Positions 1 through 64,000 of a DNA stretch of 64,000 nt are shown one piece after another; the stretch's first letter is position 1, and each line of letters opens with the position of its first letter. Under the pieces are notes generated by a model. It was not told where the DNA came from, did not search any database, and saw only the letters and a list, made by a program, of their open reading frames with translations. Origin of the DNA: Granulicella sp. S190 (GTDB lineage: Bacteria; Acidobacteriota; Terriglobia; Terriglobales; Acidobacteriaceae); the NCBI RefSeq assembly GCF_009766095.1, contig NZ_LMUD01000023.1, forward strand, positions 154,279 to 218,278. Direction: 5' to 3'. The translations under genes and the position numbers were made by a program.

Positions 1-592
1 CTTCTATCCCGCCACTCTCGCCAAAACCTTTGAGTCCTCCGGTGCCGCAGCTCTTTCCATCCTCACCGACGAAGAGTTTTTTCAGGGTTCTTTAGCCTAT
101 CTGCAGCAGGCTTCAAACGTCGTAAAAATTCCCTGCCTCCGCAAAGACTTTATCCTCGATCCATTTCAGATCCTCGAGGCCCGCGCCTATGGGGCGGACG
201 CCATCCTTCTCATCGTCTCTGCGCACACCGACGCCACCCTCAGCGATCTGCGCGACGAGGCTCACTCCGTCGGCCTCGACGTGCTCTGCGAAACCCACGA
301 CCGCGAAGAGATGAATCGCGCCATCGCTCTCGGTTTCGATCTCATCGGCGTCAACAGCCGCGATCTACGCACCTTTTCCGTCCGCACAGAGGTTCTATTC
401 GAGCTTGCCGCATCGTTGCCGAAGAACGCTGTCAAGGTCGCCGAAAGCGGCATTCGCACTGCCGAGGACATCGCCAGCCTGCGTTCCGCCGGATACGATG
501 CCTTCCTCATCGGTGAGACCCTGATGCGTCAACCCGACCCCGCAGCCGCGCTCGCAACCCTCCTGGATCGCGAGTACTCCTCCGACATCTAA
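1..592 (+). CDS. trpC: Indole-3-glycerol phosphate synthase, 5' end outside window
   Basis: This enzyme closes the indole ring in tryptophan synthesis by converting carboxyphenylamino-deoxyribulose phosphate to indole-3-glycerol phosphate. The frame is open from base 2, so about 196 C-terminal residues are visible of the usual 260 or so. Visible TIM-barrel motifs are SILTDEEFFQGS, PCLRKDFI with the catalytic lysine, EARAYGADAILLI, GVNSRDL (family form usually GxNNRNL) and VAESGI in the phosphate-binding loop. trpF follows 120 bp downstream on the same strand, which supports a trp operon running into the window from the left. Confidence 0.95.
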   Translation, partial: FYPATLAKTFESSGAAALSILTDEEFFQGSLAYLQQASNVVKIPCLRKDFILDPFQILEARAYGADAILLIVSAHTDATLSDLRDEAHSVGLDVLCETHDREEMNRAIALGFDLIGVNSRDLRTFSVRTEVLFELAASLPKNAVKVAESGIRTAEDIASLRSAGYDAFLIGETLMRQPDPAAALATLLDREYSSDI

Positions 593-712
593 TCAACTAG
601 CTGGTAGTAGCTGTTGTCGTCCTTGCCCTGACGTAGCCGAAGGAGAAGAATTCTTGTCGCTGTGGTTCATCTCTACGCAGTCAGAAGCACTCGTTTCAAT
701 CTGAAATAAGCC

Positions 713-1396
713 ATGTGGATTAAAATCTGCGCCAACACCAACCTCGAAGATGCACAACTGGCCGCTGAGCTGGGAGCCGACGCCATCGGCTTCGTCTTTG
801 CGCCCAGCACCCGCCGTGTCACCTCCGCTGAAGTCGCAAAGATCACGCCGCATCTTCCGGCCACTGTAGAGCGCGTAGGCGTCTTCCATGCGCTCGACGC
901 CTATGAGATCGCGCGCGGCGCCCACGAAGCTGGCCTTGACACGGTGCAGCTTCACGGAGGCGTCGATCTCGCTCTCATGCGTCGCCTCCACAAGCTCTTC
1001 GCCGGGCAGGTCAAAATGATCCAGGCCGTTCACTGGTCGGTCGATGAGGATGGCGCAAGCGCAGCAGTGGTAGCTGCACAGCTTCGCGAGATCGCGCAGG
1101 AGGGATTGGTGGATCGGGTGCTGATCGACTCAAAGGTAGGTGCGGCGCTGGGTGGCACGGGTGTCTCGTTCGACTGGCACACAGCCGGCACCGCGTTGGC
1201 ACACGCTGCGCCTCAGCTCAAGTTGATAGTGGCTGGCGGCCTCCGCCACGAAAACGTAGCAGAGGCCATCCATGGGCTGAAGCCCTGGGGAGTAGATGTT
1301 GCAAGTGGTGTGGAGTCGGAGCCGGGCAAAAAGAGTCCCGAAAAACTTGCTGCGTTTATCAGGAAGGCGCGGGAGTCGAAGGTCGGTTCGATCTAA
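713..1396 (+). CDS. trpF: Phosphoribosylanthranilate isomerase
   Basis: This enzyme catalyses the Amadori rearrangement of phosphoribosylanthranilate to carboxyphenylamino-deoxyribulose phosphate, the step just before TrpC. The 227-residue length is normal for TrpF. The catalytic cysteine is in the N-terminal MWIKICANT (family KICGxT). The catalytic aspartate is in LIDSKVGAALGGTG, which also carries the glycine-rich phosphate-binding loop. The segment VAGGLRHENV matches the last phosphate-binding strand. No strong ribosome-binding site precedes the ATG, but the N-terminal match fixes the start. It sits in tandem with trpC. Confidence 0.95.
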   Translation: MWIKICANTNLEDAQLAAELGADAIGFVFAPSTRRVTSAEVAKITPHLPATVERVGVFHALDAYEIARGAHEAGLDTVQLHGGVDLALMRRLHKLFAGQVKMIQAVHWSVDEDGASAAVVAAQLREIAQEGLVDRVLIDSKVGAALGGTGVSFDWHTAGTALAHAAPQLKLIVAGGLRHENVAEAIHGLKPWGVDVASGVESEPGKKSPEKLAAFIRKARESKVGSI

Positions 1397-1425
1397 GCGC
1401 GAGCGCCAACTGAAACGCGCGTTTT
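1397..1425 (+). terminator. Weak hairpin after trpF
   Basis: GCGCG at 1397-1401 can pair with CGCGC at 1416-1420, and a run of four T follows. The stem is only 5 bp with a 14-base loop, so this is a weak candidate terminator for the trp operon. Confidence 0.3.
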
Positions 1426-1579
1426 AGGCGTGATGCACAAACGAATGCTGGATGTGAGCTTTAGGAGAACGGTCGTGGTACTGCTGCGGCCGCAGGTGGG
1501 CTGTAGGCGGCTTGGGTGTCGCCGAAGCGAACACAGGAGCCAGTGCCAACAGTAAACCGATAGACAGTTTCAGCTTCAT
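1424..1579 (-). CDS. Small secreted His-rich peptide, unknown function
   Basis: A 51-residue reading frame begins MKLKLSIGLLLALAPVFASA, a textbook signal peptide with a positive start, a Leu/Ala core and an ASA cleavage site. The predicted mature part is about 31 residues with six histidines, five of them in the last 17 residues, plus several prolines. The ATG at 1579 follows GAAAGG with a spacing of 8 bases. It lies downstream of the prolyl oligopeptidase gene on the same strand, but a terminator between them suggests separate transcription. It is convergent with trpF. Metal binding would be a guess from the histidines; I do not recognise a family. Confidence 0.6.
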   Translation of the reverse strand: MKLKLSIGLLLALAPVFASATPKPPTAHLRPQQYHDRSPKAHIQHSFVHHA

Positions 1580-1706
1580 AAAGGCAACCTTTCTACGTTG
1601 TTTATAGGACGCGCCGGCGATCTTCCCGGATTCATTTTCTCCGCGGAATCATCACAAGGCGGGGCAGTTGGATATACAACGAATGCGGGAGAGTTCAGTA
1701 TCGGCG

Positions 1707-1739
1707 AAAAGGCAGGAGGATCTTTAAGATCTTCCCGCC
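1707..1739 (-). terminator. Intrinsic terminator of the prolyl oligopeptidase gene
   Basis: On the minus strand a 12-bp stem (1728-1739 pairing with 1711-1722, one mismatch and one G-T pair) with a 5-base loop is followed by four T at 1710-1707. It lies about 35 bp beyond the stop codon at 1772, as expected for a Rho-independent terminator. Confidence 0.6.
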
Positions 1740-1771
1740 GCGTGCCTGAAGATGTATTGCGCAAGTGGTTA

Positions 1772-3877
1772 TTATTCGCCGAGCATCCCGTCTCGTAACT
1801 CCCTCACCAGAAATGCATACTGATCCACAGTCGCTTCAATCCTCTTGCTGAGCGGCATTCCAGCACCATGCCCAGCCCGTGTCTCCACGCGAATCAGTAT
1901 CGGCTCTGTACCAGCCTGCGCCTCCTGCAGAGCCGCCGTGTACTTGAAGCTGTGCGCCGGGTACACACGGTCGTCGTGATCGCCAGTCGTAATGAGAGTC
2001 GCAGGATAGCTGCCACCCTTCTTGATGTTGTGCAGCGGCGAATACTTGTAGATCGCAGCAAACTCCTCCGCGTTCTCCGAAGGCGATCCGTACTCTTCCT
2101 TCCACGCCCAGCCGATCGTGAACTTGTCGAAGCGCAGCATATCCATCACGCCCACCTGCGCAATCACTGCGCCAAAAAGATCGGGCCGCTGCAGCTCACA
2201 CGCTGCCACCAGCAACCCGCCGTTGCTTCCGCCGGAGATCGCAAGCTTCTTCGCGGACGTGTACTTATTCGCGATCAGCCACTCCGCCGCCGCGATGAAA
2301 TCGTCGAAGACGTTCTGCTTGTTCAGTCGTGTTCCAGCCTCATGCCACGCCTCGCCATACTCTCCGCCGCCGCGAAGGCTCGGCTGCGCGTAGATGCCAC
2401 CCATCTCCATCCACATCACATGCGAGGAAGAGAACTCCGGCATCAGCGGCACGTTAAAACCTCCATACGCATACAGCAGAGTCGGCGCAGAACCATCGAG
2501 CATCATGCCCTTCTTATGGCTTATGAACATCGGCACGCGCGTGCCGTCTTTACTTCCGTAAAAAATCTGCGTCGTCTCGTAGAGTGCCGGATCGAACAAC
2601 AGCTGCGGCTGCCGGAATAACGTCGACTGCTGCGTCTTCATATTCAACCGGTAGATCGTACCCGGCGTCGTGAAGTTGGTGAACTGGTAGAAGGTTTCGG
2701 TATCCTCGCGCAGCCCCCCAAAGCCATACGCCGTGCCAATCGCAGGTAGCTTCAGTTGCTCGATCAACTGCCCGTCGAGGCTCCGAAGCTCTACGAGGCT
2801 CTGCGCATCAGCAAGGTAGTTCGCGATAAAGGTGTTGTCGATGATCGAAATATCGCTGAGCTTGTTCGCGCTCTCCGGGATCACCGTCTTCCAATGCTCA
2901 CGTTCTGGATGATTCAGATCGATAGCGATGATCTTGCCGTTGGGCGCATCAACCGTAGTGAGCAGCCAGAACAAAGTGCCCTCATTGTTGATCGGAGCGT
3001 ACGTCGCGTCCGCAAGATCAATAAGCCGCACGATCGTCGATTCAGGATGTTGAAGATCTTTGATCGCGACTTCGTTATTCGGGCTCGTGCCCTTGGACTG
3101 GTGAATCACAAGGTAGCGGCCATCATCGGTTACCTGTGCGCCAAGATTCAACTCCTTGTCGTCTGGCCGATCGAAGATGAGCTTGTCTTCACTCTGTGGC
3201 GTACCAAGTGTGTGGAAGAAAATCTTGTGAAAGTAGTTCGCTGCTTTCAGAGCCTCAGCCTCAGGCGCGTCGTAGCCCTGGTAGAAGAAGCCGCTGCCAT
3301 CCTTCAGCCACGCCGCGCCGCTGAACTTCGACCACTCCACGATATCCGGCAGATCCTTGCCCGTCGTCACGTCGCGCACATGCCACTTCACCCAGTCGCT
3401 CCCTGCATCCGCAATCGAGTACGCCGCCAGCGATCCATCGTCGGTAATGCTGATGCCGCTGATTGCAACCGTGCCATCGGTCGACAGAGTGTTCGGGTCG
3501 AGTAGAACCTTTGCTTCACCGTCCAGCCCCTCCTGCCAGTAAAGGACGTTCTGATTCTGCAACCCACTGTTATGCGAGTAGAAGTACCTCGTGCCCCGTC
3601 TGGCAGGAGCGGTGTACCGCTCAAAGTTGATCAGCTCCATCAATCGTCGCTGCATCGACTTCCGCTCAGGAACCTGCGAGAGGTAACTCTGCGTCAACTC
3701 ATTCTCGGCGTCCACCCACGTCTTCAACTCGGCCGAGTCCACATCCTCCATCCAGCGATACGGATCACTGACAGCTACCCCGAAGTAATCATCGGTCTGC
3801 CCAACCTTGCGAGCATGGGGATACGTGAGAGAAGAAGTGCTTTCGAGGGAGGGCGCAACAGCGGAGCTCGGATTCAT
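1772..3877 (-). CDS. Prolyl oligopeptidase, S9A family
   Basis: This serine peptidase cleaves short peptides after proline. The 701-residue length fits the family: an N-terminal beta-propeller that filters substrates and a C-terminal alpha/beta hydrolase. The nucleophile is Ser551 in ISGGSNGG. TTGDHDDRVYPAHS carries the catalytic Asp region, and RAGHGAGMP carries the catalytic His. The N-terminal signature VSDPYRWMED is present. No clear signal peptide is visible, so a cytoplasmic location is likely. The gene is transcribed alone and ends in its own terminator. Confidence 0.93.
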   Translation of the reverse strand: MNPSSAVAPSLESTSSLTYPHARKVGQTDDYFGVAVSDPYRWMEDVDSAELKTWVDAENELTQSYLSQVPERKSMQRRLMELINFERYTAPARRGTRYFYSHNSGLQNQNVLYWQEGLDGEAKVLLDPNTLSTDGTVAISGISITDDGSLAAYSIADAGSDWVKWHVRDVTTGKDLPDIVEWSKFSGAAWLKDGSGFFYQGYDAPEAEALKAANYFHKIFFHTLGTPQSEDKLIFDRPDDKELNLGAQVTDDGRYLVIHQSKGTSPNNEVAIKDLQHPESTIVRLIDLADATYAPINNEGTLFWLLTTVDAPNGKIIAIDLNHPEREHWKTVIPESANKLSDISIIDNTFIANYLADAQSLVELRSLDGQLIEQLKLPAIGTAYGFGGLREDTETFYQFTNFTTPGTIYRLNMKTQQSTLFRQPQLLFDPALYETTQIFYGSKDGTRVPMFISHKKGMMLDGSAPTLLYAYGGFNVPLMPEFSSSHVMWMEMGGIYAQPSLRGGGEYGEAWHEAGTRLNKQNVFDDFIAAAEWLIANKYTSAKKLAISGGSNGGLLVAACELQRPDLFGAVIAQVGVMDMLRFDKFTIGWAWKEEYGSPSENAEEFAAIYKYSPLHNIKKGGSYPATLITTGDHDDRVYPAHSFKYTAALQEAQAGTEPILIRVETRAGHGAGMPLSKRIEATVDQYAFLVRELRDGMLGE

Positions 3878-4238
3878 CAGGTCAACTTTCGGTCAATTGG
3901 CGTTCTGGACTGCTGCCTTCGGACTCTAGCTTAGATGAGCAAACCTGGAAGAAGTAGCGCAGGAGGCAGCATCACACTCTGCCGCGCAGAGGACGGAAAA
4001 TAGCCTGCGCACTTCGAGGTCCAAAAATAAAGTTCAAAAATGTGGCGTATCTTTCGACTGCGAAAGAGTGACGGCTAAGGAACCACGCTAGCCATGCAAT
4101 CCACCACGCTCACACCATCATTTCACCACCACAAAACACCCTGAAAATGCAAAAACCCCAATTAAAACCACCATCTCACCACGAACCACTTTTTTTGCAA
4201 CGGGAACAGTGAATTTCTTTCCGGTTAGACTTTCAGAC
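3878..4238. other. Intergenic region with CAC-rich repeat element, copy A
   Basis: No gene is seen in this 361-bp gap between the divergent peptidase and VWFA genes. It holds copy A of a dispersed element, listed separately at 4043-4195. The rest is AT-rich upstream DNA without a promoter I can call with confidence. Confidence 0.6.
4043..4195 (+). repeat. CAC-rich dispersed element, copy A
   Basis: The element starts with TGGCGTATCTTTCGAC (4043-4058), which recurs exactly, in reverse complement, at 52653-52668. It is followed by about 100 bases that are rich in CACCAC and CAAAA and almost free of G on this strand. The element begins 196 bp before the ATG of the VWFA gene. Copy B lies 201 bp before the start of the old yellow enzyme gene, in the same orientation relative to its gene. 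Confidence 0.55.
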
Positions 4239-5249
4239 ATGCGGATTCTTCTGCCGGTCCTCCTGCTCTGCGGCACCCTCCCGGTTTTGTCCCAGTCTCC
4301 CGTCCCACCGGACGACCAGAGCTACACCCTCAAAACCCAGTCCAACGTCGTCCTGGTTCCCACTACCGTCCAAACCAAGCACGGCGATGTGATCTATGAG
4401 CTCAAACCGGAGCAGTTCGTCGTTGAAGACAATGGAGTTCCGCAGACCGTCCACGTCGATGAAGACACCGACTCCCTCGGACTCTCCCTCGTAGTCGTCG
4501 TCCAGTGCAGCCGTGCCTCCGGCTATGAATACCCCAAGTTGGGTGGCCTGGGCTCCATGATCGATGGCATCGCCGGGGATGCTCCGCGCGAGGTCGCCAT
4601 CGTCACCTACGGCTCCGCCCCCCTGCTGCTCGGCAAGTTCTCCAACAGCGTCGACGCCATGAGCCACGCGCTCGCCCAACTAGAGCCGTGCGACGATCCG
4701 GAGGCCTCCACGCTGGACGCCGTAGCCTATGCCACGAAGCTGCTCGAAGCCCGCCAGAATCACTATCGCCACGCCATCCTGCTGATCAGCGAGACCCGCG
4801 ACCATGGCAGCACCGCCAAGCCTGCCGAGGTTGTGGCAGCGCTTGGACGGACGAACACCGTCGTCGACGCGGTAGCGTTTGGCCCAGGAAAGACAGAGGT
4901 GATGAGTGATCTGAAGTATGGCGGCGGAAGCGGACCGCTCGGCCTGTTGGTGATGGCGGTCAACGCTCTGAAGAAGAATGCAGCGCATGAGCTGGCTGCC
5001 TTGTCCGGCGGAGAATACGTCAACTTCACTACGCAAAGAGGCTTCGACGAAGGGCTTCATCTGCTCTCGAACCACGTGCATAACTATTACCTGTTGAGCT
5101 TTCAGCCCCACGCTGAAGCTAACGGAGAGCCAGCTTCTGGAATGCACAGGATCCGTGTGAAGATTCCCGATTATCCGGATGCGCGGATACGATTCCGGGA
5201 GAGTTACTTCGCGGGAGAACTGGATTCAGCCGCGGCAAATACTAACTGA
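4239..5249 (+). CDS. Secreted VWFA-domain protein
   Basis: The protein has a signal peptide (MRILLPVLLLCGTLPVLSQS) followed by a short beta-rich segment and a von Willebrand factor A-like domain. It resembles the VWFA-related family common in acidobacteria: LKTQSNVVLVPTTV, then GLSLVVVVQCSRAS and the later segment HAILLISETRDHG. The usual first metal-site motif DxSxS is replaced by QCSRAS, so metal-dependent adhesion may be weak or lost. I chose the ATG at 4239 because it places the signal peptide at the N terminus; a GTG at 4209 would add ten residues. The function is unknown, perhaps binding at the cell surface. Confidence 0.8.
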   Translation: MRILLPVLLLCGTLPVLSQSPVPPDDQSYTLKTQSNVVLVPTTVQTKHGDVIYELKPEQFVVEDNGVPQTVHVDEDTDSLGLSLVVVVQCSRASGYEYPKLGGLGSMIDGIAGDAPREVAIVTYGSAPLLLGKFSNSVDAMSHALAQLEPCDDPEASTLDAVAYATKLLEARQNHYRHAILLISETRDHGSTAKPAEVVAALGRTNTVVDAVAFGPGKTEVMSDLKYGGGSGPLGLLVMAVNALKKNAAHELAALSGGEYVNFTTQRGFDEGLHLLSNHVHNYYLLSFQPHAEANGEPASGMHRIRVKIPDYPDARIRFRESYFAGELDSAAANTN

Positions 5250-5420
5250 TGTCCTCACCATTAGTTGGATAGGGTGGTTCAAAGTTTTAGGCGGATCAAT
5301 TCGCCCTTGACGAAGGAGCATACTAGGAGTTCGATGTGAGTTATCAAGCGGAACGGTGCGTTTACCGATAGAGTTTCTCCGGGCTGGCTTATGAGAATTG
5401 ATGAAAATATAGAAGGTGGC

Positions 5421-7205
5421 ATGCCATTGCTGCGTCGTCTGGCAATGGTAGCGATAGCCCTGACGTGTCTGGATAGTGCTGCGCTGCTGCTCAACCTCCA
5501 CAGCTGGGGGCAGGGTGGGGTCACTATCCTGTGGCCAGCGAATGGCCTGCTGGTGGGAGTTCTGCTTACTGCACGGCGGCGGCACTGGGCTGCCTTTCTT
5601 GCAGTCGGCTACGCGGTCGATGTGAGCGTCAATATTGCGCTGACCTTTGCGGTCTGGACTTCCGCATACCTGGCCTGCTGCAACATGCTGGAGGTTATCC
5701 TTGCGGCGGTCTTCCTTTACCGGATCATCTCGCCCAAGCCGGATCTGACCCAGCGCAGGCAGTTGGTGAGCCTGCTGCTGTATGGAGTCATCCTGGCCCC
5801 GGCTGTCGCCTCGATGCTGGCACAGCTCAATACCAGCAGCGCTGCGGGAATGCCGTTATTTACCTCCTTCAAGCACTGGTTCACGGCCGACGCTCTGGGT
5901 ATGGCGGTGATGATTCCACTCTACCTGTCGTTCCGAGAGCGGAGCCACTTTGCCGGACGCTCGCGGTTGGAGGTGATCGGCCTTACCGCGCTGCTAAGCG
6001 TCACCGCGTTTGGCGTGTTCTGGCAGACGCGGTTCCCCTTTCTGTTCCTAGTGCTTCCGGTTCTGCTGCTGCTCGGTGTTCGCCTTCGACTTGCGGGCTC
6101 TGCGATGGGGCTGCTGATTGTCTCGATCGTCGGAGGATACCTGACTATCCAGGGTCATGGCCCGGTCGCGATGGTGCGCGGATCTTCTGCGACCTCACGC
6201 GATCTGCTGGTGCAGTTCTTCGTCGCTGTGTCGATGCTATCTCTCTACGTGATTGAGGTGATGACTGCGGAGCGCGAACGGTTGCAATCGAACCTCAAGG
6301 CCAGCGAGACCCTGTTTCGACTTTTGGCAGAGGCTTCGAACGATGTGATCGTACTGGCCGACCTTTCCGGCGAGCGGCGCTATGTTTCGCCTGCGGTGAC
6401 TACTGTGCTGGGGTGGGAGCCGGCGGAGTTGGTGGGGCATACCCCGGTGCAGATCGTTCATCCCGACGACGTCTCCGAGGTAGAGGAGTTGATGCAGGCT
6501 TGCCGTGAGGGCAAGCCGGTGGATACGCTGACCTACCGGTGCGCCCGGAGGGATGGGAGCTATGTGTGGATGGAGGCGAGTATTCGGCTTTATCACGACG
6601 AGACGACGTGGGAGCCGATCGGCTTCGTGAACGTGGTGCGTGATGTGACCATACGCAAGGCGGCGGAAGAGGCGCTTGAGAATCTTGCGATGGCGGACGG
6701 GCTTACCGGGATTGCGAACCGGCGGCGGTTCGAGGAGAAACTGGACCAGGAGTGGCGCAGGGCGATGCGCGATGGGTCTCTTTTGTCCGTGTTGATGATC
6801 GATGTCGACCACTTCAAGCGATATAACGATCTGTACGGACACGTACTGGGTGACACCTGCCTGCGGCAGATTGCCGTGGCGGCGCAGGAGGTGATTCACC
6901 GCGCCTCGGACCTGTTTGCCCGATACGGGGGGGAAGAATTTGTGGTGGTGCTGCCGAATACCGACAGCATCGGCGCCCAACTGGTCGCGGAGCAGATTCG
7001 GCTGGTGGTGGAGATGCTTCACCTGCCCCACTCCGGCAATCCGCATGGAGTGGTGACGGTGAGCATAGGCTGCGCGACGCAGGCCCTGGATCATGACTCA
7101 GTCTCGACATCGGTGGTGGAGGCTGCAGATCAGGCGCTCTATCAAGCCAAGTCGGAGGGGCGTAACCGAGTGCAGGTTGCCGTGGGCTCCGTTGTATCTA
7201 TTTGA
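5421..7205 (+). CDS. MASE1-PAS-GGDEF diguanylate cyclase
   Basis: This predicted membrane sensor makes cyclic di-GMP from two GTP. An N-terminal MASE1-type sensor with about eight membrane segments fills roughly the first 280 residues. A PAS domain follows (LFRLLAEASNDVIVLADL through FVNVVRDVTIRKAAEE). The last 165 residues are the GGDEF domain, with the intact active site YGGEEF. An RxxD inhibitory site (RASD) lies five residues before the motif, so product inhibition is likely. The start at 5421 has AGAAGG four bases upstream. An ATG at 5391 is in frame but has no ribosome-binding site. The gene is monocistronic. Confidence 0.92.
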   Translation: MPLLRRLAMVAIALTCLDSAALLLNLHSWGQGGVTILWPANGLLVGVLLTARRRHWAAFLAVGYAVDVSVNIALTFAVWTSAYLACCNMLEVILAAVFLYRIISPKPDLTQRRQLVSLLLYGVILAPAVASMLAQLNTSSAAGMPLFTSFKHWFTADALGMAVMIPLYLSFRERSHFAGRSRLEVIGLTALLSVTAFGVFWQTRFPFLFLVLPVLLLLGVRLRLAGSAMGLLIVSIVGGYLTIQGHGPVAMVRGSSATSRDLLVQFFVAVSMLSLYVIEVMTAERERLQSNLKASETLFRLLAEASNDVIVLADLSGERRYVSPAVTTVLGWEPAELVGHTPVQIVHPDDVSEVEELMQACREGKPVDTLTYRCARRDGSYVWMEASIRLYHDETTWEPIGFVNVVRDVTIRKAAEEALENLAMADGLTGIANRRRFEEKLDQEWRRAMRDGSLLSVLMIDVDHFKRYNDLYGHVLGDTCLRQIAVAAQEVIHRASDLFARYGGEEFVVVLPNTDSIGAQLVAEQIRLVVEMLHLPHSGNPHGVVTVSIGCATQALDHDSVSTSVVEAADQALYQAKSEGRNRVQVAVGSVVSI

Positions 7206-7210
7206 CGGTC

Positions 7211-7239
7211 TACCCCCCTCCCCCGGGGGGGGGTATTTT
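7211..7239 (+). terminator. Terminator hairpin after the cyclase gene
   Basis: TACCCCCC at 7211-7218 pairs with the G run and TA ending at 7235, followed by TTTT. It lies 6 bp after the stop codon of the diguanylate cyclase gene. Confidence 0.55.
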
Positions 7240-7352
7240 GGGCGTAACCTGTTTCTCATCATTGGTTTAGCGGAGGGGTGTGTCTGTAAAATATTGATTC
7301 CGCTTGGCTTACGTGCAAAATATTATAAATAAAAGGGTTAGGCTCACGTGCG

Positions 7353-7384
7353 AGAGCCCCGGGATGATATCCGGGGCTCTTTTT
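7353..7384 (+). terminator. Strong intrinsic terminator, rightward
   Basis: AGAGCCCCGG at 7353-7362 pairs perfectly with CCGGGGCTCT at 7371-7380 around an 8-base loop, followed by five T at 7380-7384. The T tract is only on the plus side, so it ends rightward transcription. It is 148 bp beyond the cyclase stop and behind a first hairpin. Confidence 0.75.
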
Positions 7385-7506
7385 ACCTTCGTCTTTCAGT
7401 ATAGCGTTGAGCACTCAATTGATGCGCCACGCTAAGGTCCAGGATTGACGCTGGTTTTGGTGAGGTGAGGGCTTGACAGGGTTTTCATCCTGCCGGTTCT
7501 GCGTGG

Positions 7507-7902
7507 TTAGGCCGTGATGACGGGAAGCTGGAGCGTGGTGCCGATGGGGACGCTGTTGGGGTTGGCTATGTTGTTGGCTTTGGCTATCTCGGGATACTTG
7601 TTGGCGTTGCCATAGAAGAGGAGGCTGATGGCGGAGAGAGTATCGCCAGATTTAATGGTGTAGGGCTGGGTGTCGCCACCTGTATTTGCGATCTCGTGAT
7701 GGAGATCAGAGTAGGTGGGATCGGCCTTTTTGATGTTGTCCCAGACGCGCTCCAGGATGACGCGGGAAGGGACGGAACCTTTGATGTGGAGCTGCTCGCC
7801 GTCGAGGTCGACGGCATCGAGGGTGGCACCGTAGGGGGCGAACTTCTGCAGGGATTGGATAACACCGGCATACTTCTGCTTCAAAGCTTCGAGATCTGCC
7901 AT
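7507..7902 (-). CDS. BON-like/LysM domain protein (YgaU/Kbp type)
   Basis: The 131-residue protein has a BON-like N-terminal half (about residues 20-70, with LDGEQLHIKGSVPSRV) and a C-terminal LysM domain (YTIKSGDTLSAISLLFYGNANKYPEI, ending LPVITA). This is the domain order of the E. coli potassium-binding protein Kbp/YgaU, which has no signal peptide; none is seen here either. LysM normally binds peptidoglycan. The ATG at 7902 is preceded by AAGGAG. It lies about 100 bp downstream of the DUF937 gene on the same strand. Potassium binding is an inference from architecture only. Confidence 0.85.
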   Translation of the reverse strand: MADLEALKQKYAGVIQSLQKFAPYGATLDAVDLDGEQLHIKGSVPSRVILERVWDNIKKADPTYSDLHHEIANTGGDTQPYTIKSGDTLSAISLLFYGNANKYPEIAKANNIANPNSVPIGTTLQLPVITA

Positions 7903-8006
7903 GACGTGGCTCTCCTTGGTCAGCGTGGCTGACTGTAGTTAGATGTTGTTTGGAGTGAGCGCTGTGGCCCCGGCGCTCCTCAGATCTGCCCCCGCGAGGC
8001 GGCGGC

Positions 8007-8414
8007 CTAGACGAACTTGCTGAGCAGGCTCTGCGCCATGCTGCCCATGGAGCTGGTCGGGGTAGCCTGCCCGTTGGGGGCAAAGTGCTGGATGACCATG
8101 GGAAGTACGGTGGCGAGGGCTACCTGCACGACCTGCGGCGAGACGCCGGCCTTGGCTGCGGTAGCTTCGATGAGGCCGGTTCCGCCGAGACCCTGCTGAA
8201 CCTGCTCGGGTGTGGCGGTGGCTGCCTGGCCGGCGCCCCAGTTGTTGACGTGTTCGGCCATTCCGTTGTTCTTGAAGGCATCGAGCACGCCCTGAATTCC
8301 CTCAGGATGCTGGGTGAGAGCTTCGATGAAGCCGCCAGCTACCTTTGCCTGATCGGTTCCCGCAGCCGCACCGGTCTGGCCTGCGAGACCCTGAATCATG
8401 TCCATTATTCCCAT
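8007..8414 (-). CDS. DUF937/YidB-family protein
   Basis: The 135-residue protein is rich in Gly, Ala and Gln. It has the family pattern of an N-terminal helix (MGIMDMIQGLAG), a middle part in which GIQGVLDAFKNNGMAEHVNNW resembles the YidB core, and a helical end with VVQVALATVLPMVIQHFAPNG. The molecular function of the family is not established. I use the ATG at 8414 because GAGGTG lies 6 bases upstream; a GTG at 8423 is in frame but would overlap that ribosome-binding site. It is probably co-transcribed with the LysM gene downstream. Confidence 0.8.
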   Translation of the reverse strand: MGIMDMIQGLAGQTGAAAGTDQAKVAGGFIEALTQHPEGIQGVLDAFKNNGMAEHVNNWGAGQAATATPEQVQQGLGGTGLIEATAAKAGVSPQVVQVALATVLPMVIQHFAPNGQATPTSSMGSMAQSLLSKFV

Positions 8415-8492
8415 GTTGTTCACCTCGCACCCAATATATGACCGATTTCCACTGGGTGCGGGAAGAAGTATGAAATATTTATCGATTTCTCA

Positions 8493-8531
8493 TGGGATTG
8501 AAAGGCTCTACGGGGTCATTGGATCGCAAGA
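8493..8531 (+). repeat. 39-bp direct repeat, copy 1, upstream of SUMF1-like gene
   Basis: The sequence starts TGGGATTGAAAGGCTCTACG and matches copy 2 at 9662-9700 in 36 of 39 positions, in the same orientation. It lies between the divergent DUF937 and SUMF1-like genes, 161 bp before the latter's ATG. Confidence 0.8.
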
Positions 8532-8692
8532 CCCCTTGTAACCTTTCTCCAAATTGCAGCTCTTACGAGGCAAGCATGCATTTTGCAAATCTCTCTTATT
8601 GTTATTGTCTGTGGAAGAGGAGCGCCTGCCAGGTGCTCAAGATGACAAAAAGCAAAAGGGAAGCACCACATGCTTGTGGAGGAGTCAGGGAG

Positions 8693-9637
8693 ATGAAGAA
8701 GTGGGCAAAAGTTGCCATTCCAGTTGTTGCGGTGGTGGTTTTGGTGGCTTGGTATGCATTTCGGCAGGAGCGGCCTGTAGTCCATCGGCAGGTCGGCGAA
8801 GCGTTGCCGGTCGCCCCACCAGCGGCACCGCCCGATGACTTCGTCAACATCCCCGCCGGGCACTTCCAGATGGGCTCTCCCAGCAACGAAAAGGACCGAT
8901 ATGACGACGAAGGCCCGGTGCACGATGTGGTGATCACCGGCTTCGCGCTTTCCAAATACGACGTGACGCGGGGGGAGTTCGCGGCGTTCGTCAAGGAAAC
9001 CGGGTATGACGCGGGCAACAGTTGCTATACCTTTGAGACCAACGATTGGGAGTCACATGACGGACGCAACTGGCGCGATCCAGCGTTCCGTCAGACCGAC
9101 CGCGACCCGGTCGTCTGCGTCAATCAGAACGATATCCACGCCTATGCCGAGTGGCTCGGGCGCAAGACCGGGCACCAGTACCGGCTCCCGAGCGAGGCCG
9201 AATGGGAGTACGCCACCCGGGCCGGCACGACTTCTTCCCGGTTCTGGGGCGAAGATCCCGATCAGGCGTGCGAGTACGCGAATGTCGCCGACCAGACGGC
9301 ACGGGATCAGATCGCGGGAGCCAGCACTTGGGAGATCCACAACTGCAGAGATGGCTACGCGTACACCTCGCCGGTGGGCAGCTTCAAACCGAACGGTTTT
9401 GGCCTCTACGACATGTTGGGGGACGTCTGGCAATGGACGGAGGATTGCTATCACAAAAACTACAACGAGGCGCCGAAAGACGGATCGGCCTGGACGGCAG
9501 GCGCCTGCGAGTTGCACGCGTGCCGCGGCGGGGCCTGGCTGATCGAACCGGAGAATGTCCGCTCGGCCAGTCGCGTCAGGGACCGCCCGCTGAACCGCTT
9601 CACCAGCCTGGGCTTTCGTCTCGCAAGAATCAATTAG
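8693..9637 (+). CDS. Membrane-anchored SUMF1/FGE-fold protein
   Basis: The first 20 or so residues form one membrane anchor (KVAIPVVAVVVLVAWYAF). The rest is a formylglycine-generating-enzyme-like domain: FVNIPAGHFQMGS, VTRGEFAAFV, YRLPSEAEWEYATRAG, NGFGLYDMLGDVWQWTEDCY, CRGGAWLIEPENVRSASR and LGFRLAR. The cysteine pair of true FGE near RGGxWxxC is missing, since RGGAW is followed by LIEPENV. Sulfatase activation is therefore unlikely, and a binding or other modifying role is more plausible. GGAGGAG lies 8 bases before the ATG at 8693; the frame is open further upstream but without such a site. The gene is bracketed by 39-bp direct repeats. Confidence 0.88.
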   Translation: MKKWAKVAIPVVAVVVLVAWYAFRQERPVVHRQVGEALPVAPPAAPPDDFVNIPAGHFQMGSPSNEKDRYDDEGPVHDVVITGFALSKYDVTRGEFAAFVKETGYDAGNSCYTFETNDWESHDGRNWRDPAFRQTDRDPVVCVNQNDIHAYAEWLGRKTGHQYRLPSEAEWEYATRAGTTSSRFWGEDPDQACEYANVADQTARDQIAGASTWEIHNCRDGYAYTSPVGSFKPNGFGLYDMLGDVWQWTEDCYHKNYNEAPKDGSAWTAGACELHACRGGAWLIEPENVRSASRVRDRPLNRFTSLGFRLARIN

Positions 9638-9639
9638 CC

Positions 9640-9699
9640 CTTGCGTCTTATCCCGTTTACCTGGGATTGAAGGGCTCTACGGGGTCATGGGATAGCAAG
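9640..9699 (+). other. Hairpin overlapping repeat copy 2, between convergent genes
   Basis: CTTGC (9640-9644) and TATCCC (9649-9654) can pair with GGGATAGCAAG (9689-9699), an 11-bp stem with a 4-base bulge. It spans most of repeat copy 2 and lies between two convergent stop codons (9637 and 9720), so it may act as a two-way transcription stop although it has no T tract. Confidence 0.4.
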
Positions 9700-9700
9700 A
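9662..9700 (+). repeat. 39-bp direct repeat, copy 2, downstream of SUMF1-like gene
   Basis: Differs from copy 1 (8493-8531) at only three positions. It starts 25 bp after the SUMF1-like stop codon. The two copies frame a 1.17-kb segment holding that single gene. Confidence 0.8.
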
Positions 9701-9719
9701 GGATGGATTTCCGCTATGG

Positions 9720-10787
9720 CTATGAGAGACCTAGTTTCTGTGCGGCGAGGGCAGTGCCTTCGACCCGGGCTTGAATCTTTCTGAAGGCTGTTTCGCGGGC
9801 AGTGGAGGTGTCATCGGCGAAGGGGGCGAAGCCACAGTCATCTGTGGTCCCAAGTTGTGCGGGTTGGAAGAAGGAGGCAGCTTCGAGGACGCGATCGCGC
9901 ACCTGCAGAGGGGTTTCAACGATTGGGTGGATGGGATCGATGACGCCGATGAAGACGGTCTGATGCGGCTGGAGGAGCTGGCTTACCAGAGAGAGCATTC
10001 GTTTTCTATCTGGTTCGCTGGCCATTTGCAGATACAAGCGGCCTACGTTTAACTGGAAGAGGTCCGGCAACAGCTTTGAGTAGTCAATGTCGGCGCTGTG
10101 GGTGGAGTCATGGTCGCCTCCGGGGCAGACGTGAACTCCGATGCGAGGACGTTCCTCTGCGGTGAACCGCTCGAGCACCTGATTGTTGAGGGCAATGAAG
10201 GTGCGCAGGAGGCTGCCTGAGGGATCGAGCTTGAGAGAGAGCCTGGCTTCGGTGAAGTCAATCTGAACTGAGTCTGCGCCGGCCTGAAGGGCACCGCGGA
10301 TGTCGGATGCGGCTTCGTCGATGAGATCGGCGAGGAACTCTTCGCGAGAGTATCCCGGGATGCCGGCAGAGGGATAGAGAAGGCTCAAGGCCGAGGCAGA
10401 GATGACCGCCTGCTTGAGTGGAAGATGAGTGTAGCGGCGAGCGGCCTGGGTGTAAGTGGCGGCGTGGACGCCATAGCGGAAGGGGCCTGCGGTGAGGCGA
10501 GGCAGCTGGCGAGTGTGTCCGTCGGCGAAGGGGATGGTGACTCCGTCCGGAGCAAGATTATCGAGTCCGGAGAGGGGGTAGGTCGCGAAGCTGGGCTTGG
10601 TCTGCTCGCCGTCGGTGAGGATGGGCGATCCGGTCTGCTCGAAGCGATGGATCGTCTCGCGGAGAGCTTTGTCCTGGGCCTGTTCAAGGGCCTCGCTGTC
10701 TATCTGGTGATTTTGGAAGGCGACGGTGGCCTCGATCAGTGCAGGTGGACGCGGGATGCTGCCGATTGGTTCAGTCAAGATCGCCAT
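9720..10787 (-). CDS. MetE C-terminal-like methyltransferase
   Basis: The protein resembles the C-terminal catalytic half of cobalamin-independent methionine synthase (TIM barrel, UROD/MetE-like). Visible features are TEPIGSIPRP at the N terminus, DGEQTKPSFATYP, the cysteine and histidine of GVHVCPGGDHDSTH, and TDDCGFAPF near the C terminus, consistent with zinc ligands. With 355 residues it lacks the N-terminal half of MetE, as in the short archaeal-type family. The substrate is uncertain and could be a thiol other than homocysteine. The ATG at 10787 gives the family-like N terminus; no good ribosome-binding site is seen for it or for upstream in-frame starts. Confidence 0.8.
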   Translation of the reverse strand: MAILTEPIGSIPRPPALIEATVAFQNHQIDSEALEQAQDKALRETIHRFEQTGSPILTDGEQTKPSFATYPLSGLDNLAPDGVTIPFADGHTRQLPRLTAGPFRYGVHAATYTQAARRYTHLPLKQAVISASALSLLYPSAGIPGYSREEFLADLIDEAASDIRGALQAGADSVQIDFTEARLSLKLDPSGSLLRTFIALNNQVLERFTAEERPRIGVHVCPGGDHDSTHSADIDYSKLLPDLFQLNVGRLYLQMASEPDRKRMLSLVSQLLQPHQTVFIGVIDPIHPIVETPLQVRDRVLEAASFFQPAQLGTTDDCGFAPFADDTSTARETAFRKIQARVEGTALAAQKLGLS

Positions 10788-10931
10788 AGGACGGAGCATA
10801 GCGTTTCTGCGTTCGGCGGAACATCCATCAATGGATTGAGTTTTATCGAGCAACAGGCTTCGAAGGTATTGCTGCCGGGACCGCTGCCGGTGACGTTTTC
10901 ATTGCGTGAGGAACGAGATAGACTTAGCGGC

Positions 10932-11336
10932 ATGAGCGATCAGAGGAAGACTGCAGTTTCTACAACAGAGGCTCCTGCGGCGATTGGGCCGTACTCCCAG
11001 GCTGTGCGCGTGGGCGATACGTTGTATGCGTCGGGGCAGGTGGGGCTGGATCCGGCTACTGGGCAGATGGTTGCCGGTGGAGTGACCGAGCAGACGGTGC
11101 GCGTGCTGGAGAATGTGAAGGCCGTGCTGGCGAAGGCCGGGCTGGATCTGAGCCATGTGGTGAAGACGACGGTTTTTCTGAAGTCGATGGGCGACTTTGC
11201 GGCGATGAACGAGGTTTACGCCAAGTACCTGGCGCCTGAGGGCGTGGTTCCGCCGGCACGGTCGACGGTTGCGGTGGCTGGTTTGCCGAAGGATGCGCTG
11301 GTGGAGATCGAAGTGCTGGCGAAGGGCGCGGCCTGA
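10932..11336 (+). CDS. ridA: RidA-family enamine/imine deaminase
   Basis: RidA hydrolyses reactive enamine and imine intermediates released by PLP enzymes. The 134-residue length is typical of the family. Signature segments are APAAIGPYSQAV near the N terminus, LYASGQVGLDP, the middle helix EQTVRVLENVKAVLAKAGL, and the C-terminal VVPPARSTVAVAGLPKDALVEIE with the conserved arginine that binds the substrate carboxylate. The frame stays open upstream, but homology begins at this ATG. It is followed 52 bp later by msrB, so both may be one stress-repair unit. A second RidA-like gene lies at 24783. Confidence 0.93.
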   Translation: MSDQRKTAVSTTEAPAAIGPYSQAVRVGDTLYASGQVGLDPATGQMVAGGVTEQTVRVLENVKAVLAKAGLDLSHVVKTTVFLKSMGDFAAMNEVYAKYLAPEGVVPPARSTVAVAGLPKDALVEIEVLAKGAA

Positions 11337-11388
11337 AACATAACGGGCCGCCTGGCATCTAATCGTTAGATCACAGGGGGTCTGAGCG

Positions 11389-11799
11389 ATGGCCGAAGCG
11401 ACGAAGGTACAGAAGATTCATAAGACGGAGGCCGAGTGGCGCGAGCTGCTGACTCCGGAGCAGTTCCATGTGATGCGAGAGGGTGGGACGGAGCGCGCTT
11501 TTACCGGCGCGTTGGTGAACAATCATGAGGGCGGTGTGTATCAATGCGGAAGCTGCAATGCGCCGCTGTTTACTTCGGATACGAAGTTTGAGTCGGGGAG
11601 CGGCTGGCCCAGCTTTTGGAATCCGGTTTCGCCGGATGCGATTGTTTCGATTGAAGATAATTCTTACGGGATGAGGCGGGTTGAGGTGCAGTGCGCGACC
11701 TGCGGGGCTCACCTGGGGCATGTGTTTCCGGACGGGCCGAAGCCTACGGGGTTGAGGTATTGCATTAACAGCGCTTCGCTGGGATTTGAGAAGCAGTAA
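11389..11799 (+). CDS. msrB: Peptide-methionine (R)-S-oxide reductase, zinc type
   Basis: MsrB repairs methionine-R-sulfoxide in proteins. The 136 residues cover a complete domain. The two zinc pairs are intact (C53/C56 in YQCGSC and C102/C105 in CATCG), and the catalytic Cys125 is in GLRYCINS. The motif SGSGWPSFW is typical. No signal peptide is present, so it acts in the cytoplasm. A second, zinc-less MsrB is encoded at 60714. Confidence 0.95.
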
Positions 11800-11807
11800 T
11801 TCTTGTA

Positions 11808-11860
11808 GAAAAACAGGAAAAGCCCCAGCCGGCTAGGACGCGGCTGGGGCGTTCTGTTTC
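11808..11860. terminator. Two-way terminator between msrB and rpmB
   Basis: GCCCCAGCCG (11822-11831) pairs perfectly with CGGCTGGGGC (11841-11850) around a 9-base loop. On the minus strand the stem is followed by a T-rich stretch (complement of the A-rich 11808-11821). On the plus strand it is followed by a weaker T-rich stretch. The two flanking genes converge here. Confidence 0.75.
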
Positions 11861-11876
11861 TGGAGTTCGGGGTGCT

Positions 11877-12065
11877 TTAGCCTTTGACGACTTTGCCGGT
11901 CTTGATGCAGCTGGTGCAGACGCGCATGCGCTGGCTGGCACCGTTGACCTGGGCTTTGACGGGCTGTAGGTTCACGTTCCAACGACGACGGGTGGTGTTG
12001 TGAGCGTGAGAGATGTTGTTACCGAACTGCGGGCCTTTGCCGCAAAGATCGCATTTTTGTGCCAT
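11877..12065 (-). CDS. rpmB: Ribosomal protein bL28
   Basis: The 62-residue protein starts MAQKCDLCGKGPQFGNN and contains the L28 signatures HAHNTTRRRWNVN and RVCTSCIKTGKV. It is the zinc-type variant with two CxxC pairs (C5/C8 and the pair in VCTSC). The start at 12065 is fixed by homology, with GGAG 9 bases upstream. It is transcribed alone from a recognisable promoter at 12216-12245 and ends at a two-way terminator. Confidence 0.96.
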   Translation of the reverse strand: MAQKCDLCGKGPQFGNNISHAHNTTRRRWNVNLQPVKAQVNGASQRMRVCTSCIKTGKVVKG

Positions 12066-12155
12066 GACGAAGAGCTCCAATCTTAGGTCGCAGAAGATTC
12101 CCGGGGACGTGCGCCTGAGTGAAAGAAGCCTCAAAACGGTGCCGGGGAAGGATGG

Positions 12156-12178
12156 TACTGGGAGCGTAGAAGCTCCAG
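12156..12178 (-). promoter_or_regulatory. Hairpin in rpmB leader
   Basis: GAGC and GCTC with flanking CTG and CAG pair around a 6-base loop, with one bulged G, inside the predicted untranslated leader of rpmB. It could have a role in ribosomal-protein autoregulation, but nothing else supports this. Confidence 0.25.
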
Positions 12179-12215
12179 ACCTCTACCGGGTGAAGGGTAG
12201 TCTGCCGATTTCGTA

Positions 12216-12245
12216 ATCATATCATGCAGGGGTGGGTGGGCTCAA
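12216..12245 (-). promoter_or_regulatory. Sigma70-type promoter for rpmB
   Basis: On the minus strand a -35 box TTGAGC (12245-12240) and a -10 box TATGAT (12221-12216) are separated by 18 bases. Transcription would start near 12208, about 140 bases before the rpmB ATG. Confidence 0.55.
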
Positions 12246-12454
12246 TTGCAGTGGGAGGATATTGCAGGGAGGACATCGTGAAGGGGGGAGTAGGGCATCT
12301 TATTGAGCATTCAAAGTTTGTCCGGTCTCAGTCGCAGAATAGTTTGACGGCGGTGAGGGTTGAGGTGAGTCTTTAAGCCCGGGCTCATCCGTCGATAGGG
12401 AACGGACTTGTTGTGCGTTGCTGTCCTAAAAATCTCTGATGTGGCAAGGGAGAC

Positions 12455-13705
12455 GTGTTGCCAGCTGAATCAAATGAACATCCTGTAATAGGGCCGGACC
12501 ATCAACTTCCGGCACCCCCTCCGACCCGTTCCGGAAGCAAGCTGATTCGGGTGCTGGTGTGGATTGCATTGTTGCTGATCTTTGCCGTTGGTTTCTTTCT
12601 GGTGCTACGCCACCACGATGACACGACAAAGAGTGCGGCGCCACGCCGCGGCGCAGGCGGTGGACCTGTAACGCTGACGACCGCAACCGCGCAGAAGGGC
12701 AACATCGGCGTATACCTGGACGCGATCGGGACGGTGACGCCGGTGTATACGGCTTCGATCACAAGCCAGGTGACGGGGCCGGTGATCGCGGTGCGGTTTA
12801 CAGAGGGGCAGATTGTTCGGAAGGGCGATCCGCTGATCGAGATCGATCCACGGCCGTTCGTGGCTACGCTGACGCAGGCGCAGGGCGTGCTGGAGCGGGA
12901 TCAGGCTCTGCTGGCGCAGGCGACGATGGACCGCGACCGGTACCGGGATGCGTGGTCGCGGAATGCGATTCCTAAGCAGACGCTGGACGACCAGGAGAAG
13001 GTGGTGCTGCAGGACGCGGGTACGGTGAAGAACGATGAGGGGACGGTGCAGTTCGACCAGATCCAGGTGGGGTACTGCCACATCCGGGCTCCGATCTCGG
13101 GGCGGGTGGGGTTGCGGCTGGTCGATCCGGGGAATGTGGTGCAGGCTGCAGGAACGACGACGCTCGCGGTGATTACACAGATACAGCCGATTACGGTGAT
13201 CTTTACGGTGCCGGAGGATAGTCTGGGGCAGATTCAACCACGGCTTCGTCAGCGGACGAAGCTGCCGGTGGATGCGTATGACCGGGCGGCGTTGAAGCAG
13301 ATCGCTGTTGGAACGTTGTTGACGCTGGATAACCAGATCGACACGACGACAGGAACGGTGAAGGCCAGGGCCTCGTTCGATAACAAAGACTCGTCGCTGT
13401 TTCCGAACGAGTTTGTGAATGCGCGTCTGCTGGTGAATACGCTGCAGGGAGCGACGCTGATTCCGTCTTCGGCGATTCAGCATAACGGCACGGCTGCGTT
13501 TGTTTATGTGTTGCAGAATAATGTGGCCCACACGCGCCCGATCACAGCCGGGGTGACCGAGGGTGATACGACCCAGGTGACCGGGATCAATCCCGGCGAC
13601 ATGGTTGCCAACAGCAGCTTCGACAAGTTGCAAGACAACTCGAAGATCGTGGTTTCGAGTAAACCGATTCCAGCTGCAGCGACGACGGGGAGTAGCGCTC
13701 CTTGA
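12455..13705 (+). CDS. mdtA: RND efflux periplasmic adaptor (MdtA type)
   Basis: The membrane fusion protein links an inner-membrane RND pump to the outer-membrane channel. One N-terminal membrane segment (VLVWIALLLIFAVGFFLVL, about residues 30-48) is followed by the barrel-sandwich half-motifs (VTGPVIAVRFTEGQIVRKGDPLIEIDPRPF and CHIRAPISGRVGLRLVDPGN), a helical hairpin between them, and a C-terminal beta domain. Its 416 residues are normal for the family. The start is GTG at 12455 or TTG at 12458; AAGGGAG lies just upstream and suits the TTG better. Its stop overlaps the next gene's TTG start, indicating translational coupling. Confidence 0.92.
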   Translation: MLPAESNEHPVIGPDHQLPAPPPTRSGSKLIRVLVWIALLLIFAVGFFLVLRHHDDTTKSAAPRRGAGGGPVTLTTATAQKGNIGVYLDAIGTVTPVYTASITSQVTGPVIAVRFTEGQIVRKGDPLIEIDPRPFVATLTQAQGVLERDQALLAQATMDRDRYRDAWSRNAIPKQTLDDQEKVVLQDAGTVKNDEGTVQFDQIQVGYCHIRAPISGRVGLRLVDPGNVVQAAGTTTLAVITQIQPITVIFTVPEDSLGQIQPRLRQRTKLPVDAYDRAALKQIAVGTLLTLDNQIDTTTGTVKARASFDNKDSSLFPNEFVNARLLVNTLQGATLIPSSAIQHNGTAAFVYVLQNNVAHTRPITAGVTEGDTTQVTGINPGDMVANSSFDKLQDNSKIVVSSKPIPAAATTGSSAP

Positions 13706-16700
13706 GTCCATCCCGTCCGTTTATTCTGCGACCCGTTGCAACGTCGCTGCTGATGGCTGCGATCATGCTGGTTGGTATTGTGAGTTACACGCAGCTCCCG
13801 GTGTCGGCGCTGCCTGAGGTCGATTATCCGACGATCCAGGTGCTGACGTTCTACCCCGGCGCCAGTCCGCAGGTGATGGCGACGACGGTGACGGCGCCGC
13901 TGGAGCGTCAGTTCGGGCAACTGCAGGGGTTGAGCCAGATGACCTCGAGCAGCTCGGGCGGCACGTCGGTGGTGGTGCTGCAGTTCAACCTGAGTTTGAA
14001 TATCGACATCGCTGAAGAAGAGGTGCAGTCGGCGATCAATGCGTCGCAGAGCTTTCTGCCTGCGAATCTGCCTGCGCCGCCGATCTACAGCAAGACGAAT
14101 CCTGCGGATGCGCCGGTGCTGACGTTGGCGATTACGTCGAAGACGATGCCGCTGTCGCAGGTGGAAGATCTGGTGGATACGCGGCTGGCACCGAAGATCT
14201 CGCAGTTGAGCGGGGTGGGGTTGGTGAGTATCAGCGGCGGACAAAAGCCAGCGGTGCGGATCCAGGCGAATCCTACGGCGCTCTCTTCGTACGGGATCAA
14301 CCTTGAGGATCTGCGTACGGCTGTGACGCAGAGCAGCGTAAATGCAGCGAAGGGAAACTTCGACGGGCCGCGGCAGGACTACCAGATCGACGCGAACGAT
14401 CAACTGGTCACAAGTAAGGACTACACCAGCGTTGTCGTGGCGTATCGCAACGGCGCTCCGGTGATGCTGACCGATGTGGCGCACATTGTCGATGGAGTGG
14501 AGAACTCGACGCAGGCTGCGTGGATGAACCAGACGCCAGCGGTGATCTTGAATGTGCAGCGGCAACCGGGTGGGAACACGATCAGCGTGGTGAAAAGCAT
14601 CAAGCTGCTGCTACCGCAGCTCGAGGCAAACCTGCCTAAGGGAATTGAGGTGACGACGCTTACCGACCTGACGACGCCGATTCAGGCTTCGGTGAGCGAT
14701 GTGGAGTTCGAGCTGCTGCTGACCATTGGGTTGGTGGTGATGGTCATCTTCCTGTTCCTGCGCAACCTGTACGCGACGATTATTCCCAGCGTGGCTGTGC
14801 CGCTGTCGCTGGTGGGAACTTTTGCGGCGATGTATGCGCTGGGCTACAGCCTGGATAACCTGTCGCTGATGGCGTTGACGATCTCTACCGGATTCGTGGT
14901 CGATGATGCGATTGTGATGGTGGAGAATATCTCGCGTTACCTGGAAGAGGGCGAAACGCCGATGGAGGCGGCGCTGAAGGGCGCGGAGCAGATAGGGTTT
15001 ACGATTCTGTCGTTGACGGTCTCCCTGATCGCGGTGCTGATTCCGCTGTTGTTCATGGGAGATGTTGTAGGGCGTCTCTTCCGTGAGTTTGCGGTGACGC
15101 TTGCGGTGACGATTGTGGTCTCCGCGGTGGTTTCGCTGACGCTGACTCCGATGATGGCTTCAAGGATTCTGAAGCATAATCCCGAGGCACAACAGGGGCG
15201 TTTTTATAAGGCGTCGGAGCGCGTGTTTGAGCGCATGATTGCGTTTTATGGACGGACACTAAAGGTGGTGCTGCAGTACCAGACGATTACGCTGCTGGTC
15301 GCGTTGGCGACGCTGGTGTTGACGATCTTTCTGTACATCATCATTCCCAAGGGATTTTTTCCGGTGCAGGATACGGGTGTGATCCAGGGAATTACGCAGG
15401 CTCCGCAGACGATCGGATCGAAGGCGATGGCGGTGAAGCAGCAGGAGGTCGCCAAGGTCATTCTGGATGATCCTGCGGTGCAGAGCCTGTCTTCGTTTAT
15501 TGGCGCGGATGGAACGAACGTCACAACCAACAGTGGAAGGATGTCGATCAACCTGAAGCCGCTGGAGGATCGCGATCTGAGCGCGTCCGATGTGGTTCGT
15601 AGGTTGCAGTCGAAGTTGAAGAACGTGCAGGATATCCAGATCTACATGCAGCCGGTGCAGAACATCACGGTGGATGACCGTGTGAGCCGCACGCAGTACC
15701 AATACACGTTGGAGGATCCGGACCAGAACGAGCTGAACGAGTGGACGAGCAGGTTTGTAGATAAGCTGAAGCAGCTGCCGGAGCTTGAAGATGTTGCGAC
15801 GGATCAGCAGTTGGGTGGGCTGGCGGTGTCGCTCGTGATCGATCGCGCGACGGCTTCGCGGCTGGGCGTGGCGCCGACGACGATCGACAATACGCTTTAC
15901 GATGCGTTCGGCCAGCGCCAGATCAATACGATGTATACGCAGTTGAATCAGTACCACGTGATTCTGGAGGCGGAGCCGCAGTTTCAGACCGATCCGAATA
16001 AGTTGAATCATCTGTATATACGGTCCGGCTCGGCCTCGGGAACGACTGGTGCGGCGGCCTCGACTTCCTCGGGGAACGGCTCTACTTCAGCAGGATCGAA
16101 TGCTCTGACGGGTTCGGTGCTATTTACGGCTTCGGCGAATACGCTGACGCCGCCTATCAATGCGCTGACTTCAAGCACGGTGAACTCGACTTCGAGCAAA
16201 GGCGCGACTTCAGCCGGAGCGACGAGTTCGACCTTTAATAACGCAGTGCCATTCAGCGCGTTCTCGCACTTCGAGCCGACGACGGAGGCGCTATCCATTA
16301 CGCATCAAGGACAGTTTCCTGCGATTACGGTCTCCTTCAATCTTGCGCCGAATGCTGCGCTGGGCGGAGCGATTACAGAGATCACCAAGGTGCAGAAGGA
16401 CATGCACATGCCTGCAAGTCTGCAGGCTGATTTCCAGGGGACCGCAGCTTCCTTTCGGAACTCGCTCTCCGGAATGCCGCTGCTGATTCTTGCCGCGCTG
16501 GTAACGGTGTATATCGTTCTCGGAGTACTGTACGAGAGCTTCATTCATCCGATCACGATTCTTTCGACGCTGCCGTCGGCGGGCGTCGGCGCGTTTCTAT
16601 CGCTGATTCTTTTCCACCAGTCCCTGAGCGTGGTGGCGATCATCGGGCTGGTTCTGCTGATCGGAATCGTAAAGAAGAACGGCATTATGATGGTCGACTT

Positions 16701-17028
16701 TGCGCTCGATGCGGAGCGGAATCGCGGGCTTAGTTCGACGGATGCGATCTACGAGGCGTGTTTGCTGCGCTTCCGGCCGATCATGATGACGACGATGGCG
16801 GCGCTACTGGGTGGGTTGCCGCTTGCGTTCGGCCACGGCATTGGCTCGGAGCTGCGCAGGCCGCTCGGGATTGCGATGGTGGGCGGGTTGCTGGTGAGCC
16901 AGGTGCTGACGCTGTATACGACGCCGGTGATCTATATCTTCTTCGATAGTCTCTCGCACCGGTTTTCGAGGAAGTCGAAGCGGGCGGAGCATGGTGGAGG
17001 CGAGTTGGAGCCGGCGGAGCAGCCATGA
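13702..17028 (+). CDS. mdtB: RND multidrug pump subunit (MdtB type) with Ser/Thr-rich insert
   Basis: This inner-membrane proton-drug antiporter belongs to the HAE-1/MdtBC group. Landmarks are the N-terminal FILRPVATSLLMAAIML, GFVVDDAIVMVENI with the proton-relay aspartates, RLFREFAVTLAVTIVVSAVVSL, and the C-terminal GIVKKNGIMMVDFAL. It is 1108 residues long against about 1040 usual. The excess is a low-complexity Ser/Thr/Ala/Gly insert at about residues 773-852 (16021-16260) in the second periplasmic loop. It starts with TTG inside the mdtA stop codon (TTGA) and overlaps the next gene by ATGA. The two pump genes probably form a heterotrimeric pump as in E. coli MdtBC. Confidence 0.92.
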   Translation: MSPSRPFILRPVATSLLMAAIMLVGIVSYTQLPVSALPEVDYPTIQVLTFYPGASPQVMATTVTAPLERQFGQLQGLSQMTSSSSGGTSVVVLQFNLSLNIDIAEEEVQSAINASQSFLPANLPAPPIYSKTNPADAPVLTLAITSKTMPLSQVEDLVDTRLAPKISQLSGVGLVSISGGQKPAVRIQANPTALSSYGINLEDLRTAVTQSSVNAAKGNFDGPRQDYQIDANDQLVTSKDYTSVVVAYRNGAPVMLTDVAHIVDGVENSTQAAWMNQTPAVILNVQRQPGGNTISVVKSIKLLLPQLEANLPKGIEVTTLTDLTTPIQASVSDVEFELLLTIGLVVMVIFLFLRNLYATIIPSVAVPLSLVGTFAAMYALGYSLDNLSLMALTISTGFVVDDAIVMVENISRYLEEGETPMEAALKGAEQIGFTILSLTVSLIAVLIPLLFMGDVVGRLFREFAVTLAVTIVVSAVVSLTLTPMMASRILKHNPEAQQGRFYKASERVFERMIAFYGRTLKVVLQYQTITLLVALATLVLTIFLYIIIPKGFFPVQDTGVIQGITQAPQTIGSKAMAVKQQEVAKVILDDPAVQSLSSFIGADGTNVTTNSGRMSINLKPLEDRDLSASDVVRRLQSKLKNVQDIQIYMQPVQNITVDDRVSRTQYQYTLEDPDQNELNEWTSRFVDKLKQLPELEDVATDQQLGGLAVSLVIDRATASRLGVAPTTIDNTLYDAFGQRQINTMYTQLNQYHVILEAEPQFQTDPNKLNHLYIRSGSASGTTGAAASTSSGNGSTSAGSNALTGSVLFTASANTLTPPINALTSSTVNSTSSKGATSAGATSSTFNNAVPFSAFSHFEPTTEALSITHQGQFPAITVSFNLAPNAALGGAITEITKVQKDMHMPASLQADFQGTAASFRNSLSGMPLLILAALVTVYIVLGVLYESFIHPITILSTLPSAGVGAFLSLILFHQSLSVVAIIGLVLLIGIVKKNGIMMVDFALDAERNRGLSSTDAIYEACLLRFRPIMMTTMAALLGGLPLAFGHGIGSELRRPLGIAMVGGLLVSQVLTLYTTPVIYIFFDSLSHRFSRKSKRAEHGGGELEPAEQP

Positions 17029-20000
17029 ACATCTCTGCTCCCTTTATTCACCGCCCCGTGGCGACGACGCTGCTAACGGTCGCGATTGCGATTGCGGGTG
17101 CCATTGCGTTTAATGTGCTTCCTGTCTCTCCGCTGCCCCAGGTGGACTTCCCAACTATTTCGGTGAGCGCAAGTCTACCGGGCGGCAGCGCCGAGATTAT
17201 GGCTTCATCGGTGGCGACTCCGTTGGAGCGGCAGTTTGGACATATCGCGGGTGTGACCGAGATGACGTCGGCGAGCAGCCTGGGGTCGACCTCGGTGACG
17301 ATTCAGTTTGACCTGAGCCGGAATATCGATGGTGCTGCCCGTGATGTGGAAGCTGCGATCAATGCCGCGCGGACTTACCTTCCGGCGAATCTTCCGGCGA
17401 ACCCTACGTATCGCAAGGTGAACCCGGCGGATGCGCCGATCATGATTCTTGGGTTGACGTCGGACAAGTACGGACCGGACAAGCTGTATGACGAAGCATC
17501 GACGGTGATTCAGCAGAAACTGTCGCAGATTCAAGGGGTGGGACAAGTGAATCCTGGGGGCGGTGCACTGCCTTCGGTTCGCATTGAGGTGAATCCGACG
17601 AAGCTTGCGAGCTTCGGGATGACGATGGCGAATGTGCAGGCGGTGGTGAGCCTGCAGAACTCGGATCTGGCGAAGGGCCAGATTTCGAATGGAGACGTCT
17701 CTGCCGACATTATTGCGAATGACCAGATCTCGCATGCGGAGGACTACAAGCCGATCATCATCGGTTACAACAATGGGTCGGCGGTGCGGCTGTCGGACGT
17801 AGCGGATGTGGTGGACTCGGTGCAGAATATTCGAGCGGCCGGGTATCTGAACGGCAAGCGGGCCGTGATGCTGATTATCTTTCGGCAGCCGGGCGCGAAC
17901 ATCATCGACACGGTAGATCGCATTCGGGCGCAACTGCCTTCGGTGGAGGCGTCGATTCCAAAGGGGATCGATACGACGATTGTGCTGGATCGAACGACAA
18001 CGATTCGCGCTTCGGTAAGCGATGTAGAGCGGACACTGCTGCTTTCGATTGCGCTGGTGATCGTGGTGGTGTTCATCTTTCTGCGCAATGGAAGGGCAAC
18101 TCTGATTCCGGCGGTAGCGGTCCCAGTGTCGCTGATTGGCACCTTTGCGGTGATGTATTTGTTTGGATACAGCATCGACAACCTGTCGCTGATGGCGTTA
18201 ACGATTTCGACCGGGTTCGTTGTGGATGACGCGATTGTGGTGATGGAGAACATCACGCGGCATCTTGAAGCTGGGATGAAGCCGTTTCCCGCGGCATTGC
18301 GAGGAGCGAAGGAGATTGGGTTTACGGTGATGTCGATCAGCATCTCCCTGATCGCTGTGTTTATTCCTCTGCTGCTGATGGGTGGGATTGTCGGCCGGCT
18401 GTTTCGCGAGTTTGCGGTGACGCTTTCGACGGCAATTCTGGTTTCGATGGTGATCTCGTTGACGACGACGCCGATGATGTGCGCGTACCTGTTGCGAGAT
18501 GAACATGCACGGAAACATGGGCGCCTCTATATGGCGACGGAGAGGTTCTTCGACGGGGTGTTGTCACTCTATCGGCGCAGCCTTCACTGGGTGTTGGAAA
18601 ACCCCGGGCTTACGCTGACGGTGCTGTTTCTGACGATTGCGCTGAACGTTGCACTGGTGATCAAAATACCCAAAGGATTTTTCCCGCAGCAGGATACGGG
18701 GTCGCTTGCGGGGGGCGTGCAAGGGCCGCAGGATTCTTCGTTCCCTGCAATGAACGAGTCGATTATTCAGATCGGCAAGGTGATCAAGAGCGATCCGGCG
18801 GTGCAGAATGTGATTGCCTTTACCGGTGGGCAGGGCGCGAGTAACTCGGGGAATATCTTCGTTGCGCTGAAGCCGCTGAATGTGAGAAAAATTGGCGCGC
18901 CGGACATTATTAACCGGCTGCGGCCAAAGTTGAACCGGCTTCCCGTGGCTTCAGCGTTTCTGCAGGCTTCGCAGGACCTGCGTATTGGGGGACGATCGAG
19001 CAGTGCGCTTTATCAGTACACGATTCAGGCAGACAGTCTGGCGGACCTGAAGACGTGGGGGCCGAAGCTGTTGGCGAAGATGAAGGTTCTGCCTGGTTTG
19101 CAGGACGTGAATACGGATCAACAGAACGGCGGGCTGGACGAGATGCTGACGTACGATCGCGTGACCGCGGCGAAGCTGGGTCAGACGGCGCAGTCTCTCG
19201 ATCAGGGGCTGTACAGCGCGTTTGGGCAGTCGGAAGTTTCGATCATTTATACGCAGCTGAATCAGTACTACGTGGTGCTTGAGGTAGCTCCGGAGTACTG
19301 GCAGACGCCGGCAGGGTTAAAGAATATATATTTTCACCCCGCGGGAACGAGTAGTACGACTGCCAGTGGCAATGTGCCGTTGGCTACGATGGCGACGAAC
19401 CAGACAAACACGACGCCGTTATCGTTGAATCATACCGGGTTGTTTCCCTCGGTTACGGTGTCGTTTAATTTAGCGCCCGGGGTTTCGTTGAGCGATGCCA
19501 CGCTAAAGATCACGCAGATGCAGCAGGAACTGGGAACACCTACCACTGTGCATGGTTTTTTTGCGGGGACTCTGCTGGCGTATCAACAGTCGCTGGGGAC
19601 GGAGCCGTTGCTGGTTTTGACGGCGCTGCTTGCGGTCTATATTGTGCTTGGCGTGTTGTACGAGAGCCTGGTGCATCCTCTGACGATTCTTTCGACGCTG
19701 CCTTCAGCGAGCGTGGGAGCGATGCTTGCGTTGATGCTCTTCAAGACGGATTTGAACGTCATCTCGATTATTGGAATCGTGCTGCTGATCGGTATCGTGA
19801 AGAAGAATGCGATCATGATGATCGACTTTGCGCTGCAGGCGGAGCGGGAGGGCGGCATGAATACCGAGGATGCGATCTTCGAGGCTTGCATGCTGCGTTT
19901 CCGGCCTATTCTGATGACGACGATGGCTGCGTTGTTCGGCGCGCTGCCGCTGGCATTCGGCACAGGCACCGGGTCGGAGCTGCGCCGGCCGCTGGGCATC

Positions 20001-20156
20001 ACGATTGTTGGGGGGTTGATCGTGAGTCAGTTGCTTACGCTTTATACGACCCCCGTTGTTTACCTGACGCTGGACCGGCTGCGCCTGCGTGCGCTTGGCC
20101 GGAAGCACGATACTTTTCACCCCGCGGACGGCCCTGCTGCCGCTGCCGCGGAGTAG
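17025..20156 (+). CDS. mdtC: RND multidrug pump subunit (MdtC type)
   Basis: This second RND subunit of 1043 residues has normal family length. It has the same landmarks as its neighbour: FIHRPVATTLLTVAIA at the N terminus, GFVVDDAIVVMENI, GRLFREFAVTLSTAILVSMVISL and GIVKKNAIMMIDFAL. A much shorter Thr/Asn/Ser-rich stretch (about residues 778-805) sits where the partner has its long insert, so the same loop varies in both. The ATG overlaps the previous stop codon (ATGA). Two different RND subunits in a row behind one adaptor is the hallmark of the MdtABC arrangement. Confidence 0.93.
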   Translation: MNISAPFIHRPVATTLLTVAIAIAGAIAFNVLPVSPLPQVDFPTISVSASLPGGSAEIMASSVATPLERQFGHIAGVTEMTSASSLGSTSVTIQFDLSRNIDGAARDVEAAINAARTYLPANLPANPTYRKVNPADAPIMILGLTSDKYGPDKLYDEASTVIQQKLSQIQGVGQVNPGGGALPSVRIEVNPTKLASFGMTMANVQAVVSLQNSDLAKGQISNGDVSADIIANDQISHAEDYKPIIIGYNNGSAVRLSDVADVVDSVQNIRAAGYLNGKRAVMLIIFRQPGANIIDTVDRIRAQLPSVEASIPKGIDTTIVLDRTTTIRASVSDVERTLLLSIALVIVVVFIFLRNGRATLIPAVAVPVSLIGTFAVMYLFGYSIDNLSLMALTISTGFVVDDAIVVMENITRHLEAGMKPFPAALRGAKEIGFTVMSISISLIAVFIPLLLMGGIVGRLFREFAVTLSTAILVSMVISLTTTPMMCAYLLRDEHARKHGRLYMATERFFDGVLSLYRRSLHWVLENPGLTLTVLFLTIALNVALVIKIPKGFFPQQDTGSLAGGVQGPQDSSFPAMNESIIQIGKVIKSDPAVQNVIAFTGGQGASNSGNIFVALKPLNVRKIGAPDIINRLRPKLNRLPVASAFLQASQDLRIGGRSSSALYQYTIQADSLADLKTWGPKLLAKMKVLPGLQDVNTDQQNGGLDEMLTYDRVTAAKLGQTAQSLDQGLYSAFGQSEVSIIYTQLNQYYVVLEVAPEYWQTPAGLKNIYFHPAGTSSTTASGNVPLATMATNQTNTTPLSLNHTGLFPSVTVSFNLAPGVSLSDATLKITQMQQELGTPTTVHGFFAGTLLAYQQSLGTEPLLVLTALLAVYIVLGVLYESLVHPLTILSTLPSASVGAMLALMLFKTDLNVISIIGIVLLIGIVKKNAIMMIDFALQAEREGGMNTEDAIFEACMLRFRPILMTTMAALFGALPLAFGTGTGSELRRPLGITIVGGLIVSQLLTLYTTPVVYLTLDRLRLRALGRKHDTFHPADGPAAAAAE

Positions 20157-20162
20157 AACCGG

Positions 20163-21689
20163 ATGTATACCACTATGACGAACTTTCGATTGGCTCTCGC
20201 GATGTGCCCGGCGCTTACGGCGCTTCTGCTGACTGGATGCATGGTTGGGCCGAAGTATCATGTGCCGCCGGCGGCAGCGCAGGCGCCCCCGGTGACGTAC
20301 AAGGAATCGCCGACACAATTTCAAGATACGGATGGCTGGAAGGTGGCGCAGCCGCAGGACGCGATGTTGCATGGAAAGTGGTGGGAGATCTACCAGGATC
20401 CCGAGTTGAATGCTTTGGAAGAGCGGTTGAATATCGACAACCAGAACATTAAGCAGTTTTTCGCGAACTTTATGGAGGCGCGAACTCTGGTGGCGCAGGC
20501 TCGTTCGCAACTTTATCCCACGGTTTCGGTGGGCCCTTCGTACCAACGAGCTAAGACGTCATCAAACCTGGGGACCTCCAGTGTTGCGAATCCCGGCCGG
20601 CAGAGCTCGGTTGGATCCCTACCGGCCACTGTTTCCTGGGAGCCAGACCTTTGGGGGAAAGTTCGAAATACGATCCGCGAGGAGCAGTACAACGCGCAGT
20701 TGAGTGCGGCCGATCTTGAGAATGAGAAGCTGACCGAGCAGGCAAGTCTTGCCACGTTCTTCTTTGAGATTCGCGGCCAGGATGCGCTGCAGGCGATTTT
20801 GAACGACACGGTGGAGGCGGATAAGAAGGCACTGGAGTTGACCCGGGCGCAGTACGAGACAGGGGTCGGCGATCGCATCTCGGTGGTGGAGGCCGAGAAT
20901 ACGCTACAGAATGTGCAGGCGCAGGCGATCAACCTTGGCGTGGCGCGCGCGCAGTTTGAGCATGCGATTGCCATGTTGGTGGGAGCCAATGCGTCGGCAT
21001 TTTCGATTCCTGTGAAGGCTGTGAGTGTGAGCCCGCCGCCGGTTCCAATCGGGTTGCCGTCGGCGTTGCTGGAGAGGCGGCCGGATATTGCTGCGTCGGA
21101 GCGAAACATGGCGGCAGCAAATGCGGAGATTGGGATTGCGACAGCTGCGTTTTATCCGAATCTGACATTGAGCGCAGAGGGCGGCTTCGAGAGTTCGTCG
21201 TTCAAACATTTGTTCGACTGGCCGAGCCGGTTCTGGTCGATTGGTCCCACCGTGAGTGAGACGGTCTTCGATGCGGGGCTACGGCGGGCAGAGGTGAATC
21301 AGTTTGTGGAGGTCTACAACGCCGACGTCGCCAGTTATCGACAGACGGTGCTTACCGGGTTTCAGCAGGTGGAGGATGCGCTCGCGTCGGTGCGGATTCT
21401 TTCTCAACAACTTATTCAACAGCAGGCGGCGGAGAAGTCCGCGCAGGAGTTTGTCACGCTGGAGACGGCAAGGTACGAGACTGGCATCGATCCTTACGTG
21501 GATGTGGTGACAGCGCAGACTACTCTGCTGACGGATCGCCAGTCTGTCGCGAGTCTGCGGGTGCAGGAGATGACGGCGTCGGTGCAGTTGATCGAGGCGC
21601 TGGGCGGCGGATGGGATCGTTCGCAGCTTCCGACTCCGGCACAGGTTTCGCAGAAGCTTACGAAGGCGGAGACGACGATTCAGAGGTAG
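20163..21689 (+). CDS. Outer-membrane efflux lipoprotein (NodT/OprM family)
   Basis: This is the outer-membrane channel of the RND system. The signal peptide ends in the lipobox LLTGC (about residues 22-26), so it is lipidated. The motif MVGPKYHVPP follows, as in NodT-family proteins. Two repeated helical outer-membrane-factor domains are present, with RRPDIAASERNMAAANAEIGIATAAFYPNL and GLRRAEVNQF as typical segments. Its 508 residues are normal. It starts 6 bp after the mdtC-type gene and completes a four-gene tripartite efflux operon. Confidence 0.93.
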   Translation: MYTTMTNFRLALAMCPALTALLLTGCMVGPKYHVPPAAAQAPPVTYKESPTQFQDTDGWKVAQPQDAMLHGKWWEIYQDPELNALEERLNIDNQNIKQFFANFMEARTLVAQARSQLYPTVSVGPSYQRAKTSSNLGTSSVANPGRQSSVGSLPATVSWEPDLWGKVRNTIREEQYNAQLSAADLENEKLTEQASLATFFFEIRGQDALQAILNDTVEADKKALELTRAQYETGVGDRISVVEAENTLQNVQAQAINLGVARAQFEHAIAMLVGANASAFSIPVKAVSVSPPPVPIGLPSALLERRPDIAASERNMAAANAEIGIATAAFYPNLTLSAEGGFESSSFKHLFDWPSRFWSIGPTVSETVFDAGLRRAEVNQFVEVYNADVASYRQTVLTGFQQVEDALASVRILSQQLIQQQAAEKSAQEFVTLETARYETGIDPYVDVVTAQTTLLTDRQSVASLRVQEMTASVQLIEALGGGWDRSQLPTPAQVSQKLTKAETTIQR

Positions 21690-21806
21690 GGCGCCGGTGA
21701 CCTTTCGTCGGTGATCGTGTAGGGTTTTTATGTCTGGCGTGGGTGACGTTTTTACACAGCGCACAATTTTTGCAGGTCTATCGAGTTACAAAAAGGTACG
21801 GGTTGA

Positions 21807-24488
21807 ATGCGAATGAAAGTTTTGGGATCGGCTTTGGTGTTGGTTGCTGCGGGTTCGATGGGGTTGGGTTCGATGGCTAATGCGGCTGACCGGTCTGTGG
21901 CGGAGCCAGTAACGTTGAGCTCCGGCTGGCAGTTGCAGGACTCCGCAAAGGTTTCTCAGACGGGGGATGTGATCGCTTCGACAGGCTTCAGGCCACAGGG
22001 TTGGTACGCGGCTACGATGCCGGGGACGGTGCTGACGACGCTGGTGAATGCCGGCGTCTACCCGGAGCCTCTGTATGGGGAGAATAATCGTCCCGACAAG
22101 ATTCCTGAGAGCCTGGCGCGTACTCCATACTGGTATCGCACGGTTTTTGAAGTGCCGAAGGCTTACGCCGGCAGACATGTGTGGCTGAACCTTGAAGGAA
22201 TTAATTTCTCTGCACAGGTATGGGTGAATGGAGTGCAGGTCGGCACGATGAAGGGAGCATTCAAGCGCGGGATCTTCGACATCTCGCCGAATGTGAAGGC
22301 CGGCAAGAAGGCGGTTCTTGCGGTGCTGGTGTCGCCGCAGCCACACCCGGGCGATCCGCATGAACATACGATTCACAACGGCATGGGCTTGAACGGCGGA
22401 ATCACTGCGATCGACGGTCCAACATTTCTTTCAACGATTGGCTGGGACTGGATTCCTGCGATACGGGATCGGGATACAGGGATCTGGCAGAAGGTGTACC
22501 TGTCGGCGAGTGGGCCGGTGGTGATTAAGGATCCTCTGGTGTCGACGGATCTTCCGCTGCCCAGAACAGACACAGCCGATGTTTCGGTGCAGGCGCGGGT
22601 GGAGAATGTAACCGACGCGCCGCAGAAGGGCGTGTTGAAGGGAAGCTTCGGCGATGTGACGTTTGAGCAGAGCGTAGAGGTGGCGGCGCACAGCTCGCAG
22701 ATGCTGACGATCGATCCGAAGAGTACGCCGGCGATGCACCTGGAGCACCCGAAGCTGTGGTGGCCGAATGGCTATGGCCCGCAGGACCTCTACAAGCTGC
22801 ACCTGAGCTTTGAGACAGACGGGAAGGAATCGGATAACAAGGATGTAAGTTTTGGAGTGCGCAAGTTCAGTTATGCGGTCGCGGATTCGGAGAACCTAAC
22901 GATTTCGGTGAACGGCGTTCGCGTGTTTATTCGCGGCGGGGACTGGGGCCTGGATGAGGCGTTGAAGCGCAATCCGCGGGAGCGGCTGGAGGCACAGATT
23001 CGGATGCACCAGATTGCGAATATGAACATGATTCGCAACTGGGTGGGGCAGAGTACCAGCGAAGATTTTTATGAGCTATGCGACAAGTACGGGATCCTGG
23101 TGTGGGATGAGTTTTTTCAGCCGAATCCGTCGGATGGTCCTGACCCTGAAGATTTCGATACGTACATGGCCAATGTGCGGGACAAGATTCTGCGGTTCCG
23201 AAACCATGCGTCCATTGTGCTGTGGTGCGCGCGCAACGAGGGAAATCCGCCGAAGAAGATCGACGATGCGCTGCATGTTTTGATGAGCGAGCTTGAGCCG
23301 AACCGGCTGTACCAGGCGAACTCCAACGATGGACGTGGAGTTCACTCGGGTGGGCCTTACCATTGGCGGACGCCGCGTGAGTTCTATGTTTATAACGAGG
23401 CCTTCAAGTCGGAGATAGGAAGCGTGTCGGTGCCGACGCTTGAATCGATTCACGGGATGATGCCGGAGAAGGATTGGGAGACGATCAACGACGACTGGGC
23501 GGAGCATGACCTGGCCAAGGGCGCCTCGGACGGAGACACTTACCCTGCGGTGCTAGCTGCTCGCTATGGCAAGGTGGCGAACCTTGCGGATTTTGTACGG
23601 AAGGGTCAGCTGATGAACTATGAGGCGTTTCGCGCGATGTACGAGGGACGCAACGCGAAGATGTTCCATCCGACGACCGGCGTGATTACGTGGATGAGCA
23701 ACCCGGCGCAGCCGAGCTTTGTATGGCAGATCTATCATCACGATCTTGAGCCGAACTCTGCTCTGTTCGCAGTGAAGAAGGCTGCGGAGCCGGTGCATAT
23801 TCAGTTGAATGAGGCGACGGGTGAGGTGCAGGTGATCAACAATCTGGATGCTCCGCTGGAAGGAGCTCGTGCTCATCTGGCGATCTACAATCTGGACGGC
23901 TCGGTGCAGTATGAACACGACTATGAGGTTTCTGCCGCGGCTAGTCTGGCGACTACGCTGGGTGCGGTGGCGTGGCCTGCGAATCTTTCGGCTGTGCACT
24001 TCGTGAAGCTGACGTTGCATGACTCGACCGGAAAGATGGTTTCGGACAACTTCTACTGGCGCGCGTTGCCGGACCACCAGGATGACCTGACAGCTCTTGG
24101 AGGCTTGCAAGCCGTGGTGCTCGACGCGAAGGTGAGCCGCAGCGATGGGGAGGGGAAGAGCGTGATTTCGGTGACGCTGCACAATCCTGGGAAGGCGGTT
24201 GCGTTGATGAGTCATCTGCAGCTGCGACGCAGGCGCTCGGGGGAGCGGGTGTTGCCGGTTTATTACAGCGACAACTATGTCTCTCTGCTGCCGGATGAGA
24301 CGAAGACGATCACGATGGAGGCGGCGACGGCGGAGCTGAAGGACGAGGATGCGCTGGTGGTTGTGGATGGATGGAATGTGGGTGTTGTTGCCGGAAGTGC
24401 CGCAGGTGTTGGGATTGAGGCTAATGCAGCGGCGCTTGTGGAGCATTGGCCGGTGACGGGGTTGCCGATGATCTCGGCCGCGCAGTGA
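21807..24488 (+). CDS. Secreted GH2 glycosidase (beta-mannosidase/exo-glucosaminidase-like)
   Basis: The protein has a signal peptide ending AMANA-like (GLGSMANAADRS), then the GH2 sugar-binding, immunoglobulin-like and TIM-barrel domains. Family landmarks are PGTVLTTLVNAGVYPEPLYGEN, TPYWYRTVFEVP, LEGINFSAQVWVNG, LWWPNGYGPQ, GGDWGLDEAL and NMIRNWVGQS. Glu478 in CARNEGNPP fits the acid/base position, and Glu536 in FKSEIGSVSVP fits the nucleophile region. Its 893 residues fit the mannosidase/exo-beta-glucosaminidase branch. The exact substrate cannot be told from sequence alone. The start codon is the first ATG, and the gene stands alone. Confidence 0.9.
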   Translation: MRMKVLGSALVLVAAGSMGLGSMANAADRSVAEPVTLSSGWQLQDSAKVSQTGDVIASTGFRPQGWYAATMPGTVLTTLVNAGVYPEPLYGENNRPDKIPESLARTPYWYRTVFEVPKAYAGRHVWLNLEGINFSAQVWVNGVQVGTMKGAFKRGIFDISPNVKAGKKAVLAVLVSPQPHPGDPHEHTIHNGMGLNGGITAIDGPTFLSTIGWDWIPAIRDRDTGIWQKVYLSASGPVVIKDPLVSTDLPLPRTDTADVSVQARVENVTDAPQKGVLKGSFGDVTFEQSVEVAAHSSQMLTIDPKSTPAMHLEHPKLWWPNGYGPQDLYKLHLSFETDGKESDNKDVSFGVRKFSYAVADSENLTISVNGVRVFIRGGDWGLDEALKRNPRERLEAQIRMHQIANMNMIRNWVGQSTSEDFYELCDKYGILVWDEFFQPNPSDGPDPEDFDTYMANVRDKILRFRNHASIVLWCARNEGNPPKKIDDALHVLMSELEPNRLYQANSNDGRGVHSGGPYHWRTPREFYVYNEAFKSEIGSVSVPTLESIHGMMPEKDWETINDDWAEHDLAKGASDGDTYPAVLAARYGKVANLADFVRKGQLMNYEAFRAMYEGRNAKMFHPTTGVITWMSNPAQPSFVWQIYHHDLEPNSALFAVKKAAEPVHIQLNEATGEVQVINNLDAPLEGARAHLAIYNLDGSVQYEHDYEVSAAASLATTLGAVAWPANLSAVHFVKLTLHDSTGKMVSDNFYWRALPDHQDDLTALGGLQAVVLDAKVSRSDGEGKSVISVTLHNPGKAVALMSHLQLRRRRSGERVLPVYYSDNYVSLLPDETKTITMEAATAELKDEDALVVVDGWNVGVVAGSAAGVGIEANAAALVEHWPVTGLPMISAAQ

Positions 24489-24782
24489 ACGTACTGCGTG
24501 AATGCTGAGCTTCGCATGTATGCAGGCAGGCGGGAACTAGAGTCGCTTCCTCTTCTGTAGCGAGAGCTACGCAAGTCGGCTTGAGGCGATATCGGATGAC
24601 TATGAAATATGATCGGCACGCTGTTCTCGACAGATGCAGGCCCATAGATTTCTGTAGGTCTTAGCATCTCCGCATCCTGTTTCCAGACGAGCCTCTAAAG
24701 GAGCACACTGTGAGCAAGAGTTAATCTGCTCGAAGTCAGCCGCAAATATTCTGACAGAGGGAAGAATGGTAGAGGTGAACCT

Positions 24783-25172
24783 ATGAGTCATCTGATTCAC
24801 GATATCGGCGTCTCTCATCAGATCGGAAGATACAGCGATGCAATTGAAGTTAGTCCCAATATGCGTTGGCTCTTTACGTCCGGCACGCCAGGGTTGGAAG
24901 CCGATGGCAAGGTGCCGGCGGACATCAGCTGTCAGACCGAGCTCGCCTGGAAACATATACTCCACATGTTGGAGCGGGCAGATATGGCTCTCACCGATGT
25001 GGTCAAGATCACGCAGTATCTCACCCGTGCCGAAGATATTGCAGCTTATGCAAAGGTAAGGGCTCGTTACCTGGGCGACGTTGAGCCGGCATCGATGCTT
25101 CTCGTAATACCGCAGCTTGTGCGCCCCGAATTCTTAGTCGAGATAGAGATCATTGCCGCCAAGGCCCAGTAG
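24783..25172 (+). CDS. RidA-like protein, second copy
   Basis: This 129-residue YjgF/YER057c/UK114-family protein has LFTSGTPGLEADGKVP, the central helix CQTELAWKHILHMLERADMAL, VVKITQYLTRAEDIAAY and the C-terminal segment RPEFLVEIEIIAA. The substrate-binding arginine position reads EPASMLLVIPQLVRPE, unlike PPARSTV in the canonical copy at 10932. It may therefore act on a different substrate or bind rather than hydrolyse. About 290 bp upstream contain no recognisable gene. It converges with the beta-barrel gene. Confidence 0.85.
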   Translation: MSHLIHDIGVSHQIGRYSDAIEVSPNMRWLFTSGTPGLEADGKVPADISCQTELAWKHILHMLERADMALTDVVKITQYLTRAEDIAAYAKVRARYLGDVEPASMLLVIPQLVRPEFLVEIEIIAAKAQ

Positions 25173-25417
25173 GATGAGGAGACAGGTGACGGCTTATGTG
25201 CTCGGTTCAGAAGCTGCGCGCGGTTTGTTCTAGATAGAAAAGTATCGACCAACAGCACTTGTTACAGCTCAAACCACGATGGCCAGTGGTTTTGTAAGTA
25301 GGTGAGGAGCGCGCAACCCGCTGATGACTGAATACTGGCTTGCGCGCCGGTGCGATTCTCTTTGTTTCTTGCGTTTAACTCTTCGAGATCAACCCCTTGC
25401 CTGTGCGAATTCAGTCA

Positions 25418-26002
25418 CTAGTGTTTCAGCCGAAAGAGGATGCCGACGGAGACTCGAAGATCATTCTGCCGGTCGTCAGCGCCATTTCCGAACTTCGTTA
25501 AGAGGTAGTCGACTCGGACGGGCTCCAACACGATGCGCGAAGACAGCGGAAGACGAACACCGCCTCCTGTCTGAAGTGCGAAAGTATTTGAACCTCCAAA
25601 CCCTGTGTTGTCTGGAGCCAGGGAACCAGAGGTGTGCGCTCCACCGAGTAGAAGTTCACCAAAGGGCTGCCAGCGAGCACGCGGTCTGAACGGGAGATAA
25701 CGAGCTCCGAAGGTGTAGGTTGTCTGGGTAAGGTCGTAGTTATTCTGAGTGATTCCCGAGCGATGCGCGATCGTCAAGTCAGCTACCGCGGCAAGGTGAG
25801 AGGTGAGGCCTGCGTCAAGCTGCAGGCCTCCTCCGTTGAGCGAGACACAGTTGCAGCCGGGGAGAATATTTGTTTTGACGTAGGTGTAGTCGGCACCGAC
25901 AAGAATCGAGTGTCTCTCCTGCGCCACCGTGAAAGTTGAACCGACGATCAAGGCAAACAGGACCAGAAGACCTGCTCGATAGATGTTGTGAGTGATGAGC
26001 AT
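25418..26002 (-). CDS. Outer-membrane beta-barrel protein
   Basis: The signal peptide (LITHNIYRAGLLVLFALIVGSTFTVAQ) is followed by alternating hydrophobic strands typical of an 8-stranded barrel. It ends in RVSVGILFRLKH, with the aromatic-rich terminal strand. The 194 residues suit a small OmpA-like or porin-like barrel. The start at 26002 is supported by AAGGAG 7 bases upstream; the frame is open further upstream, inside the NHL gene. The gene begins 11 bp after that stop codon, making it the last gene of the leftward cluster. The function is unknown. Confidence 0.78.
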   Translation of the reverse strand: MLITHNIYRAGLLVLFALIVGSTFTVAQERHSILVGADYTYVKTNILPGCNCVSLNGGGLQLDAGLTSHLAAVADLTIAHRSGITQNNYDLTQTTYTFGARYLPFRPRARWQPFGELLLGGAHTSGSLAPDNTGFGGSNTFALQTGGGVRLPLSSRIVLEPVRVDYLLTKFGNGADDRQNDLRVSVGILFRLKH

Positions 26003-26013
26003 CAAAGGTCTCC

Positions 26014-29000
26014 TTACTGCTGAACGGTTAGGGTGACGGAGGTGGAATGAGTGAGGGAACCGCTTGTGCCGGTAATGACGATGGTTGAGGTAGAACTCGG
26101 GAGTGCGAAGCCGTTGCCGTTGCCGCAGCCTGAGAGTCCCGCGCTCAACGCGCCAAGAGCACACAGGCAAAGCAGAAGCCTTATGGCGATTTTCCTTCGT
26201 CTCCCAAACCGCGCAAGCAGAGCGGCCGTGAAGACTCCTCCGAAGGCGGAGAGGTGACCGTTCCTCGGTGTATCTCGCGCGCTCTGAGTGGGAATTGTCA
26301 CCAGTAGCGCGCTAGTGGGTTGACTGGAAGCTGGCACGATACTTCCGGGCGAGAACGTAGACGTCGCTCCGGCAGGCAGGCCGGAAGCAGACAGGGTCAC
26401 GCTGCTTGTAAATGGATTGGAAGCGGAGGCTGAGGCCAACTGAATCGTGTAGGTGACCGAGGTGCCACGAAAGCTGGCCTGCGCCGCCGGGTTCGCCGCG
26501 ATGGTGAAGTCTGCCGGCGTGGCGGCCGCGACGGCTGTGCCGGAGAGTGCGGATGTTTGCGTGCCCACCGCGTCGGTGACCGAAAGGCTGGCGGTAAAGC
26601 TGCCCGTAGAAGTGGGCGAGAATGTAACCGCGATAGTGCAGGAGCCTCCGGCAGCCAGCGTCGTGCCGCAGGTATCGGCTCCGAGCTGGAACGAAGAAGC
26701 GTTCGCACCGGTGAGGGCAACGGAGGTGATTGACAGAGCCGCGTTGCCTGCATTGGCGAGAGTGAAGGTTTGGGCTGTGCTACTAGTGCCGGTCGCAACG
26801 CTATTGAAGTTCGCAGAGGCGGCGGTGAGAGCAGCCTGCGGAGCCGCTGCTGGAGTGGATGCGACGCCGGTACCCGTCAACGCTGAGGTCTGCGTTCCCA
26901 CCTGATCGACGATGGTGAGCGTCGCCGAGGATGGACCTGCGGTGGTTGGCGAGAAGACGATGAGGATCTGGCAGGTACTTCCTGGCGGCAGTGCGGGCAA
27001 GTCGCGTGGGCTCGATCCGCCGCGTGTAGTCACTCGGCTACGCGCCGGTCTCGCGTCAGCCGTGCCGCCGGTGGCACAGCTGTTGTTGACCACGATGAAG
27101 CTGTCCGGATTCGCCCCGCCGAGTGAGAGCGATGTAATGGCCAGCGCTGCGTTGCCTGTATTCGAGAGCGTAAAGGTTTGCGCGGAGCTTGCGGCGCCTG
27201 TCGTTATGCTGCCGAAGTCGGCGGTTGCGGGCGATAGTGACGCCTGCGGGGCAGAGGTTGTAACGGCATTGCCGATGGCAGAGAGCACCACAGTTAGGGG
27301 CGATGCAGGATGGTTGAGGTCGTGAATCGAGTAAGTGGAGGTGAGTGGGCCTGCGCTCTGCGGGGTGAAGGTAAAGGTGACGGTGCAGGTGCCTCCGTTG
27401 GCTGAGATGATGGCGCAGTTGCTCGTCTGGGTGAAGTCGATCGCGTCGGTCAGCGAGCCGCTGCTGAGATAGATCGCCTGGTTGGTGGTATTGGTGATCG
27501 TGGAGGTAAGTGCGGAGCTAGTGCTGCCCACAAGAATCGCTGGAAATGTCTGGGTGGTGGGTGCGATGGTGAGTGATCCGGTGTTAGTGGCGGCGATTGC
27601 GGTGCCGACTAGTGAGATCGTCTGTGTGACGTAGGGGCTGGGAGCATTCAGACTGTTGTCAGTCAAAACAATCGAGCCCGTGATGTTGCCTACAGTGACC
27701 GGTTCGAATTCCACCGAGAGGCCGCAGCTACTTCCTTGCGCCAACATCCCAGCTGATGAAGCTGGCCCCTCAAAGGGGCACGGCCCACTGTTACCGATGA
27801 AGCCCGTGAAGCCCGTGGAGATACTCGGATTTGACCCGGTTGAAGGCGGCGGCAGAGCCAGTGGCGCGTTGCCGATGTTTGAAACGATCGCTTGCAGCGG
27901 GCCGTCTGTCGTGTCGATCGAGTCGACGGGAGTGGGCGTGGCGAAGGTTAACGTAGGGTTGCTGACATCCACCTTTCGAACCAGATTGTTCTTCGTGTCG
28001 GCGACGTAGAGATTGCCCGCGCCATCTAACGTAACCTTCTGCGGGCCGTTCAGTGAGACCTGCGTTGCCGACCCGCTACCGGCAGAGCCTTGCGAGCCAT
28101 TGCCAGCAACGGTAGTGATGGTCTGAGTGGCCGAATCCACTTTTCGGATGAGGTTGTTGGAAAAATCTGCAATATACAGATCGCCGGCAGGGTCCACCGC
28201 AACGCCCATCGGCCAGTTCAATTGCGCGCTGGTTGCAGCTCCGCCGTCGCCTGCGTAGCCGGCGCCGAGTGCGTTGTTACCTGCAACGGTGTGAATGATG
28301 CCGTCCGTCGTTACTTCACGTACGACGTGGTGGCCGGAGTCCCCGATGAACAGATTGCCCGAAGCATCCACGGTGATGGAATCGTACGACGCATAGACAC
28401 CCCCACCGTAGAGAGCCAGGTTCGCCTGGGTAGCCGGCCCACCATCACCACTGTAAGCAGGTGTGTCCTGACCGACAGTCGCCGGATTACCCGCAACCGT
28501 TGTAATGATGCCCGCGGTATCTACCTTGCGGATCAGGTTATTGTCATGATCTTCGATATACAGATTGCCCTGCAGATCGAGCGCAAGACCTTCTGGATAG
28601 TTCAGGCTCGCCTGGGTGGCAGGGCCATTGTCTCCGCTATAGCCTGCATTGCCGTTACCCGCGACGCTAGTGAGTATCTGTGTGACGGCATCAATTCTGA
28701 AGACCTGCTGGGCCGTCTCAGCTATGAAATAGACGTTCCCTGCGGGATCGACAACAACGTCGGCAGGACGATCGAACGTTGCACTGGTCGCAGGACCACC
28801 AACGCCGCTTAGACCGCCGGCACCGGTACCCGCGATCACAGTGATGTTGCCACTCGTATCGATCTTGCTGACGGTGTTGCTGTAGAACGACGCGACATAG
28901 ACGTTCCCCGCGAAGTCCACTGCCCCCGCGGATGGATTGCAGATTGGCCCAAGCAAGGCGGGTCCGTTATAAGCATTGCAGTTTGGCCCGTTGATCTCGC

Positions 29001-29529
29001 CAGCCAGCGTTGACATGGTTCCAGGTGTCAGCACTGCAAGCGGACTGATACCCATGCCGTTCAAGCCGATATTGAACTTGCCGGCGCTGGTGGCTACCTG
29101 CAGAGGCACGGGACGCTGGCCAGGGTACGCGGGACTGAAGGTGATGGAAACCGTGCAGACCGTGTTGACCGGATTGGTCGTCACGCCATCGACCGCGCAA
29201 CCGCTCACTGTGCCAACTGTATATTCCTGCTTGTTTCCTTCAGATACAGGCACCGTGAAACCGCTGATGGTCTCGGCAGAGGTTGTCTTGAGAAGGATAT
29301 TCTGCGGGGCGCTGCTGCTGGCGACATTTGTTGCAGGTAAGGCGATAGGGCCGTTCACCGGGACCAATTGCGCATGCAATGGCTTCCACGACACCAGGAG
29401 CATGACCATCAGCCCGAAAAGCTGCAAAGGTTTATATGCGTTCGTGTGGCGATAACGGAGAGAACCGGAGTACTGGCGAAGTATGCAGCGCGAGATCAAC
29501 TGCGAGATTTCGGGAATTGACGATGGCAT
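26014..29529 (-). CDS. Giant NHL-repeat/choice-of-anchor-D surface protein
   Basis: This 1171-residue exported protein has a hydrophobic signal region (LFGLMVMLLVSWKPLHA, about residues 38-54). About six NHL repeats follow at residues 190-525, with repeated GNVYVADxxNNxIRKV and ITTVAGNG patterns, then several Ig-like choice-of-anchor-D (ASPM-SPD-2-Hydin) modules. A C-terminal segment has RFGRRRKIAIRLLLCLCALGA, a possible membrane anchor. One Ig-like module carries an extra 24 residues encoded by a palindromic sequence (26992-27066). AAGGAG precedes the ATG, which overlaps the stop of the small gene upstream (TGATG). A role as an extracellular binding scaffold is inferred only from the repeats. 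Confidence 0.85.
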   Translation of the reverse strand: MPSSIPEISQLISRCILRQYSGSLRYRHTNAYKPLQLFGLMVMLLVSWKPLHAQLVPVNGPIALPATNVASSSAPQNILLKTTSAETISGFTVPVSEGNKQEYTVGTVSGCAVDGVTTNPVNTVCTVSITFSPAYPGQRPVPLQVATSAGKFNIGLNGMGISPLAVLTPGTMSTLAGEINGPNCNAYNGPALLGPICNPSAGAVDFAGNVYVASFYSNTVSKIDTSGNITVIAGTGAGGLSGVGGPATSATFDRPADVVVDPAGNVYFIAETAQQVFRIDAVTQILTSVAGNGNAGYSGDNGPATQASLNYPEGLALDLQGNLYIEDHDNNLIRKVDTAGIITTVAGNPATVGQDTPAYSGDGGPATQANLALYGGGVYASYDSITVDASGNLFIGDSGHHVVREVTTDGIIHTVAGNNALGAGYAGDGGAATSAQLNWPMGVAVDPAGDLYIADFSNNLIRKVDSATQTITTVAGNGSQGSAGSGSATQVSLNGPQKVTLDGAGNLYVADTKNNLVRKVDVSNPTLTFATPTPVDSIDTTDGPLQAIVSNIGNAPLALPPPSTGSNPSISTGFTGFIGNSGPCPFEGPASSAGMLAQGSSCGLSVEFEPVTVGNITGSIVLTDNSLNAPSPYVTQTISLVGTAIAATNTGSLTIAPTTQTFPAILVGSTSSALTSTITNTTNQAIYLSSGSLTDAIDFTQTSNCAIISANGGTCTVTFTFTPQSAGPLTSTYSIHDLNHPASPLTVVLSAIGNAVTTSAPQASLSPATADFGSITTGAASSAQTFTLSNTGNAALAITSLSLGGANPDSFIVVNNSCATGGTADARPARSRVTTRGGSSPRDLPALPPGSTCQILIVFSPTTAGPSSATLTIVDQVGTQTSALTGTGVASTPAAAPQAALTAASANFNSVATGTSSTAQTFTLANAGNAALSITSVALTGANASSFQLGADTCGTTLAAGGSCTIAVTFSPTSTGSFTASLSVTDAVGTQTSALSGTAVAAATPADFTIAANPAAQASFRGTSVTYTIQLASASASNPFTSSVTLSASGLPAGATSTFSPGSIVPASSQPTSALLVTIPTQSARDTPRNGHLSAFGGVFTAALLARFGRRRKIAIRLLLCLCALGALSAGLSGCGNGNGFALPSSTSTIVITGTSGSLTHSTSVTLTVQQ
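26992..27066. repeat. Palindromic element inserted in frame in the NHL-repeat gene
   Basis: The segment contains CGCG..TAG (27021-27029) facing CTACGCG (27038-27044), a hairpin with a 2-base bulge. It encodes about 24 Arg/Ala/Ser/Pro-rich residues that interrupt one choice-of-anchor-D module between two conserved cysteines. The other modules of the same protein have far fewer residues there. It looks like a REP-like or selfish palindrome that inserted without breaking the frame. Confidence 0.45.
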
Positions 29530-29711
29530 CAGAATTTCTCCTTGAGTTGTTCAAACGATCTTTGGCAGTCAGAGGCCGCCGCCCTCGTTATCCGGGATCC
29601 GTCGGATTTCAGGGTGTCCCTGATGTCGGCTCCCTGGGCAATCGCGGGCAGGAAAGAGGAGAAAGCGAGCAGGGTGATAAAGAAGCGCGCGGCCCGGCGA
29701 TTAAGCTGCAT
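29529..29711 (-). CDS. Small secreted protein, unknown function
   Basis: The 60-residue protein has a clear signal peptide (NRRAARFFITLLAFSSFLPAIAQGA) and a charged mature part of about 32 residues with one cysteine. GAGGAG lies 5 bases before the ATG at 29711. Its stop codon overlaps the NHL-repeat start (TGATG), and its start overlaps the previous gene by 11 bp, so all three are probably translated together. I do not recognise a family. A periplasmic or surface partner of the NHL-repeat protein is the simplest guess. Confidence 0.6.
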   Translation of the reverse strand: MQLNRRAARFFITLLAFSSFLPAIAQGADIRDTLKSDGSRITRAAASDCQRSFEQLKEKF

Positions 29712-29931
29712 TGGAACTCCTCGAATTGGCTTGTTTATTAACGGGATCCAGCGACTCTGGCATGACGTCCACTGATTTCGTTTTTGAATTGTCTTTATGT
29801 TTTTCCAAAGGCCGCATGGAGCGGTTGATCTTCCTGCAGCCGCGAGCCGTCAGCTCCAGGCAGGGCACGAAGACGAACATCATCAGCAAGATGGCACAAG
29901 AGATGGTGATCGAGATCAGGTTTTCAGACAT
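29701..29931 (-). CDS. Small single-pass membrane protein, unknown function
   Basis: The 76-residue protein has one N-terminal membrane segment (LISITISCAILLMMFVFVPCLEL, about residues 5-27) and a hydrophilic basic tail with many Lys, Ser and Asn. AAGGAGG lies 6 bases before the ATG at 29931, an excellent ribosome-binding site that rejects the longer frame opening at 29958. It is third of the small genes ahead of the NHL-repeat protein and overlaps the next by 11 bp. No family is recognised. Confidence 0.6.
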   Translation of the reverse strand: MSENLISITISCAILLMMFVFVPCLELTARGCRKINRSMRPLEKHKDNSKTKSVDVMPESLDPVNKQANSRSSNAA

Positions 29932-29966
29932 GGAAGTCCTCCTTGAGAACGACGTCATCGTGAATG

Positions 29967-30212
29967 TCAGTCATCGCAATCCTTTCGACTGCAGACGGTG
30001 ATGCGACCTTCGGCATTGCGGTGGAGGTGAACGCGCCCTTCGTTCAGAGCAGCTGCGAGCTCTTCGGGGAGCATCTTCGTCTCTGATCCGCGCGAGAGAG
30101 AGTCAGCCAAAGGGGCTGCTTCATCGTCAGGGCTGGACCATGAGGACGAAGTCGCATAGAGGGTGATCTCTCGCTGTTCGACCTCAATGGAAACCCGCCG
30201 GATGCGCTTCAT
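29967..30212 (-). CDS. Small hydrophilic protein, unknown function
   Basis: The 81-residue protein begins MKRIRRVSIEVEQREITLYA, has an acidic middle, and ends EGRVHLHRNAEGRITVCSRKDC. No signal or membrane segment is visible, so it is probably cytoplasmic. GGAGG lies 3 bases before the ATG, which is tight. The start overlaps the previous frame by 29 bp and the next gene begins 35 bp later. The alternating hydrophobic pattern at both ends suggests two small beta-rich pieces. No family is recognised. Confidence 0.55.
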   Translation of the reverse strand: MKRIRRVSIEVEQREITLYATSSSWSSPDDEAAPLADSLSRGSETKMLPEELAAALNEGRVHLHRNAEGRITVCSRKDCDD

Positions 30213-30372
30213 ATTCCTCCACGCCCACCGCAGCGGGGTCCCGTGAGATCAGCAGAGGATGGTGAGTGCTGAGTTCGCATCTCCTTACCACTGCAGCCTC
30301 ACCCCGCTGGCTGGTGTGCATCCTGTTCTCCCACAGAAGATCCTTCGTCGCCTTCAAGCCAGCCTTAAACAT
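30184..30372 (-). CDS. Small protein, first frame of the cluster, unknown function
   Basis: The 62-residue frame starts MFKAGLKATKDLLWENRMHT. On sequence alone it would be doubtful. The upstream DNA supports it: the ATG at 30372 is preceded by a CAATT-N7-AATTG dyad ending 4 bp before the start, and 19 of 24 bases from the dyad through the ATG are shared with the regulator gene at 33071. Ribosome-binding strength is poor unless the AAGG inside the dyad is used. It overlaps the next gene by 29 bp. Confidence 0.4.
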   Translation of the reverse strand: MFKAGLKATKDLLWENRMHTSQRGEAAVVRRCELSTHHPLLISRDPAAVGVEEYEAHPAGFH

Positions 30373-30376
30373 TTCT

Positions 30377-30393
30377 CAATTAACCTTCAATTG
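30377..30393 (-). promoter_or_regulatory. CAATT-N7-AATTG dyad before small-gene cluster
   Basis: This inverted repeat ends 4 bp before the ATG at 30372. The same dyad sits at the same distance before the regulator gene (33076-33092). In RNA the arms would form a 5-bp stem with GAAGG in the loop, so it could be a DNA operator or a translational element. Confidence 0.5.
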
Positions 30394-30428
30394 GGGTTAT
30401 GTCTTTTGTTGCGTATGAGATAGGAGTT

Positions 30429-30470
30429 TCTCAAATTTTCGAGATTGAGGATGTTGTCTCGATCGAGACA
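30429..30470 (-). promoter_or_regulatory. Pair of TCTC-GAGA dyads, operator-like
   Basis: TGTCTCGATCGAGACA (30455-30470) is a perfect 16-bp palindrome. A related imperfect dyad with TCTC and GAGA ends lies at 30429-30444. Their centres are 26 bp apart, about two and a half helical turns, as is common for paired dimer sites. Confidence 0.4.
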
Positions 30471-30619
30471 TGGCTACACCGGTGACATCGGTTAGCGTGG
30501 GCGTGGCGTGTCTGATAAATAAACCGCTTAAATTACTCGGGAGAGGAGGGAAGAAGCCCTAAAGACCACATTTCGGAGTGGACGACAGAACGAGCAACGC
30601 GCACTCGACATACGACGAT

Positions 30620-30651
30620 CGACTATCTATATAGATAGTCGCAGTCGACTG
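30620..30651. promoter_or_regulatory. Two adjacent perfect palindromes
   Basis: A 22-bp perfect palindrome with half-site CGACTATCTAT occupies 30620-30641. CAGTCGACTG, a 10-bp palindrome, follows directly at 30642-30651. They lie between the regulator stop codon (30693) and the cluster. There is no T tract, so a protein-binding site is more likely than a terminator. Confidence 0.4.
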
Positions 30652-30692
30652 TGGCAGTTCAGATACCAAATAACGGTCTCAACAAGGATGCT

Positions 30693-33071
30693 TCATCGTG
30701 AAGCCGGGGTCGCACGAAGTGCTGCCAGCTCTTGCTTCGCCTCAGTGAGAAATACAGCCTTTGAATCGGCGCGAGACCAAAGCGCAAGGAAGTGCTCATA
30801 GGCCTCGGCGGCCTGTGGACGTCTTCCTTCCGCTGCCAGTGCGCGTGCCAATCCAAGCCACGCTAGCGGTTGGGTCAATGAAAGAGGTTCCAGGAAGGGC
30901 TTCGCCAGAGCCTTTCTGAACTCGGCTTCAGCCGACAGGGGCTGGCCGCCCGCGAGGTAAGCGCTGCCTCGTCGCACCGCCATGTCATTTGACCGGCCAT
31001 CGAGCGTGCGTGTGGGCTCCAACGCAGCGATGGCGTCTAGCGGCTTGTTGGATGTAAGTGCGATCTCGCCGCGGATGGCCGGGCCAAACCACGACCGCCA
31101 CAGGGTGTCATTGGGGCGTTTCGACAGTTCGTCGCCCAAAATCTTAGTGGCCTCGTTCTGATTGCCCATCTGAGCCAACCCAAGGACTTCAGTTCCTTCT
31201 TCCGGATCGACCGGCGCCGACTTTAACAACGCAACTCCGTCAGCGGTGTCACCCGCTACGATGAAGTTCGCGCCATAGGATTTTGTCAGACTCGCCGCGG
31301 CTTCAGAAAAACCTTGATGACGAAGGATCTCAGCACCTTGATCGATGAATCGCCGAGCTTCAGCGAAACGCCCTTGGGACGTAGCTAACTCGCCTTCCGC
31401 GAGAATGAAATAAGGACTATCGGGATGAGAGGCAGCCCAGTCTCGCTCGGCTTGAAGTAAGGCGGCATCCCCCTGTGCTACCGCGGTCACAAATAATGTC
31501 ATGCGAATCAAGTCACCATCGACACCCAGTGCGATCGCCCGTTCGCAGGTTGCGCGTGCAGATTTCGCATCGCCGGAAGCGAGCTGCGCGTCTGCGAGGT
31601 TCGTGAATAGTCCCAGGTACTTTGGCCTGAGCGCGAGAGCATGCTGTACGGAGACAACCGCCTCCGCTTGTTCGCCAAGTGCGCGCTGAACGATAAAGAG
31701 ATTGTTCCACGCTGAGGCAAGGCGCGGGTACAGAGCGATCCACGCGTGATAGTCCCTCTCCGCCGCGTACAGATCGCCTGTAACAATGGATTCATAGCGG
31801 CCCGTAATATTGATCTTCATCAAAGGACCTACAGAGTCACGGAGCGAATAAGCCTTTTCAAGAGCTTTACGTGAGCCGGCATTATCACCCGTACTGCTAT
31901 AGTTCATCGCCAAGTCGTAGTAAGCTGAGCCGAAGTTTGGGTCGTAACTGATCGCCTGTTTGAGCAGCCCGACCGACTCCGAGCGTTTACCCTGCTCCGA
32001 CAGTCGTTTTGCCTGGCTGTATGCCTTGAGTGCTTCGAGAGAGGCAGTATCCGCAGGCGCGATTGGTACGCTGAACCGTTCAATGCTTCGTCTTGATTCA
32101 CCCAACTTCTGTCGAAGAATACCGGTCAACCTATCAATGGTCCCCGGTAAATCTTCCGCTCTAGTCACCTCGCGTTTCGCCGCAACAAGGGTCGCGCCAT
32201 CGACGCAGTTTGTTGCTTCCTCCGTTACTAAAAACTGCTCCCCATCTCGGGCAAGCGTGCCATTCAATACAGCCTGACTGTTGGTGCGTTCACAGAGTTC
32301 GCGGGCCGTAGCCGCGTCCATCGGGTCGTCCGGCGCTCTCTTCATCTGCTTGAGAGTGGTAGTCACAGTCGTGGACGGAACGACCGAAACAAAAGGACTC
32401 TGGCTCAGGTCCGTCCGTAGCGCGTCCAGAAGCGTATGGTCCAGAATCGTGTCTCCGGTAGTTCCGGCCAAAGGCGCGAGGACAATCTGCACAGGAGGGC
32501 CACCGGTACGATCCAGCCAATGCTGCCACTGCGTCCATCCAAACCATCCAAGTCCGGCGATCAAAACCAGAACACCAGCCGCAAGCAGTAAGCGCTGGCT
32601 ACGAGCTGTGAAACCTTTTGCAGGTGTCTCAGCTCGACTCGCCGGTGCGATTGTCGCTGGGTCTTCGTCGATCTGCTCTTCGAGAGTCACGCGAGTGATG
32701 CTACGGCGCTCCTTAAAGACGAGGCTCTGATTTTCCTCAGACGGTGTGATCTCAAGAGGAGCCACAAACCGATACCCTCGCCCCGCGACGGTCTCAATCA
32801 TCTTCCGCTTAGACTCGTGCCGGGACAGCGCCTTTCGCAGTAGAAACACATGCTGCGACAGATTGCTCTCCTCCACAATCTGATCAGGCCAGACTGCAGT
32901 CAGCAGTTCATCTTTCGTCACGACCTGGGTTCTGTGATCGATCAAGTAGAGCAGCAGGTCGAAGGTCTTCCGATTCAAGGGGATCTGCTCGTCCTGCCAT
33001 CGAAGTTGCCAGCAGGATCGATCGACTTCATAACCTTCAAAGCAGAATAAGCCGTTGTTTAAAAGCGACAT
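30693..33071 (-). CDS. Membrane-anchored winged-helix regulator with TPR domain (ToxR/CadC-like)
   Basis: The N-terminal OmpR/ToxR-type winged helix spans about residues 8-103 (LNRKTFDLLLYLIDHRTQVVTKDELLTAVWPD, VFLLRKAL, VAGRGYRFVA). One membrane segment follows at about 165-190 (LLLAAGVLVLIAGLGWFGW). The large C-terminal part, presumably periplasmic, has TPR-like helical repeats (KAYSQAKRLSEQGKR, FGSAYYDLAMNYSSTGD, ALALRPKYLGLFTNLADAQLASGD). With 792 residues it is a one-component transmembrane regulator of a type common in acidobacteria. It lies just upstream of the small-gene/NHL cluster and shares its start-proximal dyad, which suggests control of that cluster and of itself. Confidence 0.88.
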   Translation of the reverse strand: MSLLNNGLFCFEGYEVDRSCWQLRWQDEQIPLNRKTFDLLLYLIDHRTQVVTKDELLTAVWPDQIVEESNLSQHVFLLRKALSRHESKRKMIETVAGRGYRFVAPLEITPSEENQSLVFKERRSITRVTLEEQIDEDPATIAPASRAETPAKGFTARSQRLLLAAGVLVLIAGLGWFGWTQWQHWLDRTGGPPVQIVLAPLAGTTGDTILDHTLLDALRTDLSQSPFVSVVPSTTVTTTLKQMKRAPDDPMDAATARELCERTNSQAVLNGTLARDGEQFLVTEEATNCVDGATLVAAKREVTRAEDLPGTIDRLTGILRQKLGESRRSIERFSVPIAPADTASLEALKAYSQAKRLSEQGKRSESVGLLKQAISYDPNFGSAYYDLAMNYSSTGDNAGSRKALEKAYSLRDSVGPLMKINITGRYESIVTGDLYAAERDYHAWIALYPRLASAWNNLFIVQRALGEQAEAVVSVQHALALRPKYLGLFTNLADAQLASGDAKSARATCERAIALGVDGDLIRMTLFVTAVAQGDAALLQAERDWAASHPDSPYFILAEGELATSQGRFAEARRFIDQGAEILRHQGFSEAAASLTKSYGANFIVAGDTADGVALLKSAPVDPEEGTEVLGLAQMGNQNEATKILGDELSKRPNDTLWRSWFGPAIRGEIALTSNKPLDAIAALEPTRTLDGRSNDMAVRRGSAYLAGGQPLSAEAEFRKALAKPFLEPLSLTQPLAWLGLARALAAEGRRPQAAEAYEHFLALWSRADSKAVFLTEAKQELAALRATPASR

Positions 33072-33075
33072 ATCG

Positions 33076-33092
33076 CAATTAATCCTGAATTG
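33076..33092 (-). promoter_or_regulatory. CAATT-N7-AATTG dyad before regulator gene
   Basis: Same arms, spacing and distance to the ATG (4 bp) as the site at 30377-30393. This fits autoregulation together with control of the cluster. Confidence 0.5.
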
Positions 33093-33345
33093 AGTTTTTC
33101 TTGAGGTCCACTTGAAGCCGGGAGATCCGGTGCGTGCGTAAATGGCTCATGCAACGAAGAATGCGAACTGAAAGCACAAGCGATTCCCAGAAAGCATATC
33201 AAGCATCTCGCTGTACTTCACCATTTATGTCGCCCTGGACAGCCACGCAGGCAGAACACACCAAGAAATTGTTTGTGTCGCAACTAATTTTTAGGGCTGG
33301 CGGATCTTTGCTCTTTGCGTTGCTGTACTCCCCTTGGTTCTCGCT

Positions 33346-33382
33346 GGCGGCCCCTGCTTAGTAGGGGGCCCTACCAGCCGCC
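33346..33382 (+). promoter_or_regulatory. Structured leader hairpins upstream of PEP-CTERM gene
   Basis: GGCGGC (33346-33351) can pair with GCCGCC (33377-33382). Inside, GGCCCCT (33349-33355) and AGGGGGCC (33363-33370) compete with GTAGGG/CCCTAC (33361-33374). These mutually exclusive hairpins lie about 100 bp before the ATG. Confidence 0.3.
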
Positions 33383-33482
33383 GATGAAAAGTACCTCATC
33401 TGCCAACGCAGCGCCAACCCTGATCGTCCTCCACCAACGCCCTTAGCACTTCGGGGCCACAACCCGCAACAAGGAGATATCC

Positions 33483-34055
33483 ATGCGCCGGTCCTCTGTA
33501 CTTTTCGCCGCTCTGTTCCTCGCCTGCGCCGCATCCACGACGTTTGCGGATACGGTATCAACCTTCATCCTCTCGAACGCCATTTTTCAGAGCGGCGCAA
33601 TCGGTACCGGTATCGTCGAAATCGATACTACGACCGGTGTCGTCACGGGCCAGACTGTGGGTTGGGTGGAGGGGGATCCGAATCAGGAGGAACTATTCGT
33701 CGGTGTTGCTAATCAGGGTGCCGTCACAGAAACTCCTACATCGATCTATGCTTTTGATGGTGAGAATGCGGACGGCGATTTGTTCAACTTCGATCTTCTT
33801 GGATCCTCTCTGGTTGGTTACAAAGGAGGCAATATCTGCTCTCTCTCGAACCTTTGTGACGGCAACATCAGCAGCGCGTTTGAAACTCCCGACTCATCCC
33901 CTGACTTCTTCAGGTCCGGAGCTCTCGTCTTCGATTTCAGCACGACCACGCCGCCACCCATCCCATCAGTGCCTGAGCCCGCATCACTCGTCTTGCTGGG
34001 AACTGGTCTGATCGGCGTAATGGGCGGGCTTCGTCGCAAGCTGACGAACAGCTAA
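33483..34055 (+). CDS. PEP-CTERM sorting-signal protein
   Basis: The 190-residue exported protein has an N-terminal signal peptide (RRSSVLFAALFLACAASTTFA) and a C-terminal PEP-CTERM tail: SVPEPASLVLLGTGLIGVMGG followed by RRK. Such tails are recognised by exosortase, which cuts and attaches the protein at the surface, usually together with exopolysaccharide. The central part is acidic and beta-rich with no recognised domain and one close cysteine pair (NICSLSNLC). AAGGAG lies 7 bases before the ATG. No exosortase gene is in the window. Confidence 0.88.
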   Translation: MRRSSVLFAALFLACAASTTFADTVSTFILSNAIFQSGAIGTGIVEIDTTTGVVTGQTVGWVEGDPNQEELFVGVANQGAVTETPTSIYAFDGENADGDLFNFDLLGSSLVGYKGGNICSLSNLCDGNISSAFETPDSSPDFFRSGALVFDFSTTTPPPIPSVPEPASLVLLGTGLIGVMGGLRRKLTNS

Positions 34056-34154
34056 AGGTGAACCCGCGATATTGCCGATGTTCGGCGGTTAAGCGGATGC
34101 GATTGCATGATTTGTGGGCTGCTCTCGGTCTTCCAGCTACGAGCAGTCCATCAA

Positions 34155-34182
34155 TTCAGATCAGATCTGAAAGCTATTTTTT
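34155..34182 (+). terminator. Terminator after PEP-CTERM gene
   Basis: TTCAGAT (34155-34161) pairs with ATCTGAA (34165-34171) around a 3-base loop, and six T follow at 34177-34182. The stem is AT-rich, so strength is moderate. It lies between the PEP-CTERM stop and the convergent tRNA gene. Confidence 0.4.
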
Positions 34183-34195
34183 GGGTGTTTAGAAA

Positions 34196-34272
34196 TGGTA
34201 GGCACGAGCGGATTCGAACCGCTGACCTCTACCGTGTCAAGGTAGCGCTCTAACCAACTGAGCTACGCGCCT
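34196..34272 (-). tRNA. tRNA-Val (anticodon GAC)
   Basis: The minus strand folds into a full cloverleaf. The acceptor stem is AGGCGCG paired with CGTGCCT (one G-T pair). The D arm contains AGCTCAGTTGGTTAGAGC, the anticodon stem is CTACC/GGTAG with loop TTGACAC, and the T arm has GGTTCGAATCC. The CCA end is encoded at 34198-34196. The anticodon GAC reads valine codons GUC and GUU. Confidence 0.96.
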
Positions 34273-34352
34273 GTGCGTTCTTTCAGTCTAAACGGAGATG
34301 GGCGTTGGGGCAACCTGTCCGGGGTTGGGTTAGGATGGATTGACCCTGCCAC

Positions 34353-34925
34353 GTGCCCTTTCTTAGCCAATTTCGCGCCGCCCCTAACCTGCTGACGCTG
34401 ATGCGGCTTTTTATCATCCCCTTCCTGTTGATTGAGATTCTGGATGGGCACTACGGCGTAGCGTTTGCGCTGTTTGTGCTGGCAGGGATCAGCGATGCGC
34501 TGGATGGATTGCTGGCGAGATGGTTGAGCCAGAAGACGACCCTGGGGCAGTATCTGGATCCGATTGCAGACAAGCTTCTGTTGAGTTCGCTGTTCGTGGT
34601 GCTGACGCATGTGGGGTTGATTCCGCTTTACGTGACGGTGCTGGTATTCAGCCGCGATGTGGGAATTTTATTGATTGCGACGCTGCTGTTTGTGACGGGA
34701 ACGCTGCGGGACTTCCGGCCCAGCGTGTTCGGAAAGCTGAACACGCTTGTGCAGATCGTTGCTTTGATTGCGGTGCTTTGTCAGAAGCTTTTTGTATCGC
34801 CGCAGCTGGCGACGCTGAGAGATGTCCTGGTGAGATCGATTGCGGTGCTGGCACCGCTGTCTGCAGCGCAGTATGCTTGGATTGTGCTTCGCAGAATGAG
34901 TGCGCCGCCAGAGCAGACGGTCTAG
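34353..34925 (+). CDS. pgsA: CDP-alcohol phosphatidyltransferase, PgsA-like
   Basis: This membrane enzyme probably makes phosphatidylglycerophosphate from CDP-diacylglycerol and glycerol-3-phosphate. The class signature DG-x2-AR-x8-G-x3-D-x3-D is intact in DALDGLLARWLSQKTTLGQYLDPIADK (about residues 48-74). The 190 residues with several membrane helices fit PgsA, though other CDP-alcohol transferases share the motif. The likely start is GTG at 34353, which lacks a strong ribosome-binding site. Its stop overlaps the convergent zinc-ribbon gene by 4 bp. Confidence 0.85.
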   Translation: MPFLSQFRAAPNLLTLMRLFIIPFLLIEILDGHYGVAFALFVLAGISDALDGLLARWLSQKTTLGQYLDPIADKLLLSSLFVVLTHVGLIPLYVTVLVFSRDVGILLIATLLFVTGTLRDFRPSVFGKLNTLVQIVALIAVLCQKLFVSPQLATLRDVLVRSIAVLAPLSAAQYAWIVLRRMSAPPEQTV

Positions 34926-35083
34926 TCGTCGGAGGGGGTTTCGGCGAGGGCGGCTTCTTCGATGGCGATATCGCTGTATTCGGCCGAATCGAAGACTTCA
35001 CCACACTTCTGACACTCGACGAACTCTGCGTCTTCCTCACGGGCGACGACTTTGACGATGGGATGTTTGCAGATGGTGGTCAT
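34922..35083 (-). CDS. Small zinc-ribbon-like protein
   Basis: The 53-residue protein starts MTTICKHPIVKVVAREEDAEF, followed by VECQKCGEVF and an acidic tail. Cys5, His7, Cys24 and Cys27 could bind one zinc. The start at 35083 is the only ATG that gives a compact protein, but no ribosome-binding site precedes it. It overlaps the pgsA-like stop codon by 4 bp in convergent orientation. The function is unknown. Confidence 0.6.
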   Translation of the reverse strand: MTTICKHPIVKVVAREEDAEFVECQKCGEVFDSAEYSDIAIEEAALAETPSDD

Positions 35084-35215
35084 TTTTTGGGGAGAATAAA
35101 TGTGAATGGTATGGATTTTGCCCGTCCGCAGACCCCTTGTCAACCATCGATTTTCCTGAGTTTTTGGCAGATGAATTCTGGAGGCGGCCTTGGTTTGAGG
35201 GGCACTTAACGCCGG

Positions 35216-35244
35216 TTGCACCTCCCCCCTTTTGGACGTACACT
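35216..35244 (+). promoter_or_regulatory. Promoter of the isc cluster
   Basis: TTGCAC (35216-35221) and TACACT (35239-35244) are 17 bases apart, a good sigma70-type match. The predicted start near 35251 overlaps a GAC-N7-GTC dyad (35252-35264), which might be an Rrf2/IscR-type site although it does not match a known consensus closely. The leader to the iscR ATG is about 55 bases. Confidence 0.5.
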
Positions 35245-35305
35245 GATGTAGGACTGGAATTGTCTTATTTTTGCCAGATTCACGGAGCGGGAGCTCAAAG
35301 CCGAT

Positions 35306-35773
35306 ATGTTACGCCTGACCAAAAAAGCCGATTACGGTCTTATGGCTCTGAAGTACCTGGCAGAGCAGACCGATGGCAGCGCACATAGCGCGAAGGATAT
35401 TGCCGAGGCTTACCATATTCCTCCGCAGCTTTTGGCTAAGATTCTACAGACGTTAGCAAAGGCGGGACTGCTGGTTTCGCATGCGGGTACCAACGGCGGC
35501 TATGCGCTGTCGCGAAGCGCTACGGATATAACTGCTTTCGAGGTGATCCGCGCGATCGACGGGCCGCTTTTTATTACGAGCTGCATCACGATCCACGGAA
35601 CTTGCGACCTGGCGGGCCATTGCACCATCAAAGAACCATTGCGCAAGGTGAATGACAGTATCAAGGACCTGCTGAATGGGATTCGTATCGCCGATTTGAT
35701 TGAAGCTGGAGATGCCGAACATGTTGGTTCGGGTGCTCCTGTGGGTGGCGGTCTGGTGAGCATCGCGGTTTAG
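35306..35773 (+). CDS. iscR: Rrf2-family regulator, IscR-like
   Basis: This is a dimeric [2Fe-2S] winged-helix regulator that senses iron-sulfur status and usually represses its own isc operon. The N-terminal MLRLTKKADYGLMALKYLAE and HIPPQLLAKILQTLAKAGLL form the DNA-binding domain. The cluster-binding loop has three cysteines, C93, C100 and C106, in SCITIHGTCDLAGHC. Length 155 is normal. It is the first gene of the isc cluster, followed by iscS after about 70 bp. Confidence 0.92.
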   Translation: MLRLTKKADYGLMALKYLAEQTDGSAHSAKDIAEAYHIPPQLLAKILQTLAKAGLLVSHAGTNGGYALSRSATDITAFEVIRAIDGPLFITSCITIHGTCDLAGHCTIKEPLRKVNDSIKDLLNGIRIADLIEAGDAEHVGSGAPVGGGLVSIAV

Positions 35774-35842
35774 AAGTATCACCCGGCGATGGGTAGAGTG
35801 CGGTTTTAGTAAAGATTTGAAGTACAAGTTTTGGGAGATACG

Positions 35843-37123
35843 ATGAGCAACGAAATGAGCAATAACGGCGTAGTGATCAGTGAGTCCACAGCCCCCTTGC
35901 CGGCCGGCGTAACGCTGCCGATCTACATGGACAATCATGCGACGACGCAGATAGACCCTCGTGTCCTGGATACGATGCTGCCCTACTTCGGCAAGGTGTT
36001 TGGCAATGCGGCGAGCCGCAACCACGCCTTTGGCTGGGAGGCTGAGCAGGCGGTAGAGAAGGCACGCGAGCAGATTGCGAAGCTGATCGGCGCATCGGCG
36101 AAGGAGATTATCTTCACCAGCGGCGCGACCGAGTCGAACAATCTCGCGCTGAAGGGGATTGCCGAGATGTATCGTGAGCGCGGCAATCACATCATCACGC
36201 AGGTGACCGAGCATAAGGCGGTTCTTGATACCTGCAAGAAGCTCGAGAAGCAGGGATACCGTGTGACGTACCTGCCGGTGCAGGCTGACGGATTGATCGA
36301 TCTTGAGGATCTGAAGCGTGCGATCGATGACAAGACGATTCTGGTCTCGATTATGTATGCGAATAACGAGATTGGGGTGATTCAGCCCATCGCCGAGATC
36401 GGCAAGCTTTGCCATGAGAAGGGCGTGATCTTCCATACAGATGCGGTTCAGGCTGTGGGCAAGATTCCGGTAGATGTGCAGAAGGACAATATCGACGTGC
36501 TGTCGCTTTCGGGGCATAAGCTTTATGGGCCGAAGGGTGTGGGGGCGCTGTATGTTCGCCGCCGCAATCCGCGGGTTCAGATCTCCGAGCAGATCAATGG
36601 CGGCGGCCATGAGCGCGGGATGCGGTCGGGTACGCTGAACGTTCCCGGCATCGTTGGGCTGGGCGCAGCGTGCGAGATTGCTGGCCAGGAGATGGAGGCC
36701 GAAGGGAAGCGCGAGAAGGAGTTGCGCGACTACATGAAGGCCAAGTTCGAGAAGGCGCTGGATTACGTGCATGTGAACGGCAATATGGAACATCATCTGC
36801 CGGGCAACCTGAATATCAGCTTTGTTTACGTCGAAGGCGAGAGCCTTTTGATGGGGATCAACGATATTGCAGTTTCTTCAGGTTCTGCTTGCACCTCAGC
36901 GACACTTGAGCCATCTTATGTATTGAAGGCTTTAGGGCTGGGCGACGATGTGGCGCATAGCTCGATCCGGTTTGGCCTTGGCCGCTTTAATACGAAGGCT
37001 GAAGTGGACTACGTTTCAGACAAGTTGATCGATGTGGTTTCGAAGTTGCGTGAGCTTTCTCCACTGTATGAGATGGTGAAAGAGGGAATCGATCTGACGA
37101 AGATCGAATGGGCGGCGCACTAA
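35843..37123 (+). CDS. iscS: Cysteine desulfurase
   Basis: IscS removes sulfur from cysteine using PLP and passes it to IscU. The protein has [14 protein letters not shown] near the N terminus, Lys226 in [11 protein letters not shown] as the PLP lysine, and the catalytic Cys350 on the mobile loop [23 protein letters not shown] is the conserved C-terminal segment. The ATG at 35843 has GGGAG 5 bases upstream and is preferred over the in-frame TTG at 35831. The N terminus is about 25 residues longer than E. coli IscS. Length 426. Confidence 0.96.
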
Positions 37124-37163
37124 GTTTTGAGTGGGTTTGGGATTAGAAAGACAGGAGAACAAG

Positions 37164-37580
37164 ATGGCATATAGCGAAAAGGTAATTGATCACTACAACA
37201 ATCCTCGCAACGTGGGACAGATGGATAAAGCGTCGTCCGAAGTTGGTACGGGGTTGGTCGGTGCTCCAGAGTGCGGCGACGTGATGCGGCTGCAGATCCG
37301 AGTGAATCCTGAGACGAACGTGATTGAAGATGCCAAGTTCAAGACCTTCGGCTGCGGCTCGGCGATTGCTTCTTCTTCGCTGGCGACGGAGTGGGTGAAG
37401 GGCAAGACGATCGATGAGGCATTGGCGATCTCGAACACGGATATTGTGAAGGAGCTTGCGCTCCCTCCGGTGAAGATTCACTGCTCGGTGCTTGCAGAAG
37501 ATGCGATCCGCGCGGCGATCGGCGACTGGAAGAAGAAGAATAGCGTGGCCGAGACAGCTGCGGTCGCGGTAGCTCAGTAG
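37164..37580 (+). CDS. iscU: Iron-sulfur cluster scaffold protein
   Basis: IscU holds nascent [2Fe-2S] clusters before transfer. The 138-residue protein starts MAYSEKVIDHYNNPRNVGQMD and has all scaffold ligands: Cys37 and Asp39 in PECGDVM, Cys64 in FGCGSAIASSS and Cys107 in IHCSVLAEDAI. The segment LPPVKIHC matches the LPPVK site recognised by the HscA chaperone, which is encoded downstream. AGGAG is 6 bases before this ATG. Confidence 0.96.
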   Translation: MAYSEKVIDHYNNPRNVGQMDKASSEVGTGLVGAPECGDVMRLQIRVNPETNVIEDAKFKTFGCGSAIASSSLATEWVKGKTIDEALAISNTDIVKELALPPVKIHCSVLAEDAIRAAIGDWKKKNSVAETAAVAVAQ

Positions 37581-37664
37581 GTTTTGAATTGAAGTTGGAT
37601 GTGAGAGGGCGGTAGCGGCATTTTTTAGTCGCTATCGTTTTCTGTTGGTGGCAATAGTAAGGAC

Positions 37665-38171
37665 ATGAATATGGCGATGGTGACGTTACAGACTGCGGCG
37701 GAGATGGAAGCGGCTCAAAAGGCTGCGGCATCCGGGCAGACGAAGGATCCGCTGGCTGGGATGAATGTGCTGACCGCGCAGGGCCAGGAGCCAGGGCAGA
37801 AGGGCATTCAGATTACCGAGAAGGCGTTGAAGCGGATCAGGGTTGCGATGGCCAAGGAGAGTGTTTCGCCGGAGCAGGGCGGCCTGAGGGTGGGGATCCA
37901 AGGCGGCGGCTGCTCGGGTTTGAGCTACAACATCCGCTTCGATACACAGCCCCGGGATCGGGATCGTGTGTACGCGTTTGGCGAAGGGCTGGCGACAGCG
38001 GGCGATCCTACCGATGGTGCGGCGATACGAATCTTCGTGGATCCAAAGAGCTTTATCTACCTGCATGGCATGGTGCTCGATTTCGAAGAGACGCTTATGC
38101 GGCAGGGGTTCAACTTCATCAATCCGAATTCGACCAAGAGCTGTGGGTGCGGGTCGAGTTTTACGGCATAG
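37665..38171 (+). CDS. iscA: A-type iron-sulfur carrier (IscA/HesB family)
   Basis: The C-terminal 110 residues form the HesB-like domain with the three conserved cysteines: GGGCSGLSY and the C-terminal SCGCGSSF. Before it lies an unusual 50-residue N-terminal extension rich in Ala, Gln and Gly. Total length is 168 against about 107 in E. coli. Translation may begin at the second ATG (37671), which is better spaced from AAGGA. The stop codon is followed at once by the hscB ATG. Confidence 0.93.
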   Translation: MNMAMVTLQTAAEMEAAQKAAASGQTKDPLAGMNVLTAQGQEPGQKGIQITEKALKRIRVAMAKESVSPEQGGLRVGIQGGGCSGLSYNIRFDTQPRDRDRVYAFGEGLATAGDPTDGAAIRIFVDPKSFIYLHGMVLDFEETLMRQGFNFINPNSTKSCGCGSSFTA

Positions 38172-38783
38172 ATGGATTACTTCTCTTTTTTTGATCTTCC
38201 GAGGAAGCTGACGCTGGACATTGTGGCGTTGGAGAAGCAGTTTTATGCGCTGAGCCGCAGACTGCATCCGGATCGATTTGCCTCTAGACCAGTCGCGGAG
38301 CAGGAGGCGGCACTGGCGCAGAGTTCGCTGCTGAATGATGCCTACCGGACTCTGAAAGATCCGATTGCGCGGACGCAGTATCTGCTCACCCTTGAGGGGG
38401 TGGAGCTGGAAGAGCAGTCGAAGGCGGCGACCGATGCGGCACGGGCGTCGGGTGAGCAGAAGAAGCAGATTGTTCCTCCGGAGTTGCTGGAGGAGGTCTT
38501 CGAGCTGAATATGCAACTGCAGGAGATGCGCGCGGCGAACAAGATGGGCGAGGATGAGCCAGAGCTGAGGCGCGATTTGATGACGGCCAAGGACGCCTTC
38601 GACGCGAAGATGGTGGAGACGCAGGCGGAGTTGGAGGGGCTTTGGGCGGTCTGGGATTCTGGCGTGGATGCTGGAGATGAGACGGCTAAGGGTCGGGCCA
38701 AGGATGCGATGGTAGTTCTGCTGAATAAACGAAGTTATCTGCGGAACCTGGTGCGGGATGTGAATGAGGCTCTGGGGATTTAA
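38172..38783 (+). CDS. hscB: J-domain co-chaperone HscB
   Basis: HscB delivers IscU to the Hsp70 HscA and stimulates its ATPase. The J domain occupies about residues 1-75 with the essential HPD at 32-34 (RRLHPDRF) and LLNDAYRTLKDPIARTQYLL. The C-terminal half is the three-helix IscU-binding domain, with PPELLEEVFELNMQLQEMR. Length 203 is slightly longer than the E. coli protein. It is the last gene of the uninterrupted first half of the isc cluster. Confidence 0.95.
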   Translation: MDYFSFFDLPRKLTLDIVALEKQFYALSRRLHPDRFASRPVAEQEAALAQSSLLNDAYRTLKDPIARTQYLLTLEGVELEEQSKAATDAARASGEQKKQIVPPELLEEVFELNMQLQEMRAANKMGEDEPELRRDLMTAKDAFDAKMVETQAELEGLWAVWDSGVDAGDETAKGRAKDAMVVLLNKRSYLRNLVRDVNEALGI

Positions 38784-38973
38784 ACGCTTAGAGCGGTTTC
38801 CTGTGGGTTTTGAGAATTGAACAGATACCAGCGGGTTGCGAAGCCGAGATGAGGGGTTCTTTGCTCGCTCAGTATGACAACCTTTTTATAACAACGAGAA
38901 CCTGCCTCAGGAGACGTTTGGGACGGTTGCGCGTCTGATCTTCACTGCTTATGAGACTTTCTCAGGAGATCTG

Positions 38974-39030
38974 ATGAATTGGCACGTGGCTGAAGTCTGG
39001 CGTCTGCTGGAAGAGTGGTTGCATGGGTGA
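38974..39030 (+). CDS. Possible 18-codon leader peptide before pilT
   Basis: A short frame reads MNWHVAEVWRLLEEWLHG with three tryptophans. AGGAG lies 5 bases before its ATG, and its stop overlaps the pilT start region (ATGGGTGA). It could couple or attenuate pilT translation. It is also short enough to occur by chance. Confidence 0.3.
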   Translation: MNWHVAEVWRLLEEWLHG

Positions 39031-40156
39031 GACAGAGAGCGAGTTGTCGAAGCTGGTTGACCAGCTCAACCGGTCCGCGAACAGTGCTCGGCCCAGCGAG
39101 AAGAGATCGCTCGATAAGATTCTTGAGGGTGCGTTCGAGAGTAATGCCTCCGATATCCTGCTGGTGGCTGGTTCGCCCGTGACGCTTCGAGTGAATGGAT
39201 CGCTGACGTCGGATGGAGGAGCGGCGCTCTCGTCGGAGATGATTCGAGATATGCTGTTGCCGCTGCTCTCCCCTGGCAGGTTGCAGGAGCTGCAGACGCA
39301 CAAGTCGGTGGACTTTTGTTTTGTGCGCTCGTCTATCGGGAGATTTCGAGCGAACTTTCATCATCAGCGTGGGACAGTGGCGGCTGCAATTCGCCTGCTA
39401 CCGGAGCAGGTGCCTTCGCTGGAGTCGCTTCATCTGCCGGCTGGCCTGGCGATGTTGACGGAGCGGCGACAGGGGCTGGTGTTGCTGACAGGGCCGACAG
39501 GATGCGGTAAGACTTCGACGCTGGCGGCGCTGGTGGACCGGATGAATGCGCGGCGGCGAGATCACATCATCACGATTGAAGATCCGATCGAGTATCAACA
39601 TCCGAATCGCAGCTCACTGGTGGAGCAGATCGAACTCGGTCGCGATACTGCCGACTTCGCGCAAGCGGTGCGATCGGTGTTGCGACAGGATCCGGATGTG
39701 ATCATGATCGGGGAGATGCGCGACAGCGAGACGATGGCGGCGGCGTTGACGGCGGCAGAAACCGGGCATCTGGTTCTTTCGTCGTTGCATACCAACGATG
39801 CGGCGCAGACGGTCTCACGGATTCTGGATACGTTTCCTTCGGGGTACCAGTCGCAGATTCGGCAGCAGCTTTCGCTGGCACTGCTGGCGGTGATCTCGCA
39901 ACAACTTCTCCCGGCTGCGGATGGGGTGGGTCGATATCCTGCGGTGGAGATCCTAGTGGCAACAGGTGCTACGCGGAACTTGATTCGACGTGGGGATGAC
40001 CATCAACTTCGCGCCAGTATTGAGACGGGACGTGCCGATGGGATGATGACGATGGAGCAGTCTCTTGCGGAGTTGGTGAGGGCTGGGCGGATCTCGCGTG
40101 AGACGGCTTTCGCGCACTGCTATCACGTCGAGGATCTTAGGCGTCATCTCGGATAG
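39023..40156 (+). CDS. pilT: PilT-like twitching motility ATPase
   Basis: This hexameric ATPase of the GspE/PilT family would power retraction of type IV pili. The Walker A box is LTGPTGCGKTST (about residues 155-166). The Asp box is IITIEDPIEYQH, Walker B is DVIMIGEMRDSET, and the His box is LSSLHTNDAA. The C-terminal AIRNLIRE motif of PilT appears as ATRNLIRRGDDHQL, partly conserved. Length 377 is close to PilT. No other pilus gene is nearby; it sits between hscB and hscA, which is unusual. Confidence 0.9.
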   Translation: MGETESELSKLVDQLNRSANSARPSEKRSLDKILEGAFESNASDILLVAGSPVTLRVNGSLTSDGGAALSSEMIRDMLLPLLSPGRLQELQTHKSVDFCFVRSSIGRFRANFHHQRGTVAAAIRLLPEQVPSLESLHLPAGLAMLTERRQGLVLLTGPTGCGKTSTLAALVDRMNARRRDHIITIEDPIEYQHPNRSSLVEQIELGRDTADFAQAVRSVLRQDPDVIMIGEMRDSETMAAALTAAETGHLVLSSLHTNDAAQTVSRILDTFPSGYQSQIRQQLSLALLAVISQQLLPAADGVGRYPAVEILVATGATRNLIRRGDDHQLRASIETGRADGMMTMEQSLAELVRAGRISRETAFAHCYHVEDLRRHLG

Positions 40157-40163
40157 TGGCGGG

Positions 40164-40661
40164 TCAAGCGGGTTGTGCGGTGAGGCGGTCGAGTTGCTGG
40201 AGATGGTTGATGTCGTGACCTGCCATGGTCTCGACGATGGTCCAGAGGGTCATGGTGCCGCGTTCGGGATGGGTGGTGGGGCGGTGGCGGTCGTCCTGGG
40301 AGACGGTGGCGAGGAAGAGAAGGTTCCAGTTGCGCATGGCCTGGAAGAGGGCCAGGGCCGGTTCAATGTGGTAGACCGCGTAGCGCTGAGCCCAGGCATC
40401 CTGGTCGAAGGGCTGGATGATGGCGTGGGGCTGATCAGGTCGGACGGCGAGGGTCTGACGAAGGCGGAAGGCGAAGACAAGTTCGCAGTCGGCGAGGTGG
40501 GTGACGATGTTGCAGATGCTCCACTTGCCGGGGGCGGGTGGGGTGTTGATCTGTGCGCCAGAGAGGTTGGCGGTGAGAGCGTGGAGGCGCTCGGAGGTGC
40601 TGGTAAGCACAGGGATAGGGTCATAGCCGTTAAGGTAGGTGGCGTAAGGGTTTAGCTCCAT
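40164..40661 (-). CDS. DinB-like metal-dependent hydrolase/transferase fold
   Basis: The 165-residue four-helix-bundle protein belongs to the DinB/YfiT-like superfamily. Likely metal ligands are His in NIVTHLADCE and the two His in AGHDINHLQQLDRL. SERLHALTANLSGAQ and PGKWSICNIV match the family N-terminal pattern. Members include thiol transferases, and no substrate can be assigned. The ATG at 40661 is used; a GTG at 40676 is also in frame. It is convergent with pilT, 7 bp apart. Confidence 0.8.
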   Translation of the reverse strand: MELNPYATYLNGYDPIPVLTSTSERLHALTANLSGAQINTPPAPGKWSICNIVTHLADCELVFAFRLRQTLAVRPDQPHAIIQPFDQDAWAQRYAVYHIEPALALFQAMRNWNLLFLATVSQDDRHRPTTHPERGTMTLWTIVETMAGHDINHLQQLDRLTAQPA

Positions 40662-40773
40662 GGGGAACGGTATCACGGAGGCTAGGGGTATAGGCTAGGG
40701 TTCTTTTTTCTCAGGCAGATGGGCCCCGGCGATTGCCCCTCGACATCCAACTTAGGTCGTTCATCGCTTTCTG

Positions 40774-41186
40774 TTACCTGAAATGAAGGTACATGCCAAT
40801 GGAGAGGGGCGCAGTCGCTTTGAAGCCGAAGAGGGAGTACAGACGATGGGCTTCGCCATCGGCGATGAGGCTTACGTAGGCGCCGGGAAGTGCGGTCTTG
40901 TGAAGGTGATCGACGAGAGCACCGACGATGCGCTTTCCGAGGCCGCGCTTCTGGTGCTTTGGGTGGCGATGTCTACGATCTGGAAGAAGAGGCCGCCATC
41001 GCCGATGATGCGGCCCATGCCGACGACTACGCCGTCGTTGCGGACGACCACGGCGTAGATGGTGTTAGGCAGTCCGGCGGCTGCGGCCTCTGCACTCTTC
41101 GGGCTTAATCCCGCTGCGATGCGGAGTCGGCGATAGTCGTCTGAGGATGGTGTGGCCTCTACCAGTTTGTATTGTTCGTCGGTCAT
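40774..41186 (-). pseudogene. GNAT acetyltransferase, frameshifted
   Basis: The N-terminal half reads MTDEQYKLVEATPSSDDYRRL to GMGRIIGDGGLFFQIVDIAT in one frame. The acetyl-CoA-binding half (KHQKRGLGKRIVGALVDHL, then GEAHRLYSLFGF, ending MYLHFR) continues in another frame. One base appears to be missing at the G run near 40961-40963 (plus strand); restoring it would give DIATPKHQKRGLGKR, a perfect motif A. The stop of the joined gene is at 40774. The coding sequence past the shift has not decayed, so this is a recent mutation or a sequencing error. Its start overlaps the VOC gene's stop by 4 bp. Confidence 0.8.
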
Positions 41187-41668
41187 CTCCCTGCACTTTC
41201 CGTGGCGGCCTCGTTAGTTTCTGTTTGTTTTGGTTCGGGTGCCCAGGGGTCGTAGGTGCCGACGCCCCATGTGTGGCCTTCGAGGTCGCGGCAGGAGAAG
41301 TGACGGCCGCCATAGTCCATATCTCGGATGTCGATGACCATCTCGGCACCAGCGGTTTTTGCAGCTGCATAGATGGCGTCGGCATCAGGAACGACAAGGT
41401 AGGCGCCCTGAGTTTCGCGGAAGCCAACTTCATCGGGTTGAACCATGTACTTGCCGGCTTCGCCGCCGTTGTCGACGGAGCCGATCATGATCATGCCGTT
41501 ACCGAAGGTGAGTTGAGCGTGCTGGACGGTTTTGTTGTCCGGGGCAACGAAGACTGCCTGTTTTTTGAAGCCGAAGACCTTGACGAGCCAGTCGATGGCG
41601 GCAAGCGCGTCGCGGTAGCGGAGGCTGGGAATAATGGCGGAGCCGGTGGTGTTGATTTGAGTATTCAT
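41183..41668 (-). CDS. VOC/PhnB-like glyoxalase-fold protein
   Basis: The 161-residue vicinal-oxygen-chelate-fold protein has PSLRYRDALAAIDWLVKVFGF at the start, an HAQLTFGNGMIMIGS strand, and FSCRDLEGHTWGVGTYDPW at the end. It resembles the PhnB-like branch, which includes binding proteins and dioxygenase-like folds with uncertain reactions. It overlaps the GNAT gene by ATGA, so the two are translated together and may handle the same small molecule. An AraC-type regulator lies upstream on the same strand. Confidence 0.85.
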   Translation of the reverse strand: MNTQINTTGSAIIPSLRYRDALAAIDWLVKVFGFKKQAVFVAPDNKTVQHAQLTFGNGMIMIGSVDNGGEAGKYMVQPDEVGFRETQGAYLVVPDADAIYAAAKTAGAEMVIDIRDMDYGGRHFSCRDLEGHTWGVGTYDPWAPEPKQTETNEAATESAGR

Positions 41669-41804
41669 GGTTTGAAGGATGTCATGCGGCTGGTGGAGCG
41701 GTCTTGGAAAAATCGGCGGTGATGTAAGGCTGTGTCCTGCCGGACGGGCCTCCTGTGCTTAGTCATCCTGCGAACTAAGACCTGTTTGCGGGGACCCGAT
41801 TCGC

Positions 41805-41858
41805 GCGGTCACTTCGTGACTTATGTATTCCTTAGGTTGGCGCTTCCGTTAGTCGTTC
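41805..41858 (+). repeat. 54-bp two-hairpin dispersed repeat, copy 1
   Basis: Begins GCGGTCACTTCGTGACTTAT and matches 53399-53452 over about 54 bp at roughly three quarters identity. GTCAC and GTGAC form a small hairpin in both copies. A second hairpin (CC-TTA-GG here) differs in sequence but keeps its position. Confidence 0.6.
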
Positions 41859-41862
41859 GTCG

Positions 41863-42684
41863 CTAGTCGAGAGGTATGTGGTTGGCCCAGATACGGTTGG
41901 TGGTGGAGTAGCCGGAGGCGCTGAGACCGGAGAAGGCACGAAAGTCGTTGGCAAAGTGCGACTGGTCGTAGTAGCCGCAGGTGAGGGCGAGCTCGGCCCA
42001 GGGTATATCGGCGCCTTGATGCATCTGCTGGACGGCTTGTTGAAAGCGCTGGATACGACAGTAGAGTTTGGGGGAGAGGCCGACCTGTTCCTTGAAGCGC
42101 TGCGAGAGTCGACGGGGACTGAGGCCGGTGGTCCGGGTGAGTTCGGCGATGGTGGTGGTGCCGGGTGAGGCGTGGAGTTGGGTGAGAGCGAAGTCGAGGA
42201 TCGGGTCGCGACGCTGGTTTCTGCTGAGGGAGAGGCGAGTGAAGAGGGCGATCTCGAGGAGTGCAAACTTCTGCTCGGGGGTGGGAGCCTGGCGGAGATC
42301 GTCACGGAGGTTGTGGGCGGCGCTGCCCCAGAGATCGGTGAGGGAGGTTTCGCGGTTGGTGAAGGCGCTGGTGTCGTCTGGGAAGAAGGGCATGGTGCCG
42401 CCCGGATGGAAGACGACACCGATGAGCTCGGTGAAGTCGATGGCGTCAATTTGCTGATAGCGGGAGTAGATGCCGAGGAAGATAGCGGCGGGGGAGTGGT
42501 CGAGGGGATTAATGGGGTTGCTGGCGTCGGTGAGGTAGTCGCGGGCAAGGGAGAGGACGATCTGGGCACGGCCGGTGGGAAGGACACGCTCGTGACGGTG
42601 TGTGGCGGCGGGGTCGCGGGCATACCAGAGGGTTTTGATGAAGGGAGCGAGGGCGGGATGGGGGCTGCGCTCGAGGTAGAGCAT
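41863..42684 (-). CDS. AraC-family transcriptional regulator
   Basis: The C-terminal 100 residues contain two helix-turn-helix motifs typical of AraC: TIAELTRTTGLSPRRLSQRFKEQVGLSPKLY, then IPWAELALTCGYYDQSHFANDFRAFSGLSASGY. The N-terminal half (YLERSPHPALAPFIKTLWYARDP and VLPTGRAQIVLSL) is the DUF6597-like sensor found in many such regulators. The ATG at 42684 has GGAGG 7 bases upstream and gives 273 residues. It may control the VOC/GNAT pair downstream. Confidence 0.9.
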   Translation of the reverse strand: MLYLERSPHPALAPFIKTLWYARDPAATHRHERVLPTGRAQIVLSLARDYLTDASNPINPLDHSPAAIFLGIYSRYQQIDAIDFTELIGVVFHPGGTMPFFPDDTSAFTNRETSLTDLWGSAAHNLRDDLRQAPTPEQKFALLEIALFTRLSLSRNQRRDPILDFALTQLHASPGTTTIAELTRTTGLSPRRLSQRFKEQVGLSPKLYCRIQRFQQAVQQMHQGADIPWAELALTCGYYDQSHFANDFRAFSGLSASGYSTTNRIWANHIPLD

Positions 42685-42785
42685 GCATCGACCTCCGGTA
42701 GGGCACATCTTAAGAGATGCCGGATCGGGTATTGGTGGTGCGATTGTAGGACAATAGAAGATGGACGAATAGGGGATTTGAAGCG

Positions 42786-44738
42786 ATGGCGGATGAGCGG
42801 GTTGTAGGGATAGATCTGGGTACGACAAACTCTCTGGTGGCGTTTATGGAGGGTGGAACGCCGGTAGTGATTCCCGGGGAGGATGGCGAGCGGCTGGTGC
42901 CTTCTGTGGTGGCCTGGACCGATGAGGGAGTAGTGGTGGGAAACGCTGCGCGGGGGACGCTCATGGCAAACTCAGCCAGTGCAGTTTATTCCGCTAAGCG
43001 ATTGATGGGGCGTGACATCGAGGACGTGCAGGGAGAGTTAAAGCTGTTTCCGTTCAAGCTTGCGGAGGGCCTGAAGCCGGGTGAGGTGCTAAAGGTGAGT
43101 GTGGGCGGGTTGATGCTGACGCCGCCGGAGATCTCCGCGTACGTGCTGCAGCAGCTGAAGAAGAATGCAGAGAGATTCTTTGGCGGCCCCGTGACGAAAG
43201 CCGTGATTACGGTTCCGGCCTATTTCAACGACGCGCAGCGGCAGGCTACGAAGGATGCGGGACGAATAGCCGGGCTGGAGGTGCTGAGGCTGGTGAATGA
43301 GCCTACTGCGGCGGCGCTGGCTTACGGGCTGGATAAGAACAAGGACGGCTTGATTGCGGTTTATGACTTTGGCGGCGGGACGTTTGATGTCTCGATTCTG
43401 AAGCTGCATGAGGGGATCTTCGAGGTGGTGGCGACGGGCGGGGATACGCACCTGGGTGGAGATGATATCGACAACCTGATGATTGCGATTGCGCTGGATG
43501 ATATTGCAGGAGATCTGGGTGCGGATGTTCGTGGCAATGGCGAAACCGCGCAAGCGATTCGCAAGTCAGTGATTGAGGCTAAGATTCGGCTGTCGACCGA
43601 GGAGACGGCGACGCTGGATGTGATGCTGCCCATTATTATTGATGGAAGCGTTCGGTATCAGCGGAAGATTACGCGGGAGCAGTTTGAAGGATTGATTGCA
43701 GGCGTGATTGCGCGGACGGCAGCTCCCTGCAAGCAGGCGTTGAAGGATGCGGGCTTGTCTGCGGCGCAGATCGATGAGGTTGTGCTGGTGGGCGGCTCGA
43801 CTCGGATTCCTGCGGTGCGGACTCTGGTGGACGAGGTGTTCGAGCTGAAGGGGCGAGGGAAGAAGCCGCATACGGAGTTGAATCCGGATGAGGTCGTGGC
43901 TCTGGGAGCAGCGGTGCAGGCGCAGATTCTGGCGGGTGGGGCTGTGTCAGGATCGGGACTCGAGGATCTGCTGCTGCTGGATGTGACTCCGCTTTCGCTG
44001 GGGATCGAGGCGCTGGGTGGTGTCGTGGCGAAGATCATTCAGCGGAACTCGACGATTCCGGCGAGCGCTACGGAGCACTTTACGACGGGCGTGGATGGGC
44101 AGACAAACGTCGCGATTCATGTGGTGCAGGGTGAGCGGGAGCTGGCGAAGGATTGCAGGTCGCTGGCTCGGTTCGATCTGAAGGGGATTCCGCCGATGGT
44201 GGCTGGTCTGCCGCGCATCGAGGTGAAGTTTCTGATCGACGCGAATGGGATTCTGCATGTGAGCGCGCGGGAACAGAGGAGCGGGAAAGAGGCCGAGGTG
44301 GAGGTGAAGCCCACGTATGGGCTTACCGATGAGCAGGTGGAGACCATGATCCTGGACTCGTTCGATAATGCAGAGACGGATATTCAAGAGCGGCAGACGA
44401 TCGAGGCAAAGAACGAAGCCGAGACGATCCTGACTGCAGTGAAGAAAGGTAAGAGCCATGCCGCGTGGCAGATGTTGACCAGTGAAGAGATAGAAAAGAT
44501 TGCCGAGGCTACGTCGTTTTTAGAGGCTGCGGTGCAGGGAGGCCAGTACAAGGTGATTCGCCACGGGATCGAACGGCTAGACCAGGCGACGCGGCGATTC
44601 GCGGAGCTGATGATGGATACGGCGGTCTCTGGCGCGATGCAGGGTAAGACGATGGAGGCCGCAGGTGAGAGCATGGGAGCAGGGCCTACGGCGCCGCATC
44701 CGTTTGCGAAGGCCCAGATTGACGACTCGAAGGTTTAG
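42786..44738 (+). CDS. hscA: Hsp70-type iron-sulfur chaperone HscA
   Basis: HscA is the Hsp70 that releases clusters from IscU with HscB. The nucleotide-binding domain has VGIDLGTTNSLVA, VNEPTAAALAYGLD, VYDFGGGTFDVSIL and VLVGGSTRIPAVR. The linker DVTPLSLGIEALGG leads into the substrate-binding domain. Its 650 residues exceed E. coli HscA (616). Assignment to HscA rather than DnaK rests on the position with fdx and iscX. It is separated from hscB by five inserted genes. Confidence 0.9.
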   Translation: MADERVVGIDLGTTNSLVAFMEGGTPVVIPGEDGERLVPSVVAWTDEGVVVGNAARGTLMANSASAVYSAKRLMGRDIEDVQGELKLFPFKLAEGLKPGEVLKVSVGGLMLTPPEISAYVLQQLKKNAERFFGGPVTKAVITVPAYFNDAQRQATKDAGRIAGLEVLRLVNEPTAAALAYGLDKNKDGLIAVYDFGGGTFDVSILKLHEGIFEVVATGGDTHLGGDDIDNLMIAIALDDIAGDLGADVRGNGETAQAIRKSVIEAKIRLSTEETATLDVMLPIIIDGSVRYQRKITREQFEGLIAGVIARTAAPCKQALKDAGLSAAQIDEVVLVGGSTRIPAVRTLVDEVFELKGRGKKPHTELNPDEVVALGAAVQAQILAGGAVSGSGLEDLLLLDVTPLSLGIEALGGVVAKIIQRNSTIPASATEHFTTGVDGQTNVAIHVVQGERELAKDCRSLARFDLKGIPPMVAGLPRIEVKFLIDANGILHVSAREQRSGKEAEVEVKPTYGLTDEQVETMILDSFDNAETDIQERQTIEAKNEAETILTAVKKGKSHAAWQMLTSEEIEKIAEATSFLEAAVQGGQYKVIRHGIERLDQATRRFAELMMDTAVSGAMQGKTMEAAGESMGAGPTAPHPFAKAQIDDSKV

Positions 44739-44779
44739 TTCAAAGTAAGGCTGCGGCCAAAGAAAGATTGGAAGAGATC

Positions 44780-45211
44780 ATGTCTGAGAAGAAGGTTGTT
44801 GAAGCGGTAGATCTGTCGAAGCCTGCGGGTGAGGGGATGGTTCGCGTGACGTTTTTGCCAGAGGGCAGGACGGTGGAGTTCCCGTTCGATACGCTGCCGT
44901 ATGAAGGGCACGGATTGCCGATGTCGTTTCTGGATGTAGCGGAGAACTATGAGATTTTTCTCGACCATGCCTGCGGGGGAGTGTGCGCTTGTACGACCTG
45001 CCATATCCATGTGAAGGAAGGCGCGCAGGGGATCAGCGAGGCTGAGGACCTTGAGCTTGACCGGATGGAGACGGCGGCGGATATTCAGCTGAACTCGCGG
45101 TTGGGATGCCAGGCGGTGATCGAGAAGCCAGGAACATACGTGGTGGAGATTCCGAAGTGGAATCGGAACTATGTGCAGGAAGGCAAGCCAAGCCACGGTC
45201 CTGGGGCTTAG
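44780..45211 (+). CDS. fdx: [2Fe-2S] ferredoxin of the isc system
   Basis: This plant-type ferredoxin is expected to supply electrons for cluster assembly. The ligands are C65, C71, C74 and C110 in HACGGVCACTTCHIHV and SRLGCQAVI, the C-x5-C-x2-C arrangement of adrenodoxin/Fdx. Length 143 is longer than usual because of about 20 extra N-terminal and some C-terminal residues. The ATG at 44780 is preceded by GGAAGAG; an in-frame TTG at 44768 is less likely. It follows hscA directly. Confidence 0.94.
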   Translation: MSEKKVVEAVDLSKPAGEGMVRVTFLPEGRTVEFPFDTLPYEGHGLPMSFLDVAENYEIFLDHACGGVCACTTCHIHVKEGAQGISEAEDLELDRMETAADIQLNSRLGCQAVIEKPGTYVVEIPKWNRNYVQEGKPSHGPGA

Positions 45212-45285
45212 GTTTGATCTTGCCTGCCGGCACTGTTGAATTGGGCCTGCGATGAGGCGATGAGCGCATCCAGGCTGCAGCTGTG

Positions 45286-46356
45286 TCAGGCAGGGAGAAT
45301 TCCGTATTTTGATTCCAGGAATGTCTTGAGATCCTGAGGAAGCGTGGTTGCGAGTTCCTGCCAGGTGAGGAGTTTGAGACGCCAGGCAAAGTCGGGGGCG
45401 TGGACTGCGGCCAAGACGGAGTACCAGATCTCGATGAGGTCGTGGCGGCGGCTGTCGCAGAGGACGCAGAAGGATGCGTTGGCGGCGAAGGCGGCGAGGA
45501 CGTTGCGGATGAGCTGGTAGCCCTGAATGATTGTGCGTGAAGGTGTTGACGTTGTAGTTGGCCGTGCCGATGGGGGGTCTTCCAGATCGGAGTAATCCGC
45601 AGTGGGCGGATGCGTGGGGGAGTGCGTGAGGATCTTGTGGGGAAGGCGTTCAATGTCGAAGACGGCTTCCAAGTCGCGATAGCGCTCGATGAGACGCAGG
45701 CTAGCTGTCTGGAAGTTGGATTCGGTGAGCTTGGCTTCCACGAAGAGATTGCCTAGTTGAAGATCTATCTCGGTGCGGTCTTTGAGAGGTTCGATGGGTT
45801 GCGGCGGTTGCTCGAATACGCCGTTGTTGCTGAAGAGTGGAACTTGCTCCCGCTGGTGAATGGCGTGCGAGGCTTTCTTTCTGTTAGGTGCGCGGGTATT
45901 TCTTAGCGGGACGCCTGGGTGGATGCCGAAGTCTGGTTGCGCGGTTGAAGGAACTCCGAGAAGGTTGGCGACGGTGTGGTTCAGGTGGTCGTCGGAGAAG
46001 ACGGCGGGATGGCAGAAGATGTTCATCAGGAGCGCGTCGGAGCTGTTGGCGCAGTCGAGCTCTTTCCAGTGCCAGTCGGCTCTTGCGCGAACGCGTCGAT
46101 GAGCGGTGTGGACCTTGAGGAGGCGACGGGACCAATCCGGGTTGGCGCAGATGGCGGCGTAGCTTGCGGGATGGAAGTTGCCGTGGCGGCCCTGCTCAGC
46201 TTGTTCTTCATGGCCGAAGATGATGCTGGGCTCGGTGCCCGCAGTTTGCTCGTAGAGGAGACCGTTGGTGGTGGCGAGGTGCTGGGCGCGGGCGTTAAGG
46301 TCGCAGCGTAGGAGTGAGGCCGACCATGCGGCGGTAGTTTGATGGGAGTGCGCCAT
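45286..46356 (-). CDS. Possible PD-(D/E)XK nuclease-like protein
   Basis: This 356-residue cytoplasmic protein contains TEIDLQLGNLFVEAKLTE at roughly residues 200-217, an Asp-(10)-Glu-Ala-Lys pattern like a PD-(D/E)XK nuclease core. GYQLIRNVLAAFAANASFCVLCDSRRHDLIEIWY follows, resembling PGN_0703-type putative endonucleases. No methyltransferase is nearby, so it is not an obvious restriction enzyme. The ATG at 46356 has no good ribosome-binding site. It lies opposite the isc genes, between fdx and iscX. The assignment is tentative. Confidence 0.55.
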   Translation of the reverse strand: MAHSHQTTAAWSASLLRCDLNARAQHLATTNGLLYEQTAGTEPSIIFGHEEQAEQGRHGNFHPASYAAICANPDWSRRLLKVHTAHRRVRARADWHWKELDCANSSDALLMNIFCHPAVFSDDHLNHTVANLLGVPSTAQPDFGIHPGVPLRNTRAPNRKKASHAIHQREQVPLFSNNGVFEQPPQPIEPLKDRTEIDLQLGNLFVEAKLTESNFQTASLRLIERYRDLEAVFDIERLPHKILTHSPTHPPTADYSDLEDPPSARPTTTSTPSRTIIQGYQLIRNVLAAFAANASFCVLCDSRRHDLIEIWYSVLAAVHAPDFAWRLKLLTWQELATTLPQDLKTFLESKYGILPA

Positions 46357-46422
46357 ACGAGTTTCTTGTAGTCTTTTGTGTGGGTGACGATTAGTGCCCA
46401 AGACCAGTTTATGGGAGATGCT

Positions 46423-46638
46423 ATGTCGCGCGAAATTGAGTGGACAGATTCGGAAGAGATTGGGATTCAGCTGCAGGAGAAATATCCGGAGATCGAGCCG
46501 TACTCGGTGCGATTTACGGATCTGCATAAGTATGTGACGGAGCTGCCGGGGTTCGTGGGGGATCCGACGAAGTCGAATGAGGGGATTCTGGAGGCGATTC
46601 AGGCGGCCTGGAATGAAGAGTGGGAGGATGCGAAGTAG
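46423..46638 (+). CDS. iscX: IscX-like iron-binding regulator of Isc
   Basis: The 71-residue protein matches IscX/YfhJ: IEWTDSEEIGIQLQEKYPEIEP, VRFTDLHKYVTELPGF and NEGILEAIQAAWNEEW. IscX binds iron and IscS and tunes desulfurase activity. GGGAG is 6 bases before the ATG at 46423, which rejects the longer open frame from 46378. It is the last member of the isc set, separated from fdx by a gene on the other strand, so it needs its own promoter. Confidence 0.92.
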   Translation: MSREIEWTDSEEIGIQLQEKYPEIEPYSVRFTDLHKYVTELPGFVGDPTKSNEGILEAIQAAWNEEWEDAK

Positions 46639-46698
46639 TCACCTTTTTACTGACTGGCCTCGTTCGCGATCTTATTTGGGTAATGATTGGGTGTGCGG

Positions 46699-48306
46699 CT
46701 AGGTGCTTTTGCGGCGGAGTATCTGTGCAGGGAGTTTCGATCCCGTTGCTATCAATGTGATGTAGGCAGCGATGGCCCAGGCTATGCTTGCCGCGGCGAT
46801 GGTGATGACGTCCTTGGGATGGCTGGAGACCGGTGGCAGGAAGCGCGAAGCAGATGCGGTTGCGGCGTAGGCGAGCAGCGCAGCGAGGAATGATCGGCCA
46901 AGTTCGGCAAACTCGAGGTCGTGGAAGCTTACCAGGCGTTTGCGATTGAGCAGGTAAGCGAGTGAGGCGGTCTGGGCCAGGATGCCGATGTCGGATGCTA
47001 TGGCCAGACCTTCAAGGCTGAAGGTGTGGAATAGGGCAGCGTAGATGGGGATTGAGAGCAGTGTGATGACGGTGCCGGTGATAGCTGGGGTCTTAGTGTC
47101 GCTTGCCGCGTAGAACGCTCGTGCGTAGATTCCCTGCACAGCCCATATGGCGAGGGTAACGGCGAGGACGCGGAAGAGATGGGTGGTGCCTGCGGCGTCT
47201 GCGTGGTTGAACTTGCCTCGGCGGAAGAGGTCCATCAGCCATGGCGCGAGGGCGACCATCCAGGCGGAGACAAGCATGCCGACCGAGAAGAGTCGCGAGA
47301 CCGAACGCGAGACGGATTGGGAGAAGTCTGCGAGGCGCTTCTGCTGAAAGAGAGAGGCAAAGAAGGGGAACGAGGCGGCTCCGGCGGCGGGACCGATTAC
47401 GTTGAAGGGGGCGTTGAACAGGTCTTTCGCGTTGCCAATGAGGGTGATGCCACCATCGCGCAGGGAGGCATAGTAGTTGAGGAAGATGCCATCGAACATG
47501 ACGAGCGAGACGCCGATCATGAGCGGCAGAGAGAGCTTGAGCCACTCGATGAATGCGGGATCGCGGAAGCCGATGATGGGTCGATAGCGGAATCCGGTGC
47601 GGAATGCTCCGATGGAGTTGAGAAGGGCAGAACCGAAGAACGTGCCTGCGAAGACTCCAATGGCGAGTGAGGTAACGCCGAACTGGCGGTGCAGGAGGAC
47701 TGCCCCGACGATGATTCCTGTGTTGTAAATGAGCGGCGTAAAGGCCTGGTAGAGGAAGATCTTGCGCACCTGTAAGCGCGAGCTCATGACACTGCCGATG
47801 AAAAAGAACAACTGAGCCGGGATGATGATGCGGGTCATGCTCGTGCACAGTGCGGCTTTGGCGGGATCGGTACGAAAGCCTTTGTTCGCGAGCAAAACGT
47901 ACTGGGGAGCGAAGATCTCTGCCAGCAACACACCAATGCCGAGGACAACGAGCATCGTAGTGAGGATGACCGAGAGAGCGCGGTCTCCGCCTTCTTCGTC
48001 GCCAGCTTCGCGATAGCGGTTGAGCACGGTGATGAGCGAGATAGAGGCAGCGCCGCCAATGAGGAAGTAGGAGATGAGGTCTGGTAGTTTGAAGGCGGCC
48101 CGGTAAGCATCTTGTGCGACGCCAGCGCCGAAGAGAGAGTTGATGTACCCGATACGGACCAGGGCAAGGAAGCCGGAGAACATCGTCGACAGCATGAGCA
48201 GGATGGTGGCGGAGAAGGCGCTGTGCGTGGCGGAGGGACGAAGAAAGGCAAAGGCGCTGCGGCGAGGCGGTACGAGCGGCGGGTTGGGATCTTCGTTGGT
48301 GGGCAC
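46699..48306 (-). CDS. murJ: Lipid II flippase MurJ
   Basis: MurJ moves the peptidoglycan precursor lipid II across the inner membrane. The 535-residue polytopic protein of the MOP superfamily has about 14 helices. Recognisable parts are SGFLALVRIGYINSLFGAGVAQDAYRAAFKLPDLISYFLIGGA near the N terminus and FNAPFNVIGPAAGAASFPFFASLF in the middle. ARAFYAASDTKTPAITG is the conserved MurJ segment after the central cavity. It is convergent with iscX and divergent from the LysR gene. Confidence 0.92.
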   Translation of the reverse strand: MPTNEDPNPPLVPPRRSAFAFLRPSATHSAFSATILLMLSTMFSGFLALVRIGYINSLFGAGVAQDAYRAAFKLPDLISYFLIGGAASISLITVLNRYREAGDEEGGDRALSVILTTMLVVLGIGVLLAEIFAPQYVLLANKGFRTDPAKAALCTSMTRIIIPAQLFFFIGSVMSSRLQVRKIFLYQAFTPLIYNTGIIVGAVLLHRQFGVTSLAIGVFAGTFFGSALLNSIGAFRTGFRYRPIIGFRDPAFIEWLKLSLPLMIGVSLVMFDGIFLNYYASLRDGGITLIGNAKDLFNAPFNVIGPAAGAASFPFFASLFQQKRLADFSQSVSRSVSRLFSVGMLVSAWMVALAPWLMDLFRRGKFNHADAAGTTHLFRVLAVTLAIWAVQGIYARAFYAASDTKTPAITGTVITLLSIPIYAALFHTFSLEGLAIASDIGILAQTASLAYLLNRKRLVSFHDLEFAELGRSFLAALLAYAATASASRFLPPVSSHPKDVITIAAASIAWAIAAYITLIATGSKLPAQILRRKST

Positions 48307-48376
48307 AGGCTGAAACGATTTTATCGGGTGGGCTTATGCTGATGGTTGGCGGGGCTGGTTCTGGTGAGGAGATGGT

Positions 48377-49297
48377 TTGGAGAATTTTCGGTTGCGCGTG
48401 TTTCGGGCGGTGGCGGAGGAGATGAGCTTTCGCAAGGCGGCGGAGGCGCTGCATCTTAGCCAGCCAGCCGTGAGTCAGCATATTCGCGCGCTCGAAGAAG
48501 AGGCTGGGGTACAGCTCTTCGATCGCGCCCGAGGCGCAGGACATGGAAGCCAGATCTCGCTGACCGAGGCGGGAAGGGTTTTACTGGGGTTTGCTAACGC
48601 TGCAGCAGAGACGATGGTAGAGGCACGACGGGCTCTTGCTGGGCTGAGTGATGCGATAGATGGTCCGCTGAAGTTGGGGGCTTCTACGACGGTGGCACAG
48701 TATCTGTTGCCTCGAATTCTTGGGGAGTTTTTGAAGCAGTATCCGCAGGTGAAGCTCTCCCTGGTTAGTGGGAATACGGAGCAGATTGTGGAGGCTGTGG
48801 CAGAGAAGAGGGTAGCGCTGGGGATTATTGAAGGGCCTGCAATGCGGCGGGAGCTGAAGACTGAACGCATGGTGCAGGACGAGATGGTGCTGATTGCGAG
48901 TCCGAATCATGCGTGGGCAAGGCGTGGGGGTGGGGCGATTGAACTGACGGAGCTTGCCAAGGTGCCGTTATTGCTGCGGGAGCGTGGGTCGGGGTCGCGG
49001 CGTGTGGTGGAGAGGGCGTTGAAGGGTGTCGGGCTGCCGTTGCGATCCCTGCAGGTGGCGATGGAGTTGGATTCGACAGAGGCGATCCTGTCCGGCGTGG
49101 AGGCGGAGCTCGGCGTAGGGTTTGTTTCGCGATGGGCCCTGGGGAAGGTTTTGCAATTAGGCGCGGCGAAGGTGATTGCTGTGAAGGGGCTGGAGATTCG
49201 GCGGGACTTCAGCTTTGTGAGGCTGGCAGGTGCGGAGGTAACAGGGGCTGCCGCGGCATTTCAGCGGTTCGCGATGGGGACAGTGGAAAGAAAATAG
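48377..49297 (+). CDS. LysR-type regulator, YeiE/CysB-like
   Basis: The 306-residue LysR protein has the winged helix-turn-helix at about residues 3-60 (RLRVFRAVAEEMSFRKAAEALHLSQPAVSQHIRALEEEAGVQLFDR) and a two-lobed effector-binding domain. Translation starts at TTG 48377 with GAGGAG 5 bases upstream. The next gene is a YeiH-type transporter, the same pairing as yeiE and yeiH in E. coli, though here both genes point the same way. Regulation of the transporter is therefore likely. Confidence 0.9.
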   Translation: MENFRLRVFRAVAEEMSFRKAAEALHLSQPAVSQHIRALEEEAGVQLFDRARGAGHGSQISLTEAGRVLLGFANAAAETMVEARRALAGLSDAIDGPLKLGASTTVAQYLLPRILGEFLKQYPQVKLSLVSGNTEQIVEAVAEKRVALGIIEGPAMRRELKTERMVQDEMVLIASPNHAWARRGGGAIELTELAKVPLLLRERGSGSRRVVERALKGVGLPLRSLQVAMELDSTEAILSGVEAELGVGFVSRWALGKVLQLGAAKVIAVKGLEIRRDFSFVRLAGAEVTGAAAAFQRFAMGTVERK

Positions 49298-49379
49298 ACG
49301 ATTGGACTGATAAGTAATACTTATCGGCGATTGAAAAGTACGTCTCGACTGCTGGGATAGACCGGCTCATGCTGGATGC

Positions 49380-50315
49380 ATGTGGAAGAAGAATCTTTTC
49401 TATATCGGGATCATCGTTTCGGCGAGCGGGCTGATCGGGCCTCCGCTTGCGTTGGCTGCGGGGCTCGCGTTTGGCTTGACGACGGTGCATACCTTTCACG
49501 AAGAGGGGCGTAACCTCTCCAAGTTTCTGCTGCAGGCGGCGGTGGTTTGCCTGGGGTTTGGAATGAATCTGAAGGAGGTGGTGCATGCGGGTGCTTCAGG
49601 CTTCATGTACACGGCTATCAGCATCACATTTGCGCTGGCGTTGGGAGTTGCGTTGGGCAAGCTGCTGCAGGTGGGAAAGACGCAGTCGTTGCTGATCAGC
49701 TTTGGAACGGCGATCTGTGGAGGAAGCGCGATTGCAGCAATGGGCCCGATTCTGAATGCGAATGAAGAGGAGATGGCGGTCTCGCTAGGAACGGTGTTCG
49801 TGCTGAACTCGGTGGCGCTGCTGACGTTTCCGTTGATCGGGCATCTGATGCACTTTACCCAGACGCAGTTTGGACTGTGGGCAGCTTTGGCGATTCACGA
49901 TACGAGTTCGGTCGTGGGCGCAGGAGCGAAGTACGGGCCGACAGCGCTGGCTGTCGGGACGACGGTGAAGCTGGCGAGGGCACTATGGATTGTGCCGCTG
50001 GCGATCGCTACGGCGATGCTGAAGAAGAGCAACGCGAAGGTGCAGTGGCCGTGGTTTATTTTGTACTTCTGCGTTGCGGCGGTGATGGCTAGTTATGTAC
50101 CGAGATATCTGCCGCAGTCGGTGGCGTTGTTCTCTGATCTGAACCGGCTGGGCCGCGCGGCGTTGACCGTGGTTCTGTTCCTGATAGGGACGAGTATCAC
50201 GCGAGCGACTCTGAAAGAGGTTGGCGTGAGGCCGATGGCGCAGGGGATCACACTCTGGATTGTCGTGGCCAGCCTTTCACTATGGGCCATTCATGCGGGA
50301 TGGGTGGCGCTGTGA
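49380..50315 (+). CDS. YeiH/UPF0324-family membrane transporter
   Basis: The 311-residue membrane protein has about ten helices. Family marks are LLQAAVVCLGFGMNLKEV, ISFGTAICGGSAIAAMGPIL, HDTSSVVGAGAKYGPTALAVGTTVKLARALWIVPL and VVLFLIGTSITRATLKEVG. The family is annotated as a putative sulfate or sulfite-related exporter, but the substrate is not proven. It follows the LysR gene by 82 bp. A TAATACTTATCGG stretch lies just upstream. Confidence 0.88.
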   Translation: MWKKNLFYIGIIVSASGLIGPPLALAAGLAFGLTTVHTFHEEGRNLSKFLLQAAVVCLGFGMNLKEVVHAGASGFMYTAISITFALALGVALGKLLQVGKTQSLLISFGTAICGGSAIAAMGPILNANEEEMAVSLGTVFVLNSVALLTFPLIGHLMHFTQTQFGLWAALAIHDTSSVVGAGAKYGPTALAVGTTVKLARALWIVPLAIATAMLKKSNAKVQWPWFILYFCVAAVMASYVPRYLPQSVALFSDLNRLGRAALTVVLFLIGTSITRATLKEVGVRPMAQGITLWIVVASLSLWAIHAGWVAL

Positions 50316-50319
50316 AGAG

Positions 50320-50700
50320 CTAGCGGTCAGGAGACGGCGAAACAGCCTTCGACTCTTCGTCCTGATCTTTGAATGGGTCTTTCCAGTGGATGGGCAGGGT
50401 ATTGCCGCTACTTCTCTTCTTTATTTTGATGCTGGACGAGAGGGAGAGGCTGGCGATGGTGAAGCTGACCATCTGCCGCTGACTGCAACGGAGGCAACGG
50501 ACGGGATAGCGCATGAGCAGTATTTCGGTGAGGTCTTCCGACCGCACACTGGAACGGCGAAAGCTCTGGCCAGAGCAGTACTGGCAGCGGATGGGGACGC
50601 CGTTGCGCGGATCGACTCCAAGGTAAGGGGCGCGGCTATGCGAGGAGTGAGGGCGATGCCTGCGGCGGTTGCGTGCGTCGTAATCGTCTTTGAAGTTCAT
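50320..50700 (-). CDS. Hypothetical protein with two CxxC pairs
   Basis: The 126-residue basic protein has a four-cysteine zinc-ribbon pattern: Cys39/Cys42 in IRCQYC and Cys69/Cys72 in RCLRC, 26 residues apart. The first 35 residues are Arg/His-rich and probably unstructured, and the tail is polar. There is no signal peptide. It begins 2 bp after the MerR gene's stop, so the two share a transcript. Nucleic acid binding is possible but unproven. Confidence 0.6.
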   Translation of the reverse strand: MNFKDDYDARNRRRHRPHSSHSRAPYLGVDPRNGVPIRCQYCSGQSFRRSSVRSEDLTEILLMRYPVRCLRCSQRQMVSFTIASLSLSSSIKIKKRSSGNTLPIHWKDPFKDQDEESKAVSPSPDR

Positions 50701-50702
50701 CT

Positions 50703-51221
50703 TTAGCTTTTATTTTCTTCGGGAAGAAGAGGCAGATCGAAGAGTCTTTCCGGAGCTCTGCGCGGGGCGTGTGGGGTACGCGGGGCGCGGATTGGGTGGA
50801 CAGTCGGGCGTGCGGGTGGCTTTGAGAGTAACGTGTGAAGGTCGCGAAGATCTTTCTGCAGTTTATGGAGCTGCCGCGAATCTGGGCCGGGGTCGGTGCC
50901 TTCGATGGTAAGAGTGAGCTGCGGCTCTCTTTGCTTGAGCTCGCTTTTGAAGACCTGCCGCGCACCGGGAATAGTGTAGCCCTCGTTGTAAAGGAGGCTT
51001 TTGATGCGGAGTGCCATTTCGACGTCACGGCGCCGATAGAGACGCTGGCCGGTGCCGCCCTTGTGCGGTTTGAGCTGAGGAAACTCACTCTCCCAGAAGC
51101 GCAAAACGTAGGCGGGAACATCGCAGAGTTTGGCGACCTCGCCGATGCGGAAGTAGAGCTTGTCCGGGATATCGGATCCGGAGGATGGGGTGGTTTTGCG
51201 GATTGGCTGGTGCTGGGCCAT
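50703..51221 (-). CDS. MerR-family transcriptional regulator
   Basis: The N-terminal winged helix spans about residues 22-95: [50 protein letters not shown] and [12 protein letters not shown] short helical linker follows, then a Pro/Arg-rich tail with no obvious effector domain or cysteines, so the signal is unknown. Length 172. A small TGTAG-C-CTACA dyad at 51256-51266 upstream could be its own operator. Confidence 0.88.
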
Positions 51222-51255
51222 GCCAGAAGCTCCGTGAACCGCCTGCCCGGCGGGT

Positions 51256-51266
51256 GTAGCCTACAT
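51256..51266 (-). promoter_or_regulatory. Small dyad upstream of merR gene
   Basis: TGTAG-C-CTACA lies about 35 bp before the MerR-type start codon. It is short and may be chance, but MerR-family proteins commonly bind dyads in their own promoters. Confidence 0.25.
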
Positions 51267-51336
51267 TCGGCTGCTGCCAGTATAGGCCACTCCCTTGAAC
51301 GCGACATCTAATTTTCGTGGGCTGAGCCTGTTGAAT

Positions 51337-52467
51337 TCAGGCACTTGGGGTGGAGACGGGCTGGCGCGGCTCGGTTTTGCCACGGGCGCTGCGTAGGTAT
51401 TGAACTGGCCACGTGCCGGGCTGGTGGAGCATTTCGGCGGCGTGGAGGGGCCAGTAGGGATGACGGAGGAGTTCGCGCGCCAGGAGAACGAGATTTGCCT
51501 GCCCGGTGCGGATGATCTGGTCAGCCTGGGCGGCCTCGGTGATCATGCCAACGGCACCGGTTGGAATCTCTACCTGGCGATGGATGGTTTCGGCGTGGTG
51601 GACCTGATAGCCAGAGCCTATGGGGATTTGTTGAGCCGGGTGGTTTCCGCCGGTGGAGACGTCAACCAGATCGACTCCAGCCTGCTTGAGGAGGCGGGAG
51701 AGGGCAACGGATTGAGGCAGATCCCAGCTTGGACCGAGGGATTCGGGCGCCCAGTCGGTAGCTGAGATGCGGACGAAGACAGGGAGATGCTGGGGCCAAG
51801 CGGTGCGAACGGCGTGGACGATCTCGAGTGGGAAGCGGGTGCGGTTTTCGAAGCTTCCACCGTACTCGTCGGTGCGGTGGTTGGAGAGCGGGGAGAGGAA
51901 CTCATGAAGGAGATAACCGTGGGCGGCGTGGATCTCGACGAGGTCGAAGCCTGCGGCCTGGGCGCGGTGGGCGGCGGCTACGAAGTCAGCGACGATCTTG
52001 TCCATGCCGATGCGATTGAGCGCGGCGGGCAAGGGATAGGCTTCGTCGAAGCGGATGGCGGAGGGGGCGACGGGTTGCCAACCGCCTTCGGAGGCGGGGA
52101 TGGTGCGTGGTTTTTCCCAGGGAACCGCCATGCTGGCTTTGCGTCCGGCGTGGGCGAGCTGAGTGCCCGTGTAGGATCCGTGTTGATGGAGGAAGGTGGT
52201 GATGCGTTTGAGCTCGGGGATGTGATCGTCTTTCCAGATGCCGAGGTCGCCGGGGGTGATGCGGGCTTCGGGGCTGACCGCGTTTGCCTCGGTGAGGACG
52301 AGGCCGGCGCCGCCGATGGCGCGGCTTCCGAGGTGGACGAGGTGCCAATCGTTGGCGAAACCGTCGACGGAGGAGTATTCGCACATGGGAGAGACGGCGA
52401 TGCGGTTGGGTAGAGTGAGGCTGCGAAGCTTGAGGGGGGCAAAGAGATGGTCGGTGGGCTGAGTCAC
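51337..52467 (-). CDS. Old yellow enzyme-type NADH:flavin oxidoreductase (YqjM-like)
   Basis: This FMN-dependent TIM-barrel ene-reductase of 376 residues belongs to the thermophilic-like/YqjM subclass. Marks are FAPLKLRSLTLPNRIAVSPMCEYSS with the redox-sensing cysteine, QLAHAGRKAS, and EIHAAHGYLLHEFLSPLSN with the active-site histidines. YGGSFENRTRFPLEIV and the C-terminal FMN-phosphate loop VGMITEAAQADQII are also present. It reduces activated C=C bonds; the natural substrate is unknown. A CAC-rich repeat element lies about 200 bp upstream. Confidence 0.93.
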   Translation of the reverse strand: MTQPTDHLFAPLKLRSLTLPNRIAVSPMCEYSSVDGFANDWHLVHLGSRAIGGAGLVLTEANAVSPEARITPGDLGIWKDDHIPELKRITTFLHQHGSYTGTQLAHAGRKASMAVPWEKPRTIPASEGGWQPVAPSAIRFDEAYPLPAALNRIGMDKIVADFVAAAHRAQAAGFDLVEIHAAHGYLLHEFLSPLSNHRTDEYGGSFENRTRFPLEIVHAVRTAWPQHLPVFVRISATDWAPESLGPSWDLPQSVALSRLLKQAGVDLVDVSTGGNHPAQQIPIGSGYQVHHAETIHRQVEIPTGAVGMITEAAQADQIIRTGQANLVLLARELLRHPYWPLHAAEMLHQPGTWPVQYLRSARGKTEPRQPVSTPSA

Positions 52468-52529
52468 GTCCCTTTGGATGTTGCTGGAGGGTGGTTGGAT
52501 GTGGGGAGACCGGCTTCGAGGGCGGATTA

Positions 52530-52668
52530 AATTGGCTGGTGGTCTTTTGCAGGGTTTTTTGGGGAAAAGCCAGAGTTTATTGTGGTTTTTTGGTGGTGGA
52601 GATGTGGTGAAATGCGTGGTGAACGTGGTGAGTAGACCGCGCTTATTTCAAGGTCGAAAGATACGCCA
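52530..52668 (-). repeat. CAC-rich dispersed element, copy B
   Basis: On the minus strand this starts TGGCGTATCTTTCGAC (52668-52653), identical to copy A at 4043-4058. It continues with CACCAC and CAAAA-rich, G-poor sequence, with a shared TGCAAAA block near the end. It lies 201 bp before the old yellow enzyme start codon. The surrounding gap (52468-52757) holds nothing else that I can identify. Confidence 0.55.
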
Positions 52669-52757
52669 AGAATTCCGGATTTTTTTTGCGCAAGCAGAGA
52701 GACGGAACCCGAAGCGTCAAGACAGCGTATTGTTTCTCTGACTGGATGGAGGTTGCG

Positions 52758-53369
52758 ATGCGAGTGAATCAGTGGATCACTGCGGCGATGGTAGCGGCAA
52801 CGATAGCGATGAGCGGCTGCCGGATTGAGAACGACAAACATGGCGATGCCGATAACGTGAAGATCGCTACGCCATTTGGTGGGATGTCGGTGAAGACGAA
52901 TGAGTCGGCGGTGGTCGACGGAATTGGGTTGCCGGTGTATCCAGGGGCCGTGATGGTGAAGAAGAAGGATAAGAACGATGGCGCGGCCGATATCAATCTG
53001 AGCTTCGGCAGTTTTTCGCTGAAGGTGAAGGCGGCCAGCTACACAACACCTGATAGCCCGGATCTGGTGACGGCGTTCTACCGCAAGGCGCTAGGACGGT
53101 ACGGCGATGTGATTCAGTGCCAGAACGACAAGCCTGTGTCTTCGCAGACACAGACAGCGGAGGGATTGACCTGCGCGGACGATCAGAAGAACCACATCAA
53201 GGTGGACAACGATCTCTCCGGGAAGGTGGAGCTGAAGGCCGGATCGAAGCAGCACCAACACATTGTGGGGATCGATCCAGATGGAGGCGGAACGAAGATC
53301 GGGATGGTTGCGTTGGATCTGCCGGGACATCTCTCGGTCGGCGATGGAGATGATTCGAATAAACAGTGA
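52758..53369 (+). CDS. Predicted lipoprotein, unknown function
   Basis: The 203-residue protein has a short signal peptide with the lipobox IAMSGC (cysteine at about residue 21). The next part includes PFGGMSVKTNES and the segment LPVYPGAVMVKKKDK, which recurs in acidobacterial proteins of unknown role. SPDLVTAFYRKALGRYGDV follows. Two cysteines near the middle (IQCQND and LTCADD) could form a disulfide. GGAGG lies 5 bases before the ATG at 52758, rejecting the longer open frame at 52686. Its function is unknown. Confidence 0.75.
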   Translation: MRVNQWITAAMVAATIAMSGCRIENDKHGDADNVKIATPFGGMSVKTNESAVVDGIGLPVYPGAVMVKKKDKNDGAADINLSFGSFSLKVKAASYTTPDSPDLVTAFYRKALGRYGDVIQCQNDKPVSSQTQTAEGLTCADDQKNHIKVDNDLSGKVELKAGSKQHQHIVGIDPDGGGTKIGMVALDLPGHLSVGDGDDSNKQ

Positions 53370-53398
53370 TTAGTTTCAAAATACCCGCTGCGCGCGGG

Positions 53399-53452
53399 GC
53401 GGTCACTTCGTGACTTGTATACCCTTTCGGGTGGCGCTCCCGTTGGTTGCTG
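53399..53452 (+). repeat. 54-bp two-hairpin dispersed repeat, copy 2
   Basis: Begins GCGGTCACTTCGTGACTTGT, related to copy 1 at 41805-41858. Both copies lie in intergenic gaps, 30-140 bp from the nearest gene. The second hairpin here is ACCC-tttc-GGGT. Confidence 0.6.
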
Positions 53453-53535
53453 GAGATATTTCCCGCCGACTATCAAGAGGCTCGCACGAAGTGGCTGCTT
53501 GCTCTGTCTTGTGGGGTGGGATAGCTTCTTAACAT

Positions 53536-54222
53536 ATGCATGAGTATTGTCACCGTTGTGGAGGCGAGCTTTCCGCCAGTGTTGGCGAATCGCCGTTCTG
53601 CCCCCACTGCGGTTCTCCGCAGCTGTATCTGCAGGACTATGAAGAACAGACGGATGGCTCCGACGGCGCGACGACTGGTGCGCCGCCACCTCCGAGTCCG
53701 CAGCAGGTGGAGTGGAAGACTGCGATTCGGTGTGCTCTGCTGGTGGCGGGTGTGGCGGCGGTGCTGAGCGTGGTGTCGTCGCGAGTGCAGTTGGTGTCTC
53801 CGCTGAGCTGGCTTTGGACGATCAGCGGGTCGATGATTACGCTGGCGTTGTATCAGAAGCAGAAGCCTCTGGCGTGGATGGATGCCGGGGTTGGGGCGCG
53901 GATCGGCGTGGTAGTGGGTCTGGCGCTGGTGACGTGTCTTGCGGTTGCGATGGCGGTTGCGGGACTAGTGGCACGGTTTGGACTGCATAGCATGGCGGGG
54001 TTTGATGCGGAGCTGACGCAGGCGCTGCATGCTCAGATTGAGAAGGCGGCTGCAACGACGCCGGAGCCGCCGGAGGTGGTGCGGTTTTTGTACTCGCCCG
54101 AGGTGAGGGCGGGGATCATGTTGGCGGGGTTCGCGATGGTGTCTGGTGTGCTGCTGGTGCTTTCGACGGTAGGTGGGGCGCTGGGTGGATTTATGCGGAT
54201 GAGGCGGAAGGTTTCGGCATAG
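53536..54222 (+). CDS. Zinc-ribbon membrane protein, unknown function
   Basis: The 228-residue protein has an N-terminal zinc ribbon (Cys5/Cys8 and Cys22/Cys25: YCHRCGG and FCPHCGS), a Pro/Gly/Thr linker, and about four membrane segments from residue 65 onward. The layout, a cytoplasmic zinc ribbon followed by a small membrane bundle, is common in bacterial proteins of unknown role. No motif gives a function. It stands alone between two intergenic gaps. Confidence 0.7.
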   Translation: MHEYCHRCGGELSASVGESPFCPHCGSPQLYLQDYEEQTDGSDGATTGAPPPPSPQQVEWKTAIRCALLVAGVAAVLSVVSSRVQLVSPLSWLWTISGSMITLALYQKQKPLAWMDAGVGARIGVVVGLALVTCLAVAMAVAGLVARFGLHSMAGFDAELTQALHAQIEKAAATTPEPPEVVRFLYSPEVRAGIMLAGFAMVSGVLLVLSTVGGALGGFMRMRRKVSA

Positions 54223-54348
54223 GGCAACTGGTGAGGGTGGGGTACGACCTTTGTGGTAGTTCCTTCGTATAGAGGCAGTTGAACGCCTGCGAGGCGATGA
54301 ATTCCGTGGTCGGCCGGATTAGGTTCTGCTATACACAGCAGAGAGATT

Positions 54349-57300
54349 ATGAAAGCCACTTTGTTTTGCTGTGCTCCTCTGCTGGTTCTTTCTGCCTTCG
54401 CGTTCGGTCAAAGCCCGACTACACCAGAACATATTCCTGTTAAAAATTTGCCTCTTGCAGAGCCTGCGTCAGGTATGAAAGCCGCGAGCACAATCCTTGA
54501 TTATTCAAATGAGCCTGCTGTGATTCGGCATCTGGATCGCGTTTACCAGACGGAGACCGATGGCACAGGCTGGCGACTAGTAACGACATCGGTTCAGATG
54601 CTAACCGAGGGTGCGGTAAAGCAATTCGGTGTGCTTGGTATCGGCTATGCAAGCAGCTCGGAGACCGTAGAGATTGTTTATGCCAGGGTGAAACGTCCGG
54701 ATGGCACGGTAGTGGAGACGCCTGTAAGTGGCGCGATAGAGCAGCCCGATCCTGTGACGCAAGCAGCGCCCTTTTATAGCGATTTGAAGCAGAAGCAGCT
54801 TCCGATTCGGAGTTTGAGCGTCGGTGACACCTTGGAGTGGCAGGCGAAGGTGGTGCGTAGTAAGGCGGAGGCACCGGGGCATTTCTGGGGACAGGAGACG
54901 TTCTTTGACAATGCGGTAATTCTGTCTCAATCGGTGGAGTTGCGGGTGCCGAAGGATGCTTTTGTAAATGTGTGGAGCCCGACCTTGAAGCCGACGCAGA
55001 CGGCTGCTGGTGGATACCGAGTGTTTCGATGGGAGAATTCGCAGCTGAAGCCTACGGTGGGCAAAGATGCGGATGCGGAAAAGGAGGCAAAGAACAATCT
55101 GGTATGGACCCCTGAGCAGGAGTTGGAGGAGACGCAAGGGAAGCTGCCTACGATTGCGTGGACTAACTTCAAGAGCTGGGAGGATGTGGGTGGGTGGTAT
55201 CGAGGTCTGGAGAAGGATCGAATCGAGCCTGATGAGGAGATTAAGGCCAAGGTCGCGGAGTTGACGGCTGGAAAGATAACAGAGGAAGAGAAGGTTCGCG
55301 CGGTGTACGCCTATGTGGCAACGCAGATCCGTTACATCGGAGTTGCGTTCGGTGTTGGCAGGTATCAGCCTCATCGCGCGGAAGACGTGATGCAGAACCG
55401 CTATGGCGACTGCAAGGACAAACACACGCTGCTGGCTTCGATGCTGGAAGTTCTGGGTTTGCACCCGGATGCGGTGTTGATTGGCGCGGGGATTCGGTTC
55501 AACGAGGCGGTACCTTCGCCTGCTGCTTTCAATCATCTGATCACGATGGTTCCTGTGGGTGGGAAAGATGTGTGGCTGGATGCAACGGCTGAGGTCGCTC
55601 CTTACCAGATGTTGACGTACTCAATTCGCGACAAGCAGGCGCTGGTGATTCCAAGTACGGGGATGGTGGCGGTGGAGAGGACGCCTGCGAAGCTGCCCTT
55701 CGCACCCTATCAGACGATGCATGCGGAGGGTTCGCTGGATAAGGATGGGACCTCGAACTCCCGGCTGTCGATAACGTTTCGCGGCGATGACGAGTTGGTG
55801 CTGCGAAGTGTGTTGCGACAGCTATCGCCTGCGCAGTATGACCAGGTGGTTCAGCAGATGTCACAGAATCTTGGTTATCAGGGAACGACGAGCCACGCCG
55901 AGGTAAGCAGACCGGACGAGACGGCTGAGCCACTGAAGATCAGCTATGACTATAAGCGAGATAAAGGAGGCGATTGGGAAAACTATCGAATTCTTCCGCA
56001 GGTTGCGCCCGTGTTGCTGACGAGACCGGACGAAAAGACACCTCCGACTCGCGCGATTTCGCTCGGTGTTCCAAGGATTGAGACTTCGAGGGCGGAGATG
56101 AAGCTGCCGGAGGGTTGGGGCGTTGAGTTGCCAGAGGCGGTCCATCAGAAGTCAGCCTATGCGACGTATGACGAGACGTACCGGTTTGAAAAAGGAACTC
56201 TGTATACGGAGCGGCGAATCGAGGTGCTGCAGGAAAAGGTTCCGGTCAGTGATTGGAAGAGTTACAAGAAGTGGGCGGATACGGTTGATCTGGGAAATGA
56301 TCAGTATGTGCAGCTGACCGGGATGGCGGGTAAGGCAGTGGTGGATGCTTCGGCCGGATCGGCCCCTGGAAATGAGGAGGCGCAGAAGTTGGTGGAGGAA
56401 GCCTATAACGAGATTCAGATGGGCCATCCGGATGCTGCAAAGACCAAGTTGGATAAAGCTAAGGAGCTGAACGGAAGGCAGGTGTGGTTGTGGAGGACCT
56501 ATGGATTTCTGGCATACTCCCACGGTGATGTTTCTGCTGCAATTGAAGACTTTCAACAAGAGGTGAAATTGCATCCGGAGCAGCACGCGATGTATGGGCC
56601 TCTTGCGGAGGCAGAGATTAGGTCGGGTCGGGTCGCAGAGGCAAAAGAGACACTGAAAAGTTGGGCCGCCGTCGATAAAAGCAATTCGCTACCTTCGGTG
56701 AGGTTGGTACAAGTGCTCTTAGACGAGAAAGATGCGAAGGCGGCAGTGACGGAGGCAGAATCGGCTATTACCAAGCTTCCAGCCGAAAATAAGAACGATG
56801 GAGCTCTTCAGTTGGAGTTGGGTCGCGCAGAGCTACAGGCTGGAATGAAAGATAAAGGTCGTGTGACACTCCTTGCGCTAATGCGCAGTACAGAGGATCC
56901 GCTGATGATGAACAACAGCGCCTATGAGTTGGCAGACGCTGGTTTAGAGCTTGAGGCCTCCGAAGCAGCTACCCGGACTGCACTAGCGAAGATGGAGGAG
57001 GAGAGTAAGACTTGGACGCTTGATGAAAGCCCACAGATGCTGGCTGCCAAGTCGCGATTGATTGCTGCGACGTGGGACACTATGGGATGGGTTCTTTATC
57101 GCCAAGGGAAGACGGAAGAGGCGGAGAGCTATCTTGGAGCGTCTTGGAGGAATGATCAGAGTGCAGATGAAGGAAAGCATCTGGCGGTGCTTCTAGAGAA
57201 GAAGGGTGACAAAACCGCGGCTTTGAATATGTACGAACTGGCGGCCGCAACAATTTCGGACTATGACGCGACGGGCGCGAAGAAAGCTCCAGGGGAGCAG

Positions 57301-57633
57301 AAGATCGAGTTACAGAAGGACGCGGAGGCGCTGAGGAAGATAGGCGTGATTTCGTCGACGCATGACGCGCATAAAACTCTCCAGGAACAAAGGACTCTCC
57401 CGCTGGGCGCGGCGAAGGGCCTTTCTGGGAGGGCTGAATATCGCTTGTTGATGAACGATGGCAAGGTGGTTCTAGCAAAAGCGGTGAGGAGTTACGGTTT
57501 GAGTGGTGGAGAAGAGCGGTTGAAGGCGTTGCCGGTAGTAGGGTTTATGCCGGCGGGTTCGCAAGCCAACCTTGTGCGGACGGGGATGATGGACTGCCAT
57601 GCAAATGTCTGTGAGGTGGTGCTGGAGCCTTAA
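54349..57633 (+). CDS. DUF3857/transglutaminase-like/TPR exported protein
   Basis: The 1094-residue exported protein starts with a signal peptide (TLFCCAPLLVLSAFAFGQ). DUF3857 fills about residues 50-250, and a transglutaminase-like domain occupies about 280-420. Its Cys-His-Asp triad is visible as RYGDCKDKHTLLASML, AFNHLITMV and DVWLDATAEVAPY. The C-terminal half has TPR repeats (GHPDAAKTKLDKAKELNG, YGFLAYSHGDVSAAIEDFQQEVKLHP). Such proteins are common in Acidobacteria and Bacteroidetes envelopes; a protease-like or scaffold role is possible but unproven. Confidence 0.88.
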   Translation: MKATLFCCAPLLVLSAFAFGQSPTTPEHIPVKNLPLAEPASGMKAASTILDYSNEPAVIRHLDRVYQTETDGTGWRLVTTSVQMLTEGAVKQFGVLGIGYASSSETVEIVYARVKRPDGTVVETPVSGAIEQPDPVTQAAPFYSDLKQKQLPIRSLSVGDTLEWQAKVVRSKAEAPGHFWGQETFFDNAVILSQSVELRVPKDAFVNVWSPTLKPTQTAAGGYRVFRWENSQLKPTVGKDADAEKEAKNNLVWTPEQELEETQGKLPTIAWTNFKSWEDVGGWYRGLEKDRIEPDEEIKAKVAELTAGKITEEEKVRAVYAYVATQIRYIGVAFGVGRYQPHRAEDVMQNRYGDCKDKHTLLASMLEVLGLHPDAVLIGAGIRFNEAVPSPAAFNHLITMVPVGGKDVWLDATAEVAPYQMLTYSIRDKQALVIPSTGMVAVERTPAKLPFAPYQTMHAEGSLDKDGTSNSRLSITFRGDDELVLRSVLRQLSPAQYDQVVQQMSQNLGYQGTTSHAEVSRPDETAEPLKISYDYKRDKGGDWENYRILPQVAPVLLTRPDEKTPPTRAISLGVPRIETSRAEMKLPEGWGVELPEAVHQKSAYATYDETYRFEKGTLYTERRIEVLQEKVPVSDWKSYKKWADTVDLGNDQYVQLTGMAGKAVVDASAGSAPGNEEAQKLVEEAYNEIQMGHPDAAKTKLDKAKELNGRQVWLWRTYGFLAYSHGDVSAAIEDFQQEVKLHPEQHAMYGPLAEAEIRSGRVAEAKETLKSWAAVDKSNSLPSVRLVQVLLDEKDAKAAVTEAESAITKLPAENKNDGALQLELGRAELQAGMKDKGRVTLLALMRSTEDPLMMNNSAYELADAGLELEASEAATRTALAKMEEESKTWTLDESPQMLAAKSRLIAATWDTMGWVLYRQGKTEEAESYLGASWRNDQSADEGKHLAVLLEKKGDKTAALNMYELAAATISDYDATGAKKAPGEQKIELQKDAEALRKIGVISSTHDAHKTLQEQRTLPLGAAKGLSGRAEYRLLMNDGKVVLAKAVRSYGLSGGEERLKALPVVGFMPAGSQANLVRTGMMDCHANVCEVVLEP

Positions 57634-57689
57634 GCCGCGGTGGATACGTTTGGGCTGGGTGTCGGTCGTTCTATCAGATGGGTGGATGC

Positions 57690-57698
57690 TGGTATCAT
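57690..57698 (+). promoter_or_regulatory. Extended -10 promoter just before pyrR
   Basis: TG-G-TATCAT (TG at 57690-57691, box at 57693-57698) is an extended -10 element. Transcription would begin near 57705, only about 6 bases before the pyrR ATG, so the mRNA would be nearly leaderless. No -35 box or ribosome-binding site is seen. Confidence 0.35.
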
Positions 57699-57711
57699 CA
57701 AGCGCAATTGT

Positions 57712-58287
57712 ATGAGTGAAGATACTGAAGTTCGGAAGCCGAAGTTTCGCGAAAAGGGCAGGCTGATGTCGGCCTCGGAGATCGAGCGTACGCTGGTGCG
57801 GCTGGCGCATGAGATCGTGGAAAAACATGGCGGCAGCAAGAATGTCGGCCTGGTGGGGATCAAGCGGAGAGGCGTTCCGCTGGCGCGGAGGCTGGGAGGG
57901 CTCATCGAGAAGATCGAGAAGCATCCGGTGGATGTGGGCGTGCTCGATATCAGCTTTTATCGCGATGATCTTTCGACGGATGGGCCGCGGCCGAAGGTGA
58001 CGCCGGGGGCGATCGGGTTCGATGTGACGGGGCGCGACATTATCCTGATGGACGATGTGTTGTATACGGGGCGGACGATTCGGGCGGCGCTGGATGCACT
58101 GTTTGATTATGGCCGGCCGAAGAGTGTTCGGCTGCTGGTGCTGATTGACCGTGGGCATCGCGAGCTGCCGATCGAGGCGACGTATGTGGGACGGCTGATT
58201 CCTACCTCGAAGCGGGAGATTATCGAGGTAAAGCTGAACGAGATCGATGGGCAGGAGCAGGTGCTGCTGGTTGAGCTGGTGGATTGA
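57712..58287 (+). CDS. pyrR: Pyrimidine operon regulator/uracil phosphoribosyltransferase
   Basis: PyrR binds pyr mRNA to control attenuation and can convert uracil plus PRPP to UMP. The 191-residue protein has the PRPP-binding motif ILMDDVLYTGRTIRAALDAL and the conserved LIDRGHRELPI and YVGRLIPTSKREIIEVKL. The ATG at 57712 gives an N terminus about 15 residues longer than the B. subtilis protein. No ribosome-binding site is seen. It is the first gene of a pyrR-pyrB-pyrC cluster. Confidence 0.94.
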   Translation: MSEDTEVRKPKFREKGRLMSASEIERTLVRLAHEIVEKHGGSKNVGLVGIKRRGVPLARRLGGLIEKIEKHPVDVGVLDISFYRDDLSTDGPRPKVTPGAIGFDVTGRDIILMDDVLYTGRTIRAALDALFDYGRPKSVRLLVLIDRGHRELPIEATYVGRLIPTSKREIIEVKLNEIDGQEQVLLVELVD

Positions 58288-58322
58288 GTTCTGCCGGACA
58301 GAGATTCGCTCCAGGCCTTAAG

Positions 58323-59333
58323 ATGAATTCGATGACGATATTAGATGCGGGCACGGTTGCGGCAGGGTCGTTACTGACGGTGGCGGGGTTGTCGGTGGAG
58401 GAGGTTGCTGCGATTCTGACGGCGACGGACCGGCTGGAGCGGATGGCTGCGGCGGAGCGAGTGAAGATACTCGCGGGGCGGCGGATTGCGCTGCTGTTTT
58501 ATGAGTCGAGTACGCGGACCAGGACTTCGTTTGAGTTGGCGGCGAAGTCGCTGGGTGCGATGACTACGCTGGTGAGCGATAAGTCTTCGTCGATTGAGAA
58601 GGGCGAGAGCCTGAAGGACACGGGGCTGACGCTGCGGGCGCTGGGGGCGGAGTGCATCGTGCTTCGGCACGCGAACTCGGGGGCGCCGTATCTGCTGGCG
58701 AAGATGACGGGGCTGCCGGTGTTGAATGCTGGAGATGGGATGCATGAGCATCCTTCGCAGGCGCTGCTGGATCTGCGGACGATGCTGGCGCGGCTGCCCG
58801 GGATGAGTGGGCGGCTGGTGAATGCGAAGACGCTGGATGGCGTGACGGTGGTGATTACAGGGGATATTTTGCACAGCCGGGTGGCGCGGTCGAACGCGAT
58901 GCTGCTGCCGAGGCTGGGCGCGAGGGTGGTGTTGTGCGGGCCGAAGGAGTTGCTGCCGGAGGATGCTCTGGGGCTCGGTGCGGGGGTTGAGATTGAACGG
59001 GATTTTGATAAGGCTTTGAAGCAGGCTGCTTCGCAGGGTGCGGCGGTTGCGATGATGCTGAGGATTCAACGGGAGCGGCTGGCGGGGTTGGAGCTGGATC
59101 TGGGTGACTATATCTCGCGGTACCAGTTGGACCAGGAGCGGCTGACGGCGAAGGCGCCGGAGGCGCTGGTAATGCATCCGGGGCCGATGATTCGCGGGTT
59201 GGAGATAGCGGGTGAGGTGGCGGATGGGCCCAACTCGGCGATTGAAGACCAGGTGCGGCATGGGTTGGGGGTGCGGACGGCTTTGCTGGCGAGGGCGTTG
59301 GGTGCGGGTGGATTCGAGAGTGTAACGATATGA
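58323..59333 (+). CDS. pyrB: Aspartate carbamoyltransferase catalytic subunit
   Basis: PyrB joins carbamoyl phosphate and aspartate, the committed step of pyrimidine synthesis. The carbamoyl-phosphate site is ESSTRTRTSFELAAKSLGA, followed by DKSSSIEKGESLKDTG. VLNAGDGMHEHPSQALLDLRT and the C-terminal VMHPGPMIRGLEIAGEV are also diagnostic. The 336 residues are slightly long for the family. The ATG at 58323 is used; a TTG at 58284, overlapping the pyrR stop, is an alternative. The stop overlaps pyrC by ATGA. Confidence 0.94.
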   Translation: MNSMTILDAGTVAAGSLLTVAGLSVEEVAAILTATDRLERMAAAERVKILAGRRIALLFYESSTRTRTSFELAAKSLGAMTTLVSDKSSSIEKGESLKDTGLTLRALGAECIVLRHANSGAPYLLAKMTGLPVLNAGDGMHEHPSQALLDLRTMLARLPGMSGRLVNAKTLDGVTVVITGDILHSRVARSNAMLLPRLGARVVLCGPKELLPEDALGLGAGVEIERDFDKALKQAASQGAAVAMMLRIQRERLAGLELDLGDYISRYQLDQERLTAKAPEALVMHPGPMIRGLEIAGEVADGPNSAIEDQVRHGLGVRTALLARALGAGGFESVTI

Positions 59334-60634
59334 GTGACGTATTGATTTTGAACGGACGGCTGGTGGATCCGGCGAATGGTATGGACGTTGAGCGGGATCT
59401 CCTGTTGCGGCATGGACGGGTGGCCGCGGTGGAAAAACCGGGGGAGCTGCGCGCGATCAAGGGCAAGGAGATCCTTGATGCGAAGGGGATGATCGTCGCG
59501 CCGGGGCTGGTGGATGTGCATGTGCATCTGCGGGAGCCGGGACAGACTTACAAGGAGTCGATCAAGACGGGGACGACTGCTGCTGCCGCCGGCGGATTTA
59601 CCAGCGTGGTGGCGATGCCGAATACGGTGCCGGTCAATGATTCCGTTGCGGGCCTGGAGTGGATGCTGGATGCTGCGCGTGGGGCCGTGGTGAAGCTGTT
59701 CGCTATGCCGGCGGCTACGTTTGGAAGCATGGGTGAGGAGATTACGGATTATCACGAGCTGCAGCGGGCGGGGGCTGTAGGGTTTACCGATGATGGCAAG
59801 CCGGTACTGCATGATCGGGTGATGAGAGCGGCGCTGGTGGCGGCTGCTGGGATTGGGGTGCCGATCTCGCAGCACGCGGAGGATACGCGGCTGACGGGGG
59901 GATGCAGCATGAATGCCGGGCCGGTGGCGTTTCGGCTGGGGCTGCGCGGGATGACGGTGGAGGCGGAGTCGAAGATTGTGGAGCGGGATATCCGGTTGTT
60001 GCGGGATATCGAGCGGCATGATGGGTTGCGGCCGCATCTGCATGTGCAGCATGTGTCGACGGCGAAGGCGATGTCCCTGATACGCACTGCAAAGGCAGAC
60101 GGTCTGCATGTGACGTGCGAGGTGGCACCGCACCACTTCGCGCTGACCGAAGAGGCTGTGGGCGAGTACAACACGAATGCAAAGATGAATCCACCGTTGA
60201 GGAATGATGCGGACCGGCTGGCGATGATCGATGGCTTGATGGACGGGACAGTGGACTGTATTGCGACCGATCACGCTCCGCACGCGCTGTTTGAGAAGGA
60301 GCAGGAGTTTGAGCGGGCACCGAATGGGATTACGGGGCTGGAGACGGCTCTGGGGCTTGCGCTGCGGGTGTTGCATCAAGGGCGCGGGATGTCGATCTCG
60401 CGGGTGATTGAGTTGATGAGCGCGCAGCCTGCGGGGATTGTTTCGCTCGAGGGACGTGGCGCGTTGAGCGTGGGTAGCTTTGCGGATGTGGTGATTTTTG
60501 ATCCGGCAGCGGAGTGGAGTTTTGCGGTGAAGGACTCGCGATCGAAGTCGCGTAATACGCCGTTCGACGGGGCTTCGATGCTGGGCCGGGTAATGGCTAC
60601 GATTAGCGACGGACGGGTTGTGTTCAAGGGGTAA
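59330..60634 (+). CDS. pyrC: Dihydroorotase, class I
   Basis: Dihydroorotase cyclises carbamoyl aspartate to dihydroorotate. The metal site begins with DVHVHLREPGQTYKE. Further motifs are TSVVAMPNTVPVND, QHAEDTRLTGG, HLHVQHVSTAKA, the ATDHAPHA segment with a conserved aspartate, and NGITGLETALGLAL. Length 434 is typical for the bacterial type. It overlaps pyrB by four bases, and the pair probably works as a complex, as seen in other bacteria with this gene order. Confidence 0.96.
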   Translation: MSDVLILNGRLVDPANGMDVERDLLLRHGRVAAVEKPGELRAIKGKEILDAKGMIVAPGLVDVHVHLREPGQTYKESIKTGTTAAAAGGFTSVVAMPNTVPVNDSVAGLEWMLDAARGAVVKLFAMPAATFGSMGEEITDYHELQRAGAVGFTDDGKPVLHDRVMRAALVAAAGIGVPISQHAEDTRLTGGCSMNAGPVAFRLGLRGMTVEAESKIVERDIRLLRDIERHDGLRPHLHVQHVSTAKAMSLIRTAKADGLHVTCEVAPHHFALTEEAVGEYNTNAKMNPPLRNDADRLAMIDGLMDGTVDCIATDHAPHALFEKEQEFERAPNGITGLETALGLALRVLHQGRGMSISRVIELMSAQPAGIVSLEGRGALSVGSFADVVIFDPAAEWSFAVKDSRSKSRNTPFDGASMLGRVMATISDGRVVFKG

Positions 60635-60713
60635 GAACGCAGATGCGGCTGCATCGGAAGAGCGCGCTGTGAGATCTAAAAGCTAAAAGAAGAGTTGTTT
60701 GCGAGGTACGTTT

Positions 60714-61169
60714 ATGCCGGATTACACGAAGAGTGAAGAGGCCATCTCCCGGCTATCTCCTGAGGAGTTCCAGGTCACCCAGAAGAACGGAACCGAGCGG
60801 CCTTTCGAGAACGCTTACTGGGACCATGACGAGCCGGGACTGTACGTGGACATCGTCTCGGGTGAGCCTTTGTTCACGTCCCTGGACAAGTTTGACAGCG
60901 ACTGCGGTTGGCCAAGCTTTACCAAACCAGTGGCGCCAGAGCATGTGGAGGAGCGGTCCGACAGCACCTACGGGATGAACCGTACCGAGGTGCGATCCGT
61001 TCACGGCGACAGCCATCTCGGACATGTCTTCGATGATGGGCCGAAGGAGGCTGGCGGCCTGCGCTATTGCATCAACTCCGCTTCGCTGCGTTTTATTCCT
61101 CTCGATGAGCTGGAGAGCGAGGGCTACGGAAAGTTTCTCGATCTGTTTGAGAAGAAGGATAAGGAGTAA
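60714..61169 (+). CDS. msrB: MsrB, zinc-less type
   Basis: This second MsrB of 151 residues has the catalytic Cys119 in [10 protein letters not shown] and [12 protein letters not shown] with the likely resolving Cys64. It lacks both zinc CxxC pairs present in the copy at 11389; [10 protein letters not shown] replaces [16 protein letters not shown] lies 7 bases before the ATG at 60714. The msrA gene follows 4 bp later with its own AAGGAG, so the two form a repair pair that covers both methionine sulfoxide stereoisomers. Confidence 0.94.
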
Positions 61170-61173
61170 TCAG

Positions 61174-61683
61174 ATGGCGACATCGAATGAGCGTGCAGTA
61201 CTTGCGGGTGGTTGTTTTTGGGGGATGCAGGACCTTTTGCGCCGCTACCCAGGCGTGATCTCTACGCGGGTGGGATATACGGGTGGTGAGGTGCGGAACG
61301 CGACGTATCGCAATCATGAAGGACATGCTGAAGCGATTGAGATTGTCTTCAATCCTCAGCAGATCAGTTATCGCAAGATTCTGGAGTTTTTCTTTCAGGT
61401 CCATGATCCGACGACGTTGAACCGCCAGGGGAACGATACAGGGACAAGCTACCGTTCGGCGATCTTTTATGCGACCGACGAACAGAAGAAGATTGCGGAA
61501 GATACTATCGCCGACGTGAACGCTTCTGGATTGTGGCCCGGCAAAGTGGTGACTAAGGTGGTGCCAGAGGGTGATTTCTGGGAGGCCGAGCCGGAGCATC
61601 AGGATTACCTGGAGCGCATTCCCAATGGATATACGTGCCACTTCATTCGTCCGAACTGGGTTCTTCCCAAGCGAGCTGTCTAA
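61174..61683 (+). CDS. msrA: Peptide-methionine (S)-S-oxide reductase
   Basis: The active-site GCFWG with Cys14 lies at the N terminus. [33 protein letters not shown] and the [24 protein letters not shown] block are all standard. The 169-residue length is normal. AAGGAG overlaps the msrB stop codon 8 bases before the ATG at 61174, so the two genes are translationally coupled. Confidence 0.97.
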
Positions 61684-61693
61684 AGAGGCTCTT

Positions 61694-61733
61694 CGCATCG
61701 CTTCGGCAGCATCTCAACTGCCGAAGCGATGCG
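61694..61733. terminator. Perfect 16-bp hairpin between msrA and MFS gene
   Basis: The arm at 61694-61709 (CGCATCGCTTCGGCAG) pairs without mismatch with 61718-61733 around an 8-base loop. It lies between convergent stop codons at 61683 and 61735. Neither side has a clear T tract, so it may block both polymerases or stabilise both 3' ends rather than act as a classic terminator. Confidence 0.55.
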
Positions 61734-61734
61734 G

Positions 61735-62979
61735 CTAACTGACGATCTTCGTGCCGACGGTGAGGGAGTCCTGGCGTTTTATCAGCAGGAAGTAAGCTGC
61801 GATGGCCACCAGCATGAATCCTGCTCCGGAGAGTGCTTTGGAGACTCCGAAGATGGGGATGAGTCTTCCCAAGGCCAGAGCGCCCAGGGGTATTCCGCCA
61901 CGGAACGCTAGGTTGTAGACGCTCATGACTCTTCCGCGCATCTCGTCGGTTGCGATGAGCTGCGCGAGAGAGACCATGAGGGACGCGGAGGCCATGATGG
62001 CCGCTCCTCCCAGGAAGATGAACAGGCAGGAGAGAGGAAGCCATTTCGAGAGAGCAAAGCCGACGGTAACGAAGCCGAGGGAGATGAGAATCAGCAGGGT
62101 GATGCGGCCCTGACCTTTTAGCTTTTCCATAGCGGCTACGGTGAGGGCACCGCATATGGAACCTGCTCCTGAGCAAACTAACAGCAGGGTGTAGGTCTTC
62201 GGGCCTTGATGGAAGACGTTCTGCACGAAGACGGGCAGGAATCCATTGAGTGAAAAGCCGAACAGAGTGGTGCAGAAGGCAAGCACCACCAGTGCGCTCA
62301 TCCCGTCGCGCTGTCGTATGAACTGGATGCCCTCCTTCATGCTAGTAAGGACGCGCACCCGGGTTTTGGGCGGGACGAATTTGAAGTGGATCATGAAGAG
62401 CGAGATGATGACCGCGAGGTAAGAGACGCCATTGAGCGCGAAACACCAGGTTGCGCCGAGCGTGCTGTAGGCGATGCCGCCGATGGTCGGGCCGAGGATT
62501 CGAGCCAGGTTGAACTGGATGGAGTTCATGGCGATGGCGTTGGCGAGGTCTTCCGTCGGGACCAGGGTGGGGAGAATCGCAGAGTAGGCCGGGCCGCCGA
62601 AGGACTGTCCTAATCCCACGACGAAAGAGAGGGTGAGGATGTGCCACACCTTGACCAAATGAGTAAAGAAGAGAGCTGCGAGGAGGAAGGCGCATGCCAT
62701 CTGGATGTACTGGGAGGCGAGCAACATCTTTCGCCGGTCCAGACGGTCTGCGAAGACTCCGCCGAAGAGCGAGAACATCATGATGGGGAGTTGCCCGAGG
62801 AAGAGATCGAGGCCGAGATAGAAGGGGTCTTTGGTGAGATCGTAGACCAGCCAGCTTTGCGCAAACTGCTGTACGAAGGTGCCGATGGTGGAGGCGCATG
62901 CCCCCATCCACATCAGGCGGAAGTCGCGATACCGGAAGGCTCTGAAGATACGTGCAAGAAATGGAGGGAGTTGAGCCAT
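61735..62979 (-). CDS. MFS transporter, EntS-like
   Basis: The 414-residue protein has about twelve membrane helices and belongs to the EntS/enterobactin-exporter-like MFS branch (DHA3-type). Marks are FRYRDFRLMWMGACASTIGTFVQQFAQSWLVYDLT, then GGVFADRLDRRKMLL as the loop 2-3 motif, and ATDEMRGRVMSVYNLAFRGGIPLGALALG. The substrate is unknown. AAGGAG is 11 bases from the ATG. A hairpin (62973-62993) pairs the start codon with the region of that site, so translation may be controlled. Confidence 0.88.
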   Translation of the reverse strand: MAQLPPFLARIFRAFRYRDFRLMWMGACASTIGTFVQQFAQSWLVYDLTKDPFYLGLDLFLGQLPIMMFSLFGGVFADRLDRRKMLLASQYIQMACAFLLAALFFTHLVKVWHILTLSFVVGLGQSFGGPAYSAILPTLVPTEDLANAIAMNSIQFNLARILGPTIGGIAYSTLGATWCFALNGVSYLAVIISLFMIHFKFVPPKTRVRVLTSMKEGIQFIRQRDGMSALVVLAFCTTLFGFSLNGFLPVFVQNVFHQGPKTYTLLLVCSGAGSICGALTVAAMEKLKGQGRITLLILISLGFVTVGFALSKWLPLSCLFIFLGGAAIMASASLMVSLAQLIATDEMRGRVMSVYNLAFRGGIPLGALALGRLIPIFGVSKALSGAGFMLVAIAAYFLLIKRQDSLTVGTKIVS

Positions 62980-62993
62980 TAGAGCAATGGCTC
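62973..62993 (-). promoter_or_regulatory. Hairpin over the MFS gene start codon
   Basis: On the minus strand GAGCCAT (62993-62987), which overlaps the AAGGAG site, can pair perfectly with ATGGCTC (62979-62973), which contains the start codon, around a 7-base loop. Such pairing would hide both signals from ribosomes. Confidence 0.35.
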
Positions 62994-63225
62994 CTTGCTT
63001 CGATCGGTATTACACGAGGCTTTTGTTCGCAAAGAAAAGGCACCTTCAATTCGCTTGGACAGGGAGTCTGTACTTAGGTACAGATGAGTTGCGTTTCACG
63101 CGGTCGCACTTTCTCCGTTTGGAGAGGAGATCCGCCTGCTTGGTGGGGCGCGAGATGAAAGTTCATAGGCTTGCGTTCAGTGGGGAGATAAGACGTCCAG
63201 TCTTCTTCTGATTATCTCTGATCCT

Positions 63226-63597
63226 TCACTGGGGAGCGAAAGATGAGATGGCTGCCTGCTCTTCGTCAAACACCTCAAATAACGGCAAAAGATTGCACAT
63301 TTTTAAAACCTGCGTTACCTGTTTAGACGGATTCACGAGCTTTAGGGAGCCGCCTGCTTCTTTGGTGGAGCTGAGAATCATGACCAAGAGGCCAACACCG
63401 CTGGAATCCATTCTGGTAACGCCGGTAAGGTTGAGCACGAACTGGCGTCCCCCGTGAGCGGCGAGATTTTCCATCTTGGCTCTGAGAGCGTTGACTGAAG
63501 CTCCGAGGAGCAGGGGACCGTTCAGTGTGATCGCTTCCACTTCGCCGTATTTCAGGACGTTCATCGCAAAATCGCTCAACGTCGACTCCTTAGGCAT
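63226..63597 (-). CDS. STAS-domain anti-anti-sigma factor-like protein
   Basis: This 123-residue protein resembles SpoIIAA/RsbV. LNLTGVTRMDSSGVGLLVMILS contains the phosphorylatable serine motif (DSSG), and the core strands VEAITLNGPLLLG and GGSLKLVNPSKQVTQVLKM flank it. It would bind an anti-sigma kinase when unphosphorylated. The start may be ATG 63597, or TTG 63579 with AAGGAG 6 bases upstream; the TTG has the better site. The divergent gene on the right begins a GAF-like protein, often a partner phosphatase. Confidence 0.88.
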   Translation of the reverse strand: MPKESTLSDFAMNVLKYGEVEAITLNGPLLLGASVNALRAKMENLAAHGGRQFVLNLTGVTRMDSSGVGLLVMILSSTKEAGGSLKLVNPSKQVTQVLKMCNLLPLFEVFDEEQAAISSFAPQ

Positions 63598-63718
63598 TGA
63601 TTGCCATCGGCGCGTGACCTGCAGCAAAAGACCGGTATTTTGGCTTGTCTCTTGCAAAAAAATCAACACACCAGCCTGCGGCAGGATAACATCTAGCGAC
63701 ACTACAAGACACTGCTGG

Positions 63719-64000
63719 ATGGGGACATTGGTGAACGACTCGGCTGGTGCGTCTCTGCTGGAAAGGTTTTCAGCCTCTCTGCTCGCTGAACTAGAGAGCG
63801 GCCCCAGAGCGCGCATTCTGGCATCGGGTATCTCCGATCTGCTGCAGGAGTCATCCGTTCTGGTGTATCTGCTCGACGAGAGGATATCGGCGTGGCTGCT
63901 GAAGGCGGCGATCGGCGATGTATCTGTTGACCGAGGTGGCGTTCCGATGGATTCGGGCGGACTTGGTGCGGTAGCGGCGGAGCGGACGGTGTTGCACTTC
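63719..64000 (+). CDS. GAF-like domain protein, 3' end outside window
   Basis: The first 94 codons are visible and open to the window edge. LLERFSASLLAELESGPRARILASGISDLLQESSVLVYLLDERISAWLLKAA has the spacing of an N-terminal GAF domain, and the frame then enters a glycine-rich region. Next to a STAS gene, an RsbU/SpoIIE-type phosphatase is plausible, but the catalytic part is not in the window. The ATG at 63719 has only a weak ribosome-binding site. Confidence 0.6.
   Translation, partial: MGTLVNDSAGASLLERFSASLLAELESGPRARILASGISDLLQESSVLVYLLDERISAWLLKAAIGDVSVDRGGVPMDSGGLGAVAAERTVLHF

Follow-up and report, generated by a model that had tools for sequence, protein, structure and literature searches.

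Acidobacteriota are abundant in soils, and most of their transmembrane transcription regulators have no known binding site or target. In a stretch of 64,000 nucleotides from the genus Granulicella (hereafter the window, 64 kb), the gene for one such regulator and the first open reading frame (ORF) of a downstream small-gene cluster are each preceded by the same short palindrome, which raises the question of what this element is and what, if anything, recognizes it. The sequence CAATT-N7-AATTG occurs at 30377-30393 and 33076-33092, exactly where the first-pass annotation had placed it, in each case 4 bp before an ATG on the minus strand (30372 and 33071, respectively), and 19 of the 24 bases from the dyad through the ATG are identical between the two sites. 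These are the only two copies in the window, where shuffles predict 0.04, and the genome (5.05 Mb) contains four, the other two being inside ORFs. The two sites are not a chance occurrence.

Direct repeats beneath the dyads

Each dyad lies within an array of four units of 11 bp, arranged head-to-tail at an 11-bp pitch and consisting of YTCAA plus 6 bp. Array B (33073..33116, minus strand; TTCAAGTGGAC/CTCAAGAAAAA/CTCAATTCAGG/ATTAATTGCGA) holds the dyad at 33076-33092, while array A (30353..30396, plus strand; TTCAAGCCAGC/CTTAAACATTT/CTCAATTAACC/TTCAATTGGGG), which has one core mismatch (CTTAA), holds that at 30377-30393; units 1 and 2 of the arrays fall outside the dyads. As the AATT core is self-complementary, two adjoining units (CAATT....AATTG) resemble a dyad, and comparison with relatives indicates that the dyad is a side effect of AATT within tandem direct repeats, a case that illustrates how a self-complementary core can give such repeats the look of a palindrome.

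Among 12 arrays compared, the dyad is perfect in the two of the window genome only and has one or two mismatched pairs in the other ten, whereas the TCAA cores are without mismatch or have one mismatch in one unit. In the nearest relative, G066 (all relatives named here are Granulicella, the same genus as the window), both dyads are lost and the direct repeats are intact at both sites. The inverted repeat is thus broken in all 10 of the other arrays while the direct repeats are kept, which argues against the inverted repeat as the recognition unit. A search for the dyad in relatives found a genus background of about one to two per genome and zero in G066 and G030, and it is not conserved at orthologous loci.

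The annotation had offered two functions for the dyad, that of a DNA operator and that of an RNA hairpin whose loop would present the ribosome-binding site. Binding of the dyad by a symmetric dimer would account for two perfect copies equidistant from their ATGs, far above the expected number, but it is highly improbable given the restriction of the perfect form to the window genome among the arrays compared, its background frequency in the genus, and the fact that tandem repeats are the usual targets of OmpR/PhoB-type domains (PMC4832192). The hairpin comes close to untenable: its loops do carry AGG about 11 nt from both ATGs, and array B is probably transcribed, judging from a conserved -10 element, but the predicted folding energy is 0 kcal/mol for site B and -1.4 for site A (-2.9 with its flanks), the pairing is not conserved across arrays, the loop AGG is missing at the same place in G078b, and the ORF beginning at site A is probably not translated. 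A cis-acting RNA hairpin was accordingly rejected for its energy and lack of conservation, and no Rfam match was found in 29900-33500. What survives of the earlier proposal is that both sites look like DNA operators, one of them an apparently autoregulatory copy, with the direct repeat rather than the dyad as the probable unit.

The arrays were also sought with a position weight matrix built from six relatives only, with no window sequence, since a pairwise homology test of site A that penalized mismatches harshly had yielded fragmented alignments. In scans of the 64-kb window, arrays A (on the plus strand) and B (on the minus strand) were the top two hits. The longer version of the matrix scored A at 26.1 bits, B at 11.1 and the third-ranked site at -6.6, and the array-only version scored B at 22.8, A at 19.8 and the next non-overlapping site at 9.4.

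The regulator and the array at its start codon

The gene that follows array B (30693..33071, minus strand) encodes a predicted ToxR/CadC-like transmembrane regulator of 792 aa, as judged from Pfam, hydropathy and relatives in PDB. It has an N-terminal OmpR/PhoB-type winged helix (wHTH) at residues 28-102 (Pfam Trans_reg_C, 8.2e-19), whose PDB relatives include SaeR, CadC, PhoB and ToxR, a single strong hydrophobic segment at about 161-179, and a C-terminal part with TPR repeats (Pfam); it has no receiver domain. The topology inferred from these features would place the TPR part outside the cytoplasm, where it probably resides. The orthologue in G066 is 82% identical.

Array B stops 1 bp short of the regulator ATG, in the order ATTAATTGCGA, T, ATG. 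The corresponding stretch of about 50 bp in G066 differs by a single substitution, and this substitution breaks the dyad (CAATTCAGGATTAACTG). The same anatomy recurs before the orthologous regulator in G066, G005, G061, G076, G068, G078 (two copies) and G016, and with slightly looser spacing in G070; the leader in G005, for example, reads CTCAAGTCCGG, ATCAATCGCCC, CTCAATTCAGG, CTCAATCTCCC, C, ATG. A possible extended -10 element (TTGATATGCT, 33193..33202, minus strand) lies some 75 bp upstream of array B; it appears as TTGGTATGCT in G066 and as TTGCTATACT at a similar place in relatives. This candidate would put array B within the 5' leader of the regulator, a position that suits autorepression. 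A leaderless -10 at TTAATT before the regulator ATG was rejected, as it is not kept in relatives.

If the regulator binds as PhoB/PhoP-type wHTH proteins do, each array would hold about four DNA-binding domains, lined up head to tail along a single face of the DNA. From the position of array B, in the leader of its own gene and abutting the ATG, we infer that negative autoregulation is the most likely outcome of binding.

Array A, the small-gene/NHL cluster and a lost regulator

Array A adjoins a cluster of minus-strand genes. The ORF whose ATG lies inside the array (30184..30372, 62 aa, tentatively referred to as sg1) has no Pfam match and reaches a stop after 13 codons (G066) or 40 (G063) in relatives; because it is cut short in both, its start is doubtful and it is probably not a gene. 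The next, sg2 (29967..30212, 81 aa), begins with GGAGG-AAT-ATG, where GGAGG is a clear ribosome-binding site, and is likely the first gene of the target operon; G066 carries a homologue, and relatives have weaker ones. It is followed by sg3 (29701..29958, 85 aa; kept in G066 and G063), sg4 (29529..29711, 60 aa; kept beside the NHL gene of a second cluster in G066), and the main product of the cluster, a probably exported NHL-repeat/Ig-like (ASPM-SPD-2-Hydin) protein of 1171 aa (26014..29529), which is 69-81% identical to its counterparts in the best segments of the relatives' clusters. The earlier tie between the regulator and the first small gene thus holds in that the sites link the regulator with the downstream cluster, but not for sg1 itself, which probably is no gene. 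A sigma-70 consensus scan located no promoter for the operon, and no plasmid records resembling the region were found.

Immediately ahead of its Shine-Dalgarno sequence, sg2 has an inverted repeat, GCGGGGTGAGG ... CTCACGGGACCCCGC, in its leader (30233-30308, minus strand). The repeat is conserved in G066 (L103) and G063 (L111) and may form a structured 5' leader; folding of the single sequence is no better than that of shuffles, and covariation among the three sequences is almost nil.

Array A points away from the cluster, so that its orientation relative to its operon is opposite to that of array B. Relatives suggest how this came about. In G061, G076, G068 and G078a, a regulator gene and the sg2-NHL operon are arranged divergently and an array abuts the regulator ATG; array A has the same place and orientation as this array. 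A GTTCTCCCAC block (30325..30334, plus strand) is spaced from the array just as it is in six relatives, which shows the region of site A to be homologous to the divergent regulator leader. Directly after the array, ATGTCTTTTGTTGCG (30399..30413, plus strand) resembles the regulator start ATGTCCTTTATTGCG of relatives and is probably a relict of the lost gene; the distance to the sg2 ATG is 187 bp, compared with 186 bp in G076. Together, these matches in place, orientation, block distance, first codons and sg2 spacing indicate that a divergent regulator was apparently lost in the window lineage, leaving its operator and first codons behind. A different arrangement is seen in G005, which retains two convergent regulators between two NHL clusters, and in G061 a second four-unit array past the 3' end of the regulator (L106:4210-4260), aimed at the regulator and followed by an ATG, may be the leader of a further convergent regulator that has been lost.

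This history allows array A to be a non-functional relict, with array B as the sole working operator. Array A is indeed exactly where the divergent regulator leader of relatives lies, the first codons of the lost gene can still be recognized, and in G003 the array of a truncated wHTH relict is intact. Against this, array A is kept in G066 and G063 where the dyad is broken: it is identical to G066 at 35 of 41 positions (19 of 20 core positions), compared with 34 of 67, with gaps, on the coding side of the relict, and units 2 and 3 are almost unchanged in G063, whose adjoining regulator is a different paralogue. This better preservation of the array favors a working operator over a mere relict, and G030 and G069 also retain arrays close to sg2; we therefore regard loss of function at array A as unlikely. 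A functional array A upstream of sg2-sg3-sg4-NHL would most likely place that operon under the same regulator, with activation favored. We consider it probable that arrays A and B are tandem direct-repeat operators of the regulator encoded at 30693-33071, B serving autoregulation and A the control of the sg2-sg3-sg4-NHL operon. Points that weigh against this assignment are the core mismatch and the opposite orientation of array A, the failure of the promoter scan to locate an operon promoter and, in the wider comparison below, the absence of a start-abutting array in G030 and G069 and the small share of regulators with a strict array.

Arrays and recognition helices across Acidobacteriota

In 62 congeners, TCAA-N7-TCAA-N7-TCAA has 58 matches, compared with 14 for the reversed control. 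Consecutive four-unit arrays number 14, of which eight are directly before the start of a wHTH regulator (one truncated) and three are beside an sg2-NHL cluster. In the window genome, a three-unit scan for extra operators allowing one mismatch gave 13 matches compared with 10 for the control, the consecutive matches being sites A and B only, and most two-unit matches with one mismatch fall inside ORFs. In the close relatives G030 and G069, the array is absent directly at the regulator start.

Several arrays are found elsewhere. A perfect four-unit array in G003 (L299:2855-3098) directly precedes a truncated wHTH ORF of 62 aa, where another regulator seems to have been lost and the operator stayed. 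G030 has a four-unit array followed within a few bases by the start of an sg2 homologue, with no regulator adjoining it (L301:2925-2998), and two further four-unit TCAA arrays between genes unrelated to the cluster (L300:3035-3085 and L302:2977-3030); the latter are near genes for glyoxalase-like and 2Fe-2S proteins, which are candidate distant targets.

The 11-bp periodicity is a feature of the wider regulator family. Compared with shuffles, the 60 bp before wHTH-TPR starts show a lag-11 autocorrelation of z = 10.3 for 103 genus loci (lag 22, z = 4.2) and z = 6.3 for 54 non-redundant genus genes, and the lag-11 signal is about 0 at -120..-60. A set of 75 loci, most of them in other Acidobacteriota families and including two Verrucomicrobia records, gave z = 18.1 at lag 11 (lag 22, z = 10.2). 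Over all 92 non-redundant genes, lag-11 z is 13.0 and the signal climbs toward the start codon; these z-scores, as well as the Fisher test below, overstate independence, because non-redundant genes still share ancestry. Strict TCAR or TGAN arrays with at least three cores precede 21 of the 92 non-redundant regulators, where shuffles predict 0.3. Distant wHTH-TPR leaders in other Acidobacteriota families (L227, L241, L263, L273, L288 and L291) have a more extended motif in common, approximately AAGTCYTnAA and then two or three TCAA units at intervals of 11-12 bp.

Repeat core and recognition helix covary. Residue 76 (window numbering, NLSQHVFLLRKAL) is Phe in 10 of 12 regulators with TCAR arrays and in none of the nine with TGAN arrays, six of which have Ser (Fisher p = 2e-4, with the same shared ancestry). 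Of the evidence at hand, this covariation speaks most strongly for binding of each regulator to the array at its own start. It also bears on whether the arrays are bound by a different wHTH protein, be it a paralogue or the response regulator of a two-component system, with the regulator adjoining them by chance. The genome does encode a paralogue (C16:477710) whose wHTH is 67% identical to that of the regulator, but arrays abutting the start codon are found before many separate members of the family and their core follows the helix residue, which leaves a foreign binder quite improbable.

Extending the assignment of arrays A and B to the regulator, the broader proposal is that many Acidobacteriota transmembrane wHTH-TPR regulators carry their cognate operator as an array of about 11-bp repeats abutting their own start, that position 76 acts as a switch for the core (Phe for TCAA, mostly Ser for TGAN), and that arrays outlive lost regulators. 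We see the case for this generalization as evenly balanced. If true, the leaders of hundreds of uncharacterized one-component regulators could reveal the DNA specificity of these proteins, and natural covariation could yield a wHTH specificity code; if the arrays are the regulators' own operators, sites, and then regulons, would be predictable from sequence alone. In the open-licence literature, we found neither a prior description of Acidobacteriota wHTH-TPR regulators or their sites, nor an earlier account of a phylum-wide start-abutting array (up to four units) with helix covariation.

The elements themselves are of known kinds, combining an OmpR/PhoB-type tandem operator with a ToxR/CadC-like transmembrane regulator. 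OmpR/PhoB-type wHTH proteins bind head-to-tail to 7-bp motifs separated by 4-bp spacers, and PhoP of Mycobacterium tuberculosis bound three and four repeats more tightly than two (PMC4832192). The arrays described here resemble such Pho-box-type operators (PhoB, M. tuberculosis PhoP) in the 7-bp motif plus 4-bp spacer, the 11-bp pitch and the head-to-tail order, and the linked regulator has the same Pfam DNA-binding domain; they differ in that the regulator lacks a receiver domain, four units abut its own start codon, and the core is TCAA. Transmembrane transcription regulators show some enrichment in the genomes of Acidobacteriota (PMC10269533). Among ToxR/CadC-like regulators (PMC10269533; PMC8517210), ToxR of Vibrio parahaemolyticus represses its own gene via a promoter-proximal ToxR-box-like site (PMC6135047), and ToxR is cited as recognizing a direct repeat (Goss et al. 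2013, as cited in PMC10269533). The window regulator shares with them the N-terminal wHTH, one hydrophobic segment and a C-terminal domain that is probably non-cytoplasmic, but has a large TPR C-terminal part, belongs to the Acidobacteriota, and is associated not with a short box of two units but with a regular array of four.
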